A stretch of DNA of 64,000 nt from Streptomyces sp. NRRL B-24484 (GTDB lineage: Bacteria; Actinomycetota; Actinomycetes; Streptomycetales; Streptomycetaceae). The position numbers and the translations under genes were made by a program. Positions 1 through 64,000 of this stretch are shown piece after piece. The stretch spans positions 124,001-188,000 of the forward strand of contig NZ_JOAI01000012.1 in the NCBI RefSeq assembly GCF_000717715.1. Reading direction: 5' to 3'. The notes under the pieces were generated by a model, which did not search any database, was not told the origin of the DNA, and worked only from the letters and a program-made list of their open reading frames with translations. Within the stretch, counting starts at the first letter, position 1; every line of letters starts with the position of its first letter.

Positions 1-85
1 CTGGCCGGGCGGCGGGGTGTCCGGCGGCAGCCGCTGACCGGCCGCGGCCGGACGGTGCGGGTCGTGCCCGTGGGTGTGGGTTGTA

Positions 86-120
86 CCGGTGGGTGAGGGC
101 GACTCCGGTGGGTGAGGGCG
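86..120. repeat. Short tandem repeat near the left edge
   Basis: A 16-base unit, CCGGTGGGTGAGGGCG, occurs at 86-101 and again at 105-120, a 19-base period. It lies in the first 132 bases, where I see no supportable gene. A short open frame ending in TGA at 35-37 could be the tail of a gene to the left, but too little is present to judge. The repeat sits just beyond the stop of the methyltransferase gene and may be simple intergenic sequence. Confidence 0.5.
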
Positions 121-132
121 GCCCGGGGCCTG

Positions 133-939
133 TCAGCGGGGGCGGGTCACGTAGAAGGCGACGGCCGAGGCGGCTGCCACGTTGAGCGAGTCCACGCCGG
201 CGTCCATCGGGATGCGGACGTGCTCGTCGGCGGCGGCGAGCGTCCGGCGGGCGAGCCCGTCGCCCTCGGTGCCGAAGACCAGGGCGAGCCGCTCGGCGTC
301 GCGGGCGGCCAGCTCGTCCAGGGTGATCGCCTTCTCGCTGAGGCAGAGCGCCGCGACGGTGAAGCCGGCCGATCGGAGCGTCTCGATGTCCGTCGGCCAG
401 GAGTCCAGCCGGGTCCACGGCACGTGGAACACCGCTCCCATGGAGACCTTCACCGAGCGGCGGTAGTACGGGTCCGCGCAGCGCGGGGTGAGCAGGACGG
501 TGTCCACGCCGAGGGCGGCGGCGTTGCGGAAGGCCGCACCGATGTTGGCGTGGTCGACGATGTCCTCGAAGACGGCGACCCGGCGGGCCGGGCCGAGGAG
601 GTCCGTGAGGGCGGGCAGCGGGCGGCGCTCCATGGCGGCGAGGGCGCCCCGGTGCACGTGGTAGCCGGTCACCTGCTCGGCGAGGGCGGGCTCGACGACG
701 TGGACGGGGGCCTCGGCCTGCGCGATGACGTCGGCCATCACCTCCAGCCACTTGGGGGTGAGGAGCATCGACCGCATGCGGTAGCCGGCGTCGACCGCAC
801 GGCGGATCACCTTCTCGCCCTCGGCGATGAAGAGGCCCTCGGCGGGCTCGCGGCGGCGGCGGAGTTCGACGTCGGTCAGGCCGGTGTAGTCGGCGAGGCA
901 GGGGTCGGCGGGGTCGGTGACGGTACGGGGTTCGGACAC
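133..939 (-). CDS. TrmH/SpoU-family RNA 2'-O-methyltransferase
   Basis: About 268 residues. This is an SPOUT-class enzyme that would transfer a methyl group from S-adenosylmethionine to a ribose 2'-OH in rRNA or tRNA. The N-terminal part resembles the substrate-binding domain seen before the catalytic domain (EGLFIAEGEKVIRRA). The C-terminal part carries the knotted-domain motifs: NIGAAFRNAAALG, LVFGTEGDGL and SLNVAAASAVAFY. The GTG at 939 is chosen because the protein then begins VSEPRTVTDPADP, like relatives, and an AGGA lies 8 bases upstream. A longer open frame to 1077 is Pro/Arg-rich and looks non-coding. The exact target nucleotide cannot be told. A second family member lies at 46929-47804. 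Confidence 0.85.
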   Translation of the reverse strand: MSEPRTVTDPADPCLADYTGLTDVELRRRREPAEGLFIAEGEKVIRRAVDAGYRMRSMLLTPKWLEVMADVIAQAEAPVHVVEPALAEQVTGYHVHRGALAAMERRPLPALTDLLGPARRVAVFEDIVDHANIGAAFRNAAALGVDTVLLTPRCADPYYRRSVKVSMGAVFHVPWTRLDSWPTDIETLRSAGFTVAALCLSEKAITLDELAARDAERLALVFGTEGDGLARRTLAAADEHVRIPMDAGVDSLNVAAASAVAFYVTRPR

Positions 940-1040
940 GGGGTCGATCCTGCCGGGTGGGGGCGGGCGGGGCCAAACCGGCCTGCGGCGGAGCAGGGGT
1001 CGGCCTGTGCTGCCGTGGGTGCCCGATCCCGGGGTGGCGC

Positions 1041-1080
1041 GGTTCTCCCCCGGCCTTCGGCCGGGGGGTGCCCCCACGCG
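1041..1080. repeat. Dispersed palindromic intergenic repeat, copy 1
   Basis: The core CCGGCCTTCGGCCGG is a perfect hairpin flanked by GGTTCTCCC on one side and GGTGCCCCCACG on the other. The same unit occurs reverse-complemented at 50351-50388 with few differences. This element type is common between Streptomyces genes. It may act as a terminator for the methyltransferase/sigma-factor intergenic gap, but no U-tract follows. Confidence 0.6.
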
Positions 1081-1114
1081 GCCCCGGGGTACCCGTATGT
1101 CACCTGCGGAGGTC

Positions 1115-2268
<1,154 letters not shown>

Positions 2269-2272
<4 letters not shown>

Positions 2273-2676
2273 TCGGTGACGGTCGGCGGCTCGGTCAGGA
2301 ACGGGCGCAGCTCCAGCCACTCGTGGATCGGCCGGCCGCCCGCGCCGGGCGCGGCGGACAGTTCTCCGGCGAGTTCGACGGCGCGGTCGTAGCTGTCGAC
2401 GTCGATCACCATCCAGCCGGCGATGAGGTCCTTGGTCTCGGCGAACGGGCCGTCGGTGACCGGGGGCCGGCCCTCGCCGTCGTAGCGGACGAAGGTGCCC
2501 TCGGGGGCGAGCGCCTGGCCGTCGACGAACTCGCCGCTCTTCTCCAGCCGGGCCGCGAAGTCCTGCATGTACTGCACGTGGGCGGAGACCTCTTCGGGCG
2601 TCCAGTGCTCCATCGGGACGTTGTTCACCGGGTCCGGGGCGCCGCGGTAGTGCTTGAGCAGCAGGTACTTGGCCAT
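2269..2676 (-). CDS. YCII (DGPF-domain) protein
   Basis: 135 residues of the small dimeric alpha/beta-barrel YCII family. The diagnostic DGPFAETKD segment is present, and the start MAKYLLLKHY is typical. The ATG at 2676 has a strong GAGGAG 8 bases upstream; upstream in-frame starts lack a site. It is the first gene of a two-gene unit with the ECF sigma factor (4-base overlap). Members are thought to modulate or assist the partner sigma factor, but no reaction is established, so function is inferred only from the pairing. Confidence 0.88.
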
Positions 2677-2794
2677 GGTGGGTCTCCTCGGTGCTGTGCG
2701 ACCCATTGTGGTCGCGTTCACCCCGGGGACGGAGCCGGTCGCGGATTCTCGACACCGTCGGCGGAGATTCCTTCGAGACCGGTCGGGGAAAGCA

Positions 2795-2829
2795 CCGCGG
2801 CCCCGACCCCGGGCGGGTCGGGGCCGCGG
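2795..2829 (-). terminator. Terminator after the siroheme synthase gene
   Basis: A perfect 15-bp GC stem (2795-2809 with 2815-2829) and a 5-base loop lie 16 bases beyond the stop of the cysG-like gene. There is no long U-run, as is usual in Streptomyces. Confidence 0.75.
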
Positions 2830-2845
2830 ATTCCGCGTTCGGCCG

Positions 2846-4078
2846 TCAGTGGGCGAGGACGTTGACGACGTCGCCGATGACGATGACGGCCGGGGGCTTG
2901 ATCTGCTCGGCGTCGACGGTGTCGCCGACCGTGGCGAGGGTGGCGTCGACGCGGCGCTGGCCGGCGGTGGTGCCCTCCTGGACGACGGCGACGGGGGTGT
3001 CGGCGGGCCGGCCGCACTCGATCAGCTTCGCCGCGATCGCGCCGATCTTGTCGACCGCCATCAGCAGCACCAGGGTGCCGGTCATCCGGGCGGCGGCGTC
3101 CCAGTTGGTGAGCGAGCGCTCGTCCGGGCCGACGTGGCCGGAGATCACGGTGAACTCGTGCGTCATGCCACGGTGGGTGACCGGGATGCCGGCGGCGGCC
3201 GGGACGCTGATCGAGCTGGAGATGCCGGGGACGACGGTGACCGGCAGCCCGGCCTCCACGCAGGCGAGCAGTTCCTCGCCGCCGCGGCCGAAGACGTACG
3301 GGTCGCCGCCCTTGAGGCGGACCACGAACTTGCCGGCCTTGGCGTGCTCGATCAGGGTCCGGTTGATCGCCTCCTGGGCCATGTAGCGGCCGTAGGGGAT
3401 CTTGGAGGCGTCGATGACCTCGACGTGCGGCGGGAGTTCGGCGAGCAGCTCGCGCGGGGCGAGGCGGTCGGCGACCACCACGTCGGCGTCGGCGAGCAGC
3501 CGGCGGCCGCGGACGGTGATCAGGTCCGGGTCGCCGGGGCCGCCGCCGACCAGGGCGACGCCCGGGGTGCGCTCGCGGTACTGGCGGGCGGCCAGCGAGC
3601 CGTCCCGCAGGCCGTCGACGATGGCGTTGCGCAGGCCGGCGGAGTGCCGGGGGTCGCCGGTGAGGACGGCGACGGTGGCGCCGCCGTCGCGGCCGCTGGC
3701 CGGGGTCCAGGCGGTGGCGGCGGAGGCGTCGTCGCTGCGGGCGCAGAAGACCCGCAGCCGCTCGGCCTCGGCGGACACCGCGGTGTTCACCCCGGGGTCG
3801 TCGGTGGCGACCAGCGCGTACCAGGTGTCGGCGAGGTCACCGTCGGTGTAGCGGCGCTCGTGCCAGGTGATCTCGCCCGCGTCGGCCATCGCGTGCACGG
3901 CCGGCGTGGTGGACGGGGATATCAGGTGGATGTCGGCGCCGGAGGCGATGAGGGCGGGCAGCCGGCGCTGGGCGACCTGGCCGCCGCCGACCACGACCAC
4001 GCGCCGGCCGGTGAGGAGCAGACCGACCGGGTAGGGGGTGAGGCCCTCGGTGCTGGGGTGGGGTGCGGGCGCGTTCAT
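2846..4078 (-). CDS. cysG: Siroheme synthase-like: precorrin-2 dehydrogenase + uroporphyrinogen-III methyltransferase
   Basis: About 410 residues. The N-terminal domain has a Rossmann loop (GGGQVAQRR, residues 31-39) for NAD-dependent oxidation of precorrin-2. The C-terminal domain from about residue 172 is a corrin/siroheme SAM methyltransferase, with GGGPGDPDLIT near 179 and RLKGGDPYVFGRGGEE further on. Together they convert uroporphyrinogen III to precorrin-2 and sirohydrochlorin, feeding both siroheme and cobalamin. The ATG at 4078 has AGGAG 8 bases upstream. It follows the BluB-CobT gene in the same direction but behind a strong hairpin, so it is probably transcribed separately. Whether the ferrochelatase activity of enterobacterial CysG is present cannot be told. 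Confidence 0.9.
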   Translation of the reverse strand: MNAPAPHPSTEGLTPYPVGLLLTGRRVVVVGGGQVAQRRLPALIASGADIHLISPSTTPAVHAMADAGEITWHERRYTDGDLADTWYALVATDDPGVNTAVSAEAERLRVFCARSDDASAATAWTPASGRDGGATVAVLTGDPRHSAGLRNAIVDGLRDGSLAARQYRERTPGVALVGGGPGDPDLITVRGRRLLADADVVVADRLAPRELLAELPPHVEVIDASKIPYGRYMAQEAINRTLIEHAKAGKFVVRLKGGDPYVFGRGGEELLACVEAGLPVTVVPGISSSISVPAAAGIPVTHRGMTHEFTVISGHVGPDERSLTNWDAAARMTGTLVLLMAVDKIGAIAAKLIECGRPADTPVAVVQEGTTAGQRRVDATLATVGDTVDAEQIKPPAVIVIGDVVNVLAH

Positions 4079-4120
4079 GGGCGGGGCTCCTGGGTGGCGG
4101 AGGTACGGGGACGGCGCGAA

Positions 4121-4162
4121 CCCCGCCCGCACCGGCGCGCCCTCGGGCCGGTGCGGGCGGGG
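4121..4162 (-). terminator. Terminator between the BluB-CobT fusion and cysG
   Basis: A perfect 15-bp stem (4121-4135 with 4148-4162) with a 12-base loop, 10 bases beyond the fusion gene's stop. Confidence 0.75.
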
Positions 4163-4171
4163 CCGGGAGGC

Positions 4172-7100
4172 TCAGGCCTTCTCGGTGACCCCGGCGGAGT
4201 CGAAGGTGGCTACATCGTGCATCGCCCGGGCGGCGCTCTGCACCAGCGGCAGGGCCAGCAGGGCGCCGGTGCCCTCGCCGAGGCGCAGGTCCAGGTCGAT
4301 CAGCGGGCGCAGGCCGAGCTTGGCGAGCGCGGCCTGGTGGCCCGGCTCGGCCGAGCGGTGGCCGGCGATGCAGGCGGCGAGCGCCTCCGGCGCGATCGCC
4401 TTGGCGACCAGGGCCGCGGAGCCGGCGATCACGCCGTCCAGGATGACCGGGGTGCGCAGCGAGGCGGCGCCCAGCAGGAAGCCGGCGATGGCGGCGTGCT
4501 CCAGGCCGCCGACCGCGGCGAGGACGCCGATCGGGTCGGCCGCGTCCGGCTGGTGCAGGGCGAGCGCTGCGCGCACGACCTCGACCTTGCGGGCGTGGGT
4601 GGCGTCGTCGATGCCGGTGCCGCGGCCGGTGACCTCGGCCGGATCGGTGCCGGTGAAGACGGCGATCAGGGCGGCGGAGGCGGTGGTGTTGGCGATGCCC
4701 ATGTCGCCGGTGATCAGCACCTTGTTGCCGGCCGCTACCAGGTCGCGGGCGGTCTCGATGCCGACCTCGATCGCCTGGACGGCCTCCTCCCGGCTCATCG
4801 CCGGGCCCTGGGTCATGTCGTCGGTGCCGGCCTTGACCTTGCGCGGCAGCAGGCCGGTGGTGCGGCCCTGCTGGATCGCCTCCGGCAGGTCGGCCTTGAC
4901 GCCGACGTCGACCACGCAGACCTCGGCGCCGACCTGGGCGGCGAAGGCGTTGACCACCGCGCCTCCGGCGAGGAAGTTCGCGACCATCTGGCCGGTGACC
5001 TCCTGCGGCCAGGGGGTGACGCCCTGGGCGTGCACACCGTGGTCGCCGGCGAAGATCGCCACGCAGCCGGGCTCGGGGATCGGCGGCGGGCACTTGCGGG
5101 CGAGGCCGCTCAGCTGCGCGGCGATGATCTCCAGCACGCCGAGCGAGCCGGCCGGCTTGGTCATCCGCTTCTGGCGGTCCCAGGCGTCGCCGAGGGACTT
5201 GGCGTCCAGCGGGCGGATGCCGCGCAGGGTGTCGGCGAGCAGGCTGTGCGGCTCCTCGCCGGGCAGCGCGCGGTTGCCGTACTGCTCCTCGTGGACGACC
5301 CAGGAGAGCGGGCGCTTCTTGGCCCAGCCCTGCTGCTGCAGCTCGGGCTCGTCGGGGAACGCGTCGACGTAGCCGACGCACAGGTAGGCGACGACCTCCA
5401 GGTGCTCGGGCAGGCCGAGCTCGCGGACCATCTCGTCCTCGTCGAAGAAGCTCACCCAGCCGACGCCGAGGCCCTCGGCACGGGCGGCCAGCCAGAGGTT
5501 CTCGACGGCGAGCGCGGCCGAGTACGGGGCCATCTGCGGCTGGGTGTGCCGGCCGAGGGTGTGCCGGCCGCCGCGGGTGCGGTCGGCGGTCACCACGATG
5601 TTGACCGGCGTCTCGAGGATCGCCTCGATCTTGATTTCCTTGAACTGCTTCGCCCGGCCCTTGGGCAGCGAGTCGGCGTACGCGTCGCGCTGGCGCTGGG
5701 CGAGCTCGTGCATCTTCCGCCGGGTCTTGCGGGAGCGGATGACGACGAAGTCCCAGGGCTGCGAGTAGCCGACGCTGGGGGCGGTGTGGGCCGCCTCCAG
5801 GACGCGCAGCAGCACCTCGTGCGGGATCGCGTCGGGGCGGAAGCCGTTGCGGATGTCGCGGCGCTCGCGGATGACCTGGTGGACGGCCTCGCGAGCGGCG
5901 TCGTCCAGGCCGGGGGCGGCAGGCGGGCGCTCCTCGGAGTCGACGGACTCCGCAGCCGCCTCGGCGGACTCGGCGGCGACCGGCTCGGCCGGCTGCTCGG
6001 GCACTGCGATTCCGGTCTCGACGGCGGTCTCGACGGCGATGGACTCCACGGGGACGGCCTCCACGGGTGCGGACTCGGCCGCGGCGGACTGTTCGGCGGC
6101 CGGCTGCTCGGTCTCCGCGGCCGCGTCGACGGCGGACTCGTCGACGGCCGGCAGGTCGGCGACGGGCCGCTCGGGGGTGGCCTGGTCGGAGACGGGCCGC
6201 TCGGGGGTGGGCTGGTCGGAGACGGGCTGCTCGACGGCCTGCTCCGGCGCGGCCTCGATCTCGGCGGCCTCGGTGGCGACGGCCTCCACGGAGGCGGACT
6301 CCGGGGCGACGGCCTCTACGGCCGGCTCGACGGCCACCGGCTGCGGCTCCTCGGCGGCCACCGGCTCGGTGGCCGGGGCCTCCTCGGCGGGGGCGGCCTG
6401 AGCCTCGGCGGCCTCCTCGGCCGGCACGGTCCCGGCGGCCACCACGGGCTGCTCGCCGATCTGCTCGCCGGCCTGCTCGGCGGCCGGCTGCCCGGTCTCC
6501 GCGGCCGGGGCGGCCTGCGCCTCCTCCACGGGGGCGGGCTGCTCTGCGGTCGCCGGTTCCTCGGTGACGACGGCCACCGGCTCGGTGGGCTGCTCGGGCG
6601 CGGGCTGCTCGGGCGCGGCCGGCTGCTGGACGGTCTCCTGCACCTCCGCGGCCTCCGGCGCGACGGGCTGCAGCTCGGGCAGACCGTGCTGCGGGGCCGG
6701 GTCGGCGAGGAAGGCGGCGATGCGGCGCGGGGCGCCACCGGGCTGCGCGGGGATGGCGGCCTGGACGGCGTCGGCGGGCTGCGCGGCGGGTGCGGGCTCG
6801 ACCGCGACGGCGACGGCCTGCGGCGTGGCCACGGTCTCGGCGGGCTGCTCGGCCGCGGGCTGCTCGACGGGGGCGACCGGTTCGGCCACGGGCTCCAGCG
6901 CGATCGGCGCGGCAGCGACCGCCTCGACGGCGACGGGCTGTTCAGCCGTCGGCTGCTCGGCCGGCTGCTCGACGACCGGCTGCTCGACGGTCGCGGCGGC
7001 GGCCTCCACGGGAACGCCCGCGGGCTGCCCGACGGGCTGCGCGACCGCGACCGGCTCGACGAAGACGGCGGCCGGCACGGGCTGCGGCTGGACGAGCTGG

Positions 7101-7939
7101 ACGAGCTGCTCCGGAGCGGGCGCAGGGGCGGGGACGGTGGCGACCGGCACCCCGTGGGCGGGCGTGCCGCCGGGGACGGGGACGGCGGAGGGACCGCGGT
7201 CGGCCAGCGAACGGACCGGCACCTGACCGGTCATCAGCGACGCGTCGGGGATCGGCGGGCCCGCGTGCAGCGGGCGGCGCACGGTCTGGGCCGGCTGCTC
7301 GGCGGTCGGGGCGAGCGGCGGCACGCCGAACGGCGCGGCCGTCTCCTGGACGGGCGCGGCCTGCGCGAACGCGCCGGGAGCGGCCGGCGCGTCGCCGAGC
7401 GGCTCGGCGCCGGCGGGCTGCAGGTCGCCGGGGGTCAGGCCGGGCGGGTTGAGCGGCGGCCAGGACGGCTCGACGGGGACGCCCGGGGGCTGCTCGGCGC
7501 CCGGCACGGCGCTCTCCTCGACGGTGCGCAGCGCCATGGTGTCGACCACCGGCGCGCCCTGGGCGGGCTGCCCGGCGGGCACGGCGGCGACCGGCTCCAC
7601 CGCGATCGGCGCAGCGGCGGCGGTCGGCTCGACGGCGCTCGCCTCGACGAGCACGGTCTCGACGGCGCCGTGCAGCGCGTCGCCCCAGGCGCCCTGCGGG
7701 CCGGGCATCAGCAGGACGTCCTCGTCGTCGTCCAGCTGGTCCGGCTGGTCGAGGAAGGTGAAGGACGGCCGGTGGCCGCCCTGCCAGGTGTCGGTGCCGA
7801 GGGGGACGCTGCCGGCCGCGACGGCCTCGATGGGCGCGGTCAGCGGGTCGACGCCGGCCAGGTGGGCCGGTGCGCCCGCGCCGTGCCCGTTCGGGGGCAC
7901 GACCGAGCCATCGCTCGGGAGGTGGCCGCCATCGGTCAT
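4172..7939 (-). CDS. cobT: BluB-CobT fusion with long Ala/Pro/Glu-rich N-terminal region
   Basis: About 1255 residues in three parts. Residues 1 to about 680 are low complexity, dominated by Ala, Pro, Glu, Val and Gln in repeats such as AEQPA and AVEPVA, with no recognisable fold. Residues about 680-895 are a flavin nitroreductase-fold BluB domain (RERRDIRNGFRPDAI, APSVGYSQPWDFVVI), which makes 5,6-dimethylbenzimidazole from reduced FMN. Residues about 900-1255 are CobT, which activates that base to alpha-ribazole phosphate; the catalytic Glu is in RLGEGTGA near the end, and GDHGVHAQGVTPWPQ is conserved. The product would therefore make and activate the lower ligand of cobalamin in one chain. 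The ATG at 7939 has GGAAGGAGC 7-8 bases upstream. The role of the long head is unknown. Confidence 0.88.
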   Translation of the reverse strand: MTDGGHLPSDGSVVPPNGHGAGAPAHLAGVDPLTAPIEAVAAGSVPLGTDTWQGGHRPSFTFLDQPDQLDDDEDVLLMPGPQGAWGDALHGAVETVLVEASAVEPTAAAAPIAVEPVAAVPAGQPAQGAPVVDTMALRTVEESAVPGAEQPPGVPVEPSWPPLNPPGLTPGDLQPAGAEPLGDAPAAPGAFAQAAPVQETAAPFGVPPLAPTAEQPAQTVRRPLHAGPPIPDASLMTGQVPVRSLADRGPSAVPVPGGTPAHGVPVATVPAPAPAPEQLVQLVQPQPVPAAVFVEPVAVAQPVGQPAGVPVEAAAATVEQPVVEQPAEQPTAEQPVAVEAVAAAPIALEPVAEPVAPVEQPAAEQPAETVATPQAVAVAVEPAPAAQPADAVQAAIPAQPGGAPRRIAAFLADPAPQHGLPELQPVAPEAAEVQETVQQPAAPEQPAPEQPTEPVAVVTEEPATAEQPAPVEEAQAAPAAETGQPAAEQAGEQIGEQPVVAAGTVPAEEAAEAQAAPAEEAPATEPVAAEEPQPVAVEPAVEAVAPESASVEAVATEAAEIEAAPEQAVEQPVSDQPTPERPVSDQATPERPVADLPAVDESAVDAAAETEQPAAEQSAAAESAPVEAVPVESIAVETAVETGIAVPEQPAEPVAAESAEAAAESVDSEERPPAAPGLDDAAREAVHQVIRERRDIRNGFRPDAIPHEVLLRVLEAAHTAPSVGYSQPWDFVVIRSRKTRRKMHELAQRQRDAYADSLPKGRAKQFKEIKIEAILETPVNIVVTADRTRGGRHTLGRHTQPQMAPYSAALAVENLWLAARAEGLGVGWVSFFDEDEMVRELGLPEHLEVVAYLCVGYVDAFPDEPELQQQGWAKKRPLSWVVHEEQYGNRALPGEEPHSLLADTLRGIRPLDAKSLGDAWDRQKRMTKPAGSLGVLEIIAAQLSGLARKCPPPIPEPGCVAIFAGDHGVHAQGVTPWPQEVTGQMVANFLAGGAVVNAFAAQVGAEVCVVDVGVKADLPEAIQQGRTTGLLPRKVKAGTDDMTQGPAMSREEAVQAIEVGIETARDLVAAGNKVLITGDMGIANTTASAALIAVFTGTDPAEVTGRGTGIDDATHARKVEVVRAALALHQPDAADPIGVLAAVGGLEHAAIAGFLLGAASLRTPVILDGVIAGSAALVAKAIAPEALAACIAGHRSAEPGHQAALAKLGLRPLIDLDLRLGEGTGALLALPLVQSAARAMHDVATFDSAGVTEKA

Positions 7940-8313
7940 GTCCAAAGCTCCTTCCAGGCCGCTTTCGCGTCCTCGGCGACGCGATCGCCGACCGCTGCCA
8001 CCCCTGCCCGCCACCCGTCCCGGGTGGCGCGCCATCAGAATTAACGACTAGCCGGGGCATCCGGCACGTCCGCGTCGGGCCCCGACGCATTCTCCCGGCC
8101 CGGCGGGTGCCGCGTCGAATGTCCGCGGACTTCGCCCCTGGCGATTGCGGCACGTCGCCGGGCACCGTCCGTACCGGATGGGCACGGTGCACCGATCGCC
8201 GTGCGCAACCAGGACGCCACCCTATCGGTCGGCGCCGACGGGCTCTCGAATCGGTGTCCGGATGCGACGGGGATCACCCACCGCGGTCCGCCGGTTGTCC
8301 ACCATACGGACTG
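7940..8313. other. Intergenic region upstream of the BluB-CobT gene
   Basis: 374 bases with no supported gene. I looked on the minus strand for a cobalamin riboswitch core and found none. A TAGGGT (8219-8224) could be a -10 element. A GCACGG/CCGTGC hairpin lies downstream of it. Both are weak. Confidence 0.4.
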
Positions 8314-9564
8314 TCAGGGGGCGAGCCCGCCCCAGAGGACGACGGTCTGCTCACCGGGTCCGAGGGCGAGTCCGGCCGGGCCGCCGGGGCGGGGCGCGAG
8401 CGGGGCGGCCTGGAGCAGCGTGCCCTCGACCCGGTAGCCGGCGGCCGCGGCGGCCTCCCGGATCTCCTCGGCCTCGGCCAGGGTGTGCGCGACGGCGACC
8501 AGGCGCTCGGGACGGCGCGCGAGCACCGCGCGCACCACCTGTGCGCCGCCGTGCTCCACTGCGACCGCGTCGGGTTCGGGCAGTCCGCCGAGCACGTCCG
8601 GTCCCGCGCCGTGCACCACGTCGACCTCGGCCCCGTACCGGCGGGCGTTGACGCCGATCCGGGCGCAGGCGGCGCTGTCCTCCTCGACCGCGACCACGGC
8701 TGCGCCGAAGCGCGCGATCTCGACGGCGAGCGCGCCGCTGCCGGCGCCGACCGTCCAGACCAGGTCGCCGGGGACGGGCCCGAGCCGGGCGGCGGCCAGC
8801 GCGCGGACGTGCGGGGGCAACGCCCGCCCGCCGTCGGCGGGGCGGCCGCCGGTCTCGGGACCGGTGTACGACTCGGTGGGCAGCGCCCAGCCGCGGTCGA
8901 CGCCGGGGAAGCCCACCGGGCGGCCGGCCAGCCAGCCGGCGGCCTCGCCGCTGCTCTGCGGGGAGCCGCCGATCACCAGGACGACGCTGGGGTCGCGCCA
9001 GTCGTGGTCGGGCACCCGGTCGGAGGTGAGGACGGTGACGTCCTCCTCGGGGGTGCCGAGCGCCTCGCAGACCACGAAGGTGCGGTGCACGCCGCGCAGC
9101 ATCAGGGCGAGTTCGCTGGGGCCGGCGTCGGCGGTGGTGAGGACGGCGACCTTGGGGTGGGCCCGGCAGACGTTGGCGGCCCGGCGCAGCCGTCCGCCGT
9201 GCGCGGAGACGACCTGGGCGTCCTCCCAGGGCATGCCGGCGCGGGCGAAGGCCGCGGCGACCGAGGAGACGGCCGGCAGCACTTCGAGTTCGAGCCCGTA
9301 CTCGGGCCGGCGGAGGGTGCGGACGACGCCGAAGAAGCCGGGGTCGCCCTCGGCGACCACCACGGCGGTGCCGCGGTGGTCGGCGATCCTCCGGGCGGCG
9401 GACTGCACGCTGCCGAGTGCGATGCGTTCGGCGGCCGCCGGCACCGGCAGTGCGGCGAGTTGGTAGGGGGCCCCCGCGACCAGGGTCGCCCCGGCGAGCG
9501 CAGTGGCGGCCGCCTCCGTGAGCGGTGTGCCGTCCCACCCGATGACCGTGATCCGGTCAGCCAT
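8314..9564 (-). CDS. cobL: Precorrin-6Y C5,15-methyltransferase (decarboxylating), CbiE-CbiT fusion
   Basis: 416 residues. The N-terminal half is a tetrapyrrole SAM methyltransferase (CbiE), with VVVAEGDPGFFG and a conserved central part. The C-terminal half is a CbiT-type Rossmann methyltransferase with the SAM-binding GAGSGALAVEIAR. Together they methylate C5 and C15 and decarboxylate the acetate side chain of ring C during corrin synthesis. Its neighbours at 2.8-7.9 kb act in the same pathway. The ATG at 9564 has GAGGGAGA about 11 bases upstream. Length matches actinobacterial CobL. Confidence 0.9.
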   Translation of the reverse strand: MADRITVIGWDGTPLTEAAATALAGATLVAGAPYQLAALPVPAAAERIALGSVQSAARRIADHRGTAVVVAEGDPGFFGVVRTLRRPEYGLELEVLPAVSSVAAAFARAGMPWEDAQVVSAHGGRLRRAANVCRAHPKVAVLTTADAGPSELALMLRGVHRTFVVCEALGTPEEDVTVLTSDRVPDHDWRDPSVVLVIGGSPQSSGEAAGWLAGRPVGFPGVDRGWALPTESYTGPETGGRPADGGRALPPHVRALAAARLGPVPGDLVWTVGAGSGALAVEIARFGAAVVAVEEDSAACARIGVNARRYGAEVDVVHGAGPDVLGGLPEPDAVAVEHGGAQVVRAVLARRPERLVAVAHTLAEAEEIREAAAAAGYRVEGTLLQAAPLAPRPGGPAGLALGPGEQTVVLWGGLAP

Positions 9565-9717
9565 CTGCGGCTGTTCTCCCTCGCCCGAAATCCGCCCCTG
9601 TGCCGGACGGCGTCGCCGCGCGTCCAGGACGAGAGGCTACCGGTTCGAACGGGCCGGCCGGGCATCGCCGTCCCGGTGGCGGGTGGCGGGTGGCCGGAGA
9701 CGTGTGGCCGGTGGCGG

Positions 9718-10350
9718 TCAGTCGTGGAGGACGTAGCGCTGCTCGGCGAGTCCGCCGGTCTGCGGCGCGTCGAGGTCCTCGGGGAGCAGGCCCCAGAGGA
9801 TCAGGTCGGTGCGTGCGTCGGGTGCGCCGTGCTGGTCCGGCTCCTCGCCCCGGACTATGCCGGCGCTGCGCAGCACGCCCTCGCTGATCGCGCCGGTCTT
9901 CTGGGCGACCTGCTGGGCGGCGATGTTGCCGGCGGCGGTGCGCAGCTCCAGGCGGAGGAAGCCGCGGTCCTCGAAGAGCCACTGGGCCACGCCGAGGACG
10001 GCCTCCGGGGCGTATCCCTCGCCGCGGGCCCAGGCGGCGGTGATGAAGCCGATCTCGGTGGAGCGCAGCCGCCAGTCGGTGCAGCGGAGGTCGACCAGGC
10101 CGACCAGGCGCTGGGTCAGGTGTTCGGCGACGGCGAAGACGATGCCGCCGCCCTCGGCGCGGCGGCCCGGGGCGAGGACGCGGATCAGGTGCCGGGCGTG
10201 CGCCTCGGTGAACGGCGAGGGCAGGGCCGTCCACGTGTGCACCTGCTCGTCGGAGGCGAGGGCGGTCAGGCCCGCGGTGTCGCCGTCGTCGAGCGGGCGC
10301 AGCAACAGCCGTTCCGTGCTGATGGCCGTCTCGGGGAAGCTCGCTGCCAT
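9718..10350 (-). CDS. GNAT-family N-acetyltransferase (RimJ/RimL type)
   Basis: 210 residues. The start TERLLLRPLDDGD and the acetyl-CoA-binding stretch around ARGEGYAPEAVLGVAQWLF, then LELRTAAGNIAAQQVAQKTG, are typical of GNAT enzymes that acetylate protein N-termini or small amines. The substrate is not predictable. The ATG at 10350 has GAGGAGAG 6-7 bases upstream; the open frame continues to 10476 without a good site. It stands alone between cobL and the met operon. Confidence 0.8.
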   Translation of the reverse strand: MAASFPETAISTERLLLRPLDDGDTAGLTALASDEQVHTWTALPSPFTEAHARHLIRVLAPGRRAEGGGIVFAVAEHLTQRLVGLVDLRCTDWRLRSTEIGFITAAWARGEGYAPEAVLGVAQWLFEDRGFLRLELRTAAGNIAAQQVAQKTGAISEGVLRSAGIVRGEEPDQHGAPDARTDLILWGLLPEDLDAPQTGGLAEQRYVLHD

Positions 10351-10481
10351 GCCGTCTCTCCTCGCCGGGTCGTGGACACACCGTACGCCCCGCCTCTCTC
10401 CGGGCGTGCCAGGGTACCTGCAATCCGGCGACGGGCCGTCAGATCGCCCGCCGACGGGGGCCCGGTGGGTGCACACTGCGC

Positions 10482-10518
10482 GGCCGGGCCCCGGCCGCGG
10501 GTGCGGCGGGGCCCGGCC
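10482..10518 (-). terminator. Terminator of the metNIQ operon
   Basis: A perfect 12-bp GC stem (10482-10493 with 10507-10518), 20 bases beyond the metQ stop. Confidence 0.7.
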
Positions 10519-10537
10519 GGGGCGTCGGCGGCGGGGA

Positions 10538-11374
10538 TCAGAAGGCGGGGACCACCGAGCCGTTGAAGGTGTCCTGGATGTACTTCTTGACCTCGGGGGA
10601 GTGCAGCAGCTGGGCGAGCTTCTGGACCCGCGGGTCGTTCTCGTGGCCCTTCTTGACGGCGAGGATGTTGGCGTACGGGTTGCCCTCGGCCTTCTCCAGG
10701 ACGACGGCGTCGGTGGCGGGCTTGAGGCCGGAGTCGAGGGCGTAGTTGCCGTTGACGACGGCGGCGTCGAGGTCTCCGAGGGAGCGCGGCAGCTGGGCCG
10801 CCTCCAGCTCCTTGAACTTGAGGTTCTTGGGGTTGGTGGCGATGTCCTGGACGGTCGCGGTGGTGCCGGCGCCGGACTTGAGGGTGATCACGCCGTTGGC
10901 GGCGAGCAGCTGCAGCGCGCGGCCCTCGTTGGTGGCGTCGTTGGGGACGCCGACCTCGGCGCCGTCCTTCAGCTCCGCGACGGACTTGACCTTCTTGGAG
11001 TAGAGGCCGAGCGGCTCCAGGTGGACGGCCTCGACGGAGACGACGTCGGTGCCGTTCTTCTTGTTGAAGTCGTCGAGGTACGGAACGTGCTGGAAGTAGT
11101 TGGCGTCGGCCGAGCCGTCCTGCACCGCGGTGTTGGGGGTCACGTAGTCGGTGACCACCTTGACGTCGAGCTTGAGCCCGGCCTTGTCGGCGAGGTTCTT
11201 CTTGACGTAGTCGAGGATCTGGGCGTGCGGGGTGGGGCTGGCGACGACGGTCAGCGTCTTGTTCGGGTCGGCGCTCGCCCCGGAGGACGAGGAACCGTCG
11301 CTGCCGCAGGCGGCGAGGGTGAGGGCGACGCCGGCGGTGGCGAGGACGCTGGTGAACTTCAGGACGTTACGCAC
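10538..11374 (-). CDS. metQ: Methionine ABC transporter substrate-binding lipoprotein MetQ
   Basis: 278 residues of the NlpA/MetQ family. A lipoprotein signal with lipobox LAAC (TSVLATAGVALTLAACGSD) would anchor it outside the membrane, followed by a Ser/Gly linker. VVASPTPHAQILDYVK, YFQHVPYLDDFN and GVPNDATNEGRALQLL match the methionine-binding fold. The GTG at 11374 has a GGAG/AAAGG stretch upstream. It is the last gene of metN-metI-metQ and delivers methionine to the MetI/MetN complex. Confidence 0.93.
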   Translation of the reverse strand: MRNVLKFTSVLATAGVALTLAACGSDGSSSSGASADPNKTLTVVASPTPHAQILDYVKKNLADKAGLKLDVKVVTDYVTPNTAVQDGSADANYFQHVPYLDDFNKKNGTDVVSVEAVHLEPLGLYSKKVKSVAELKDGAEVGVPNDATNEGRALQLLAANGVITLKSGAGTTATVQDIATNPKNLKFKELEAAQLPRSLGDLDAAVVNGNYALDSGLKPATDAVVLEKAEGNPYANILAVKKGHENDPRVQKLAQLLHSPEVKKYIQDTFNGSVVPAF

Positions 11375-11466
11375 GAAAAGTGCCTTTCTCCGGTGGTGCG
11401 GTGGTCGGCGGGCCGTCGCGGACGGCCGCCGGGGTGCGGGCCGGGGTCTCCGGCCGCGGGTCTGGG

Positions 11467-12201
11467 TCAGCGGGTGGAGGCGGGTTCCGCCTCCGCCTCG
11501 CCGGGGAGGCCGACGGCTTCGGGGCGGAACCGCCTCGGGGCGGCGCCGCGGTGGCTGAGCCGGCGGACGAAGAAGTCGCCGATCAGCTGGAGGGCGGTGA
11601 CGATGACGACGAGCTCGGCGATGATCACCCACATGAAGCCGGTCTCGAAGCGCAGGTAGCCGTAGCGGACGGCGAGGTCGCCGAGGCCGCCGCCGCCGAC
11701 CACGCCGGCCATCGCCGAGTAGCCGATCAGTGCGATGACCGTGGTGGTGGCGGAGGCCACCAGGGCGGGCAGCGACTCGGGCAGCAGGGTCTTGCGGACG
11801 ATGGTGGCGGTGGAGCCGCCCATCGACTGGACGGCTTCGACCAGGCCGCCGTCCACCTCGCGGACGGCCGTCTCGACGAGCCGGGCGAAGAACGGGATGG
11901 CGCCGATGGTGAGCGGCACGGTGGCGGCCTGCCAGCCGATGGTGGTGCCGGCGATCGCCTTGGTGACGCCCTGCAGCGCGACCATGAGGATGATGAACGG
12001 CAGCGAGCGGCCGATGTTGACGATCGCGCCGAGCACCCGGTTGAAGCCCGGGTGCTGCAGCAGGCCGCCCTTGTCGGTCAGCACCAGCAGGACGCCGAGC
12101 GGCAGTCCGAGCAGCACGGTGGCGACCGAGGAGACGCCGACCATCTGGAGCGTCTCCCAGGTGGCGGGCCACAGGAGTTCCTGCATCTGGTCCCAGGTCA
12201 T
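11467..12201 (-). CDS. metI: Methionine ABC transporter permease MetI
   Basis: 244 residues with about five hydrophobic membrane segments. The EAA loop that contacts the ATPase reads EAVQSMGGSTATIVRKTLLP. The start ATG overlaps the metN stop by four bases (ATGA), showing coupling. It forms the membrane pore of a D/L-methionine importer with MetN and MetQ. The C-terminal tail after RRLSHRG is an unremarkable charged extension. Confidence 0.93.
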   Translation of the reverse strand: MTWDQMQELLWPATWETLQMVGVSSVATVLLGLPLGVLLVLTDKGGLLQHPGFNRVLGAIVNIGRSLPFIILMVALQGVTKAIAGTTIGWQAATVPLTIGAIPFFARLVETAVREVDGGLVEAVQSMGGSTATIVRKTLLPESLPALVASATTTVIALIGYSAMAGVVGGGGLGDLAVRYGYLRFETGFMWVIIAELVVIVTALQLIGDFFVRRLSHRGAAPRRFRPEAVGLPGEAEAEPASTR

Positions 12202-13232
12202 GCTGCGGCCCCCTCGGCGGGTGCGCCCGGGGCGACGAGGTCGACCTGGAGGCCCTGCTCGCGCAGGAAGCCGATCGGGACGACGTTGTCCTGGTGGCCG
12301 CCGGGCAGTTCGACCCGCATCCGGCCGACCATCCGGCCGCCGATGGTCTCCACCGCGGCACCGAGGATGTTGATGTCGATCTGGTAGGTGCGGGCGAGCT
12401 GGGAGACGAACGGCTGCGCCGGGGTGTCGCCCTGGAAGGTGATCTCGACGACCGTGTGGCCGCTGTGGCCGGAGGCGAACTCGCCGAGCGGGAAGAGGTC
12501 GCGGGCGATCCGGGAGTCGCCGTCGGCGAGCAGGTCGGTGAGCGCGCCGGACTCGACGATCCGTCCGCCGCGCATCAGGGCGGCCGAGTCGCAGACGGAC
12601 TTGATGACGTCCATCTCGTGCGTGATCAGCAGGACGGTCAGGCCGAGCTGCCGGTTGAGGTCGCGCAGCAGGGCGAGGATCGAGCGGGTGGTCTCCGGGT
12701 CCAGGGCGCTGGTGGCCTCGTCGGAGAGCAGCACCTTGGGGTCGCCGGCGAGGGCACGGGCGATGCCGACGCGCTGCTTCTGGCCGCCGGAGAGCTGGGC
12801 CGGGTAGCTGCGGGCCTTGTCGGCGAGGCCGACCAGGTCGAGCAGCTCGGCGGCCTTGCGGCGGCGGGCGGTGCGGTCGAGGCCGATGATCTCCAGCGGC
12901 AGTTCGACGTTCTGCTGGACGGTCCGCGAGGAGAGCAGGTTGAAGTGCTGGAAGACCATGCCGATCCGGCGACGGGCCTCGCGCAGTTCCCGGCCGGCCC
13001 GGTTCTCGCCGCCGGGCAGCGCGGTCAGGTCGACGCCGTCCACCGTGACGGTGCCGGTGGTGGGCCGCTCCAGCATGTTCACGCAGCGGATGAGGGTGGA
13101 CTTGCCGGCGCCGCTGGTGCCGACGACTCCGTAGACCTCGCCCTCCCGGACGTGCAGGTCGACGCCGTCGAGGGCGGTGACCTCTCGGCCTCGTGAGCGG
13201 TAGACCTTGGTGAGGCCCTTGGTGGTGATCAC
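12198..13232 (-). CDS. metN: Methionine ABC transporter ATP-binding protein MetN
   Basis: About 344 residues. Walker A is GTSGAGKS (residues 38-45), the signature is LSGGQKQR, and Walker B is followed by DEATSALD. After the ATPase comes a C-terminal NIL domain (VVEITFQGDTPAQPF to RMRVELPGG), the regulatory methionine-sensing domain of MetN in which binding of cytosolic methionine inhibits transport. The GTG at 13232 has GGAAAGC 5-6 bases upstream. It is the first structural gene of the operon and lies about 240 bases downstream of a cysteine-rich leader peptide. Confidence 0.93.
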   Translation of the reverse strand: MITTKGLTKVYRSRGREVTALDGVDLHVREGEVYGVVGTSGAGKSTLIRCVNMLERPTTGTVTVDGVDLTALPGGENRAGRELREARRRIGMVFQHFNLLSSRTVQQNVELPLEIIGLDRTARRRKAAELLDLVGLADKARSYPAQLSGGQKQRVGIARALAGDPKVLLSDEATSALDPETTRSILALLRDLNRQLGLTVLLITHEMDVIKSVCDSAALMRGGRIVESGALTDLLADGDSRIARDLFPLGEFASGHSGHTVVEITFQGDTPAQPFVSQLARTYQIDINILGAAVETIGGRMVGRMRVELPGGHQDNVVPIGFLREQGLQVDLVAPGAPAEGAAA

Positions 13233-13476
13233 GGCTGCTTTCCGTTGGTCGGGGGCGGCGGCCTCGTGGGCCGGGCGCACCGGTGCGTTCGGCGGCGTAC
13301 GGGGGTACGCCCGATGACGGGGTGGGGGGTGTGGCGTACGCCGATCGTCGCCGTCGGGCCGGGAACGCGCCCGTGGGCGCAGCCCTGACGGGTCATCGGC
13401 GATGCGGCGGCTCGGCAGGCGCCGGACGTACGGCGCGGGTACTCGCTTCGGGGCGCGAGGAGGGGAACGAGGGCCC
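13233..13476 (-). promoter_or_regulatory. metN leader mRNA, candidate attenuation region
   Basis: 244 bases between the leader-peptide stop and metN. Several GC hairpins can form, the clearest being GCGCCC/GGGCGC at 13367-13380. No methionine or SAM riboswitch core was recognised. With a translated Cys/Met-containing leader ORF just upstream, this is a plausible attenuation or anti-termination segment. The mechanism is inferred. Confidence 0.45.
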
Positions 13477-13560
13477 TCAGTGGTGACACATGCGACAGCA
13501 CATGCGGCGCGCGCCGCCCGGCGCGGTGCCGGTGGGGGTGCATGTCGTGGTCGCAGTCAT
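13477..13560 (-). CDS. Cysteine-rich leader peptide upstream of metNIQ
   Basis: 27 codons, beginning ATG at 13560 and ending TGA at 13477-13479. The peptide starts MTATTTC and ends in RRMCCRMCHH, so three Cys, two Met and two His codons cluster just before the stop, as expected of a ribosome-stalling leader that senses charged tRNA-Cys. No Shine-Dalgarno is present. A TTGGGA-18-TTAACT promoter-like pair ends 6 bases before the ATG, which would make it leaderless. The overlapping 119-codon frame (13229-13588) has no protein-like composition. The role in controlling the methionine importer is inferred from position and composition. Confidence 0.6.
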   Translation of the reverse strand: MTATTTCTPTGTAPGGARRMCCRMCHH

Positions 13561-13646
13561 GTAGACAGTTAAGCAGACCTTCGGACACGATCCCAATAAA
13601 CAGGAGGTCCGGTCCGGAATGCGGACACGACCCTTGTGCCGCAAGG

Positions 13647-13685
13647 CCGACGGCGCCCTCCCCCTCCGGGGGCGGGCGCCGTCGG
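13647..13685 (-). terminator. Terminator after the GNAT gene at 13712
   Basis: A perfect 12-bp stem (13647-13658 with 13674-13685), 26 bases past the stop. It separates this gene from the met operon. Confidence 0.7.
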
Positions 13686-13711
13686 GCGGAGCGGGGCGTC
13701 GGGTGGGACCG

Positions 13712-14212
13712 TCAGGCGGAGACCGCCAGCGGCGCCGCCACGGTCTTGCTCAGCGTCACCAGGGAGAGCCGGCCGGACACCTCGCGGACGCCGGTCTGCC
13801 GGTAGCCGTGGCGGGCGTACAGCCGCAGGTTGCCGAGGCTGCGGTGGCCGGTGGAGAGCTCGAAGGCGTAGACCGTGCCGAGGTCCCGCAGGCGCTGCTC
13901 GACCGCGTCCAGCAGGCGTCCGCCGAGCCCGTGCCGCTGCATCCGCGGGTGGACCACCAGGCGGCCGATCCGGGCCGTGCCGTCGGCGTCCAGCCGCCCG
14001 CGGACGGTGCCGACCACCTCGTCGCCGAGCCGCGCGACGAAGAACGCCTGCTCCCCCAGCTCGGCCCGCAGGCTCTCCAGGCTCTGGGTGAGGGGGTCGA
14101 TGGACCAGTCGCCGTAGAGCGCGGCCTCGTCCTGGTAGCCGAGGTACTGCAGCTTGAGGATCTGCTCCGCGTCGTCCTGCGTCGCCGGCGAGATGATCAC
14201 ACTCATGCCCAT
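13712..14212 (-). CDS. GNAT-family N-acetyltransferase
   Basis: 166 residues. A single GNAT domain with a conserved acetyl-CoA pocket: IGRLVVHPRMQRHGLGGRLLDAVE and LYARHGYRQTG. Substrate unknown. The ATG at 14212 has GGGGAG 9 bases upstream; the ATG two codons in (14206) is the only close alternative. It is monocistronic, with terminators on both sides. Confidence 0.83.
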   Translation of the reverse strand: MGMSVIISPATQDDAEQILKLQYLGYQDEAALYGDWSIDPLTQSLESLRAELGEQAFFVARLGDEVVGTVRGRLDADGTARIGRLVVHPRMQRHGLGGRLLDAVEQRLRDLGTVYAFELSTGHRSLGNLRLYARHGYRQTGVREVSGRLSLVTLSKTVAAPLAVSA

Positions 14213-14409
14213 GTGCGGGGTCTCCCCATCGTTAGTGCCCGGTGCGCTGCCGAGGGTGTGCACCGGTGCCCGGCCTGAGGTCCCGGACGGGGATCGGCCC
14301 GGCCGGGAAGAGGGTCGAACGGCTCCCGGACGACGGCGCGCCGCTGCGACCGGTCCGCGCACACGCGGTCCGGACCCGACGCCGGGAGAGACGTTCGCCA
14401 GCGCTCTAC

Positions 14410-14424
14410 CCCGGCTTCGCCGGG
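14410..14424 (-). terminator. Small hairpin after the ECF-like gene
   Basis: CCCGGC-TTC-GCCGGG, about 55 bases beyond the stop of the gene at 14480. It lies in a 267-base gap (14213-14479) in which I see nothing else. Confidence 0.4.
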
Positions 14425-14479
14425 TCTCAACCTTCCGGCTGCCGGACGTGGCGAGCGTCACGTCCTCGACCGTACGCGG

Positions 14480-15169
14480 TCACTCCCCCGACGGGTCCGC
14501 GCGGCGCGCCGCCAGCAGCGACCGCAGGCAGGCCAGACAGCGCGACCGGGTCGGCCCGATCGAGCCCCGCGGAATGCCCGTGCGGGCGGCCAGCTCGGTG
14601 TACCGGAGCTCCGGCGACTCGGCGAGCGAGAGCAGCAGCTCGGGGCAGCGGCCGGAGAGCCGGCCCAGCGCCCGGCGGACGGCCCGGCCCAGCTCGGCGG
14701 CCAGCAGTTCCTCGTGCGGCCCGCGGCGGGCCACCGGCGGCCGCGGCACCGGAACCTCCCGGGCGGCGGCGCGACGGGCCGTCAGCGCGGCCCGGACGGC
14801 CCGGGCCCGCAGCCAGCCGCCCAGGTCCCGGGGCAGTCCCGCCCCGGCCGACCGCTCGGCCGCCTGCAGCCAGACCTCCTGCTCCAGGTCCTCACCGTCC
14901 GCCCGGCTCCCGGCCAGCACCGCGAGGAAGGGCGCGAGCTCCCGCCGCAACTCGGCATGGGGCAACCCCGCGAAGCTCCCGCCCGGGTCCGGTTGCGGCG
15001 TCCGCCGAGGGAGCGGTGACCCGGCGACGGGAGGTCGGTCGGCCGCACCGGACGCCTGCGGCAGCTCGGGCACGGTCGGGGCGAGGGCCGGCGGGGCGGG
15101 GCGCTGCACCGGGGAGGCGGCGCGGGCCTGCGGCGGCGCGGGGGGCTCGGCGGGGCGGGGGTCGGTCAC
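14480..15169 (-). CDS. Small ECF-like sigma factor / sigma-70 region 4 protein
   Basis: 229 residues. The first 65 are Pro/Ala-rich and probably disordered. A region 2-like helix set follows ([17 protein letters not shown]). The C-terminal region 4 is [24 protein letters not shown], a helix-turn-helix pattern frequent in actinobacterial ECF-like factors ending in a Cys-rich CLACLR. The GTG at 15169 has no clear ribosome site, so the true start may lie further in. It is downstream of the arginine cluster and separated from argH by a terminator. Target promoters are unknown. Confidence 0.7.
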
Positions 15170-15183
15170 GTCTGCCGCAACGA

Positions 15184-15218
15184 GCGGGGGAGCGCCGGGT
15201 CACCCGGCGCTCCCCCGC
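15184..15218. terminator. argH terminator
   Basis: A perfect 16-bp stem (15184-15199 with 15203-15218) with a TCA loop, 17 bases past the argH stop. Confidence 0.8.
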
Positions 15219-15235
15219 GGGGATCGGAGGGCGTG

Positions 15236-16687
<1,452 letters not shown>

Positions 16688-16704
16688 TTACAGGTGATGG
16701 GGGT

Positions 16705-16737
16705 GGGCCCCGGCCGCGGGGAGAGCGGCCGGGGCCC
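16705..16737 (-). terminator. Hairpin between argG and argH
   Basis: A perfect 13-bp stem (16705-16717 with 16725-16737) with a 7-base loop, just after the argG stop. It is strong enough to be a full or partial terminator inside the arg cluster. Confidence 0.65.
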
Positions 16738-16752
16738 GGTGGCCGTTCGGGA

Positions 16753-17946
16753 TCAGGCGAGGTCGCGGCGGGCGGCGATCTTCGACGACATGCCGAAGAT
16801 CTCGATGAAGCCCTTGGACATCGACTGGTCGAAGGTGTCGCCGGTGTCGTAGGTGGCGAGGTTGAAGTCGTACAGCGACTGGTCGGACTTGCGGCCGTTG
16901 ACCACCGCGCGGCCGCCGTGCAGCACCATCCGGATGTCGCCGGAGACGCTCTGGTTGGCCTCGTTGACGAAGCCGTCCAGGGCGCGCTTGAGCGGGGAGA
17001 ACCAGAGGCCGTCGTAGACCAGCTCGGCCCAGCGCTGCTCGACCTGGCGCTTGTAGCGGGCCAGCTCGCGCTCGACGGTGACGTTCTCCAGGGCCTGGTG
17101 GGCGGTGATCAGGGCGATCGCGCCGGGGGCCTCGTAGATCTCGCGGGACTTGATGCCGACGAGGCGGTCCTCGACCATGTCGAGGCGGCCGATGCCCTGG
17201 GCGCCGGCCCGCTTGTTCAGCTCCTCGATCGCCTGCAGCACGGTGACCTTGCGGCCGTCGATCGCGACCGGCACGCCGGCCTCGAAGGTGATGACGACCT
17301 CGTCGGCCTCGCGCGCCGTGGCCGGGTTCTGGGTGTACTCGTAGACGTCCTCGATCGGGGCGTTCCAGATGTCCTCGAGGAAGCCCGTCTCGACGGCGCG
17401 GCCGAAGACGTTCTGGTCGATCGAGTAGGGCGACTTCTTGGTGGTCGCGATCGGCAGGCCCTTGGCCTCGGCGAAGGCGATCGCCTTGTCGCGGGTCATC
17501 GCGTAGTCGCGGACCGGGGCGATGCACTTGAGGTTCGGCGCCAGCGAGTTGATGCCGACCTCGAAGCGGACCTGGTCGTTGCCCTTGCCGGTGCAGCCGT
17601 GGGCGACGGTGGTGGCGCCGTGCTTCTGCGCGGCGGCGACCAGGTGCTTGACGATCACCGGCCGGGAGAGGGCGGACACCAGCGGGTACTGGCCCTGGTA
17701 GAGGGCGTTGGCCTTGAGGGCCGGCAGGCAGTACTCGTCGGCGAACTCGGTGCGGGCGTCGGCCACCTCGGCCTCGACGGCGCCGCAGTCCAGCGCGCGC
17801 TGGCGGATGACGTCCAGGTCCTCGCCGCCCTGGCCGACGTCGACGGCGACGGCGATGACCTCGGCGCCGGTCTCCTCGGCGATCCAGCCGATGCAGACGG
17901 ACGTGTCCAGACCGCCCGAGTAGGCGAGTACGACGCGCTCGGTCAC
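16753..17946 (-). CDS. argG: Argininosuccinate synthase
   Basis: 397 residues, the usual length. It joins citrulline and aspartate using ATP. The PP-loop is [11 protein letters not shown] at the N-terminus, and [16 protein letters not shown] is the conserved nucleotide/citrulline region. The GTG at 17946 has GAAGGAGA 5-6 bases upstream, and the longer frame to 18048 is non-homologous. An ARG-box-like palindrome lies about 70 bases upstream, so ArgR, encoded just before it, probably represses it when arginine is plentiful. Confidence 0.96.
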
Positions 17947-18014
17947 GGCTTTCTCCTTCACAAACGGTACGAACAGGGCGACGCCCCGAGTGGGGCGGAT
18001 CCCATGCGGCGATA

Positions 18015-18028
18015 GGCATAAGTATGCA
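18015..18028 (-). promoter_or_regulatory. ARG box-like operator before argG
   Basis: Read on the minus strand, TGCATACTTATGCC matches 12 of 14 positions of the ARG half-box TGNATWWWWATNCA. A weaker, degenerate AT-rich second site follows at about 18033-18050. Typical ARG boxes occur in pairs. ArgR (18209-18757) is the expected binder. Confidence 0.6.
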
Positions 18029-18151
18029 CTACCGCGTATGGATTTCAAAACGCGGTCGGCTCCGGGCCGGGCCCGCGGCCAACGTAGGCCCGCCCCCGGG
18101 TCCGGTCAACGACCGTCCCGGCGCCGCGCTGGACACGAATCACTCCGGAAT

Positions 18152-18194
18152 GCACACCACCCCGGCGACCTGGTCGGTCGCCGGGGTGGTGTGC
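18152..18194 (-). terminator. Terminator of the argCJBDR operon
   Basis: A perfect 19-bp stem (18152-18170 with 18176-18194) with a 5-base loop, 14 bases after the argR stop. It separates argR from argG. Confidence 0.85.
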
Positions 18195-18208
18195 GGGCCG
18201 CCGGAGCG

Positions 18209-18757
18209 CTACTGCGCCTTGGCCTGCGCCAGCTGCATCAGGTGGTCGGCCAGCGCCTGGCCGCCCGCCGGGTCGCGGCTGATCAGCAGTACCGTGTCGT
18301 CGCCGGCGATGGTGCCGATGATCTCGTACGTCTCGGCGGCGTCGATCGCCGAGGCGAGGAACTGCGCGGCGCCCGGCGGGGTGCGCAGCACCACGAGGTT
18401 GCCGGAGGCCGTCGCGGAGACCATGAGCTCGCCCGCCAGCCTGGCCATCCTGGCCTCGCTGGCGGACTCCCCCATCGGCGCACGCGGCGTGCGGTCGCCG
18501 CCCTCGGCGGGCACCGCGTAGATCAGTGCGCCGTCCCGGTTGCGGATCTTCACCGCGCCCAGCTCGTCCAGATCCCGCGACAGGGTGGCCTGCGTGACGA
18601 CCAGTCCGTCGTCGGCGAGCAGCTTGGCGAGCTGGCTCTGCGAGCGGACGGGCTGACGGGTCAACAGGTCCACGATCCGCCGGTGGCGCGCGGTGCGGGT
18701 CTGCGGGACCTGCGGCGTCGCCCCGGAGGAGGGCTGGTCGGACTGGGGTGCGGTCAT
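18209..18757 (-). CDS. argR: Arginine repressor
   Basis: 182 residues. The N-terminal winged helix ([20 protein letters not shown], then [16 protein letters not shown]) binds ARG boxes. The C-terminal oligomerisation domain binds arginine ([15 protein letters not shown], where the Asp pair contacts the ligand). The ATG at 18757 has GGGAGA 9 bases upstream. It is the last gene of argCJBDR, 23 bases after argD, the usual actinobacterial order, giving autoregulation. Confidence 0.95.
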
Positions 18758-18780
18758 GTGACGATTCTCCCGGACTCCGC

Positions 18781-19980
18781 TCAGCTGTTCGCGTCGGGGG
18801 CTTCCCCGCGCACCGTCCGGAGGATGCCGGGCAGCGCCGCGAGGAAGGAGTCCGCCTCCTGCTCGGTCAGCACCAGGGGCGGCACCAGCCGGACGGCGTC
18901 CGGCACGGCGGCGTTCACCAGGAAGCCGGCCTGCTGGGCGGCGGCCTGCACCTTGGCGGAGACCGGCTCGGTCAGCACGATGCCGAGCAGCAGCCCGGCG
19001 CCGCGGACGTGGTCGACCAGCGGGTCGCCGATCGCCTCGATGCCGTGCCGCAGCTTGTCGCCGATCTTGCGGACGTGCTCCAGCAGGCCCTCGGACTCGA
19101 CGGTCTCCAGGACGGCCAGGCCGGCCGCGGCGACCACCGGGTTGCCTCCGAAGGTGGTGCCGTGCTGGCCCGGGTGGAGCAGGTCGGCGGTGTCGCCGAA
19201 GGCGACCGCGGCACCGATCGGCAGCCCGCCGCCGAGGCCCTTGGCGAGCGTGACGACGTCCGGTTCGACGCCCTCGTACGCCTGGTGGGCGAACCAGTGG
19301 CCGGTGCGGCCGACGCCGGTCTGGATCTCGTCGAGGACGAGCAGGGTGCCGGTGGCGCGGGTGATCTCCCGGGCGGCCCGCAGGTAGCCCTCGGGCAGCG
19401 GGATCGCACCGTTCTCGCCCTGGATCGGCTCCAGGAAGACGGCGGCGGTCTCGGTGGTGACGGCGGCCCGCAGCGCCTCGACGTCGCCGAACGGCACGTG
19501 GGTGACGTCGCCGGGCAGCGGCCGGAAGGGCTCCTGCTTGGCGGGCTGGGCGGTGAGCGCGAGGGCGCCCATCGTCCGGCCGTGGAAGGCGCCCTGCAGG
19601 GAGACCAGGTGGGTGCGGCCGGTCAGCCGGCTGATCTTGAACGCGGCCTCGTTGGCCTCGGCGCCGGAGTTGCAGAAGAACACCCGGCCGGGGCGGCCGA
19701 ACAGCTCCAGCAGCTTCTCCGCGAGCTTCACGGTCGGCTCGGCCATGAAGAGGTTGGAGACGTGGCCGAGGGTGGTGATCTGCCGGGTGACCGCCTCCAC
19801 GACGGCCGGGTGGGCGGTGCCCAGCGCGTTGACGGCGATGCCGCCGACGAGGTCGAGGTACTCCTTGCCGTCGGCGTCCCAGACCTTGGCGCCCTCGCCG
19901 CGGACGAGCGGGATCCGCGGGGTGCCGTAGTTGTCCATCAGCGCGTGCTGCCACCGCTGGGTCAGTTCGCTGTTGCTCAT
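18781..19980 (-). CDS. argD: Acetylornithine aminotransferase
   Basis: 399 residues, a class III PLP aminotransferase converting N-acetylglutamate semialdehyde and glutamate to N-acetylornithine. The PLP lysine lies in [27 protein letters not shown] and [12 protein letters not shown] are conserved. The ATG overlaps the argB stop by four bases (ATGA), so translation is coupled. Confidence 0.95.
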
Positions 19981-20909
19981 GCCAGGCCCCCGAGTACGGT
20001 CGGTTCGTCGTCGGGCACGACCATGGTGCCGACGCCCTCGTCGGTGAAGATCTCCAGCAGCAGGCTGTGCTGCACCCGCCCGTCCAGCACGCGGGCGGTG
20101 CCCACGCCGGAGCGGACGGCCCGCAGGCAGCCCTCCATCTTGGGGAGCATGCCGGTCGCCAGGGTCGGCAGCATCTCGTCCAGCTCGGAGGCGGTGAGCT
20201 GGCTGATCACGTCGTCGGAGTTCGGCCAGTCCTTGTAGAGGCCCTCGACGTCGGTCAGCACGACCAGCATCTCCGCGCCGAGCGCGACCGCGAGCGCGGC
20301 CGCGGCGGTGTCGGCGTTGATGTTGTAGACGTGGCCGTCGGCGCCGCGGGCGATCGAGGAGATCACCGGGATGCGGCCGTCGCCGATCAGCGCCTTCACG
20401 GCGCCGGCCTCGATGTTGACGATGTCGCCGACCAGGCCGATGTCGACCTGCTCGCCGTCCACCACGGCGTACCGCTTGACGGCCGTCATGGTGTGGGCGT
20501 CCTCGCCGGTCATGCCGACCGCGAACGGGCCGTGCCCGTTGAGCAGGCCGACCAGCTCGCGCTGGACCTGCCCGGCGAGCACCATCCGGACGACGTCCAT
20601 GGTCTCCGGGGTGGTGACCCGCAGGCCCGCGGTGAACGAGGACTCCAGGCCGAGCTTGTCGAGCTGGGCGTTGATCTGCGGGCCGCCGCCGTGCACGACG
20701 ACCGGGTTCAGGCCGGCATAGCGCAGGAAGACGACGTCCTGGGCGAAGGCCGCCTTGAGGTCCTCGTCCACCATGGCGTTGCCGCCGAACTTGATGACCA
20801 CGGTCTTGCCGTGGAATCGCTCCAGCCACGGGAGCGCCTCGATGAGGGTGCGGGCCTTGGGCAGCGCGGCGTTGCTGCGGGCCTGTTCGCCCTTGGGTGC
20901 GATCTTCAC
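19977..20909 (-). CDS. argB: Acetylglutamate kinase
   Basis: 310 residues. It phosphorylates N-acetylglutamate and is the usual arginine-feedback-controlled step. The amino-acid-kinase motifs are [10 protein letters not shown] at the start, [11 protein letters not shown], and [13 protein letters not shown]. The GTG at 20909 gives the normal VKIAPKGEQ start, with a GGGGGA site upstream. It sits 19 bases after argJ. Confidence 0.95.
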
Positions 20910-20928
20910 GGTCCGTTGTCCCCCGGGA

Positions 20929-23190
<2,262 letters not shown>

Positions 23191-23400
23191 AGGAGCTCCG
23201 GATCCCCCACGACCAGCCTGCCCGATCCCCGCCCCTCGGTGCCGCCAACCGTCCGAACCCTACAAACATCTCCGCCCCGACTCGGTGCCGAACGGTGCCG
23301 GATGGAGCATCAGTTCCTTGGCAGAGTGGCGAACGGTCCCGACCGACGGCACGGCGGCGGCGGGCACGGTGTTGTGTTCTCTTCACAAAGGAGTTCAGCA

Positions 23401-24618
23401 GTGAGTGCACGGACCCATGTGGTGGTCACCGGGCTCGGAGCCACCACGCCGCTCGGCGGGGACACCGCCTCGACCTGGGCGGCCATGCTGGCGGGGACCT
23501 CCGGGATCACCCCGATCGAGGAGGAGTGGGCGGCCGGACTGCCCGTCCGGATCGCCGGCCGGCTCGCCGTCGAGCCGACCGACCTGCTGGACCGGGTGCA
23601 GGCCCGCCGGCTGGACCGCTGCGAACAGGTCGCCCTGGTCGCCGCCCGCGAGGCCTGGGCCGACGCCGGCCGTCCGCAGGTCGACCCGGAGCGGCTCGCC
23701 GTGGTGATCGGCACCGGCACCGGCGGTGCACTGACCATGCTCGGCCAGGACGACGTGCTGGAGGCCTCCGGCGTGCGCCGGGTCTCGCCGCACACCGTCC
23801 CCATGCTGATGGCCAACGGCCCGGCGGCCTGGGTCAGCATCGAACTCGGTGCCCGCGGCGGCGCCCACACGCCCGTCAGCGCCTGCGCCTCCGGCGCCGA
23901 GGCGATCGCCCTCGGGCTGGACCTGATCCGGCTCGGCCGCGCCGACGTCGTGGTGGCCGGCGGCGCCGAGGCCTGCATCTGCCCGCTCACCCTGGCCGGC
24001 TTCGCCCAGGCCCGGGCGCACTCCACCCGCAACGACGCCCCCGGGCTCGCCTCCCGGCCGTTCGACACCGCACGGGACGGGTTCGTCATCGGCGAGGGCG
24101 CCGCCGTCGTCGTCCTGGAACGGGCCGACTTCGCCGCCGCCCGGACGGCCCACCCGTACGCGGTGCTCGCCGGCGCGGCCGTCACCTCGGACGCCCACCA
24201 CATCACCGCGGCCCACCCGGAGGGACAGGTCCGGGCCATGCGGCAGGCCCTCGCCGCGGCGGACCTCCCGCCGCTGGCGGTGGACGTCGTGCACGCCCAT
24301 GCCACCTCCACCCCCAGGGGCGACCTCGCGGAGGCGCAGTCGATCGCCGAGGCGATCGGCGTGCATCCGGCCGTCACCGCGACCAAGTCGATGACCGGGC
24401 ACCTCTTCGGTGCGGCGGGGGCGCTGGGCGCGATCGCGGCGGTGCTCTCGGTCCGGGACGGGATCGTCCCGGCCGTCCGGAACCTCGACGGGCTCGATCC
24501 GGAGGTGAAGCTGGACGTCGTCACCGGCGGCCCCCGGACGGGCCCCGTCGGCGCGGCCCTCGCCAACGCCTTCGGCTTCGGCGGCCACAACGCCACCCTG
24601 GTGTTCACGCCGGCGTGA
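23401..24618 (+). CDS. FabF-like beta-ketoacyl-ACP synthase
   Basis: 405 residues. A type II ketosynthase catalysing decarboxylative condensation of acyl thioesters with malonyl-ACP. The triad is complete: Cys162 in SACASGAEA, His in HAHATSTPRGD, and His in TGHLFGAAGALG. The GTG at 23401 has AAAGGAG 7-8 bases upstream. There is no partner chain-length factor, ACP or other fatty-acid gene nearby, so it is a stand-alone extra KASII. It could serve in fatty acid or specialised lipid synthesis. Confidence 0.9.
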   Translation: MSARTHVVVTGLGATTPLGGDTASTWAAMLAGTSGITPIEEEWAAGLPVRIAGRLAVEPTDLLDRVQARRLDRCEQVALVAAREAWADAGRPQVDPERLAVVIGTGTGGALTMLGQDDVLEASGVRRVSPHTVPMLMANGPAAWVSIELGARGGAHTPVSACASGAEAIALGLDLIRLGRADVVVAGGAEACICPLTLAGFAQARAHSTRNDAPGLASRPFDTARDGFVIGEGAAVVVLERADFAAARTAHPYAVLAGAAVTSDAHHITAAHPEGQVRAMRQALAAADLPPLAVDVVHAHATSTPRGDLAEAQSIAEAIGVHPAVTATKSMTGHLFGAAGALGAIAAVLSVRDGIVPAVRNLDGLDPEVKLDVVTGGPRTGPVGAALANAFGFGGHNATLVFTPA

Positions 24619-24681
24619 GACACGCGAGGGCGTGACGTCCACGGCGTGCGGAGGTCCCGTAGGGGCGCTTGCCCCCGGGAG

Positions 24682-25830
24682 CTACTGCTTCACGCTGCGG
24701 AGGAGGACGAACTTGGGGTCGGAGGCGACGGTGCGGCAGTTGCCGAACAGACGGCGGAGCTTGACGTGGTAGCCGAGGTGGCGGTTGCCGATGACCCAGA
24801 GTTCGCCGCCCGGCCGCAGGGCCCGCCGGGCGCCGGTGAACATCCGCCAGGCGGTGGCGTCGGTCAGCGCCTGGTGGCTGTGGAAGGGCGGGTTGTTGAG
24901 GACGAGGTCGACGCTGCAGGGGGCGACCGCCGCCATCCCGTCGCCGACCTCGAACCGCGCCGGGGCGTCCGGGCCGAGGTTGGCCCGGAAGGTGGCCTCG
25001 GCCGAGGCGACGGCCTGGTACGACTCGTCGAGGAAGAGCACCTCGGAGGCGGGGTTGGCGAGCGCCGCGGCGGTGCCGACGACACCGTTGCCGCAGCCGA
25101 GGTCGACCACGGTCTGGGGGCCGTGCCGCTCCGGCAGGTGGTTCAGCAGGAAGCGGGTGCCGATGTCGAGGCGGTCCGCGCAGAAGATGCCGGCGTGGTT
25201 GTGGACCGTCCCCCCGGAGGCGGCGCCGATGCCCTCCGGCAGCCGGTAGCTCTGCGGCCAGGGGCTGCCGGTGCGCGGCAGTGCCGGGTCCGGGGTGCAG
25301 TGGATCAGGCGGGCCTTGCGGACGGCGAGTGAGGTGCGGGTCGGGCCGAGCACCGACTCGAACAGCTTGAGCGTGGAGGTGTGGATCTCGGTGACCATGC
25401 CGGTGCCGACCACCACGGTGCCCTCGTGGACGGCCGGGGCGAGCCGGTGCAGCTGGTCCTCCAGCAGGGCGAGGCTCTTGGGCACCCGGACGAGCAGCAC
25501 GTCGATCCGGTCCGGCGGGGTGTCGCGGGTGCTGAGCAGCCGCACTCCGTCGGCCTGTCCGGCGCGGTTGCGGGCGAGGTTGGCGAGGGTGGCCTGCCGG
25601 CCGAGCCAGGAGTCGCCGATCTGCACGGGCCGGTGCTCGGCGAGCGCGGTCGTGAGCGCGCCCCAGCGGTCGCCGACGATCACCACGCTGCCCGACAGGT
25701 CGGTGCCGCTCTCCGCGAGGTGCCGCAGCAGGAGGTCGTCGGCGGCGTCCCAGGCGCGCAGCTGGTCGCGGGGGTCCTCGGGGTGGCGGGTGAGGTCGGT
25801 CTCGCCCCACGGCGTGCTCATGCGGTTCAT
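24682..25830 (-). CDS. RlmG/RsmC-like rRNA guanine-N2 methyltransferase
   Basis: About 382 residues. The N-terminal domain is a degenerate methyltransferase fold used for RNA binding. The C-terminal domain is active, with the SAM loop VVDLGCGNGVVGTAA and the N2-methyltransferase motif LNNPPFHSH. This two-domain layout is that of RlmG and RsmC. The site in rRNA cannot be chosen between these. The ATG at 25830 is close to GGGGGA; the ATG at 25821 is an alternative. It is convergent with the KS gene. Confidence 0.85.
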   Translation of the reverse strand: MNRMSTPWGETDLTRHPEDPRDQLRAWDAADDLLLRHLAESGTDLSGSVVIVGDRWGALTTALAEHRPVQIGDSWLGRQATLANLARNRAGQADGVRLLSTRDTPPDRIDVLLVRVPKSLALLEDQLHRLAPAVHEGTVVVGTGMVTEIHTSTLKLFESVLGPTRTSLAVRKARLIHCTPDPALPRTGSPWPQSYRLPEGIGAASGGTVHNHAGIFCADRLDIGTRFLLNHLPERHGPQTVVDLGCGNGVVGTAAALANPASEVLFLDESYQAVASAEATFRANLGPDAPARFEVGDGMAAVAPCSVDLVLNNPPFHSHQALTDATAWRMFTGARRALRPGGELWVIGNRHLGYHVKLRRLFGNCRTVASDPKFVLLRSVKQ

Positions 25831-26054
25831 CGTTCCCCCAGGCTAGCCGACCGGCGGCGGCCTCCCGGACGGCCGCGGGGTGCCGCCCGGCCGCACGCTG
25901 CGGCGCCGGGCCGGGTACGGCTGCGGCGCTCCCCCGGTGACGGTCCGTCGGGTGCGGCACCGGCCGGGGCGCCGGGTGCCGACGGCCCGGCCGTGGGCCG
26001 GTGTTAGCCTGCGGCGAAGCGGCGCCGGGGGGCGCCGCAGTTCGGGGGAGCACG

Positions 26055-26648
26055 GTGGCTGCGGCGGGGCGGGGAGCCGGACGCGGATGGCGGCCCGCGG
26101 GGGCGGCGGCCGGAGCGGCGGTGCTGCTGGTCGCCGGGTACGCGGGCGGGGTGTGGTCGGCGCGTTCGGGCGGCCGGGTGCGGGTGGCGGAGCTGCTGGA
26201 CCGGCCGGTGCCGCTGCTCGGTTCGGCCGGGGTGCTGCTGGTCGCGGCGCTGGTGCTGGCACCGCGCAGACCGGGCCGGGGACTGTTCACGGCGCCCGTG
26301 CTGCTGGTGGCCGGGGTGCTGGCGCTGCGGGTGCTGATCGGCGTGCTGGACGTGGCGGAGCCGCCGCGGCAGCACACCGTGCTGACGGTCGCGGCGCCGG
26401 GCCGGGCGGACCGGCTGCTGTCGGTGGTGCGCCACGCGGTCGGCCCGTGCTGGTCGGTGGAGGTGGAGACCGGCGTCGGCTGGTCGGCCCGGCACTGGCT
26501 GCTGGGCGTCTTCGAGCACGGCCCGGCCTCGGGCGGCCCGGTGGACGGGCACTGGGACGGCCCGGACCGGGTGGTGGTGCGGGCCTCCGACGGCGAGCAC
26601 GTCTTCGACCTGCCCGCCGACCCCGCCGACCGCCCGCACGGTCGCTGA
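26055..26648 (+). CDS. Predicted small membrane protein
   Basis: About 197 residues, unrecognised. Three hydrophobic segments lie in the first half (AGAAAGAAVLLVAGYAGGVW, VPLLGSAGVLLVAALVL, APVLLVAGVLALRVLIGVL). A soluble C-terminal part follows with one Cys and a short acidic end. The GTG at 26055 is preceded by GGGGGAG. It is monocistronic and convergent with the acetyltransferase at 26689. No function can be assigned. Confidence 0.6.
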   Translation: MAAAGRGAGRGWRPAGAAAGAAVLLVAGYAGGVWSARSGGRVRVAELLDRPVPLLGSAGVLLVAALVLAPRRPGRGLFTAPVLLVAGVLALRVLIGVLDVAEPPRQHTVLTVAAPGRADRLLSVVRHAVGPCWSVEVETGVGWSARHWLLGVFEHGPASGGPVDGHWDGPDRVVVRASDGEHVFDLPADPADRPHGR

Positions 26649-26688
26649 ACCGCCGCAGCGCCTGTCCGGGCCGCCCGCAGGCCGCCCG

Positions 26689-27273
26689 TCAGGCCGTGAC
26701 GGTGTCCGGCCGGCCGCGGTGCCGGGCCCAGTCGCCGGCCAGGACGGCCATCAGGGTGGAGTCGACCCAGCCGTCGCCGCCCCGGAGCGCCTCGCGGCGC
26801 ACGCCCTCGGCGACGAAGCCGACCTTCTCGTAGACCCGCCGGGCCCGCGGGTTGAACGCGTACACCTCCAACTGGACGCGGTGCAGCCCGACTTCCTCGA
26901 AGGCGTGGGCGAGCAGCAGCCGCAGTGCCTCGGTGCCGAGGCCCCGGCCGCGCCCGGCCGGTCCGATCAGGGTACGGAAGCTGCAGCTCAGGTTGGGCTC
27001 GTCCCACTCGTTGAGCACGACCTCGCCGACGCAGCGGCCGCTCGCCAGGTCGACCACGGCGAGGTCGAGCCGGTCCGTCCGCTCGGTGCGGGTGGTGTAC
27101 CAGCGGGCGATCGCCCCGGCGTCGATCGGCGGCCGGTGGGTGCTGCCGGTGAGCCGCTGCACCTCGGGGTCGTCGATGGCGGCGGTGATGTCGGGCAGGT
27201 CCTCGGGCCGGAAGGGACGCAGTTGCACGGCGGTGCCGGTGAGGACGGGTTTGCGGGCGAAGTCGGCGGTCAC
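26689..27273 (-). CDS. GNAT-family acetyltransferase (RimJ/RimL type)
   Basis: About 194 residues. VQLRPFRPEDLPDI, then IGPAGRGRGLGTEALRLLLAHAFE and FNPRARRVYEKVGFVAEG, form a typical GNAT domain for ribosomal-protein or small-molecule N-acetylation. The GTG at 27273 is chosen over the upstream frame to 27345, which lacks similarity. The ribosome site is weak. Confidence 0.82.
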   Translation of the reverse strand: MTADFARKPVLTGTAVQLRPFRPEDLPDITAAIDDPEVQRLTGSTHRPPIDAGAIARWYTTRTERTDRLDLAVVDLASGRCVGEVVLNEWDEPNLSCSFRTLIGPAGRGRGLGTEALRLLLAHAFEEVGLHRVQLEVYAFNPRARRVYEKVGFVAEGVRREALRGGDGWVDSTLMAVLAGDWARHRGRPDTVTA

Positions 27274-27325
27274 CCGTCGATTCTGGGCGGCGGTGCCGGG
27301 CCGGGCAACGCAATTGTGCGCCGGG

Positions 27326-28213
27326 TCAGTTGCGCAGCTCGGCATCGATCCAGCGGTTGCCCTGAATCCGGCTGTAGCGCAGGTACGAGGTGCCGCCCTG
27401 GGCGAGCCGGAACGGCTTGCCCCCGTCGTCGAGGGGGAGGGTACGGGTCTGCCCCTGGTCCACGTAGCTGAGTTCGGCCGTCCAGGTGCAGTCGCAGGTC
27501 GTGCTGACGGCGGTGATCTCGAAGGTGACGGACTGGTGGGGGTCGACCGAGAGCTTGAGGGCGTTGAGGTTGACGGGGGTGTCGTCGGCCCGCTTGCCCT
27601 TGACCGACGGCGGGTCGCGGTCGAGGTCGACGGTGACGTAGACGACCTCGCGGGGTCCGCCGCCGCACTGCGGGTCGACGAGCACGCCGACCATGCTGCC
27701 GGTGACGGCGGTGGAGCGGCTGACCGCCTTGACGGAGAAGCGGCGCAGGTCGATCTGGCGGTCGGCGGTGCTCTGCACCACGGCCTCGGTGAGGCTGCGG
27801 CCGGCCAGCGCCCCCCGGCGCTCCAGGGCCCACCCGGCGGGGTCCGACCCTGGGGCCTCCTGGTGGCGGACGGCGTCGGGGGTGAGCGGCAGCCGCCAGA
27901 TGTCGTTGCCGTCGCAACCGGGGGTGATGACCTCGGTGTTGGCGAGCAGCGCGCCGCCGGCCGGGGGTGCGGCGGCGCCGGCCGCGGCCGGGGCGGAGGG
28001 TGCGGCGCCGGTGGCGGCCGGTCCGCCGGGGCTGCTCGCCGCCGGGCTCGGACGGCCGCCGGCGGCCGTCCCGGTGGCGGGCCAGAGGGCGGGTGCGGCG
28101 ATCCAGGTCAGGGCGAAGGCCGCGGCGGCGCTGCCGGTGCCGACGACGGCGAGTCGGCGGCGGGCTCCGGTGGTCATGGCGGTGCCGCCCGGGCGTCGTA
28201 CGAGGTCTGTCAT
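27326..28213 (-). CDS. Secreted or membrane-anchored protein coupled to the Ser/Thr kinase
   Basis: About 295 residues, family not recognised. A hydrophobic N-terminal segment (LAVVGTGSAAAAFALTWIAA) is followed by a Pro/Ala/Ser-rich linker and an extracytoplasmic domain of about 190 residues with four Cys in pairs (PGCDG, DPQCGGG, TTCDCTW). The ATG at 28213 overlaps the kinase stop as TGATG, so it is co-translated with the kinase. It may be a ligand, partner or substrate of that kinase; this is inference from coupling only. Confidence 0.65.
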   Translation of the reverse strand: MTDLVRRPGGTAMTTGARRRLAVVGTGSAAAAFALTWIAAPALWPATGTAAGGRPSPAASSPGGPAATGAAPSAPAAAGAAAPPAGGALLANTEVITPGCDGNDIWRLPLTPDAVRHQEAPGSDPAGWALERRGALAGRSLTEAVVQSTADRQIDLRRFSVKAVSRSTAVTGSMVGVLVDPQCGGGPREVVYVTVDLDRDPPSVKGKRADDTPVNLNALKLSVDPHQSVTFEITAVSTTCDCTWTAELSYVDQGQTRTLPLDDGGKPFRLAQGGTSYLRYSRIQGNRWIDAELRN

Positions 28214-29832
28214 CAACCGATCCTGAATCCGCCGCAGGTGCTGGAGACGAGCGATCCGTCCGGCCGGATCTTGTAGTAGACCACCGTCCAGTCGCCCTTG
28301 AGGTCGAGGGCGGCCGCGCCGGGGAAGTCCTCGGGGTACGCGGCGAAGCTCTCCGGGGGTTGTCCGCCGTCCGGCCTGCCGACCAGCAGGACCTTGCTGA
28401 TCTGGGCGGCGGGGTGCTGGTGGGCGGCGGACTGGGCCGGGGTGCGGACCTCGACGACGGTGTACTCGGGTCGGCCGTCCTCGCTCTGCCGGATCGAGCC
28501 GAAGAGCCACTTGTGGTTCTCGTCCGGCCCGTGGGGGAACGTCCAGTCGCCGGTGTAGGGGCCTCCGACCGGGGTGCCGTCCCGGGTGGCCGGGTGGTTG
28601 CAGCCGTCGCTGGCGAAGACGTACGCGAGGTCGCGGTCGACGGCGGGGACGCGGTCGGGGGTGACCGGGCCGGGGCGGCCGTCGGCGCCGATCAGGGGTG
28701 CGGCCGTCGTCGCCGACTGCGAGGGCTTCGTCGGGGCCGTGGCACCCGGGGAGGCGGCGGAGGTCGCGCCGGTGGTCACGGCGGAGGTGGCGCCGGTGGT
28801 CACGGCGGGGGCGCCGGCCGCGGCGGGCGGCAGCCGTCCGGCGGCCAGCGAGAGGACGAGGGCGAGGGCCGCGCCGAGGACGGCCGAGGTGCCGCCGACG
28901 GCCGCGGTCAGCCGGACGGGCGGGCGGACCCGGACCGTCCCTGGCACACCGGCCGGGGCACCGTCCGGGGCGGTCGTGCCGGCGGATCCGGTGAGCTCGC
29001 GGTAGACCGGGTCGTCGACCAGTGAGCCGTCGACGTCCAGTTCGCGGACGATGTCGGCGGCGGTCGGCCGGTCGGCGGGCTCGCGGGCGGCGCAGCGCCG
29101 CAGCAGGGCGGCGAACTCCGGCTCCACGCCGTCCAGGTCGAGTCCGCCGGCGACGGCCTGGTAGAGCAGGGCGGGTGCGCCGTGCCCGGCGAACGGGGGC
29201 CGGCGGGTCGCGGCGAACGCGGCCGTGCCGGCGAGGGCGAAGACGTCGGCGGGCGGGCCGCCGCGCTCGCGGCCGGAGAGCACCTCGGGCGCGAGGTAGC
29301 CGAGGGTGCCGGCGATCCGCTGCGGGTCGCCGGTCGCGGTGTGGGCCGGGCTGCGGGCGATGCCGAAGTCGATCAGGCGCGGGCCGTCGGCGGCGAGGAC
29401 GACGTTGGAGGGCTTCAGGTCGCGGTGCAGCACCCCCTGGCGGTGCGCGTCGGCGACCGCCTCGGCGAGTGCGGCGAGCAGCCGCCGGCAGGTCGCGGCC
29501 GGCAGCGGCCGCCCGTACGAGGCGACCGCGGCGGCCAGGGTGGGGCCGGCGAGGTACTCGGTGGCGAGCCAGTACGGGGCGTGCTCCGTCTCGGCGTCGA
29601 CCAGCGCGGCGGAGAAGGCGCTGCGCATCCCGCGGACGACCGCGACCTCGCGGCGGAACCGGGGCAGTGCCTCCGGGTCGTCCTGCAGGTCCGGGTGGAC
29701 GATCTTCAGTGCCACCTGGCGGCCGCCGGGCGACCTGGCCAGGAAGACCTCGCCCATGCCGCCGGCACCGAGCGGGCGCAGCACCTCGTACTGCCCGATC
29801 CGGCGGGGGCCTCCCCCGCGGAACTCCTGCAT
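28213..29832 (-). CDS. Membrane Ser/Thr protein kinase (PknB-like) with extracellular domain
   Basis: 539 residues. The N-terminal kinase domain has the full motif set: GAGGMGEVFLA, the Lys in VALKIVHP, HRDLKPSN, IDFGIA and LAPEVLSG. A single membrane segment follows (AVGGTSAVLGAALALVLSLA), then a Thr/Ala-rich linker and an extracellular domain of about 150 residues with two Cys (ASDGCNH and SSTCGG) that may form a disulfide. There are no PASTA repeats, so the sensed signal differs from PknB. The secreted neighbour downstream is coupled to it. The ribosome site at 29832 is weak. Confidence 0.88.
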   Translation of the reverse strand: MQEFRGGGPRRIGQYEVLRPLGAGGMGEVFLARSPGGRQVALKIVHPDLQDDPEALPRFRREVAVVRGMRSAFSAALVDAETEHAPYWLATEYLAGPTLAAAVASYGRPLPAATCRRLLAALAEAVADAHRQGVLHRDLKPSNVVLAADGPRLIDFGIARSPAHTATGDPQRIAGTLGYLAPEVLSGRERGGPPADVFALAGTAAFAATRRPPFAGHGAPALLYQAVAGGLDLDGVEPEFAALLRRCAAREPADRPTAADIVRELDVDGSLVDDPVYRELTGSAGTTAPDGAPAGVPGTVRVRPPVRLTAAVGGTSAVLGAALALVLSLAAGRLPPAAAGAPAVTTGATSAVTTGATSAASPGATAPTKPSQSATTAAPLIGADGRPGPVTPDRVPAVDRDLAYVFASDGCNHPATRDGTPVGGPYTGDWTFPHGPDENHKWLFGSIRQSEDGRPEYTVVEVRTPAQSAAHQHPAAQISKVLLVGRPDGGQPPESFAAYPEDFPGAAALDLKGDWTVVYYKIRPDGSLVSSTCGGFRIG

Positions 29833-30000
29833 GGCGCGGCGGCCCCCACCTGTCGTCGTCCTGCCCGTTGCCGGTCGGCCGCACGGGCGGCCGGGCGACA
29901 GTATGCCGTCGGGCGGTCACGCGTGGTGGCCGCTCCGGACAAGTCGTGCCGGATCCGCCGACGGGGCGTCGGGCCGCGCGCGGGCCGGTACCGTGCCTGC

Positions 30001-30603
30001 ATGCAGACCAGGCCGACCCTGCCCGGCGCCGCCGTCCTCCTGCGCCCGGCGACCCCCGCCGACGTGCCCGCGCTGGCCGGGATCCGGGCCACGCCCGAGG
30101 TGCGGGCCCGCTGGCGCGGCGGGCCCGACATGGCTGCCGAGGTGCGGTCGGACCTCGCCGACGAGCGGACGCCGGTGCTGGCGGTGGAGTACCGCGGGCA
30201 GGTGGTCGGCGCGATCCAGTGGCACGAGGAGGAGGAACCGGACTACCGGCACGCCGGCATCGACGTGTACCTCGACCCCGCGGTGCACGGCCGCGGGCTC
30301 GGCACCGACGCGGTGCGGACCCTCGCCCGCTACCTGGTCGCGGAACTCGGCCACCACCGGCTGGTGATCGACCCGGCCGCCGACAACGCCCCCGCCATCG
30401 CCTGCTACCGCAAGGTCGGCTTCCGTCCGGTCGGGGTGATGCGGCAGTACGAGCGCGGCACCGACGGCACCTGGCACGACGGTCTGCTGATGGACCTGCT
30501 GGCCGGGGACCTCGCCGTGGTCGACCGGCCGTCGCCCGGGCGGCGCACCGCGGCGCGGGCGGCCCTGCGGCGGCTCAGGCTCCGGCGGCGGGCCCGGGGC
30601 TGA
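30001..30603 (+). CDS. Aminoglycoside 6'-N-acetyltransferase-like GNAT enzyme
   Basis: 200 residues. The order of motifs (WHEEEEPDYRHAGIDVYLDP, HGRGLGTDAVRTLARYLV, NAPAIACYRKVGFRPVGVM, WHDGLLMDLL) resembles AAC(6')-I type enzymes more than generic GNATs. Such genes are common in the chromosome of Streptomyces, and resistance cannot be assumed. TACCGT at 29989-29994 lies 6 bases before the ATG and there is no ribosome site, so it is probably leaderless. The Arg-rich C-terminus is a family-variable tail. Confidence 0.75.
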   Translation: MQTRPTLPGAAVLLRPATPADVPALAGIRATPEVRARWRGGPDMAAEVRSDLADERTPVLAVEYRGQVVGAIQWHEEEEPDYRHAGIDVYLDPAVHGRGLGTDAVRTLARYLVAELGHHRLVIDPAADNAPAIACYRKVGFRPVGVMRQYERGTDGTWHDGLLMDLLAGDLAVVDRPSPGRRTAARAALRRLRLRRRARG

Positions 30604-30609
30604 CGCCGC

Positions 30610-30630
30610 GGCGGCCCGCGGCGGGCCGCC
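30610..30630. terminator. Hairpin between convergent genes
   Basis: GGCGGCCCGC and its complement lie almost back to back, between the acetyltransferase and the MocR-type regulator. It could serve both genes. Confidence 0.5.
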
Positions 30631-30663
30631 GGTGCCCGGCCCCGGGTGCGGGCGGGACGGCGG

Positions 30664-32043
30664 TCAAGGCCGGACGTCGGCGACGGCCTCGGCCAGCAGC
30701 CGGGCCGCCCGGGCCAGCCGGCGTTCCGGCAGTGCGGCGTAGCCGAGCACGAGGGCGGGCGGGCCGGCGGCGGTGAGGCGGGTGGGGGCGACCGGTTCGA
30801 CCCGGACGCCGCGGGCGGCGGCGGCCCCGACCACGGGCCGTTCGGCGCAGCCGGGCGGCAGGTCGAGGTACAGGTGCAGGCCGGCGGCCACACCGCGGAC
30901 GGCGGCGTCCGGCAGGTGCCGGGCGAGCGCCTCGGCCAGGGCGTCGCGGCGGGCGCGGTAGCGGACGCGGACGGCCCGCAGGTGCCGGTCGTGGCCGCCG
31001 TCGGCGAGCAGCCGGGCGAAGGCCAGCTGGTCGAGGGCGGAGCAGCCGAGGTCGCTGTACTGCTTGTCGGTACGGAACTCCTCGACCATCGGTTCCGGCA
31101 GAACGGCCCAGCCGAGCCGCAGGCCCGGTGCCAGCGACTTGCTGAGCGAGCCGAGGTGGACGACGAGGTCGGGGGCGAGCCCCTGCAGGCAGCCGACGGG
31201 CTCGCGGTCGTAGCGGAACTCGGCGTCGTAGTCGTCCTCGACCACGACGGCGCCGGTGCGGCGGGCCCAGGCGATCAGGGCGGCCCGGCGTTCGGGGGCG
31301 AGCACCACGCCGGTCGGGTACTGGTGGGCGGGGGTGACGAGGACGGCGCGCAGGCCCGTCCGGGCGAGCGCGTCGACGTCGAGGCCGTGCTCGTCGACGG
31401 GGACGCCCACCGGATCGAGGCCGTGGGCGCGCAGCAGGCCGAAGGTGCCGGGCGAGCCCGGGTCCTCGACGGCGATGGCGCGGTGGCCGTGCCGGACGAG
31501 CTGACGGGCTGCCAGGGCGAGCCCCTGGGCGACGCCGCCGACCACGGTGAGGCGCCCCGGGTCGGCGGCGGCGGCCCGTACCCGGCCGAGGTGGGCGGCG
31601 AGTTCGGCGCGCAGTGCGGGCTGACCGGCGGGGTCGCCGTAGCCGAGGGCGGCGTGTTCGGCGGAGGCGAGGGCCCGGCGCTGCGCGGCCTGCCAGGCGG
31701 CCCGCGGGAAGAGCGAGAGGTCGGGGGTGCCGGGCCTGAGGTCGTGGCGGACGGCGGGGGCGGCCGGGCCAGGCGGTGCCGCGGGCGGCGGCGGGGCGAT
31801 GCCGTCGGCGACCCGGGTGCCGGAGCCGGGCCTGCTCACCAGGTAGCCCTCGGCCACGAGTTGGGCGTAGGCCTCGACCACGGTGCCGCGGGCGACGCCG
31901 AGGTCCCGGGCGAGCGCGCGGGTGGCGGGCAGCCGTCCGCCTGCGGGCGGGCGGCCCTGACGGACGGCCTCGCGCAGGGCGGCGGTGAGCCGGGCGGTCA
32001 GGCCGCTTCCGGACGGGTCGAACAGCAGCAGGAGTTCGGTCAA
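30664..32043 (-). CDS. MocR/PdxR-type GntR regulator with aminotransferase domain
   Basis: 459 residues. The N-terminal GntR winged helix (LPATRALARDLGVARGTVVEAYAQL) is fused to a fold-type I aminotransferase-like domain with the PLP lysine in GSLSKSLAPGLRLGW. The TTG at 32043 is supported by GGAGG 8 bases upstream. It is divergent from an EamA exporter, and shared inverted repeats lie between them, so it probably controls that exporter in response to PLP or an amino compound. PdxST genes are absent here, so a PdxR role is less likely. Confidence 0.88.
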   Translation of the reverse strand: MTELLLLFDPSGSGLTARLTAALREAVRQGRPPAGGRLPATRALARDLGVARGTVVEAYAQLVAEGYLVSRPGSGTRVADGIAPPPPAAPPGPAAPAVRHDLRPGTPDLSLFPRAAWQAAQRRALASAEHAALGYGDPAGQPALRAELAAHLGRVRAAAADPGRLTVVGGVAQGLALAARQLVRHGHRAIAVEDPGSPGTFGLLRAHGLDPVGVPVDEHGLDVDALARTGLRAVLVTPAHQYPTGVVLAPERRAALIAWARRTGAVVVEDDYDAEFRYDREPVGCLQGLAPDLVVHLGSLSKSLAPGLRLGWAVLPEPMVEEFRTDKQYSDLGCSALDQLAFARLLADGGHDRHLRAVRVRYRARRDALAEALARHLPDAAVRGVAAGLHLYLDLPPGCAERPVVGAAAARGVRVEPVAPTRLTAAGPPALVLGYAALPERRLARAARLLAEAVADVRP

Positions 32044-32091
32044 GGGGCCACCTCCGTGTCGCGAGGTTACCCGGGCCCGGCGGCGCGAAGT

Positions 32092-32136
32092 GGTCCACGG
32101 TCGGGGTGCACGGGTGGACCTGGGCGGCGGACCACC
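32092..32136. promoter_or_regulatory. Candidate operator of the MocR-type regulator
   Basis: GGTCCAC (32092-32098) and GTGGACC (32114-32120) form an inverted repeat. A third related copy, GGACCACC, is at 32129-32136. This arrangement between divergent genes resembles MocR binding regions. Confidence 0.5.
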
Positions 32137-32143
32137 CGGCTCC

Positions 32144-32149
32144 TAGCGT
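32144..32149 (+). promoter_or_regulatory. -10 element of a leaderless promoter
   Basis: TAGCGT ends 7 bases before the exporter ATG. No ribosome site is present. The operator copies lie directly upstream, where they would overlap the -35 region. Confidence 0.55.
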
Positions 32150-32156
32150 GGGCGTC

Positions 32157-33122
32157 ATGCCTCTCTCCCCCACCGCCTCGGGCGGTCTGCGCGGCGCGGC
32201 CGCGATGACGATGCTCGGCTGCTCGACCGGTGTGAGCGCGGCGTTCGCCGGCTACCCGCTGCTGGGCGGGCAGGCGTTGCGCTACCTGCTCGCGGCCGGG
32301 CTGCTGGTGCCCCTCGCGCTGCGGGCGGCGGGCGGCGCACCGCGGCCCACCGCACGCGAATGGGGGCGGCTGGCGCTGCTCGCGGCGACCGGCCTGGTCG
32401 GCTTCAACGTGCTGCTGCTGCAGGCGCTGCGGCACTCCGGGCCGGCCGCGGTGGGCAGTGTGGTCGGGGCCGCGCCGCTGCTGATGGCGGTGCTCGGGCC
32501 GCTGCTCGCCGGGCGCCGGCCGCAGCGGCGGGCGGTCGTGGCGGCGGGGGTGGTCGCGGCCGGGGCGGCGGCAGCACAGGGGTTCGGGGCGGGGGACGCG
32601 GTCGGCACGGTCCTCGCCCTGGGCACGCTCGGCTGCGAGGTGGGGTTCTCGCTGCTCGCCGTTCCGCTGCTGCCGCGGCTCGGGCCCGTCGGGGTGTCGG
32701 CCTGGGTGACGGTGCTGGCGGTGCCGATGTTCGCCGGGGCGGCGGCCTTCCTGGACGGGCGGGCGGCGCTGCGGGTGCCGGACGCCGCGGAGCTGGCCGC
32801 GCTGCTCTACCTGGCGGTGCCGATGACCTGCGTGGCCTTCCTGCTCTGGTACCGGGCGCTGGAGCTGCTCGGGCCGGAGCGGGCGGGCCTGTTCGCGGGT
32901 CTGGTGCCGATCACCGCCGCGCTCTCCGGGGCCGTGCTCGGCGAGGGGGTGCCGCGGCCCGGCGAGTTGCTGGGGGCGGTGCTGGTCGGCGCCGGGGTCT
33001 GCCTCGGCCTGCGTGCCCGCCGGCCGGGGCGGCCCTCCCCCGCGCTCCGGTCCGGGCCGGCGGAGGGCGCCGGGCCCGCGGCGGCCCCGGCCCGGCACGC
33101 GGCCGGGCCCGCCGCGCGGTGA
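32157..33122 (+). CDS. EamA/DMT-family exporter
   Basis: About 321 residues with around ten hydrophobic segments in two EamA repeats (LLGGQALRYLLAAGLLVPLA in the first; LYLAVPMTCVAFLLWYRALE and GLFAGLVPITAALSGAVLGE in the second). It would export amino acids or other small metabolites, substrate unknown. The ATG at 32157 follows a TAGCGT -10 element directly. It is divergent from a MocR regulator that likely governs it. The Pro/Ala-rich C-terminal tail is cytoplasmic. Confidence 0.85.
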   Translation: MPLSPTASGGLRGAAAMTMLGCSTGVSAAFAGYPLLGGQALRYLLAAGLLVPLALRAAGGAPRPTAREWGRLALLAATGLVGFNVLLLQALRHSGPAAVGSVVGAAPLLMAVLGPLLAGRRPQRRAVVAAGVVAAGAAAAQGFGAGDAVGTVLALGTLGCEVGFSLLAVPLLPRLGPVGVSAWVTVLAVPMFAGAAAFLDGRAALRVPDAAELAALLYLAVPMTCVAFLLWYRALELLGPERAGLFAGLVPITAALSGAVLGEGVPRPGELLGAVLVGAGVCLGLRARRPGRPSPALRSGPAEGAGPAAAPARHAAGPAAR

Positions 33123-33213
33123 GGACGGCCCCGGGACGGCACGGCGGAGGATTCCGGTCGGGTACGGCGGAAACGGGGTGCGGGACGGCCGGACGGCGGG
33201 TCAGAATGCCGGA

Positions 33214-33867
33214 ATGCTCTCCGACCACTGGCCGCTGCTGGGGCTGCGGCTGCGCACCGACCGACTCGAACTGCGGCTGCCCTCGGACGAGGAGCTCGCC
33301 GACCTGGGCGACGTGGCCGCGGCCGGCGTCCACGAGCCGGACCGGATGCCGTTCCTGAGCGGCTGGACGGACGTGCCCCCGGCGCAGCGCGCCCGAGCCG
33401 TGGTGCAGCAGCACTGGCTGCGGCGCGGCACCTGGTCGCCGGCCGACTGGGCGCTGACGCTGGTGGTGTTCGACGAGGGCCGGCCGGTCGGCGTGCAGAC
33501 CGTGAGCGCCAAGGGCTTCGCCGTCACCCGCGAGGTGCGCACCGGGTCCTGGCTCGGCCTGGCCCACCAGGGCCACGGCTTCGGCCGGGAGATGCGGGCG
33601 GCCGTGCTGCACCTGGCCTTCTCGGGGCTGGGGGCGGAGGAGGCGACCTCGGCGGCGTTCACCGACAACCCGGCCTCGCTGGCGGTCTCGGCCCGGCTGG
33701 GCTACCGGCCGGACGGCATCCAGCGGGACGACGTGCAGGGCCGGCCGCGGGTGTCGCAGCGGCTGCGGCTGAGCCGCGCCGACTGGGAGCGGGCGGACCG
33801 TCCGGCGGTCGAGCTGGGCGGGCTCGGGCCCTGCCTGCCCGAGTTCGGGCTCGCCCCACTGGAGTGA
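33214..33867 (+). CDS. GNAT-family acetyltransferase
   Basis: 217 residues. LRTDRLELRLPSDEELADL at the start and LGLAHQGHGFGREMRAAVLH, then TDNPASLAVSARLGYRPDG, mark a RimJ/RimL-like GNAT. Substrate unknown. The ATG at 33214 follows CAGAAT by 6 bases with no ribosome site, so it is likely leaderless. The arylamine N-acetyltransferase follows after 59 bases and may share its transcript. Confidence 0.83.
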   Translation: MLSDHWPLLGLRLRTDRLELRLPSDEELADLGDVAAAGVHEPDRMPFLSGWTDVPPAQRARAVVQQHWLRRGTWSPADWALTLVVFDEGRPVGVQTVSAKGFAVTREVRTGSWLGLAHQGHGFGREMRAAVLHLAFSGLGAEEATSAAFTDNPASLAVSARLGYRPDGIQRDDVQGRPRVSQRLRLSRADWERADRPAVELGGLGPCLPEFGLAPLE

Positions 33868-33926
33868 AGCGGCACCGAGCGTCCGTTGTCGCAACGACGA
33901 GCAACCCTGGAGACGGTGAACCCGGC

Positions 33927-34814
33927 ATGCTGAACCCCGATCTGGTCGACCGGTACCTGCGGCGGCTCGGCCTGCCGCGCCCGGCGGCACCGACCGCCGA
34001 CGCGCTGGCGGCCCTGCACCGCGCCCACGTCGAGCGGGTGCCGTACGAGGACCTGGAGATCCAGCTGGGCCGTCCGACGGCGGTCGACCCGGTCGAGTCC
34101 GCGGAGCGGATCGTGCGCGGCCGCGGCGGCTACTGCTTCCACCTCAACGGCGCGTTCTCGGCGCTGCTGCAGGCGTTGGGCTTCGACGCCACCCGGCACG
34201 TGGCCGGCGTGCAGCGGCACGTCGACGAGGAACCGGTCGGCGCGGCGGGCAACCACATGGCGCTCACCGTCCGCACCGCCGAGGGCGCGTGGCTGGCGGA
34301 CGTCGGCCTCGGTGACGGCCTGTACGAGCCGCTGCCGCTGCGGACGGGCACGCACCGGCAGGGCGCGCTGCGGTTCGGCGTGGCGCCGTCCGCGGTGGTG
34401 CCGGGCGGCTGGCGGCTGGAGCACGACCCGCAGGGCTCGTTCCGGGGCATGGAGTTCTCGCCCGTCCCGGCCGGGCCGGAGGACTTCGTCCGCGAGCACG
34501 TCCGGCTGTCGACCTCGCCGGAGTCCTCCTTCGTCCAGGTCTTCTGCACGATGCGGCGCGGCGCCGACGGCTTCGAGGCGCTGCGCGGCTGCCTGTTGGT
34601 GCGGGTCGGCGCGGCGGGCCGCGAGGACCGCGAGGTCACCGACGAGCAGGAGTGGTTCGGCCTGCTCACCGGGCACTTCGGGATGGACCTGTCGGACGTC
34701 CCCGCCGAGCGGCGGGCCGCGCTCTGGCAGCGGGTGCACGGCGCCCACCTGGCCTGGCGGGCCGCCGAGGCGGCGAAGACGGAGGCGGCGGAGTCGGGGG
34801 CGGCCGGTGCGTAG
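33927..34814 (+). CDS. Arylamine N-acetyltransferase
   Basis: 295 residues. The catalytic triad is complete: Cys70 in RGGYCFHLN, His110 in GNHMALTV and Asp125 in WLADVGLGDG, matching the spacing of known bacterial NATs. It transfers acetyl groups from acetyl-CoA to arylamines and hydrazines; in actinomycetes, relatives also form amides in antibiotic pathways, but no such cluster is here. The next gene begins 8 bases before its stop, so the two are coupled. Confidence 0.93.
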   Translation: MLNPDLVDRYLRRLGLPRPAAPTADALAALHRAHVERVPYEDLEIQLGRPTAVDPVESAERIVRGRGGYCFHLNGAFSALLQALGFDATRHVAGVQRHVDEEPVGAAGNHMALTVRTAEGAWLADVGLGDGLYEPLPLRTGTHRQGALRFGVAPSAVVPGGWRLEHDPQGSFRGMEFSPVPAGPEDFVREHVRLSTSPESSFVQVFCTMRRGADGFEALRGCLLVRVGAAGREDREVTDEQEWFGLLTGHFGMDLSDVPAERRAALWQRVHGAHLAWRAAEAAKTEAAESGAAGA

Positions 34815-35571
34815 CGCTCCCGTCACCCCGGCCTGCGACCGGATCCGCTGGGTGGAACTGCCCGGCACCGGCCCGGCCCGGGTCTTCGTGCACGGCCTCG
34901 GTGCCTCCTCCCCCGCGTACTTCACCGAGGCGGCGCTGCATCCGCTGCTCGCCGGGCGCCGCTCGCTGCTGGTGGACCTGCTGGGCTTCGGCCTCAGCGA
35001 CCGCCCGGAGGACTTCGGCTACACGCTGGAGGAGCACGCCGACGCGCTGGCCGCCGCCGTGCGCGCGGCCGGGGCGGACGGCGCCGAACTGGTCGGGCAC
35101 TCCATGGGCGGTGCCGTCGCGATCGTGCTGGCGGCCCGCCATCCGGCGCTGGTGTCCCGGCTGGTGCTGGTGGACGCCAACCTCGACCCGGTGCCGCTGC
35201 CCGGTCCGCCCGGCGGCGGCAGCAGCGGCCTCGCCTCCTTCACCGAGGAGGAGTTCCTGGCGGGTGCCTGGCGGCAGGTCCGCGACGGGGTCGGCCCGCA
35301 CTGGTGGTCGACGATGCGGCTGGCCGGGCGGACGGCCCTGCACCGCAGCGCCGTCCACCTCGTCCGCGCGACCGTGCCCACCATGCGCGAGCTGCTGATC
35401 GGTCTGCCGCAGCCGCGGACCTTCCTCCACCCGGCGGCGGACGGCCCGCCGGACGGCGCCGCGGGGCTGGCGGCGGCCGGGGTGCGGCTGGTCGCCGTCC
35501 CGGACTGCGGCCACAACGTCATGCTCGACAACCCGGACGGCTTCGCCCGGGCCGTGGCCGCGGCGCACTGA
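34807..35571 (+). CDS. Alpha/beta-hydrolase
   Basis: 254 residues. The nucleophile elbow is VGHSMGG, the oxyanion region HGLGASS, and the catalytic His is in CGHNVMLDNP. The GTG at 34807 overlaps the arylamine acetyltransferase gene by 8 bases, indicating coupled expression. It could be an esterase or lipase-like hydrolase. Substrate unknown. Confidence 0.85.
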   Translation: MRSAPVTPACDRIRWVELPGTGPARVFVHGLGASSPAYFTEAALHPLLAGRRSLLVDLLGFGLSDRPEDFGYTLEEHADALAAAVRAAGADGAELVGHSMGGAVAIVLAARHPALVSRLVLVDANLDPVPLPGPPGGGSSGLASFTEEEFLAGAWRQVRDGVGPHWWSTMRLAGRTALHRSAVHLVRATVPTMRELLIGLPQPRTFLHPAADGPPDGAAGLAAAGVRLVAVPDCGHNVMLDNPDGFARAVAAAH

Positions 35572-35635
35572 CGGGACGTCGGCCGCCGGGCCGGACCCTG
35601 GCGCGTCCCGCCGCGGACGTGCCAGGGTCGGGGGC

Positions 35636-36631
35636 ATGCGATACATCATCATCGGCGCCGGTGCGGTCGGCGGGACGGTCGGCGGGCGGCTCCACGAGGG
35701 CGGGCACGAGGTGGTGCTGGTCGCCCGCGGCGCCCACCTGGCGGCGCTGCGCAAGGACGGCCTGCACCTGACCACCCCGGAGGGCGGCCGCACCCTGCCC
35801 GTCCCGGCCGTCGGCGGGCCCGATGAGCTGGACCTGCGGCCCGGTGACGTGCTGGTGCTGGCCGTGAAGACGCAGCACTCGCTGCCGCTGCTGGACGCGT
35901 GGGCGGCCCGTCCGGTGGCCGGCGGCGGCACCGCGGGCGAGCTGCTGCCGCTGCTCTGCGCGCAGAACGGCGTCGAGAACGAGCGCCTCGCGCTGCGCCG
36001 CTTCCGCCACGTGTACGGGGTGTGCGTCTGGCTGCCCTCCTCCCACCTGGAGCCGGGCCGGGTCCTCGCCCAGGGCAGCCCGGTCAGCGGTGTGCTGCAC
36101 ATCGGCCGCTTCCCGCACGGCAGCGACGGCACGGCCGAGCGGATCGCCGCGGACCTCGCCGGCTCGCACGTCGGTGCCCGGGCGAGCGCGGACGTGATGC
36201 GCTGGAAGTACGCGAAGCTGCTCGGCAACCTGAACAACGCCCTGGAGGCCGTGGGCGGCCCGGTCGACGGCGAGCTGCGGCTGGAGCTGGCCCGGCGGAC
36301 GGTCGCCGAGGGCGAGGCGGTGCTCGACGCCGCCGGGATCGGCCGGGCCGGCCTCGAGGAACGGCGGGCCGCCTGGTCGGACCGGTTCACCCTGGTGCCG
36401 ACCGACGGGGAGAACCGGCGCGGCGGCTCGTCCTGGCAGAGCCTGGCCCGCGGCGCCGGCGACATCGAGGCGGACCACCTCAACGGCGAGATCGTGCTGC
36501 TCGGCCGGCTGCACGGGGTGCCGACCCCGCTGAACGCCGCGCTGCAGCAGCTGGCCGACGCCTTCGCCCGCGAGGGCCGCGCGCCCGGCAGCCTGCCGGA
36601 GGCGGAGCTGGCGGCCCTGCTGGAGGCGTGA
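35636..36631 (+). CDS. PanE/ApbA-like ketopantoate reductase family protein
   Basis: 331 residues. The N-terminal NADP loop is IIIGAGAVGGTVGGRL. The C-terminal helical domain has KYAKLLGNLNNALEA and SSWQSLARGAGDIEADHLNG, matching the conserved Lys, Asn and Ser/Glu of ketopantoate reductases. It may make pantoate or reduce another 2-oxo acid; the genome's main panE may be elsewhere. Leaderless start: CAGGGT 7 bases before the ATG. Confidence 0.85.
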   Translation: MRYIIIGAGAVGGTVGGRLHEGGHEVVLVARGAHLAALRKDGLHLTTPEGGRTLPVPAVGGPDELDLRPGDVLVLAVKTQHSLPLLDAWAARPVAGGGTAGELLPLLCAQNGVENERLALRRFRHVYGVCVWLPSSHLEPGRVLAQGSPVSGVLHIGRFPHGSDGTAERIAADLAGSHVGARASADVMRWKYAKLLGNLNNALEAVGGPVDGELRLELARRTVAEGEAVLDAAGIGRAGLEERRAAWSDRFTLVPTDGENRRGGSSWQSLARGAGDIEADHLNGEIVLLGRLHGVPTPLNAALQQLADAFAREGRAPGSLPEAELAALLEA

Positions 36632-36670
36632 GCGCCGCGGCGCTGGAGACGTGACCACGGAGACGTGAGC

Positions 36671-36689
36671 GCCGCGGCCGGGCCGCGGC
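36671..36689. terminator. Hairpin between convergent genes
   Basis: GCCGCGGCC and GGCCGCGGC, nearly adjacent, 4 bases from the stop of the SDR gene. Confidence 0.5.
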
Positions 36690-36692
36690 GGC

Positions 36693-37511
36693 TCAGAGCA
36701 CCGGGTCGTCCGGCCCGTACGGGCGCAGCCGCAGCGTCCGGGCGTCCGCCTCGCGGATCTCCGCGGCGCGGGCGCACAGCTTCTCCAGGTCGTCGCGTCC
36801 GGCGTGCACGAACCGGCCGTGCAGGGCGTCGAAGCGGCCGCGGGCGGCGTCCACCGCGACGGCCACCATGTACGCGACGGAGCCCCAGTCCTTCTTGTCG
36901 GCGAACATCGGCATGGCGGCGGTCATGTCGGTGCGGACGGCGCCGGGGCTGATGTCGAGGACGACCACGTGGTGCTCGGCGAGCGAGTCGGCGATGTTGT
37001 CGGAGAGCTTGAGCAGGGCGGCCTTGGAGGTGGCGTAGGCGGTGTAGACGCCGTCGGGGCGCAGCGCGAAGCCGGAGTTCATGTTGATCACCCGGCCGCC
37101 ACCGCGTTCGACCATGCCGGGCAGGACGCTGCGCAGCAGGTTGAACGGGCCGCGCAGGTTGGTCTCCAGGACGTGCCACCACTGGTTGGGGTCGGCCTCC
37201 CAGAGCGGCACCTCGACGTGGTCGATCTCGCCCGCGTTGTTGACCAGCAGGTCGATCGGGCCGAGGTCGCGCTCGACGGTGCGCACCGCCTCGCGGACGT
37301 TGCCGGGCCGGGTGACGTCGGCGCTGACGGCGACCCCGCGGGAGCCGTGCCTGACGCACTCGCGCAGCGTCTCGGTGAGCGTGGCGTGGGTGCGGCCGAC
37401 CAGGCCGACCATCATGCCCTCGGCGGCCAGGCCGATCGCGATCTCCCGGCCGATGCCGCGGCCCGCCCCGGTGACCAGGCCGACCTGGCCGGCGAGCGAT
37501 CCCGTCCCCAT
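36693..37511 (-). CDS. Short-chain dehydrogenase/reductase
   Basis: 272 residues, a classical SDR: TGAGRGIGREIA (cofactor loop), LLVNNAGEIDH, and active-site YATSK in YTAYATSKAALLK. NAD(P)-dependent oxidoreduction of an unknown alcohol or ketone. The ATG at 37511 has AGGAGGG 8-9 bases upstream. It is divergent from the 3-hydroxyacyl-CoA dehydrogenase. Confidence 0.9.
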   Translation of the reverse strand: MGTGSLAGQVGLVTGAGRGIGREIAIGLAAEGMMVGLVGRTHATLTETLRECVRHGSRGVAVSADVTRPGNVREAVRTVERDLGPIDLLVNNAGEIDHVEVPLWEADPNQWWHVLETNLRGPFNLLRSVLPGMVERGGGRVINMNSGFALRPDGVYTAYATSKAALLKLSDNIADSLAEHHVVVLDISPGAVRTDMTAAMPMFADKKDWGSVAYMVAVAVDAARGRFDALHGRFVHAGRDDLEKLCARAAEIREADARTLRLRPYGPDDPVL

Positions 37512-37744
37512 TGCGTGCTCCCTCCTGCGGCTGCCACCGCATTCTGGTCCGGCCGGGCCGCGCTGCCGGGCCGCCCGGCCGGACCGGCGCCCCGGGTCAT
37601 CCGAACGGCCCAGCGCCACCGTCCGGCCCCCGGGAGTAGTACGGTCGACCAGGACACGCGTGCGGGGCCCACCGAGCCCCTGCGCCGGGCCGCTGAACAG
37701 CACCTCGCCGGGCAACCCCCGGCACCACCGTGAAGGGCAACTGA

Positions 37745-38608
37745 GTGAGTGACATCGCGCGCGTCGGAGTGATCGGCTGCGGCCTCATGGGGTCGGGCAT
37801 CGCCGAGGTCTTCGCCCGTTCCGGTCTGGACGTCCTCGTCTCCGAGGCGACCGGCGAGGCCCTGGAGCTCGGCCGCACCCGGCTGACCAACTCGCTGGAG
37901 ACCGCCGTCAAGCGCGGCAAGCTGAGCGAGGAGGATCGGGACGACGCGCTCGGCCGCCTCTCGTTCACCACCGACCTCGCCGACTTCGCCGACCGCGACC
38001 TGGTGGTCGAGGCGGTCGCCGAGCGCGAGGACATCAAGGTGCAGATCTTCGAGACGCTGGACCGCGTGGTCGAGCGCCGGGACGCGATCCTGGCCTCCAA
38101 CACCTCGTCCATCCCGATCGTGAAGCTGGCCGCCGCCACCACCCGCCCCGAGCAGGTCATCGGCCTGCACTTCTTCAACCCGGCGCCGGTGCAGAAGCTG
38201 GTCGAGGTGATCCCGACCCTGACCACCTCGGCCGAGACCACCGCGCGGGTGGAGGAGTTCGCGGTGCAGGCGCTCGGCAAGGAGCCGATCCGGGCCCGCG
38301 ACCGGGCCGGCTTCGTGGTGAACGCCCTGCTGGTGCCGTACCTGCTCTCGGCGGTCCGCATGTTCGAGTCGGGGGTGGCCACCGCCGCCGACATCGACAA
38401 GGGCATGGAGGCCGGCTGCGCCCACCCGATGGGGCCGCTGCGGCTGTGCGACCTGATCGGCCTGGACACCATCGTGTCGATCGCCGACTCGATGTACGAC
38501 GAGTACAAGGAGCCGCTGTACGCGGCGCCGCCGCTGCTGTCCCGGATGGTCGACGCGGGCCTGCTGGGCCGCAAGTCCGGCCGCGGCTTCTACGACTACA
38601 CCGCCTGA
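37745..38608 (+). CDS. 3-hydroxybutyryl-CoA dehydrogenase
   Basis: 287 residues. It interconverts acetoacetyl-CoA and 3-hydroxybutyryl-CoA. The NAD loop is GVIGCGLMGSGIAEVFA; the catalytic His lies in HFFNPAPVQKLVEV; the C-terminal dimer domain ends GRKSGRGFYDY. The GTG at 37745 has AAGGG about 9 bases upstream. In Streptomyces it commonly feeds the ethylmalonyl-CoA or butyrate routes. It is followed by a strong terminator. Confidence 0.93.
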   Translation: MSDIARVGVIGCGLMGSGIAEVFARSGLDVLVSEATGEALELGRTRLTNSLETAVKRGKLSEEDRDDALGRLSFTTDLADFADRDLVVEAVAEREDIKVQIFETLDRVVERRDAILASNTSSIPIVKLAAATTRPEQVIGLHFFNPAPVQKLVEVIPTLTTSAETTARVEEFAVQALGKEPIRARDRAGFVVNALLVPYLLSAVRMFESGVATAADIDKGMEAGCAHPMGPLRLCDLIGLDTIVSIADSMYDEYKEPLYAAPPLLSRMVDAGLLGRKSGRGFYDYTA

Positions 38609-38621
38609 CCCGTCCCGACCC

Positions 38622-38663
38622 GCGGCGCCCCGCCGGGGGCGGCCCCTCCGGGCGGGGCGCCGC
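38622..38663 (+). terminator. Terminator after the 3-hydroxybutyryl-CoA dehydrogenase gene
   Basis: A perfect 13-bp stem (38622-38634 with 38651-38663), 14 bases past the stop. Confidence 0.8.
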
Positions 38664-38717
38664 ACCCCGCACCACCGTCCCCAGCCGACCGAGCAGCTCA
38701 CCACAGGGGTAGTCCAG

Positions 38718-38945
38718 TTGAACGGGATCAGCGTCGCGCGCGAGGTCCTCGTCACCGCCCGCCGCCGGCGTCTGCTGGCCGCCATCCGGGAGGAGGGCGG
38801 CCGCTGGGACTGGCGGCGGGCCGAGGCGCAGTACGACACCTCCCCGGAGCCGCACATCATCCGGCGCGACCTGATGGAGCTGTGCCGCTCCGGCGACCTC
38901 GTCCGGGTCGGGCTGGGCGAGTACGAGGCCGCTCCCGCCGGGTGA
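38718..38945 (+). CDS. Small conserved hypothetical protein
   Basis: 75 residues, starting TTG at 38718 with AGGGG upstream. Basic helical N-terminus (ARRRRLLAAIREEGG) followed by RRAEAQYDTSPEPHIIRRDL and a small beta hairpin ending GLGEYEAA: the outline of a winged helix-turn-helix. It may bind DNA. It looks like a protein family seen widely in Streptomyces, without assigned function. Confidence 0.6.
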   Translation: MNGISVAREVLVTARRRRLLAAIREEGGRWDWRRAEAQYDTSPEPHIIRRDLMELCRSGDLVRVGLGEYEAAPAG

Positions 38946-39046
38946 CCCCCGCCGACAGTCGGGACTGCGCCACTCCCGTGGCACAGCGCCGTCACAGCAT
39001 GGTCACAGGCCTCGGCATACGGTGATCGTTCTGACACGGTGATGAC

Positions 39047-39517
39047 ATGCGAACTCGAATGATCGTCACCACCCTCACCGCCGCTGCCGCCCTGTCCCTG
39101 TCCCTCACCGCGTGCAGCAGCGACGGCGGCGGCACCGCCGCGCCGGCGAAGTCCTCCGCCGCCACCACGGCGGCCCCGGCCGCCAGCACCCCGGCCTCGG
39201 CCGACAGCGCGGCCCCGGCGGCGTCCACCGCCGCCCCGACCGCGCCCACCAAGGCGGCCGGCACCGCCGACCCGACCCAGCTGGCCAAGGAACTGGCGAT
39301 GGTCGCCGGCCTGAAGCAGATCGACCCGAAGCTGGCCGCGGACAACCAGAAGACCGTCGCCGCCGCGCAGCAGACCTGCACGGACATCAAGGCCGGCAAG
39401 GACGACGCGACGGTGGCGAAGAACACCACCACCTACTTCGCGGCGACCGGCGCGAAGGTGACCGACCAGCAGGGCCAGATGATCGCGGTGATCGTCAAGG
39501 CGGCGCTGTGCCCGTGA
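39047..39517 (+). CDS. Small secreted lipoprotein
   Basis: 156 residues. The signal peptide has lipobox LTAC (residues 20-23). A long Ala/Thr/Pro-rich linker follows. A compact C-terminal domain of about 80 residues has Cys in QQTCTDIKAG and a final Cys two residues from the end, which may form a disulfide. No known function. It is separated from the RNA genes by a strong terminator. Confidence 0.7.
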   Translation: MRTRMIVTTLTAAAALSLSLTACSSDGGGTAAPAKSSAATTAAPAASTPASADSAAPAASTAAPTAPTKAAGTADPTQLAKELAMVAGLKQIDPKLAADNQKTVAAAQQTCTDIKAGKDDATVAKNTTTYFAATGAKVTDQQGQMIAVIVKAALCP

Positions 39518-39550
39518 CCCGGCGGGCACGGTAGGCGCGGCGGACGTGAC

Positions 39551-39584
39551 GGGGCCCGGGAGCGGTATCCAGCTCCCGGGCCCC
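39551..39584. terminator. Strong bidirectional terminator
   Basis: A perfect 13-bp stem (39551-39563 with 39572-39584) with an 8-base loop. It ends the lipoprotein gene on the plus strand and would also end minus-strand transcription coming through the two tRNA-like RNAs. Confidence 0.8.
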
Positions 39585-39605
39585 TGAGGTGCCACCCAAT
39601 TGCGC

Positions 39606-39743
39606 GCACCGGCACGTTTAAGGCTGCGGATCATCTTCAGAGCCTCGTGTTCTGCCTTTGAACTACCGTGCCACGGTGAGAGGCACAGGCGGGACTTGAA
39701 CCCGCATCCGAGGCTTTCCGTCCGCAGCCGTTCGATCCGGTGC
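39606..39743 (-). ncRNA. Circularly permuted tRNA-like RNA (Gly-like body, CUG anticodon)
   Basis: On the minus strand, pieces of a complete cloverleaf occur in the order 3' half then 5' half. In genomic order: anticodon 3' strand CCTCG (39709-39713), a 3-base variable loop, T-arm GCGGG-TTCAAGT-CCCGC (39689-39705), acceptor CTGTGCC (39682-39688), a 9-base linker, acceptor GGCACGG (39666-39672), TA, D-arm GTTC-AAAGGCA-GAAC (39649-39663), A, then CGAGG (39643-39647) and loop CTCTGAA (39636-39642). Acceptor stem (7 bp, one G-U), D stem, anticodon stem and T stem all pair. The flanks also pair: GGCTGCGG with CCGCAGCC (39722-39729 with 39622-39629) and GCACCGG with CCGGTGC (39737-39743 with 39606-39612). 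The D arm and U discriminator resemble tRNA-Gly. CCA is not encoded. Confidence 0.8.
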
Positions 39744-39749
39744 TCGGCG

Positions 39750-39874
39750 GCGAATGCTGAGACATGAGCGAGAGTCTGAGTTTCAGGGGGCTGCCTCTGC
39801 CGTTTGGGCCACCCCGGCGCGTGGTGCCGGGGGGAGGAATCGAACCTCCACTGTCACCCCTGTGTCAGCTTCAC
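39750..39874 (-). ncRNA. Circularly permuted tRNA-like RNA with encoded CCA
   Basis: Same permuted order as its downstream neighbour. Anticodon 3' strand GGGGT (39856-39860), a 6-base variable loop, T-arm GGAGG-TTCGATT-CCTCC (39833-39849), acceptor CCCCGGC (39826-39832), discriminator A plus CCA (39822-39825), a CGC linker, acceptor GCCGGGG (39812-39818), TG, D-arm GCC/GGC with an 11-base loop including GGCAGA, then GCCCC and loop CTGAAAC (from 39780). The acceptor stem is a perfect 7 bp. The flanks close with GTGAAGCTGACACA (39861-39874) against 39750-39764, one mismatch and one bulge. The 5' half reads as anticodon GAA if the break is at the end of the loop, but the loop is discontinuous, so identity is uncertain. 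Confidence 0.75.
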
Positions 39875-39904
39875 TTTCAGTGTCAGCTTCTGCGCTGTCG
39901 CGCA

Positions 39905-39924
39905 CCCCTCCGCTCAAAGAGGGG
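39905..39924 (-). terminator. Hairpin between the hypothetical gene and the RNA genes
   Basis: CCCCTC and GAGGGG with an 8-base loop, 16 bases after the stop of the gene at 39940. It is weak and could be a processing site or partial terminator rather than a full stop. Confidence 0.4.
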
Positions 39925-39939
39925 GATCGTGGGTCCGGC

Positions 39940-40674
39940 CTACTGGCCGAACAGGTAGCCGAAGACGGCGTCGCCGACGCGCTTGTCGACGACCTCCGCC
40001 GCGTTGGCCTCCTCGCGGGCGAACTGCACGGCCTGCTGCAGCCTCTCGACCCGCTGGACGAGTTCGTTGACCCGCCGGGCCGGCAGCGCACCGGAGAACT
40101 TGACGGTCGTCCAGTACCCGACCGCGATGTCCTCGTAGTACACCTCGACCTGGGCCGGGTGCTTCTCGGTGGCCTCCGCCTTCACGTGGTTGCGGGGGAC
40201 CTTCTTCGTCCGGATGGTGCGCACCGGCTCGGTCTTCCACGCGTCGGTGGAGGCGTCCGGCGTCCAGGACTCGGAGGCGTCCAGCACCGGCAGCTTGCGG
40301 ACGAAGGTGTAGAGGTCGGTGAGCTGCTTCTCCAGGAAGAGCAGGTAGGTGACCGGCACGTCGGTCAGCAGCGGCCGGCCGTCGACCACGACGTCCGCGC
40401 GGGCGGCGCAGTTGGCGTGGTCCTTGGTGGCGGTCACGTCGAACAGCCGGGTGAGCGAGGCGGCGGTGTCGCGCAGGATGTCCTCGGCGCGCACCTGCAC
40501 GCGGGTGGACTCCGGCGGGAGCTGCTCGCCCTCCTCGTCCTTGGGCTGGTACGTGCGGGAGATCCCGGCGAGCAGGGCGGGCTTCTGCAGGCCGTGGTGG
40601 GCCGTCGTCAGCTCCTGGAAGGACTTGGACTTGACGCCCTTTTCGACCGCGATGATCTGGTTGAGTTTCGCCAC
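39940..40674 (-). CDS. Conserved actinobacterial protein of unknown function upstream of the permuted tRNA-like genes
   Basis: 244 residues. It begins MAKLNQIIAVEKGVKSK and continues with a helical region (HHGLQKPALLAGISRTYQPK). The basic stretch RTIRTKKVPRNHVKAEATEK suggests nucleic-acid binding, and the C-terminus is predicted helical (RVNELVQRVERLQQAVQFAREE). No signal peptide or membrane segment. I believe it belongs to an uncharacterised family in actinobacteria (possibly DUF7873), from memory. The GTG at 40674 has TAGCCT 7 bases upstream and no ribosome site: leaderless. The two permuted tRNA-like RNAs begin 66 bases past its stop on the same strand, so the three probably form a unit. 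A role in RNA handling is inference. Confidence 0.75.
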   Translation of the reverse strand: MAKLNQIIAVEKGVKSKSFQELTTAHHGLQKPALLAGISRTYQPKDEEGEQLPPESTRVQVRAEDILRDTAASLTRLFDVTATKDHANCAARADVVVDGRPLLTDVPVTYLLFLEKQLTDLYTFVRKLPVLDASESWTPDASTDAWKTEPVRTIRTKKVPRNHVKAEATEKHPAQVEVYYEDIAVGYWTTVKFSGALPARRVNELVQRVERLQQAVQFAREEANAAEVVDKRVGDAVFGYLFGQ

Positions 40675-40770
40675 GGACGGGAGGCTAACAGCGGCCCGTC
40701 CGCTCTGTCGTGCGAATTACCGCGGCCCGGGGACGGGGGTCGGGGGACCGTCCCCGGGCCCGGCGCGGCG

Positions 40771-41649
40771 TCAGCCGTTGATCTGGTAGCTGTCGCCGTA
40801 GACCTTCCACTTCAGCGGGGTGGCGAGGTCGAAGTTGCGGTCCTTGACCCACACCCGCTGGGCGGTGTCGACGCGGCTGGTGTCGGAGTGCGCCTCCTCC
40901 TTCTTCATGACGACCTTGCGGGCGTCCAGGAAGGCGTTGAGGTAGGTGGCCTCGTCACCGCCCTGGGCCGGGGTCTTGGCCTTCTTCATGGCGGCCTTGC
41001 GGATGCCGCCGAAGCTGTCGCCGCTGCTGCCCGGGCCGTGCATCACGATGGCGTCGTAGTAGGCGAACTGGCCGAGCGCCCGCAGGCCGTCGGCCTTGGC
41101 CTGCTGCACGGCCGGGTTGAAGTAGACGCGGTCCCGCTCGTCGTTCTGGGCCTGCTGGAAGACGCCGTCCTTGGCCGCGGTCGCCCAGTCCTTGGTGAAG
41201 GCGGTGCCGAGGCCGCTGTGCGAGTCGGTGCCGTTCACCTTGCGCAGCGCGGGCAGGTACTTGGCCAGGACGTTGCCGGGCTTGAGGTCGGTGTAGTGCT
41301 CGACCAGGTCCAGCATGTCGCCGGTGCCGGAGCAGAAGCCGATGATGCCGGCCGTGTAGCCGCGGCCGTCGCCGATGTCCTCGATGTACTTGTACTGGGC
41401 CTTCCAGTCCAGCGAGGAGTTCTCCGCGCTGGAGACGATCTGCATCGCGATGTCCTTCTTGTGGGCGTCGTCCAGGCCGACCGACGCGGCACTGACCACG
41501 GACGCGCCGGCGCCGTCGGCGCCGATCGTCACGGTGGCGACGGTCAGCGGGACGGCGGCGAGCAGCACGGCGAGTGCGGTGCGGCCGGCCCGGCTGCGGG
41601 CCCGGTGGGAACGGACGTCGGTGCGGGCGGTGCGGGACTGTGCAGGCAT
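40771..41649 (-). CDS. csnA: Secreted chitosanase, glycoside hydrolase family 46
   Basis: 292 residues. The signal peptide of about 45 residues has a basic Arg-rich start and hydrophobic core (ALAVLLAAVPLTVATVTIGA). The mature enzyme matches the GH46 chitosanase of Streptomyces N174: catalytic Glu in SSAENSSLDW and Asp in YIEDIGDGRGYT, then GFCSGTGDMLDLV. It cleaves beta-1,4 bonds in chitosan by an inverting mechanism outside the cell. The ATG at 41649 has GGAG upstream. A perfect operator palindrome lies 56 bases upstream. Confidence 0.96.
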   Translation of the reverse strand: MPAQSRTARTDVRSHRARSRAGRTALAVLLAAVPLTVATVTIGADGAGASVVSAASVGLDDAHKKDIAMQIVSSAENSSLDWKAQYKYIEDIGDGRGYTAGIIGFCSGTGDMLDLVEHYTDLKPGNVLAKYLPALRKVNGTDSHSGLGTAFTKDWATAAKDGVFQQAQNDERDRVYFNPAVQQAKADGLRALGQFAYYDAIVMHGPGSSGDSFGGIRKAAMKKAKTPAQGGDEATYLNAFLDARKVVMKKEEAHSDTSRVDTAQRVWVKDRNFDLATPLKWKVYGDSYQING

Positions 41650-41704
41650 CTGGTGCTCCGTCGGTCGACTCGCGCGCAGGCATGGGGATGCCCGGGGCGC
41701 TCCG

Positions 41705-41723
41705 GTTAGGAAACTTTCCTAAC
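41705..41723. promoter_or_regulatory. CsnR-type operator
   Basis: GTTAGGAAACTTTCCTAAC is a perfect 19-base palindrome in the chitosanase promoter. Such palindromes before Streptomyces chitosanase genes are bound by the ROK-family repressor CsnR, released by glucosamine oligomers. No csnR gene is in this window. Confidence 0.75.
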
Positions 41724-41852
41724 AGGGATTGAAGCGGCCATGGCATTCAACCCGCAAGAGGGCCGGACCAACCTGCACGCAGCCTTAAGGCCCACCTAAC
41801 GTTCGCCAACTCGCCGTGCCCGCAAGGCGACCGGTGACCCCGGCCGGAAACG

Positions 41853-41899
41853 CCGACGGGCCCCGCCCCGGACGCGGAGTCCGGAACGGGGCCCGTCGG
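41853..41899 (-). terminator. pheST terminator
   Basis: A perfect 13-bp stem (41853-41865 with 41887-41899) just after the pheT stop. Confidence 0.75.
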
Positions 41900-41909
41900 G
41901 CCGGGGGCG

Positions 41910-44423
41910 TCAGACGCCGCGCAGCACCGCGCCGGTGCGCTCGGCCGCGGCCGCGACGGCCGACTCACGGGCGGCCGAGGCCTCGTCCGCGGTCAGCGTG
42001 CGGTCGGCCGCGCGGAAGCGCAGCGTGTACGCCAGCGACTTCTTGCCCTCGCCGGCCTGCTCGCCGGTGAAGACGTCGAACAGCCGGACCGACTCCAGCA
42101 GGGCGCCGGCGCCCTCGCGCAGCGCGGCCTCGACCTCGGCGGCCGGCACCCCGCCGTCCACGATCAGCGCGACGTCCTGGGTGGCCACCGGGTAGGCGGA
42201 CACGGCCGGGCCGCTCACCTGCTGCACGCCGTCGGCGAGCAGCAGGTCCAGGTCGATCTCCATCGCGCTGGTGCGCTCGGGCAGGTGCAGCGCCTTGACG
42301 ACGCGCGGGTGCAGCTCACCGGCGTGGCCGACCACCCGGTCGCCCACCAGCAGCTCGGCGCAGCGGCCGGGGTGCCAGGGGGCGCGCTGCGCCTGCCGGA
42401 CGGTCAGCTCCAGGTTGGCCGCGCGGGCGACGGCGCGGGCCGCCTCGACCGCGTCCGCCCAGCCGGACGGCACGCCCTTGCTCCACCAGCCGGACGGCTG
42501 GCGCTCGCCGGCCAGCGCGACGGCGACCCGGCGCGGCTGGTCCGGCAGCGCGGCGTTGAGCTCGGCGAGCTCCTGCTCGGTCGGCCGGCGCTCCACCGAG
42601 AGCCGCGGCGCGACCTTGAGCTCGGCCTTCGGCAGGAAGACCGTGCCGGTCTCGAACAGCGCCAGGTCGGTGTTGCCGCGGCCGACGTTGCGGCGCAGCG
42701 CGCCGAGCAGGCCCGGCAGCAGCGTGGTGCGCAGCGCCGGCTCCTCGTCGTTGAGCGGGTTGACCAGCTTGACGGTGCGGCGGCGCTCGTCGTCCTTCTC
42801 CAGGCCGAGCCCGTCGAACGCGGCCTCGCCGATGAACGGGTAGGCGTTGATCTCGACGTAGCCGGCACCGGCCAGCGCCACGCCCACCCGGCGGTGGAAG
42901 CGCTGCGCCTCGGTCAGACCGCGGCCCGGCGGCACGTTGGGCATCCGGGCGGGCACGTTGTCGTAGCCCTCCAGCCGGATGACCTCCTCCGCGAGGTCGT
43001 ACGGGTCGGTGAGGTCGGGGCGCCAGCTCGGCGGGGTGACCTCCAGGACGTCGGCGCCGACCACGGTGCAGCCGATCTCCTGCAGGCGGCGGGTGACGGT
43101 CTCGCGGCCGTACCCGGTGCCCGCCACCCGGTCCGGGAGGTCCGCGGCGATGGCGATGGTGCGCACCGGGCGCGGGGCCGCGATGTCGGTGACACCGGCC
43201 TCGGCGGTGCCGCCGGCGATCAGCACCAGCAGGTCGACGGCGCGCTGCGCGGCGGCGCGGGCGGCCTCCGGGTCGACGCCGCGCTCGAAGCGCTTGGACG
43301 CCTCGGAGGGCAGCTTGTGGCGCTTGGCGGTGCGGGCCACGCTGATCGGGTCGAAGTGGGCGGCCTCGATGACGACCTCGGTGGAGCCGGCGACCTCGCC
43401 GGTCTCCGGGTCGAGGACGGGGTCGAGGATCTCGGTGGTGGCGCCGCCCATGACGCCGGCCAGGCCGATCGGGCCGGAGTCGTCGCAGATCAGCAGGTCC
43501 TCGGCGGACAGCTTGCGCTTGACGCCGTCCAGCGTGGTGAGGGTCTCGCCCTCCTCCGCGCGGCGGACCAGGATCGCGCCCCGGACGCGGTTCCGGTCGT
43601 AGGCGTGCAGCGGCTGGCCGACCTCGAGCATCACGTAGTTGGTGATGTCGACGGTCAGCGAGATCGGGCGGATGCCCGACTTCTGCAGGCGGCGCTGCAG
43701 CCAGATCGGCGACTTCGCGGCCGGCTCGACACCGGTGACGGTGCGGGCGACGAAGCGGTCGCAGCCGGCCGGGTCGGCGACCTTGACCGGGTAGCCGAAG
43801 GCGTTGGCCGGGGGCACGTCGAGCAGCGCCGGGTCGGCCAGCGGCAGGCCGTACGCGGCGGCGGCCTCGCGGGCGACGCCGCGCATGGACAGGCAGTAGC
43901 CGCGGTCCGGGGTGACGGCGATGTCGAGCACCTCGTCGACCAGCTGCAGCAGCTCGATCGCGTCGGTGCCGGGCTCCAGGTGCGACTCCAGCACCAGGAT
44001 GCCGTTGTGGTCGTCGCCCATGCCGAGCTCGCGGGCGGAGCAGATCATGCCGGCCGAGGTGTGGCCGTAGGTCTGCCGGGCGGCGATCGGGAAGGGACCG
44101 GGCAGCACGGCGCCCGGGAGCACCACGACGACCTTGTCGCCGACCCGGAAGTTGGTCGCACCGCAGACGATCTCCTGCGGCTCGCCGGTGCCGTTCGCGT
44201 CGCCCACGTTGACGAAGCAGTGCCGGATCGGCTTCTTGAAGCCGGACAGCTCCTCGACGGAGAGCACCTCGCCGACCACCAGCGGGCCCTTGAGGTCGCC
44301 GCCGAGCTGCTCGACGGTCTCGACCTCCAGGCCCGCCCGGACGAGCCGGGCCGCCACGTCGCGGCCGGTCTCGCCCGCCGGCAGGTCGACGTACTCGCGC
44401 AGCCAGGAAAGCGGGACGCGCAT
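41910..44423 (-). CDS. pheT: Phenylalanine-tRNA ligase beta subunit
   Basis: 837 residues, full length. The N-terminal tRNA-binding (EMAP-like) domain is followed by the B3/B4 editing domain, B5, the aminoacyl-synthetase-like core and the C-terminal anticodon-binding FDX-ACB domain ([20 protein letters not shown]). With PheS it forms the alpha2-beta2 enzyme that charges tRNA-Phe. The ATG at 44423 overlaps the pheS stop as TGATG. Confidence 0.96.
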
Positions 44424-45544
44424 CAGATCTCCATCCCGAACGGGAGGGTGAAGCGGACGTCACCCTCGACCATGTCGCGCATGTCGGCGACGTTGTGGCG
44501 GTTCATCAGGATTCGCTCCAGGCCGAGACCGAAGGCGAACCCGCTGTAGCGGTTGGGGTCGACACCGGCGGCGACCAGCACCCGCGGGTTGACGACACCG
44601 CAGCCGCCGAGCTCGATCCAGCCCTCGGAGGAGCAGGTGCGGCAGGGGCGGTCCGGGTTGCCGACGCTCTCACCGCGGCAGACGAAGCACTGCAGGTCCA
44701 CCTCGGCGCTCGGCTCGGTGAACGGGAAGTACGAGGGGCGCCAGCGCAGTTCGAGGTGGCCGCCGATCAGCTTCTCGACCAGCACCTCGATGGTGCCCTT
44801 GAGGTCGGCGAAGGTGATGCCCTCGTCCACCGCGAGGCCCTCGACCTGGCGGAAGACCGGGGTGTGCGTGGCGTCCAGCTCGTCGGTGCGGTACACCCGG
44901 CCGGGGCTCACCGCGTACAGCGGCGGCTGGCGGTCGAGCATGGTGCGGATCTGCACCGGGGAGGTCTGGGTGCGCAGCACCACGCCGGAGTCGGCGGAGC
45001 CGTCCGGGGCCTGCACGAAGAAGGTGTCCTGCATGGAACGGGCCGGGTGGTCCGGGTGCAGGTTGAGGGCGTCGAAGTTCAGCCACTCCGCCTCGACCTC
45101 CGGGCCGGAGGCGACCTCGTAGCCCATGGCCACGAAGGTGTCCTCGATGCGCTCGGCCATGGTGGTCAGCGGGTGCCGGGCGCCGCGCGGTGCGCGGTCG
45201 TACGGCAGGGTGACGTCCACCGCCTCCTCGACCAGCACGCGGGCGTCCCGCTCCGCCTCCAGCTCGGTCTGGCGGCGCGCCAGGGCCTGGTTGACGGCCC
45301 CGCGGGCCTGGCCGATCAGCTTGCCGGCCGCCGCCTTGGCGTGCGGCGGCAGGGCGCCGATCTCACGGTTGGCGAGCGCGAGCGGCGAACGGTCGCCGGT
45401 GTGGGCGACCTTGGCCTGCTTCAGCGCGTCGAGGTCGGCGGCGGCGGCGAACGCGGCGATCGCCTCGTCCCGGGCCTGCTCCACCACCTCGGGCTTGAGG
45501 GCCTCGACCTCGACCGGGTCGTACGACTTGTTGGGTGCCGACAT
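44423..45544 (-). CDS. pheS: Phenylalanine-tRNA ligase alpha subunit
   Basis: 373 residues. The N-terminal coiled coil binds tRNA. The class II core has motif 2 in [14 protein letters not shown] and motif 3 in [13 protein letters not shown]. The Cys-containing CFVCRG and CRTCSSEGW resemble a zinc-binding pattern seen in some PheS. The ATG at 45544 has GGAAAG about 7 bases upstream. The 233-base region upstream holds a TACACT -10-like element; no T-box or leader peptide is clear. Confidence 0.96.
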
Positions 45545-45777
45545 CTCTATCTTTCCCGTGCTCCTGCTCGTGAAGTGGATGGCTCGCCCTTGCGCTACGC
45601 CCGGCGTGGCCGGAACACGGGCGGCCCCTGACCGGTGCCGGGAGCTGACCGGGAGGGGTGTCCGCGGCACGGCCGCGCAGGGCGTCCCACAACGCCAAAG
45701 GTCGAGTGTAGTCGCAGCACGCCGACGGCCGGTTCGCCGTCCGTGGCCGTGCGCGCGAGGAGCCCGCCGGGCGCGGA

Positions 45778-46881
45778 CTACAGCATGAAGTCCGGCACGC
45801 CCGCGGGCAGGATAAATCGGAACCGGGCGCCGCCCGAGGGGGCCCGGCTGATCCGGATGACGCCGCCGTGCGCCTCCACGATGCCCTTGACGATGTAGAG
45901 GCCGAGACCGGTGCCGCCGCGCTTGGAGCCGCGCCAGAACCGGGTGAAGACGCGCGGCATCGACTCCTCGGGGATGCCGCTGCCTTCGTCGCTCACGGTG
46001 ACCGCTGTCCCTTCCACCGTCCTCGGCGGGGTGCCCGGATGCTGCCGGCCGGCCGCCTCGACGATCTCGACGGCGGGGGCCACCTCGATGGTGACAGTCC
46101 CCTCGCCGTGCCGCACGGCATTTTCCAGCAGGTTGGCCAGCACCTGGTCGATCTTGTCCGGGTCGCCCCACTGCTGGCGCAGGCCGTCGGCGATCCGGAT
46201 GTCGAAGCGCTCGGCCGGGATGCCGGCCGCCACCTTGCCGTCCACGTGCCGGCGGACGGCCGCCGCCAGGTCGACCACCTGCTTGCGGATCTCCAGCCGG
46301 CCCGCGTCGATCCGGGAGATGTCGAGCAGCTCGGCGATCAGCCGGGTGACCCGGTCGGCGTCGGCGTCGACGGTCTCCAGCATCACCCGCTTCTGCCCGT
46401 CGTTGAACCGCTCCCACTTGGCCAGCAGGGTCGCCGTGAACCCCTTGACGCTGGTCAGCGGCGAGCGCAGCTCGTGCGCGACGGTGGCGATCAGCTCGGC
46501 GTGGCTGCGCTCGGTGCGCCGCCTCGCCTCGGTGCCGCGCAGCGCGACCACCACCCGCTGCACCGGGCCGCCGGGCCGCTCCCGCACGTACCGGGCGGAG
46601 ACGAGCACCTCGCAGCCGCCGGGCAGCAGCAGGTTCCGCTCGGGCTGGCCGGTGCGCACCGCGAGACCGCCGTACGGGTCGGTGAGCTTCCACCAGCGGC
46701 GGCCGTCGAGGTCCTCCAGCGGCAGGGCGTCCTCCAGCGCGGTGCCGAGCACCGCGTCGGGGCGGCGCCCGGTGAGCCGGGCCGCGGCCCGGTTGAAGCA
46801 GACCACCCGGCCGTCGCCGTCCGCGACGACCAGGCCGTCGGGCAGGTCGTCCGGGTCCAGCTCCGCCCCGCTGCCGACCAT
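45778..46881 (-). CDS. Soluble PAS-domain sensor histidine kinase
   Basis: 367 residues without membrane segments. The N-terminal PAS fold (PDGLVVADGDGRVVCFN, AARLTGRRPDAVLG) is followed by HisKA with phospho-His in ATVAHELRSPLTSVKGF, then the ATPase domain: N box NLLENAVRHG, G1 DEGSGIP, G2 GTGLGLYIVKG. No response regulator lies adjacent, so it is an orphan kinase here. The ATG at 46881 has GGGGAGG 7-8 bases upstream. It reads in the same direction as pheS, about 230 bases before it. Confidence 0.92.
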   Translation of the reverse strand: MVGSGAELDPDDLPDGLVVADGDGRVVCFNRAAARLTGRRPDAVLGTALEDALPLEDLDGRRWWKLTDPYGGLAVRTGQPERNLLLPGGCEVLVSARYVRERPGGPVQRVVVALRGTEARRRTERSHAELIATVAHELRSPLTSVKGFTATLLAKWERFNDGQKRVMLETVDADADRVTRLIAELLDISRIDAGRLEIRKQVVDLAAAVRRHVDGKVAAGIPAERFDIRIADGLRQQWGDPDKIDQVLANLLENAVRHGEGTVTIEVAPAVEIVEAAGRQHPGTPPRTVEGTAVTVSDEGSGIPEESMPRVFTRFWRGSKRGGTGLGLYIVKGIVEAHGGVIRISRAPSGGARFRFILPAGVPDFML

Positions 46882-46928
46882 GGGTGTCCTCCCCTGACCC
46901 ACCACCGTGCTCCCCGCCGAGGCCGACC

Positions 46929-47804
46929 CTAGCGCTCCTGCGGCCGTGTGCGACACCCTCCGGGCGAGCGCTGCGCACGGGCCGAGGCGTAGAGGCACAC
47001 GGCGGCGGCCGTGGCCAGGTTGAGGCTCTCGGCGTGTCCGTGGATGGGCACGCGCACCACCTCGTCGGCGAGTGCGCGGGTCTCCTCCGGCAGACCCCAG
47101 GCCTCGTTGCCGAACACCCAGGCGACCGGCGCACCGAGGGTGCCCTCGTCGAGCTCCTGGTCGAGGTCGCGCTCGCCCGCGCCGTCCGCCGCCAGCACCC
47201 GCACGCCGGCCGCACGCAGCCGGGCGACGGCCTCCTCGATCGGCACCCCGGTGGCGAACGGCAGGTGGAAGAGGCTGCCCACCGAGGCGCGGACGGCCTT
47301 CGGGTTGTACAGGTCCACCGAGGCGTCGGTCAGCACCACGGCCTCCGCACCGGCGGCGTCGGCCGTCCTCAGCACGGTGCCGGCGTTGCCGGGGTCGCGG
47401 ACGTGCGCGAGCACCGCGACCAGCCGCGGCCGGGACTTCAGCACCTCCTCGAAGGGGGTGTCGATGAAGCGGCACAGCGCGACGATGCCCTGCGGGGTGA
47501 CGGTGTCACAGATCTCCGCGATCACCTCCTCGGTGGCGGTGATCAGCGGCAGCCCGGCCGCGCGGGCGGCGTCCGCGATGTCGGCGTGCCGCTCCAGCGC
47601 CTGCGGGGTGAGGTAGACCTCGACCACCGCGTGCTCGGCCGAACCCGGCAGCCGCCCGTACGCCACCGCCTCGCGGACGGCCTGCGGGCCCTCGGCCAGG
47701 AAGCGGCGGTCCTTGCCGCGCTGGTTCCGCTTGGCCAGCCGACGTGCGGCGACGACGCGCGGGGAGCGCAGTGAGGTGAGCAGGGGGGTGTCGGTGCTCT
47801 GCAT
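46929..47804 (-). CDS. TrmH/SpoU-family rRNA 2'-O-methyltransferase
   Basis: About 291 residues. The N-terminal substrate-binding domain (RRFLAEGPQAVREA) precedes the SPOUT domain, which has HVRDPGNAGTVLRTADAAG, VFGNEAWGLPEE and SLNLATAAAVCLY. Probably acts on 23S rRNA (RlmB-like). The ATG at 47804 gives the family-typical MQSTDTPLLTSLRSPRV start. It is downstream of rplT but behind a strong terminator. Confidence 0.9.
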   Translation of the reverse strand: MQSTDTPLLTSLRSPRVVAARRLAKRNQRGKDRRFLAEGPQAVREAVAYGRLPGSAEHAVVEVYLTPQALERHADIADAARAAGLPLITATEEVIAEICDTVTPQGIVALCRFIDTPFEEVLKSRPRLVAVLAHVRDPGNAGTVLRTADAAGAEAVVLTDASVDLYNPKAVRASVGSLFHLPFATGVPIEEAVARLRAAGVRVLAADGAGERDLDQELDEGTLGAPVAWVFGNEAWGLPEETRALADEVVRVPIHGHAESLNLATAAAVCLYASARAQRSPGGCRTRPQER

Positions 47805-47895
47805 GCTCTCGTTCTCTGAGGACTCTGAGGAGGCGTACTCGGTGCGGAGGCGGGTCGGGCCGGCGCCCGGCGGGCCGCACGGCCCGGAATGCGCG

Positions 47896-47930
47896 TCGGG
47901 CCCGCAGGCGGTGTGAACCTGCGGGCCCGA
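47896..47930 (-). terminator. Terminator of infC-rpmI-rplT
   Basis: A perfect 13-bp stem (47896-47908 with 47918-47930), 30 bases after the rplT stop. Confidence 0.8.
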
Positions 47931-47959
47931 AGAGCTCACCTACTGCGGCATCGCCTGGA

Positions 47960-48343
47960 TCAGGCGGCCTTGGGGGCGTTGACGTCCTCCGGCAGCGCCT
48001 TCTGGGCGACCTCGACCAGCACGGCGAACGCGGCGGCGTCGTTGACGGCCAGGTCGGCGAGCATCTTGCGGTCGATCTCGACGCCCGCGGCCTTCAGGCC
48101 CTGCACGAAGCGGTTGTAGGTCATGCCGTTGGCACGGGCCGCAGCGTTGATGCGCTGGATCCAGAGCTGACGGAAGTCGCCCTTGCGCTTCTTGCGGTCG
48201 TTGAAGTTGTAGACGAGCGAGTGGGTGACCTGCTCCTTGGCCTTGCGGTAAAGGCGGGAGCGCTGGCCGCGGTAACCGCTGGCCCGCTCGAGGATGACCC
48301 GGCGCTTCTTGTGGGCGTTGACTGCCCGCTTGACGCGTGCCAC
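47960..48343 (-). CDS. rplT: 50S ribosomal protein L20
   Basis: 127 residues, full length. [15 protein letters not shown] and [20 protein letters not shown] segments (here [17 protein letters not shown]) are diagnostic. It binds 23S rRNA early in large-subunit assembly. It is the last gene of infC-rpmI-rplT. A small GGACCGC/GCGGTCC hairpin lies in the gap before it (48362-48387). Confidence 0.97.
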
Positions 48344-48446
48344 TTGATTACTCCTTGGGTTGGACCGCGGATCACTCCTGGCGGTCCGTCAATCGATTGG
48401 GTCGGGAAGGATCAGCCGGTCCCGCGGGGGTGCCGCGGGTGGGCGA

Positions 48447-48641
48447 TCACTTGCCCAGAAGCTTCTTGATCTTCTTGGCGTCGCCGGGGGCCATCTCGGC
48501 GTTGCCGGCCAGCTTGCGGGTCAGCGTGGAGGGCTTGTGCTCCAGGAGGTGGCGACGGCCGGCACGCTCGCGCAGCACCTTCCCGGAGCCAGTGATCTTG
48601 AAGCGCTTGCTGGCGCCGCTGTGCGTCTTCTGCTTCGGCAT
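48447..48641 (-). CDS. rpmI: 50S ribosomal protein L35
   Basis: 64 residues starting [20 protein letters not shown], with [15 protein letters not shown]; both are typical of L35. It lies between infC and rplT in the standard order. It follows the infC stop by 130 bases that contain a strong hairpin. Confidence 0.97.
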
Positions 48642-48670
48642 GTCGCCGTATCTCCTCGTCGGTCCGCCCC

Positions 48671-48694
48671 GGCCCGCACAGTGCTGTGCGGGCC
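48671..48694 (-). promoter_or_regulatory. Hairpin in the infC-rpmI gap
   Basis: GGCCCGCACAG and its complement separated by two bases form a tight stem. A second GC hairpin (GGCCGGGGC/GCCCCGGCC) lies about 25 bases upstream of it on the transcript. They could stabilise mRNA ends or control rpmI translation; no L20-binding structure was proven. Confidence 0.4.
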
Positions 48695-48771
48695 AGGAGT
48701 GGATTGATCTCCCGGCCGGGGCGGGAGCCCCGGCCGATGTGGCCGTCCGCGCGGGAACCGGGCCTTTCGGC

Positions 48772-49491
48772 TCAGCTCTCCTGCGCGGTGTCGGCCGGCT
48801 GCTCGACCTCGGCGGCGGGCGCGTCCTCGACGTCCTCGACGGCGTCCTCGGCCTCGACGGCGTCGACGGCCTCAACGGCGTCCTCGGCCTCGGCGTCCGC
48901 GGCAGCACCGGGGGTGCGGCCCTGACGCTCGGCCTTGCGGGCGTCCGCGAGGGCACGCGCCTCGGCCATCGCCTCGGTCTTCTTCTTGTGCGGGCCGAGA
49001 ACCATGATCATGTTACGGCCGTCCTGCTTGGCCGAGGACTCCACGAAGCCCAGGTCCTGGACGTCCTCCGCGAGGCGCTGCAGCAGTCGGAAGCCCAGCT
49101 CGGGGCGGGACTGCTCACGACCGCGGAACATGATCGTGATCTTGACCTTGTCGCCCTGCTTGAGGAACCGGACGACGTGACCCTTCTTGGTGTCATAGTC
49201 GTGCGGGTCGATCTTCGGCCGGAGCTTCATCTCCTTGATGACCGTGTGCGCCTGGTTCTTGCGCGCCTCACGGGCCTTCATGGCCGACTCGTACTTGAAC
49301 TTGCCGTAGTCCATGAGCTTGCACACCGGCGGCCGTGCGGTCGCCGCGACCTCGACCAGGTCGAGGTCGTACTCCTGGGCAAGCTCCAGCGCCTTGGCAA
49401 GCGGAACGATGCCGACCTGCTCGCCGCTGGGACCGACGAGTCGCACCTCGGGGACGCGAATCCGGTCGTTGATGCGGGGCTCGGTGCTGAT
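48772..49491 (-). CDS. infC: Translation initiation factor IF-3, AUC start codon
   Basis: 239 residues. IF-3 binds the 30S subunit and checks the start codon. Both domains are present ([36 protein letters not shown]). The start is ATC at 49491: it gives the conserved [17 protein letters not shown]-terminus, AGGAGG sits 4 bases upstream, and an in-frame TGA 24-26 bases further upstream excludes any earlier ATG or GTG. The next GTG (49446) would remove conserved residues. The acidic Ala/Glu/Asp-rich C-terminal tail is an actinobacterial trait. Rare start codons in infC permit IF-3 to control its own synthesis. Confidence 0.95.
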
Positions 49492-49934
49492 GGGGCCTCC
49501 TCGGTTGCACCTTCTTCAGTACGGCCGTCGGGCGGCGGTCGTACGTCGTGGTTTCGACCACTGGGCGGGGCTTCATTCATGCTCCGCTGCCCGAAGGGGC
49601 ACCGAACGCACGAAAAAAGCCCCGCACGGTACAGGCGGGGCTCCACACAACCGGAGCGTCCTCGGCGGGACGCCACTGGCGAGCGCGCACCTCGCGGTGA
49701 GCGTCGCGGACCGGACCCGTCGACCCGGGGGTCGATCGGGTGGGAGACTGTCGCGGTTGCCCTCTCGGGCCTCCTGGGTGGAGCCTCCACTTGCTGGCCG
49801 GGCGTCCGTACGGACTCCTGGCCGGTCAGTCTCGAAGCATAGCAGCGTTTGGACGGACACCGTTATTCCGGCCCCGGTCACGCCGCCTTGTACGCTCCCT
49901 GTGTACGTCCACCGGCCAGACGGAGTGAGTCACC
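49492..49934. other. infC leader and divergent gap to the DUF1844 gene
   Basis: 443 bases without a gene. It holds the infC attenuator (49613-49642), a GCCC-TTCG-GGGC type hairpin near 49590-49602, and a TATGCT -10-like element on the minus strand near 49838 that could start the long infC leader. Confidence 0.5.
49613..49642 (-). promoter_or_regulatory. Intrinsic terminator in the infC leader (candidate attenuator)
   Basis: On the minus strand AGCCCCGC, a 9-base loop, GCGGGGCT and then TTTTTT form a classic intrinsic terminator, 122 bases upstream of the infC start. A U-run is rare in this genome, which marks it as functional. Premature stop here would set infC-rpmI-rplT expression. Confidence 0.75.
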
Positions 49935-50306
49935 TTGACCAGCCAGCCCCACGAGCACGACGACGAGCAGGCCGTCGGCTTCGACGACCTCACCCGCGAC
50001 ATCGCCGAGGTCCCGGCGGTCGAGGTGATCACCACCGTCGCCGTCCACCTCATGAGCGCGGCCGCCGTCAAGTGCGGCCTCGCCGAGGGCGGCGAGGCGG
50101 ACAAGGACCTCGACGAGGCCCGCAAGCTGATCACCGCGCTGGCCGGGCTGGTCACCGCCGGCGCCCCGGAGATCTCCAACTTCCACGCCGCACCGCTCCG
50201 GGACGGCCTGCGCTCCCTGCAGCTCGCCTTCCGCGAGGCCTCCGTCGTCCCGGACGCCCCGGGCGCCGGCCCCGGCGAGAAGTTCACCGGCCCGGTCTAC
50301 TCCTGA
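49935..50306 (+). CDS. DUF1844 family protein
   Basis: 123 residues with the DUF1844 core (IAEVPAVEVITTVAVHLMSAAAVKCGLAE and KDLDEARKLITALAGL). The TTG at 49935 has GGAG 9 bases upstream. The gene is conserved next to infC across actinobacteria, suggesting a link to translation, but no function is known. Confidence 0.85.
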   Translation: MTSQPHEHDDEQAVGFDDLTRDIAEVPAVEVITTVAVHLMSAAAVKCGLAEGGEADKDLDEARKLITALAGLVTAGAPEISNFHAAPLRDGLRSLQLAFREASVVPDAPGAGPGEKFTGPVYS

Positions 50307-50342
50307 CCGGAGCCACCCGCCCCGGGTTCCGGGGCGACCACT

Positions 50343-50447
50343 GAGGGGCGCGTGGGGGCACCTCCCGGCCGAAGGCTGGGGGAGAACCGCGAGAGGCGGA
50401 AGTGACGGCGTTGCACCTTCCGCTGCGCGCGGCTCCCCGCGCCCCTC
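50343..50447. repeat. Dispersed palindromic intergenic repeat, copy 2, within a larger inverted repeat
   Basis: The unit at 50351-50388 matches, in reverse complement, the one at 1041-1080. It lies inside a larger palindrome: GAGGGGCGCG (50343-50352) pairs with CGCGCCCCTC (50438-50447), and GCGGAAG (50396-50402) with CTTCCGC (50417-50423). It separates the convergent DUF1844 and SseB genes and could terminate both. Confidence 0.65.
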
Positions 50448-50457
50448 GTGGTTCTCC

Positions 50458-51201
50458 CTACTCCCCCGCGGAGTAGAACGGCTCCTCCGGGAGGTCGGTG
50501 CGGAGCACGGCGAGCTGCAGGCCGCGGTCCAGGCGGACCCGGAGGGTGGCGTCGCCGGCGAGCCCCGCGACCAGCCGGTCGACGGCGCCCCGCAGCTCCT
50601 CCTCCCCCGCCCCGGCGGCGGGCACCAGCGCGAGCACCGCGTCCGCGTCGCCGTCCGGCCGCAGGTACCCGCGGGCCACCGCGGGCTCCGCCGCGAGCAG
50701 TCCCCGCAGGGCCCCGTGCACGTCCGGGTCGGCGACCGGCCTGACGTACCGGCGGTTCTCGGCGACGGCCCGCAGCCGGGCCCCGTTCAGCAGGTAGGTG
50801 ACCGGCCCGGCGGGGTCCACCAGCAGGGTGTCGGCGCGCTCCGAGAAGGCCACCATGGCGGCCTGCGGCGCGGCCACCGGCGCCGGCCGGGCGTCCGCAC
50901 GCCAGCGGGCCAGGGTCTCCAGCGAGGTGAAGGCCGGCAGGGCGCGCCGCCCGTCGGCGGCCTCGATGACCGGCACGGCCATGTCGCTGGTCTTCTCGTG
51001 CTTCAGCCCGTTCGCATCGGTCTCGACCTCGCCGAGCAGGGCGACGATCGGCACCATCAGCCGGCTCGGGGTCAGGGCGTCGAGGAGTGCGGGCTCCTGC
51101 GACGGGTCCTGCGCCCAGGCGGCGAGGGCGCGGACGAGGCGCGGGTCGGCGGTGCCGTCGTCGTCGGCGAATCCGGGGTTCGGAATGTTCTTGGGCTCCA
51201 C
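50458..51201 (-). CDS. SseB family protein
   Basis: 247 residues of the SseB N-terminal-domain family, duplicated in actinobacteria. ALLDALTPSRLMVPIVALLGE, FTSLETLARW and ERADTLLVDPAGPVTYLL are typical. Intracellular, function unknown, although enterobacterial SseB was linked to stress and serine sensitivity. The GTG at 51201 has TACCCT 6 bases upstream (leaderless); a GTG at 51219 is possible. Confidence 0.82.
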   Translation of the reverse strand: MEPKNIPNPGFADDDGTADPRLVRALAAWAQDPSQEPALLDALTPSRLMVPIVALLGEVETDANGLKHEKTSDMAVPVIEAADGRRALPAFTSLETLARWRADARPAPVAAPQAAMVAFSERADTLLVDPAGPVTYLLNGARLRAVAENRRYVRPVADPDVHGALRGLLAAEPAVARGYLRPDGDADAVLALVPAAGAGEEELRGAVDRLVAGLAGDATLRVRLDRGLQLAVLRTDLPEEPFYSAGE

Positions 51202-51307
51202 CCGTCGAGGGTATGCCACCCGTACGTCCGGCCCCGGGGCCGGCTTCTCAGACGCCGCTCACCCCGGCCTCACCCGGGCCCAAGGACTCCGGCCCAGGAT
51301 CGCCGGC

Positions 51308-52288
51308 ATGACCTCGGCCCGACGGACCCGCACCGCCGCCCGCAGGCGCCGCCGCCGGCAGCGCCGCGGCGCCCTCCTGGCCGTCCTCGCCCTCGCCGCG
51401 ACGGGCCTGTGGCTGCACCGGGAGCGGTCGGACGGGGGCACCGTGCCCGTCGCGGCGGCCGCGGTGTCGGCGGCCCCGGAGGTCGACCCGGACGCGGAGC
51501 TCGCGGCCGCGGTGCAGGACAGCGGCGGCCACCTGGCGGTCGCCGTGCTGGACACCGCCTCCGGGGCGAGCGCCGCCTACGGGACGGACCGGTTCGTCAC
51601 CGCCAGCATCGTCAAGGTGGACATCCTCGCCGCCCTGCTGTGGCGGTCCGGCGGGATGCTGACGGAGGAGCAGCGGACCGCCGCCGCGCTGATGATCGAG
51701 AACAGCGACAACGACGCGACCACCGACCTGTTCGGCCAGATCGGCAAGGACGAAGGCCTGGACGCCGCCAACGCCGCGTTCGGGCTCACCGGGACGACCG
51801 CCGGCACCGACGGCTACTGGGGCCTGACCACCACCACCGCCGAGGACCAACTGCGGCTGCTGCAAATGGTGTTCGGCACGGACGGCGTGCTGGGCGACGA
51901 ATCCCGCGCCTACCTGCAGAAGCTGATGGGGCTGATCGCCGCCGACCAGCGCTGGGGCGTCTCGGCCGCGGACGACGACCACGCGGTGCACCTCAAGAAC
52001 GGCTGGCTGCCGCGGACGGCCGAGGGTGCCTGGGTGATCAACAGCATCGGCCGGGTGGTGCACGACGGACGGGAGCTGCTGGTCGCGGTGCTGACCGACG
52101 GCTCGGACACCGAGGAGGAGGGGATCGCCCTGGTGGAGTCGGTGGCCACCGCGGCCGCGGACAGCCTGACCTCCGCCACGCCGTCCGCGACGGTCTCCCC
52201 CACCGCCTCCCCCACCGTGTCGCCGGCCGCGTCCCCGGCCGCGTCCGGAGCGGAGGCCTCCCCGGTCGCCGCCTCTACCCAGCGGTAG
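51308..52288 (+). CDS. Class A beta-lactamase-fold serine hydrolase, exported
   Basis: 326 residues. An Arg-rich start followed by a hydrophobic segment (GALLAVLALAATGLWL) anchors or exports it. The serine hydrolase motifs are ASIVK (Ser-x-x-Lys), SDN in ENSDNDATT, and KNG in HLKNGWL in place of KTG. It could be a penicillin-interactive enzyme rather than a true beta-lactamase; the usual Glu166 region is not clear. The C-terminus is a Ser/Thr/Pro/Ala-rich tail. CAGGAT lies 7 bases before the ATG. Confidence 0.82.
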   Translation: MTSARRTRTAARRRRRRQRRGALLAVLALAATGLWLHRERSDGGTVPVAAAAVSAAPEVDPDAELAAAVQDSGGHLAVAVLDTASGASAAYGTDRFVTASIVKVDILAALLWRSGGMLTEEQRTAAALMIENSDNDATTDLFGQIGKDEGLDAANAAFGLTGTTAGTDGYWGLTTTTAEDQLRLLQMVFGTDGVLGDESRAYLQKLMGLIAADQRWGVSAADDDHAVHLKNGWLPRTAEGAWVINSIGRVVHDGRELLVAVLTDGSDTEEEGIALVESVATAAADSLTSATPSATVSPTASPTVSPAASPAASGAEASPVAASTQR

Positions 52289-52311
52289 GCACCGTGTGGG
52301 ACGCTGCCGCC

Positions 52312-53532
52312 ATGGCCACCGACCTCGCCCCCGCCGTGTCCGGCGCCGTCTCGGACCGCTCCCGGTACGACCGGGCCACCGCGCACCTCGACGCGCCGTT
52401 CGCGATCGTCGACCTGGCCGCGTTCGACGCCAACGCGGCCGATCTGGTGCGCCGGGCCGGCGGCAAGCCGATCCGGGTCGCGAGCAAGTCGGTGCGCTGC
52501 CGCGCACTGCTGGAGCGGGTGCTGGCCACCGAGGGCTTCGCCGGGATCATGAGCTTCACCCTGGCCGAGTCGATCTGGCTGGCCCGCCAGGGATTCGCCG
52601 ACGTCCTGCTCGCCTACCCGTCGGCCGACCGGGCCGGCTACGGCGAGCTGACCGACGACCCGAAGCTCGCCGAGGCGGTCACCGTCCTGGTGGACGACCC
52701 TGCGCAGCTGGACCTCATCGACTCCTCCCGGCAGGGGTCGGAGACCGTCCGGGTCTGCCTCGAACTCGACACCTCGCTGGAGCTGTTCGGCGGACGGGTC
52801 CGCTTCGGAGCCCGGCGCTCGCCGCTGCGCACCCCCGAGGCCCTGGGCGCCCTCGCCGAGCAGGTGCAGGACCGGCCGGGCTTCCGGGTGGTCGGACTGA
52901 TGGCGTACGAGGGCCACATCGCCGGTGTCGGCGACCGGGTGGCGGGCCGCCCGCTGCGCTCGCAGCTGGTGCGGATGATGCAGACCCGGGCGAGGGCCGA
53001 ACTGGCCGAGCGGCGGGCCGCGGTGGTGCAGCGGCTGCGGCAGGTCGCCGAGCTGGAGTTCGTGAACGGCGGCGGCACCGGCAGTGTGGAGTCGACGGTG
53101 GCCGAGTCCTCCGTCACCGAGGTCGCTGCCGGCTCCGGGCTGTACCAGCCCCGGCTGTTCGACAACTACTCGTCGTTCCGGGGGCGTCCGGCGGCTCTGT
53201 TCGCGCAGCCGGTGGTCCGCCGGCCCGGCGTCGGTGTGGTGACGGTGCTGGGCGGCGGCTACCCGGCCTCCGGCCCGGCCGGGGCCGACCGCTCGCCCGT
53301 GCCGTACCTGCCGGAGGGTCTGCGCTACGACCCGCAGGAGGGCGCCGGCGAGGTGCAGACGCCGCTGCTCGGCGCCGCCGCGGACGACCTGCTGATCGGC
53401 GACCGGGTGTGGTTCCGGCACGCCAAGGCCGGCGAGCTGTGCGAGCGGTTCGCGGAGCTGCACCTGGTGGAGGGCGACCGGGTGGTGGAGACGGTGCCGA
53501 CGTACCGCGGCGAGGGACGCACCTTCCTCTGA
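52312..53532 (+). CDS. D-threonine aldolase-like / amino acid deaminase PLP enzyme
   Basis: 406 residues, an alanine-racemase-fold type III PLP enzyme. The PLP Lys is in RVASKSVRCRALLE. LELDTSLELFGGRVRFGARRSPL and VGLMAYEGHIAGVGD are family features. A metal-binding pattern like DTA is likely at the C-terminus (VWFRHAKAGELCERF). It would cleave or deaminate D-3-hydroxy amino acids. Start ATG at 52312, 23 bases after the hydrolase gene. Confidence 0.88.
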   Translation: MATDLAPAVSGAVSDRSRYDRATAHLDAPFAIVDLAAFDANAADLVRRAGGKPIRVASKSVRCRALLERVLATEGFAGIMSFTLAESIWLARQGFADVLLAYPSADRAGYGELTDDPKLAEAVTVLVDDPAQLDLIDSSRQGSETVRVCLELDTSLELFGGRVRFGARRSPLRTPEALGALAEQVQDRPGFRVVGLMAYEGHIAGVGDRVAGRPLRSQLVRMMQTRARAELAERRAAVVQRLRQVAELEFVNGGGTGSVESTVAESSVTEVAAGSGLYQPRLFDNYSSFRGRPAALFAQPVVRRPGVGVVTVLGGGYPASGPAGADRSPVPYLPEGLRYDPQEGAGEVQTPLLGAAADDLLIGDRVWFRHAKAGELCERFAELHLVEGDRVVETVPTYRGEGRTFL

Positions 53533-53609
53533 GCCCTCGTGGGTCTTCATGGGACCTCGTGGGTCCTCGGAGGCGGGTGGTGCGCCCCTCGCCGGGGGTC
53601 GGGGGTCCG

Positions 53610-54647
53610 TCAGGTGCCGCCGGGGCCGCTCGCCCGGGCGGCGGCGATGCCCTTGACGATGGTGTCCATCTGGCCGAGGTCCGGCGCCTTGTCGGCGATG
53701 TCGAAGCCGAGGTGGACGGCGACCAGGCTGCCCGCCTTCACGCTGGGGAAGACCACCGTCTCCACGTAGCCGTCGTTGCCCTGCTGGGCGTCGACCTTCC
53801 AGCGGACGAGGTAGCCGCTGCGCCCGGCGACGGTGACCGCCTCCGACTTCAGCTCCTCGTGGGACTTCACGTCGCCGTACGCGTCCTTGGCCGCGGCGGC
53901 GATGTCGGTGAGGGCGGCCTGCTTGGCGTCGCCGCCCTCGAGCGTGCCGGTCGAGGCGCCACCGAGCGAGCAGCCGTTCTGGCCGTCGGGGCAGGTGTAC
54001 GAGCCGATGGAGACCGCGGCGTGGCCGTCGGCGGTGGTGACGCCCCGCCAGCCGGTGGGCACCGGCAGGCTGATCCCGTTCACCATGTCGACCGCGGTCG
54101 AGGCGTTCCGGCCGCCGCCCGACCCGTTGCCGCCGAGCCCGTTGCCGCCGCCCAGGCCGTTGCCGCCGCCCTGCCCGCCGTTCTGGCCGCCGTTCTGGCC
54201 GGGCAGTCCGGGGAAGCCGAAGCCGTCCGAGCCGGAGCCGCCGGGACGGTAGCGGCCGTCGAAGCGGACGGCCGACGCCTGGTCGCCGTCCTGGTCCATG
54301 GCCAGGTAGGTGATGCCGGAGCCGACCGCCAGGCCGGCCACCGCGGCCACGGCCGCCGCGACGACCACCGGGCGCGAGGGGCGCCGACGGGCCTTCGGCG
54401 GGGCCTGGACGGCGGTCGGCATCTCCGGGTACCGCACCGTCGGCCCGTCGTCCAGGACGCGGCCCTCGATCACGGTGGGCCCGTCGCCGCCCGCGGGCGC
54501 CTCGGGGGCCGGTGCCGGCGCCTCGGCGCCGGGTGCGGGGCGGGTGGTCGCCGTCCAGCCCTTGCCGTCCCAGTAGCGCTCGGCCCGGGGGTCGCCGGTG
54601 GTGTCCTTCGGGTCCGGGTACCACCCGGCGGGAATCTGCTCGCTCAC
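53610..54647 (-). CDS. DUF2510 membrane-anchored protein
   Basis: 345 residues. The N-terminus is a DUF2510 motif (PAGWYPDP, RYWDGKGWT) in the cytoplasm, then a Pro/Ala linker, one membrane segment (VVVAAAVAAVAGLAVGSGITYLA), a Gly/Asn-rich spacer, and an extracellular domain of about 170 residues (ISLPVPTGWRGVTTADGHAA, YTCPDGQNGCSLGG with a Cys pair). Function unknown. The GTG at 54647 has no strong site. Confidence 0.8.
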   Translation of the reverse strand: MSEQIPAGWYPDPKDTTGDPRAERYWDGKGWTATTRPAPGAEAPAPAPEAPAGGDGPTVIEGRVLDDGPTVRYPEMPTAVQAPPKARRRPSRPVVVAAAVAAVAGLAVGSGITYLAMDQDGDQASAVRFDGRYRPGGSGSDGFGFPGLPGQNGGQNGGQGGGNGLGGGNGLGGNGSGGGRNASTAVDMVNGISLPVPTGWRGVTTADGHAAVSIGSYTCPDGQNGCSLGGASTGTLEGGDAKQAALTDIAAAAKDAYGDVKSHEELKSEAVTVAGRSGYLVRWKVDAQQGNDGYVETVVFPSVKAGSLVAVHLGFDIADKAPDLGQMDTIVKGIAAARASGPGGT

Positions 54648-54720
54648 GCCATCGAATCTAAGGGCGGGCGGATAAGCGCCATATCAGCAGGAGGGCCGAA
54701 ACGCCCTGTTCGCGATGAGA

Positions 54721-55380
54721 TTACGGTGAGAATCGGACCAGGCTGCCGTTCACCCCGGCGGAGTCGTCGCTCGCCAGCCAGGCCGCCGCCGCGGCGAGCC
54801 GCTCCGCGTCCCCGCCGCCGAGCGCGTTGAAGCGGATGCCCTCCGGCCCGAAGGCGTCCGCGAGCTCGCGGGTGAGCGCACCGACCCCGGCCGCGGCCAC
54901 CTCGGCCGCCAGCCCGCCCTCGGCCGCCGGACCGGCCAGGTTGACCACCGAGCCGTGGCCGTGCCGCCGCAGGTAGGGCAGCGCGGCCCGGCAGCAGAAG
55001 AAGACGGCGGTCAGCCGGGTGTCCTGGACGACCCGCCAGGCGTCCGGCGGCACCTCCAGCGCCGGGCCGTCGGCGGGCGGTGCCCCGGACGGGCCGTTCA
55101 CCACCGCGTCCACCCCGCCGAGGGTCTCGTACGCCTCGTCGAAGAGCGCCTCCACCATGTACTCGTCCAGCGGGTCGGTGTGTACGAACAGGCCGCCGAA
55201 CGAGCGGGCCACCGCCTGCCCCGCCCTCTCGTCCGGGTCGGCGCACACCACCCGGGCGCCCTCCGCGGCGAGCCGCCGGGCCACCGCGGCCCCGGCCTCG
55301 CCCGCGAAACCGCTCACTCCGGTCACCACCGCCACCCGTCCGGCCATCCGCCGGGGCACCCCCGGTTCCGCTCCCGCCAT
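54721..55380 (-). CDS. SDR-like protein lacking the catalytic Tyr-x-x-x-Lys
   Basis: 219 residues with the SDR fold: nucleotide loop VVTGVSGFAGEAGAAVARRL, NGPSGAP in place of the usual NNAG, and SVVNLAGPA. Where YxxxK should follow, the sequence reads AAEVAAAGVGALTREL, so the active Tyr and Lys are missing. It may be a degenerate enzyme or a non-catalytic NAD-binding protein. The ATG at 55380 has GGAGG 6-7 bases upstream. Confidence 0.75.
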   Translation of the reverse strand: MAGAEPGVPRRMAGRVAVVTGVSGFAGEAGAAVARRLAAEGARVVCADPDERAGQAVARSFGGLFVHTDPLDEYMVEALFDEAYETLGGVDAVVNGPSGAPPADGPALEVPPDAWRVVQDTRLTAVFFCCRAALPYLRRHGHGSVVNLAGPAAEGGLAAEVAAAGVGALTRELADAFGPEGIRFNALGGGDAERLAAAAAWLASDDSAGVNGSLVRFSP

Positions 55381-55509
55381 CGGGCACCTCCGCCACTCGC
55401 CGAGCACGTTCCGACACGACACGGTTACGGTACGTCGTACCGCCGACGGCGGCGGTGTGGCGCGTGCCGCACTCCCCGATCGTGCCGCGGCGGCCCGTGA
55501 GGAGGCAGA

Positions 55510-56247
55510 ATGCCCGCCATGACCCCTCGGCCCGTGATCGGCATCAGCACCTCCGTCCTCGACGCGGCCTGGGGCCGCTGGGACAGCATCCGCACCGTCC
55601 TGCTGGCCGAGCGCTACCCGTCGGTGGTGCAGGCCGCCGGCGGGCTCGCCGTGCTGCTGCCGCCGGACGCGGCCGAGCACGCCGCCGACGCCGTCGCCCG
55701 GATCGACGCCCTGGTGATCGCCGGCGGCGCAGACGTCGACCCCGCCCGGTACGGCGCCGCGCGCCACCCCGAGACCGACGGCGGCGAGCCCGAGCGGGAC
55801 GTCTGGGAGTCCGCGCTGCTGCGCGCCGCCCTCGCCGCCGAACTGCCCGTCCTCGGGATCTGCCGCGGCATGCAGCTGCTCAACGTGGTCCGCGGCGGCA
55901 CCCTGCTGCAGCACCTGCCGGACGTGGTCGGCCACCACGGCCACATCGGCGCACCGGGCACCTACGGGCGCCACCCGGTGCGGCCGGTCCCCGGCACCCT
56001 GCTCGGCGAGCTGCTGCCGGACGCCTCGGTGGACGTCCCCACCTACCACCACCAGGCGGTGGACCGGCTCGGCGAGGGCCTGTCGGTGTCCGCCTGGGCC
56101 GAGGACGGCACGGTCGAGGCGATCGAGGGCGCCGGGTTCACCCTCGGGGTCCAGTGGCACCCCGAGCAGGGCGACGACCTGCGGCTGATGACCGCGCTGG
56201 TGCGGACCGCCGCCGCGGTGCGCGCCCAGGCCGCCGTCACCGCCTGA
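55510..56247 (+). CDS. Gamma-glutamyl-gamma-aminobutyrate hydrolase-like (PuuD) class I amidotransferase
   Basis: 245 residues. Peptidase C26 domain with catalytic Cys in GICRGMQLLNV, His in VQWHPEQ and a conserved VIAGGADVDPARYG. It would hydrolyse gamma-glutamyl amides such as gamma-glutamyl-GABA in polyamine catabolism. The ATG at 55510 has GAGGAGG 4 bases upstream; the ATG at 55519 is a real alternative. The gene stands alone. Confidence 0.88.
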   Translation: MPAMTPRPVIGISTSVLDAAWGRWDSIRTVLLAERYPSVVQAAGGLAVLLPPDAAEHAADAVARIDALVIAGGADVDPARYGAARHPETDGGEPERDVWESALLRAALAAELPVLGICRGMQLLNVVRGGTLLQHLPDVVGHHGHIGAPGTYGRHPVRPVPGTLLGELLPDASVDVPTYHHQAVDRLGEGLSVSAWAEDGTVEAIEGAGFTLGVQWHPEQGDDLRLMTALVRTAAAVRAQAAVTA

Positions 56248-56432
56248 CCGGATCCGGGCGGGGCCGCCCCGCGGGCCCGCCCCGGGATCGCGGCAGCTCC
56301 GCCGAACGGCCGTGCGCGGCAACGACAACGGTCACCAGTGCAGGCTTTGGATCTTCGTCGGTTCTGGGGTTCACTTCGGGTGCGGGCGGTGTCCGCCGCC
56401 CGCACGGGCAGCACGTGCACGAGAGGACTCCG

Positions 56433-57518
56433 ATGGCCGGCGAGCACGACGACCACGACCGCGACGCGCACGGGCACGCCCACGGCGCCGACGGGCACGA
56501 CGGGCACGGGCACGGCGGGAAGGGCCACGCGCACAGCCACGGGGTGTCCGCCGACGCCGACCGCCGCTGGCTGGTCTCCGCCCTGGTGCTGATCACCGTC
56601 TTCATGGCGGGCGAGGTCGTGGTCGGCCTGGCCGCCTCGTCGCTGGCGCTGATCTCCGACGCGGCGCACATGCTCACCGACGCGGCCTCGATCGCGCTCG
56701 CCCTGGTCGCCATGCGGCTGGCCGCCCGGCCGGCCCGCGGCGGCTACACCTACGGCCTGAAGCGGGCCGAGATCCTCTCCGCCCAGGCGAACGGCGTAAC
56801 CCTGCTGGTGCTCTCCGCCTGGCTCGGCTACGAGGCGGTCACCCGGCTGATCGACCCGCCGGAGGTGCACGGCGCGCTGGTGCTGTACACGGCGCTGGTC
56901 GGGATCGTGGTCAACCTCGCGGCCACCTGGTGCATGTCCCGGGCCAACCGCAGCTCGCTCAACGTCGAGGGCGCCTTCCAGCACGTGCTCACCGACCTGT
57001 ACGCGTTCATCGCGACGGCGATCGCCGGCCTGGTGGTGATGCTGACGGGGTTCGTCCGGGCGGACGCGATCGCCTCGCTGGTGGTGGTGGCGCTGATGCT
57101 GCGGGCCGGCACCGGGCTGGTCCGCGACTCGGCCCGGATCTTCCTGGAGGCGGCCCCGGCCGGCGTCGACCCGGACACCGTGGCGGACCGGCTGGTCGCG
57201 GTGCCGCTGGTCGAGGAGATCCACGACCTGCACATCTGGGAGATCACCTCCGGCGAGCCGGCGCTGTCCGCGCACATCCTGGTCGCCCCCGGCGGCGACT
57301 GCCACGCCGTCCGCCGCGAGCTGCAGCGCCGGGTCCGCGACGAGTACGGGATCGCCCACGCCACCCTTCAGGTCGACCACGTCGGCGAGGAGGGGCCGCA
57401 GGAGCTGCTGCAGATCGGCAGCACCACCGCGGCCGACGGCAGGGCCGCGGCCGGCGGCCAGGAACACTGCGCGGACGCGCACGGGCCCGTCCACCGCAGC
57501 GGTCCGCACCGGCACTGA
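56433..57518 (+). CDS. Cation diffusion facilitator (Zn/Co/Cd exporter)
   Basis: 361 residues. His/Asp-rich N-terminus (about 35 residues) for metal capture, six membrane segments, metal sites SDAAHMLTDA and HVLTDLYAFIATA, and a cytoplasmic C-terminal domain (EEIHDLHIWEITSGEPALSAH) that dimerises. It exports zinc or related divalent metals in exchange for protons. The ATG at 56433 has AGAGGA 6 bases upstream. A His-rich tail adds a further metal-binding end. Confidence 0.93.
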   Translation: MAGEHDDHDRDAHGHAHGADGHDGHGHGGKGHAHSHGVSADADRRWLVSALVLITVFMAGEVVVGLAASSLALISDAAHMLTDAASIALALVAMRLAARPARGGYTYGLKRAEILSAQANGVTLLVLSAWLGYEAVTRLIDPPEVHGALVLYTALVGIVVNLAATWCMSRANRSSLNVEGAFQHVLTDLYAFIATAIAGLVVMLTGFVRADAIASLVVVALMLRAGTGLVRDSARIFLEAAPAGVDPDTVADRLVAVPLVEEIHDLHIWEITSGEPALSAHILVAPGGDCHAVRRELQRRVRDEYGIAHATLQVDHVGEEGPQELLQIGSTTAADGRAAAGGQEHCADAHGPVHRSGPHRH

Positions 57519-57546
57519 CGGGCCCCGGCCGTCGGACGGGTACGGC

Positions 57547-58488
57547 ATGATGCGGAGGGTGACCGCACCGCGCCTGATGCTGCTCGACACGGCGAGCCTC
57601 TACTTCCGTGCCTACTTCGGTGTCCCCGAGTCCCTGAAGTCCCCGGCGGGCGAGCCGGTGAACGCCGTCCGCGGGCTGCTCGACTTCATCACCCGGCTCG
57701 TCCAGGACCACCGGCCGGACCAGCTGGTCGCCTGTATGGACGCCGACTGGCGCCCGCAGTGGCGGGTCGACCTCATCCCCACATACAAGACGCACCGGCT
57801 CGCCGCCGAACCCGCCGTCGAGGGCGAGGAGGAGGTCCCCGACACCCTGGCGCCGCAGGTGCCGGTGATCGAGCAGGTGCTGGACGCCCTCGGCATCGCC
57901 CGGGTCGGCGTCCCCGGCTACGAGGCGGACGACGTCATCGGCACCCTCGCCACCCGCGCCACCGGCCCGGTGGAGATCGTCACCGGCGACCGCGACCTCT
58001 TCCAGCTCGTCGACGACGCCCGCGGCGTGACGGTGCTGTACCCGGTGAAGGGCGTCGGCTCGGCCGAGCGCGTCGACAACGCCCACCTCCTGGAGAAGTA
58101 CGGCGTCGGCGGCGCCTCCTACGCGGACATGGCCGCACTGCGCGGCGACGCCAGCGACGGCCTGCCCGGGGTCAGGGGGATCGGCGAGAAGACCGCCGCC
58201 CAGCTGATCCGGACCTACGGCGACCTGGCCGGCGTCCGGGCGGCCGCCGCCGACCCGGCGTCCCGGATCACCCCGGCCCGCCGGAAGAACCTGCTGGAGG
58301 GCGCGGCCTACCTCGACGTGGCGCCGACCGTCGTGCGGGTCGCCACCGACGTGCCGGTGCCCGCCTTCGACCCGGCCCTGCCCGCCGAACCGCTCGACCC
58401 GATGGCCCTGGAGGCCCTCGCCGAACGCTGGGGCCTCGGCGGCTCGCTCGAACGCGTCGTCGCGGTACTCGCGGACGCCGCGTCCTGA
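57547..58488 (+). CDS. 5'-3' exonuclease (FEN/PIN-like)
   Basis: About 313 residues. A stand-alone homologue of the N-terminal 5' nuclease of DNA polymerase I. Acidic metal-site residues are in LLDTASLYFRAYFG, YEADDVIGTLA and VTGDRDLFQLVDD; the helix-hairpin-helix is in GDASDGLPGVRGIGEKTAAQ. It removes flaps or RNA primers. The start is uncertain: ATG at 57547 or 57550, or GTG at 57559. Its stop overlaps the histidine kinase ATG as TGATG. Confidence 0.9.
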   Translation: MMRRVTAPRLMLLDTASLYFRAYFGVPESLKSPAGEPVNAVRGLLDFITRLVQDHRPDQLVACMDADWRPQWRVDLIPTYKTHRLAAEPAVEGEEEVPDTLAPQVPVIEQVLDALGIARVGVPGYEADDVIGTLATRATGPVEIVTGDRDLFQLVDDARGVTVLYPVKGVGSAERVDNAHLLEKYGVGGASYADMAALRGDASDGLPGVRGIGEKTAAQLIRTYGDLAGVRAAAADPASRITPARRKNLLEGAAYLDVAPTVVRVATDVPVPAFDPALPAEPLDPMALEALAERWGLGGSLERVVAVLADAAS

Positions 58489-61421
58489 TGCGGCTGCGGG
58501 GGCGGGTGTCGGTCCGGACCAGGGCCGCGCTCGGCGCCGCCTCGGCGGCGCTGCTGGCCTTCGGCGGCGCCACCGTCTGGGCCGGCCGGGCGGCCCACGA
58601 CCAGTGGATGCCGAACGCCGAGGCGAAGGCGCTGCGCGAGGCCACCCTGCTGGACGAGGCGATCGCCCGCGGGGACCCGGGCACGGGCGCCGCGCGCGAC
58701 CCGTGGCTCTGGCGCGTGATGGGCAGCGGCTACCAGCAGTCGGCGTACGTCCTGGTGCTGGCGGACGGCAGCTGGGCGCGGCACGACCGGATCTCCGGGT
58801 CGGCGACGCCCTTCCTGCCGCCCCTGCACAGCGGCGGCACCGTCGGCAAGGCCGAGACCGTCCGGATCCCGCTGCCGGACGGGGTGCACTACGACATCAG
58901 TACCCCGGTCGGCCCCAACCCGGACGACCGCACGCTCACCTTCCTGCGCCGCGCGGGGCAGTACCGGGACACCGCGGCACTCGCCGAACTGACCGGCCGG
59001 ACGGGGCTCCCGCGGCAGCAGGTCACCACCTACGTGGTGGTCAACGAGATCGAGGCGAAGGCCGCCGCCGCCCGGATGACCCGGCTGCTCGGCTGGTACG
59101 CCGTGCCCGGCGGCACCCTCTTCGTCGCCCTGGTGGCCTGGGTGGTGACCGGCGCGGCGCTGCGGCCGGTGGAGGCGATCCGCCGGGAGATGGCCGTGAT
59201 CGGCGCCGGCGCGCTGGACCGACGGGTGCCGGTGCCGCGGGCCGCGGACGAGATCGGCCGGCTCGCCGCCACCACCAACCGCACGCTGGACCGGCTGGAG
59301 ACGGCCGTCGTCGAACAGCGCCGGCTGGTCGCGGACGCCTCGCACGAGTTGCGGACGCCGATCGCCGTCCTGCGCAGTTCGTTGGAGGTCGCCGCGGCCC
59401 ACCCGGACTCCACGGACCACCGCACGGTGGTCGCCGAGGCGCTCGCCGGGACGGCGCGACTGCAGGCGCTCGCGGACGACCTGCTGCTGCTCTCCCGGAC
59501 GGAGGCCGCGGTGGACCCGCAGGACGACCGCCGCACCGACTGGCACGACGTGGTCGGCGAACTGGTCGCGGAGCGGGCGTACGGCGACGGCCGGGTGCGG
59601 ATCGCCGTCCTGGAGCCGGCCACCGTGACCGGCGGCGAGCTGCTGCTGGCGCGGCTGGTCCGCAACCTGCTGGACAACGCCTGCCGGCACGCCCGCTCCG
59701 AGGTGGTGGTCGCCCTCCGGCGCGAACGGGGCTCCGCGGTACTGACGGTCACCGACGACGGGCCGGGCATTCCGGCGGCCGACCGGGAGCGGGCCTTCGA
59801 GCGCTTCGTCCGGCTGGACACCGCCCGGGACCGCTCGGCCGGCGGGGCCGGTCTGGGTCTGGCGCTGGTGCGGGGCATCGCCCGGAGCCTCGGCGGCGAC
59901 GCCGAGGCGGTCGCGCCGGCCTCGGGCCGGGGCGCGGAGCTGGTCGTCCGCCTGCCGCTGCAGGAGGGCTGACCCCGCCGGTGCCGGCTCCCGGCCGTGC
60001 CAGTGGTAGACCGTCACCCCGCCACCGGACGCCACGATCCGGTAGCCGGCCGCCGGCAGTCCGGCCACCGCGGCCAGCTGGGCCGCCTCCGGCTCCGGGA
60101 AGTCGCCGGGCCGGTCCGGCACGGCCACCCAGTCGGCGGTCGGCCGCCGGGGATCGGCCGGTGCGTCCGGCGGCGTGAGGTACGGGAAGAGCGAGACGGT
60201 GCACCGGGCGGTCAGCTGCGGGGCGAGCCGGTTGGCGGCGGCGACCGCGGCGCCGTCCGGGATCACGGCGAGCGTGCGGCGGGCCTCGGCCGTGCCCGGG
60301 TCCGCAGGGGTGAGCAGCGGACGGGGCATCAGCACGACGGCGAGGACGAGCATCGCGGGAACGGCCGCCGTGGACCACCGGCGCGTCCGGTCCGGACGTC
60401 CGAGCGCGTCGACGGCGGCCAGGAAGACCACCGGCATCAGCACCGCGCTGTAGTGGTGCCCGGTGTCCCAGTACGCCGGGTTGACGGACCAGAACCTGGC
60501 CGCCAGCAGGGGCAGTGCGACGAGCAGCAGCGGTGACCGCAGGGCCAGGAAGGCGGTGGGGGCGAGCAGCAGCACGGCCGTCCGGGCCTTGGTGCCCGGG
60601 AGCAGCAGCCGGACGAGGGGATTCCCGCCGTGCCAGGCCTCCGGGCCGGCGTAGGTGTAGACGCCGTCCGGGTTGGCGGCGGGGATCAGCCAGCAGACCG
60701 CGGCGACGGTGCCGAGGACGGCCGCGGCCGTCACCGCGGCACCGAGCCGGCGGCGGCCGCGGAGCACCAGCACGGCCCCGACGGCCGCCACGGTCAGGCC
60801 CTGGTCCTCCTTGACCAGCAGCAGCGGCAGCGCCCAGCCTGCGGCCGCCCGCCACCGTCCGTCGGCCAGCGCGGCCACGGCGCAGGCGGTGAGCGGCACC
60901 GCGAAGGCCACCTCGTGGACGTCGAAGAGCACGGCGGACCACAGCCCCCAGGACATCCCGTAGGCGGTGCCGATCAGCGCGCCGCGCACCTCGCCGAGCC
61001 GGCGGGCGGCCGCGGCCGTGACCGGCAGGACGGACAGGGCGAGCAGGCCCGCCTGCGCGACGAGCAGGGTGCCGGGCCCGGGGAAGAGCCGGTACACCGG
61101 GGCGAGCAGCGCCATGACCGGGCTGAAGTGGTCGCCGAGGAGGCTGACGCCGGTGCCCTTGAGCGTCGCGACGGGTGCGCCGCCCGTCGCGTAGCCGCGC
61201 ACCCCCTGTTCGAAGATGCCCAGGTCGAAGCCGGAGGTCTGCATCCGGTGGTGGCGGACGAGCGAGACGGTCGTCCAGAGTGCGAACAGCACCGCGGCGG
61301 GGCCGGACCGGCGGAGCAGCCGGACGGCCGGACGGAGCGGCGGGCGGAGCGGCACACGGCCGGCGACGGGAACGGGTGCGGGGACGCGCGGGCGGCGAAC
61401 CGGGGCGGTGGAGGCGGACAC
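58308..61421 (-). CDS. DUF2079 membrane protein with reading frame open through the antisense of the kinase gene
   Basis: Residues 1 to about 475 (down to about 59990) are a typical DUF2079 protein: many hydrophobic segments, FDLGIFEQGVRGYATGGAP, GDHFSPVMALLAPVYR, NPAYWDTGHHYSAVLMP, and the end VYHWHGREP. No in-frame stop follows until 58308. The remaining roughly 560 codons lie entirely antisense to the kinase gene and are Arg/Gly/Pro-rich, unlike a protein. Either the stop codon has been lost or the reading frame shifted near 59980. The GTG at 61421 has TAGCGT 7 bases upstream (leaderless). DUF2079 is of unknown function. The real end is probably near 59980. Confidence 0.6.
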   Translation of the reverse strand: MSASTAPVRRPRVPAPVPVAGRVPLRPPLRPAVRLLRRSGPAAVLFALWTTVSLVRHHRMQTSGFDLGIFEQGVRGYATGGAPVATLKGTGVSLLGDHFSPVMALLAPVYRLFPGPGTLLVAQAGLLALSVLPVTAAAARRLGEVRGALIGTAYGMSWGLWSAVLFDVHEVAFAVPLTACAVAALADGRWRAAAGWALPLLLVKEDQGLTVAAVGAVLVLRGRRRLGAAVTAAAVLGTVAAVCWLIPAANPDGVYTYAGPEAWHGGNPLVRLLLPGTKARTAVLLLAPTAFLALRSPLLLVALPLLAARFWSVNPAYWDTGHHYSAVLMPVVFLAAVDALGRPDRTRRWSTAAVPAMLVLAVVLMPRPLLTPADPGTAEARRTLAVIPDGAAVAAANRLAPQLTARCTVSLFPYLTPPDAPADPRRPTADWVAVPDRPGDFPEPEAAQLAAVAGLPAAGYRIVASGGGVTVYHWHGREPAPAGSALLQRQADDQLRAPARGRRDRLGVAAEAPGDAPHQRQTQTGPAGRAVPGGVQPDEALEGPLPVGRRNARPVVGDRQYRGAPFAPEGDHHLGAGVPAGVVQQVADQPRQQQLAAGHGGRLQDGDPHPAVAVRPLRDQFADHVVPVGAAVVLRVHRGLRPGEQQQVVRERLQSRRPGERLGDHRAVVRGVRVGRGDLQRTAQDGDRRPQLVRGVRDQPALFDDGRLQPVQRAVGGGGEPADLVRGPRHRHPSVQRAGADHGHLPADRLHRPQRRAGHHPGHQGDEEGAAGHGVPAEQPGHPGGGGLRLDLVDHHVGGDLLPREPRPAGQFGECRGVPVLPRAAQEGERAVVRVGADRGTDVVVHPVRQRDPDGLGLADGAAAVQGRQEGRRRPGDPVVPRPAAVRQHQDVRRLLVAAAHHAPEPRVARGARARVPAGDRLVQQGGLAQRLRLGVRHPLVVGRPAGPDGGAAEGQQRRRGGAERGPGPDRHPPPQPHQDAASASTATTRSSEPPRPQRSARASRAIGSSGSAGRAGSKAGTGTSVATRTTVGATSR
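58488..59972 (+). CDS. Sensor histidine kinase of a two-component system
   Basis: 494 residues. Two membrane segments (AALGAASAALLAFGGATVWA near the start; WYAVPGGTLFVALVAWVVTG) bound an extracellular sensor of about 170 residues. HAMP, HisKA with phospho-His in DASHELRTPIAVLRSS, N box NLLDNACRH and G box GGAGLGLALVRG follow. The ATG overlaps the exonuclease stop, so the two are coupled. Its likely partner regulator is the OmpR-type gene at 61522, beyond the DUF2079 gene. Confidence 0.92.
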   Translation: MRLRGRVSVRTRAALGAASAALLAFGGATVWAGRAAHDQWMPNAEAKALREATLLDEAIARGDPGTGAARDPWLWRVMGSGYQQSAYVLVLADGSWARHDRISGSATPFLPPLHSGGTVGKAETVRIPLPDGVHYDISTPVGPNPDDRTLTFLRRAGQYRDTAALAELTGRTGLPRQQVTTYVVVNEIEAKAAAARMTRLLGWYAVPGGTLFVALVAWVVTGAALRPVEAIRREMAVIGAGALDRRVPVPRAADEIGRLAATTNRTLDRLETAVVEQRRLVADASHELRTPIAVLRSSLEVAAAHPDSTDHRTVVAEALAGTARLQALADDLLLLSRTEAAVDPQDDRRTDWHDVVGELVAERAYGDGRVRIAVLEPATVTGGELLLARLVRNLLDNACRHARSEVVVALRRERGSAVLTVTDDGPGIPAADRERAFERFVRLDTARDRSAGGAGLGLALVRGIARSLGGDAEAVAPASGRGAELVVRLPLQEG

Positions 61422-61428
61422 GGCGGCG

Positions 61429-61515
61429 ACGCTAGGAAGACCGCGCTGAGCGGGGCCTGAAGGAAGCTGAAGATTCTTCAGACTCCGGCCGTGTGCGCAC
61501 GGCGCGGCCTAGGCT
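61429..61515. promoter_or_regulatory. Divergent promoter region with direct repeats
   Basis: Two -10 elements face away from each other: ACGCTA (TAGCGT on minus, 61429-61434) 7 bases before the DUF2079 start, and TAGGCT (61510-61515) 6 bases before the regulator ATG. Between them CTGAAG occurs twice with a 10-base period (61457-61462, 61467-61472), and CTGAAG-ATT-CTTCAG forms a palindrome at 61467-61481. Ten-base-spaced direct repeats are typical OmpR-family binding sites, so the regulator may control itself and DUF2079. Confidence 0.6.
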
Positions 61516-61521
61516 GGGCCG

Positions 61522-62217
61522 ATGCGTCTGTTGTTGGTCGAGGACGAGCCGCAGCTCGCCGCCTCCCTCGCCCGCGGCCTGCGGGCCGAGGGCTACGCCG
61601 TCGACGTGGTCGGCGACGGGCCGTCAGGGCTGGCCGAGGCGCAGGCCCTGCCCTACGCGGCGGTGGTGCTCGACCTGATGCTGCCGGGCATGAACGGCTT
61701 CCGGGTCTGCCGCGAGCTGCGCCGGGCCGGGTGCCCCGTCCCGGTGCTGGTGCTGACCGCGAAGAACGGCGAGTACGACGAGGCCGAGGCGCTGGACTGC
61801 GGTGCGGACGACTTCCTGGCGAAGCCGTTCTCGTACGTGGTGCTGACCGCGCGGCTGCGGGCGCTGATCCGGCGCGGCGGGGCGGGCCGACCGGCCCGGC
61901 TGGCGGTGGGCGACCTGACGGTGGACGCGGCGGCGCGCAGGTGCGCGGTGGGCGGGGCGGAGGTGCGGCTGACGGCGAAGGAGTTCGGCGTCCTGGAGTG
62001 CCTGGCCCTGCGGCCGGGCGAGGCGGTGCCGAAGACGGAGATCCTCGACGCGGTGTGGGACACCGCCTTCCGGGGCGACGTGAACATCGTGGAGGTGTAC
62101 GTGGCGGCGCTGCGGCGCAAGCTGGCGGCGGCGTCGGCGCGGGCCGCGATCGAGACCGTCCGCGGCACGGGGTACCGGCTCTCGCCGGGGCGGCAGCCGC
62201 TGACGCGGTCCGGCTGA
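61522..62217 (+). CDS. OmpR-family response regulator
   Basis: 231 residues. Receiver domain with phospho-Asp in VVLDLMLPGMNG, the acidic pair in LLVEDEPQL and Lys in FLAKPF. The C-terminal winged helix (RLTAKEFGVLECLAL, VNIVEVYVAALRRKL, VRGTGYRLS) binds DNA. The ATG at 61522 has TAGGCT 6 bases upstream, leaderless. It is probably the partner of the kinase at 58488, separated by a gene in the opposite direction. Confidence 0.93.
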   Translation: MRLLLVEDEPQLAASLARGLRAEGYAVDVVGDGPSGLAEAQALPYAAVVLDLMLPGMNGFRVCRELRRAGCPVPVLVLTAKNGEYDEAEALDCGADDFLAKPFSYVVLTARLRALIRRGGAGRPARLAVGDLTVDAAARRCAVGGAEVRLTAKEFGVLECLALRPGEAVPKTEILDAVWDTAFRGDVNIVEVYVAALRRKLAAASARAAIETVRGTGYRLSPGRQPLTRSG

Positions 62218-62279
62218 GGGACTCCGGCAGGGGGAACCGGGTGGCGCGAACCGGGCAGCAGGAATCGGGCCGGGCGCGG

Positions 62280-62322
62280 CCGTGGCCGGGCGGGCGGGGG
62301 TGTCCCGCACGCCCGGCCACGG
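62280..62322. terminator. Bidirectional terminator between response regulator and helicase
   Basis: A perfect 13-bp stem (62280-62292 with 62310-62322), between two convergent genes. Confidence 0.75.
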
Positions 62323-62333
62323 AGGGCCGGGGC

Positions 62334-64000
62334 CTAGCCGACCGAGGAGTAGGCGATGATGCCGCGGCGGAGGGCGTCGACCGCCTTGCGGGCGGTGCTC
62401 CGCAGGTCGGTGTCCGAACCGGCGGCGTCCTGGATCTGGCCGAGCACGTCGATCAGCTGCTTCGTCCAGCGGACGAAGTCGCCGGCCGGCAGGTCGGCGT
62501 CACGGAGGACGGCGTCCAGGTTGTGGCCGAGGGCCCAGCGCCAGGCGACCCAGGCGAAGCCGAGGTCGGGTTCGCGCTGGCCCACGCCCTCGGCGGTGGA
62601 GATCCGGTGCTGCTCCTCCAGGGCGTCGAGGTGGCCCCAGATCCGGATCATCTTGCCGAGCGCGTCCTTGGCCGCACCCTCCGGGACGCGCGGGGCGGCG
62701 GCGTCGTCGGACTGCCGGGCCTCGTAGACCAGCGCCGAGGCGCAGGCGGCGAGCTCGGCGGCGGACAGGCCCTTCCAGACGCCCTCGCGGATGCACTCCG
62801 AGGCGAGCAGGTCGAGCTCGCCGTAGAGCCGGCCGAGCCGCTTGCCGTCGTCGGTGACGGTGTCGCCCTGCAGGTAGCCGAGGTCGGCGAGCAGGCCGCA
62901 GACTCGGTCGAAGGTGCGCGCGATGGTGTGGGTGCGCGAGCGCATCCGGCGTTCCAGCAGTTCGGTGTCGCGGTGCAGCCGGTGGTAGCGCTCGGCCCAG
63001 CGGGCGTGGTCCTCGCGCTCGTCGCAGCCGTGGCACGGGTGCCGGCGCAGGTCGGCGCGGAGCCGGGTGATCTCCGGGTCGTCCGCGGCCGCGGCGCGGC
63101 CGCGGCGGAACCGCTCGGGTTCGAGGTGGCCGGCCTTGGTGCGCAGGGCGGAGGCGAGGTCCCGGCGGGACTGCGGGCTGCGCGGGTTGAAGGACTTCGG
63201 GATCCGCAGCCGCTCGACGGCGGCCACCGGGTACGGGAAGTCGATCATCGCGAGCCGCTTGACCTGCCGCTCGGCGGTGAGCACCACCGGGCGGGGCCCG
63301 TCCTGGTAGTCGGGGTGCCGGGGGCCGCCGCGCCCGCCGCGGCCGGAGGGCGGCAGGCCGGGGTCGAGGACGAGGGCCAGACCGGCGAACTTGCCGGCGG
63401 GGACGTGGATGACGTCGCCCGGCTTGAGCTGCTCGAGGGCCTCGACGGCGGCGGCGCGGCGCTGGCTGGTGCCCTCGCGGGCCAGCTCGTTCTCACGGTC
63501 CTTCAGCTGTCGGCGCAGCGCCATGTACTCGTCGAAGTCGCCGAGGTGACAGGTCATCGACTCCCGGTACCCCTCCAGGCCCTCCTCGTTGCGCTGGACC
63601 TGGCGGGAGATGCCGACCACCGAGCGGTCCGCCTGGAACTGGGCGAAGGAGGTCTCCAGCAGCTCGCGGGAGCGGTGCCGGCCGAACTGCCCGACCAGGT
63701 TGACCGCCATGTTGTACGAGGGGCGGAAGGAGGACTTGAGCGGGTAGGTGCGGGTGCCGGCGAGGCCGGCCAGCGCCTCCGGGTCGAGGCCGCGCTGCCA
63801 GAGCACCACGGCGTGGCCCTCGACGTCGATGCCGCGGCGGCCGGCCCGGCCGGTGAGCTGGGTGTACTCGCCGGGGGTGATGTCGGCGTGGGTCTCGCCG
63901 TTCCACTTGACGAGCTTCTCCATGACCACCGAGCGGGCGGGCATGTTGATGCCGAGCGCGAGGGTCTCGGTCGCGAAGACGGCCTTGACCAGGCCCTTCA
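62334..64000 (-). CDS. Ski2-like DEAD/DEAH-box RNA helicase, 3' part (HelY-like)
   Basis: 555 codons are visible, and the frame continues past the window edge. The helicase C-terminal motif VI (YTQLTGRAGRRGID) is close to the left of the visible part, after ALGINMPARSVVMEK-like motif V. The long C-terminal region (FRRGRAAAADDPEITRLR, HPCHGCDEREDHARWAERYHRLH) matches actinobacterial HelY/Mtr4-type helicases, which unwind structured RNA or RNA:DNA hybrids. It is the last gene, with its start outside this window. Confidence 0.9.
   Translation of the reverse strand, partial: KGLVKAVFATETLALGINMPARSVVMEKLVKWNGETHADITPGEYTQLTGRAGRRGIDVEGHAVVLWQRGLDPEALAGLAGTRTYPLKSSFRPSYNMAVNLVGQFGRHRSRELLETSFAQFQADRSVVGISRQVQRNEEGLEGYRESMTCHLGDFDEYMALRRQLKDRENELAREGTSQRRAAAVEALEQLKPGDVIHVPAGKFAGLALVLDPGLPPSGRGGRGGPRHPDYQDGPRPVVLTAERQVKRLAMIDFPYPVAAVERLRIPKSFNPRSPQSRRDLASALRTKAGHLEPERFRRGRAAAADDPEITRLRADLRRHPCHGCDEREDHARWAERYHRLHRDTELLERRMRSRTHTIARTFDRVCGLLADLGYLQGDTVTDDGKRLGRLYGELDLLASECIREGVWKGLSAAELAACASALVYEARQSDDAAAPRVPEGAAKDALGKMIRIWGHLDALEEQHRISTAEGVGQREPDLGFAWVAWRWALGHNLDAVLRDADLPAGDFVRWTKQLIDVLGQIQDAAGSDTDLRSTARKAVDALRRGIIAYSSVG

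Follow-up and report, generated by a model that had tools for sequence, protein, structure and literature searches.

A gene for a protein of the DUF7873 family is followed by a region of about 300 bases whose RNA, as predicted, has two tandem, circularly permuted tRNA-like heads that stand on long, irregular stems and carry no conserved anticodon. We read this RNA as a Y-RNA-like tRNA mimic with DUF7873 as its likely protein, and we give this reading a probability of about 60%. It builds on the layout of the locus, on two predicted folds that agree with both covariation and folding energy, on the linkage of the RNA to DUF7873, on the variability of the anticodon triplet and on the likeness to the Ro-linked Y RNAs.

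Two permuted tRNA-like heads beside a DUF7873 gene

All features described below lie on the minus strand of the window, by which we mean the whole 64,000-nucleotide stretch of Streptomyces DNA that was analysed. The DUF7873 (PF25283) gene occupies positions 39940..40674, encodes 244 aa, was assigned by Pfam with an E value of 6.6e-120, and lies directly upstream of both heads. The domain of head B (39606..39743) was delineated by direct reading, scripted coordinates and folding, and comprises an outer helix, a 9-bp helix and internal loops in addition to the permuted head itself (39643..39713). Read directly, the head begins with the anticodon-stem 3′ strand CCTCG (39713-39709) and continues with the T arm GCGGG-TTCAAGT-CCCGC (39705-39689), the acceptor 3′ strand (39688-39682), the apical loop TCTCACCGT between the two acceptor strands, the acceptor 5′ strand GGCACGG (39672-39666, with 39672 as its first base), the D arm GTTC-AAAGGCA-GAAC (39663-39649) and the anticodon-stem 5′ strand CGAGG (39647-39643). 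The acceptor stem has 7 bp, one of them G-U. The anticodon stem is extended by 2 further bp and then by the 9-bp helix (39729-39721/39630-39622), and the outer helix pairs 39742-39737 with 39612-39607 (6 bp), plus an extra G-C pair at 39743/39606.

The initial annotation of this DNA had described head B as a unit in which the T arm and acceptor 3′ strand precede the acceptor 5′ strand, D arm and anticodon 5′ strand, with a full set of pairing arms and with nested closing helices that extend the anticodon stem. The order is as described, all the arms pair, and the nested helices are the 9-bp helix and an outer helix of 6-7 bp. As an account of a single unit it holds for head B as drawn, but a second head at 39860-39787 and the adjoining DUF7873 gene had been missed.

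This second head, head A (39787..39860), was defined by a detector for permuted heads, by scripted coordinates, by folding and by covariation. It lies about 145 bases upstream of head B and has the same order of arms: anticodon-stem 3′ strand (39860-39856), T arm (39849-39833), acceptor 3′ strand (39832-39826), apical loop ACCACGC (39825-39819), which begins with ACCA, acceptor 5′ strand (39818-39812), D arm (39809-39793) and anticodon-stem 5′ strand (39791-39787). Its acceptor stem is a perfect 7-bp helix. The 5′ strand of the stem that carries head A (39865..39886) contains the tetranucleotides CTGA, CTGA, GTGA and CTGA at 6-nt spacing and pairs in part with 39760-39756, which lies in a conserved linker (39743..39786); there TCAGC (39760-39756) pairs with GCTGA (39887-39883) and closes the stem. 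A GC-rich hairpin at 39551..39584, seen by direct reading as an inverted repeat and matching the 3′ hairpin of RF02760 weakly and in part, is a possible terminator of the RNA.

Words of the form YTNA recur at 6-base spacing in the upstream strand of 33 loci from phages, viral contigs and one bacterium, with 58 such pairs compared with 2.1 ± 1.5 in shuffled sequences; the period is weaker in the linker (8 vs 2.0) and in the tail (8 vs 1.3). A pure protein-binding code loses weight as a reading of the periodic YTNA, given that the upstream strand of 32 phage and viral loci forms a more stable pairing with its own linker (−21.5 kcal/mol) than with swapped linkers (−17.5 kcal/mol, lowest swap −18.7). 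The same comparison for 48 actinobacterial loci gave no difference (−31.4 vs −31.1 kcal/mol, lowest swap −31.6), perhaps because there is little variation in either strand.

Folding, chance controls and covariation

When the region 39900-39606 is folded alone, both cloverleaf bodies and their stems form, with a minimum free energy of −130 kcal/mol (z = −3.65) that was reached by none of 200 shuffled sequences. The detector returned five matches with at least 4 anticodon-stem pairs in the 64-kb window, among which the two heads score 20.2 and 20.7 and the remaining three, all on the plus strand, 17.2. Control runs at a cut-off of 18.4 used 167 related loci with at least 600 bases, the search reaching at most 900 bases downstream of DUF7873, and gave hits in 0/167 reversed sequences, 0/167 dinucleotide shuffles and 2/167 upstream stretches. 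A chance origin of the heads is rejected by these controls together with the folding-energy shuffles.

Covariation was assessed after the window had been aligned with 60 actinobacterial loci by sequence alone, with no structural guide. From these 61 sequences RNAalifold produced, unprompted, the outer helices and, for each head, the acceptor, T and D stems, and 26 of its 65 pairs show changes on both sides. The structure as drawn (61 pairs) has a covariation score of 0.278, compared with 0.125 ± 0.004 after shuffling (0/500 as high) and with 0.103 at most for slid versions of the same structure. Two-sided changes affect 8 of the 9 pairs in the 9-bp helix of head B (alignment A3). The closing helix of head A (39887-39883/39760-39756) and the head A D stem show no two-sided change in the actinobacterial alignment, and so it is conservation that speaks for these two elements.

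The anticodon stems are paired in 36% and 50% of the cells of the sequence-only alignment. We take this as a problem of register, because with the register left free the stem is full in 61% of 108 distinct heads in their own pairing, compared with 8% (maximum 16%) when strands are swapped between loci. Among more diverse heads all seven acceptor pairs are compensated, both in A (35 sequences) and in B (25 sequences); these heads were selected by pairing, which biases their pairing percentages upward and the compensations less so. The longest helix between linker and tail, of the type that closes head B, averages 8.4 in its own context and 6.8 after swapping (highest swap 7.6; 39 loci). The acceptor, T, anticodon and outer stems covary, and the homologues in this respect bear out the paired arms of the initial annotation.

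The DUF7873 protein and its linkage to the RNA

The protein matches PF25283 over residues 1-242 with 399.8 bits (gathering score 27 bits) and is 57% identical to its counterpart in Arthrobacter phage Racecar. Its family is large, with 7356 of 7998 scored database proteins reaching an E value of 0.001 or better, and DUF7873 was found in 73 phage records under nine genus names and in four plasmid records. The AlphaFold model is confident (pLDDT 93.4, pTM 0.68) and features long helices and two long neighbouring strands. A fold search against the PDB and viral models gave no confident relative, a sequence profile search of the PDB gave weak matches (best E 0.055), and PHROGs and NCBIfam gave no match at E 1. 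Among the papers listed in searches of a largely open-access literature, none deals with DUF7873 and none describes a two-headed RNA tied to it. Since the model has no confident structural relative, the role of the protein is judged from linkage, by which DUF7873 is likely to be the protein partner of the RNA.

In every one of 80 genome loci, the best among 559 that were confirmed, DUF7873 is followed by one head or more, with both heads present in 60; the same holds for 68 of 80 viral loci, the best among 310 confirmed, with both present in 29. Covariance models add candidate heads in eight viral loci, raising the count to 76/80, the ARAGORN check having covered part of these candidates; neither the detector nor the covariance models gave a convincing head in the viral loci L147, L148, L175 and L185. 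Among 13 other DUF7873 loci, 12 have at least one head and 10 have both; the Vibrio and Rhizobium phages have one head each and the Microcoleus phage has none. On one viral contig (L193) both heads lie upstream of DUF7873, and on another (L199) both lie downstream on the opposite strand, so that the arrangement of gene and RNA can vary. No other true neighbour family occurs in more than 12 of 89 phage and viral loci chosen for DUF7873, the larger neighbour clusters being, by position, reads of the DUF7873 gene in other frames.

Sixty genomes of the window's own genus were covered by both the DUF7873 search and the RNA search, in which a DNA match with an E value of at most 1e-50 counted as presence. 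The RNA and the gene are found together in 41 and are both missing from 19; they co-occur, in other words, in 41/41 genomes that have either. One of the 19 negatives (G055), a genome without DUF7873, retains an 83-base remnant of the RNA (C1:399860-399942, query 189-271), which suggests that the pair was lost.

Anticodon, acceptor end and ordinary tRNA genes

With seven bases kept as the loop, the triplet at positions 34-36 comes in 24 kinds among 65 distinct B heads and in 27 kinds among 75 distinct A heads, and neither type of head has a conserved anticodon. The meaningful CUG anticodon that had been ascribed to head B is not upheld by these counts, and a working tRNA-Gln(CUG) is rejected; a tRNA mimic, which the initial annotation had listed among its options, is supported.

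To give a working tRNA of any identity, RtcB or some comparable ligase would have to join the transcript at its anticodon end and RNase P to open it at the acceptor, after which CCA addition and charging would follow, as happens in algae. Once re-ordered by script, the window heads are called as tRNA-Phe(gaa) and tRNA-Gln(ctg) by ARAGORN, and C74 is present in 67/75 A heads and 63/65 B heads. The full CCA, however, is found in 39/75 A heads and only 10/65 B heads, neither the discriminator nor the first base is constant in the latter, and the anticodon ends are embedded in long stems; the unconserved triplet makes a working tRNA very unlikely. A pyrimidine at position 75 (66/75 A, 63/65 B) and a C at position −3 (71/75 A, 56/65 B) are also common, and the C74/Y75/C-3 pattern fits a kept motif of the apical loop and an RNase P site alike, the data showing no preference.

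Two decayed ordinary tRNA genes in tandem could also imitate a permuted unit by chance. Such genes do produce the pattern: they often give false matches to models R1 and R2, which were built from these heads, and of 18 loci compared from outside the DUF7873 loci, 17 contain ordinary tRNA genes, two or more of them in 15 cases. In addition, ARAGORN places a tRNA over the upstream strand and the 3′ half of head A in 22 of the 140 genome units (L050, L052 and L064 among them), with Phe gaa called in 12 of these 22 loci, calls that are a likely source of false tRNA annotation. None of the 22 calls covers head B, however, and ARAGORN calls overlap 0/22 of the other units and 1/97 of the viral units. 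The Rfam tRNA model at its cut-off lends no support in the 12 of these 22 loci that were tried, nor in L218, and the outer helices covary. ARAGORN calls no tRNA genes in the 64-kb window, and for this reason an ordinary tRNA 5′ half upstream of the T arm, a possibility raised in the initial annotation, is not called there either; Rfam at gathering cut-offs likewise gave no match in the window. Tandem ordinary tRNA genes are rejected for the window on the first of these results and on the unit overlaps, and as an explanation of the RNA at large they are hardly credible. For annotation in general, tRNA finders miss permuted heads while tandem tRNA genes imitate them.

Besides the DUF7873-linked heads, the model scans brought up three further classes of match, namely tandem tRNA genes, TROVE-linked RNAs and one lone case. 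The last (L221; G146, C107, 124415-124485) is a permuted tRNA-Arg-like unit in which 5 bases separate the acceptor strands and a closing helix of 6 bp can be made out by eye; the surrounding 3 kb gave neither a DUF7873 gene nor an ordinary tRNA call. It could be the remnant of an att site or a true permuted tRNA.

Relationship to Y RNAs and other tRNA-like RNAs

YrlA is reportedly a bacterial Y RNA of tRNA-like form that belongs to Ro60/Rsr particles. These Ro60-linked RNAs already provide a known bacterial example of permuted tRNA mimicry, and the earlier remark that no established bacterial case was known to its author does not stand: an excerpt of PMC11472068 describes the Ro-linked bacterial Y RNA of PDB 6CU1 as superposing on tRNA with a circular permutation. 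Further excerpts state that the basal stem of YrlA holds Rsr, that its tRNA-like domain binds PNPase and that DusA and TruB modify it (PMC8394870), and suggest that YrlA could act as a competitive inhibitor of an anticodon nuclease (PMC7790460). The RNA described here shares with YrlA a permuted tRNA head rooted at the anticodon stem, T and D loops of tRNA type, a short loop that caps the acceptor stem, a long basal stem and, as reported for YrlA, an occurrence in both bacteria and phages. It differs in having two heads in one conserved region, in its link to DUF7873 in place of Ro, in stem sequences that consist of 6-nt-spaced YTNA and a CTTAAACG tail, and in an apical loop with conserved C74 and Y75.

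The RNA could nevertheless be a genuine YrlA to which the Ro/Rsr (TROVE) protein of the cell binds, with the adjoining DUF7873 gene as a helper or an accident. In favour of this are the shared permuted design, with a tRNA-like head on a basal stem as in YrlA, a TROVE gene elsewhere in the genome, and the Rfam YrlA model (RF02553), which aligns head B end to end (39727-39621) at 36.9 bits. The cut-off of that model is 69, and it does not discriminate here, as scores also fall below it for the TROVE-linked RNA of the window genome (L243, 39.2) and for a Ro-type RNA from a related family (L250, 46.7). No ro/rsr gene adjoins the heads, though: the genome has a single TROVE match, which lies on contig C23, whereas the window is on C12, and at a distance of about 1.3 kb this TROVE gene has a YrlA-like RNA of its own. 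Moreover, a TROVE profile found no match in 9 of 49 DUF7873-bearing genomes of the genus and none in 36 of 40 DUF7873-bearing phage records (4/40 have one; some records are fragments), and the RNA and DUF7873 occur together in all 41 same-genus genomes with either. Because an adjoining Ro gene is lacking and TROVE is missing from these genomes and phage records, the RNA is not filed as YrlA, though it is Y-RNA-like in design, and we regard a true YrlA as unlikely.

The TROVE gene of the window genome (C23:190606-190788) is itself preceded by two permuted heads of YrlA type, which are separated by about 240 bases (L243, C23, 191000-193000). Twin model matches near TROVE were also seen in G003, G012, G021, G024 and G036. 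Among the 73 same-genus matches of model R1 listed outside DUF7873 loci, 29 in 23 genomes, the window genome among them, lie at most 2 kb from TROVE, and the TROVE-linked RNAs are matched by Rfam to YrlA, below the cut-off. Among 14 control genomes Deinobacterium chartae is the sole one with DUF7873 and also the sole one with TROVE, which is a single case.

Phages have themselves been proposed to carry Y RNAs or Ro-like proteins, in excerpts on Listeria phage CKA15 (PMC12282133) and Vibrio phage pir03 (PMC7765460). The proposed partner in those excerpts is a Ro-like protein, whereas here it is DUF7873, in phage records that mostly lack TROVE.

Two other systems share parts of the design. The permuted tRNA genes of algae and archaea keep the anticodon and make a working tRNA. 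Like them, the present heads have the 3′ half ahead of the 5′ half and a closing sequence between the acceptor strands; unlike them, they have no conserved, readable anticodon, as the spread of triplets attests. In tmRNA, including its two-piece permuted form, a long helix replaces the anticodon stem, the acceptor half is tRNA-like and a dedicated protein is associated, and all three traits have their parallel here, the last in DUF7873 as the likely partner. However, there are two heads in place of one; Rfam detected no tmRNA in the window at the gathering score and none in 39550-39950 at E values up to 1; the alanine identity pair G3-U70 is absent, the third acceptor pair being C-G in both window heads; and no reading frame of the tmRNA type was seen by eye.

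Possible function and spread of the pair

In the tRNA mimic that we favour, the DUF7873 protein may bind the stems, taking the place that Ro/Rsr has on the YrlA stem. The two heads would then offer the elbow and acceptor surfaces of tRNA to tRNA-handling enzymes, among which RNase P, modification enzymes and nucleases (PNPase, for example) are candidates, and the particle might either tether such an enzyme or compete with real tRNA for it. A wider proposal, which we put forward only tentatively, is that these are Ro-independent tRNA-mimic particles forming a class of their own, in actinobacteria and in phages of actinobacteria, cyanobacteria and proteobacteria, with DUF7873 as a new RNA-scaffold protein and the RNA as a two-headed adaptor whose side-by-side, anticodon-less tRNA bodies join two tRNA-handling enzymes or fill two neighbouring tRNA sites at once. 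If the mimic is real, permuted tRNA mimicry is no quirk of the Ro60 particle and the design has been reused with another protein, in a family of thousands; it would also be the first testable function offered for DUF7873.

Three Arthrobacter phages and three Streptomyces plasmids contain DNA similar to the head region, with no annotated feature underneath, two of the plasmid records being almost unannotated throughout. Repeated 40-base matches at query 214-254 were set aside as chance, the window genome's own (L002), the sole one examined, reading like coding sequence. The two heads recur in actinobacteria, in Streptomyces plasmids and in phages of Arthrobacter, Gordonia, Rhodococcus, Pseudanabaena and Klebsiella. 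Several phage copies of the pair sit within tRNA arrays, a setting that fits a role in tRNA metabolism during infection and raises the question of whether a phage-borne tRNA look-alike redirects host tRNA enzymes.

The same setting could point to a decoy of phage origin, whose heads absorb a tRNA-attacking or tRNA-modifying enzyme of the host and thereby shield the tRNA arrays of the phage, and which bacteria have kept for the defence of their own tRNA. A patchy spread would suit such a decoy, and the pair is indeed present in 49/69 genomes of the genus, with one copy each, and in 11/396 genomes of the phylum (2/246 genera). Against it, the heads would be poor bait for an anticodon nuclease because their anticodon is not conserved, DUF7873 is the sole constant neighbour in the phage and viral loci scanned, and most of the genus retains the pair, which suggests a lasting role; we consider a decoy rather unlikely.

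Whatever its function, the pair is likely to move as a cassette, since the genes that flank it in the window recur in only a minority of loci: the dehydrogenase gene, for example, is beside the pair in 11/29 same-genus loci and in 5/80 other genome loci, over the 1.5 to 3 kb compared. One genome of a related family (G062) has two DUF7873 genes, each with heads (L244 and L248), one of the two genes being cut by the end of its stretch.
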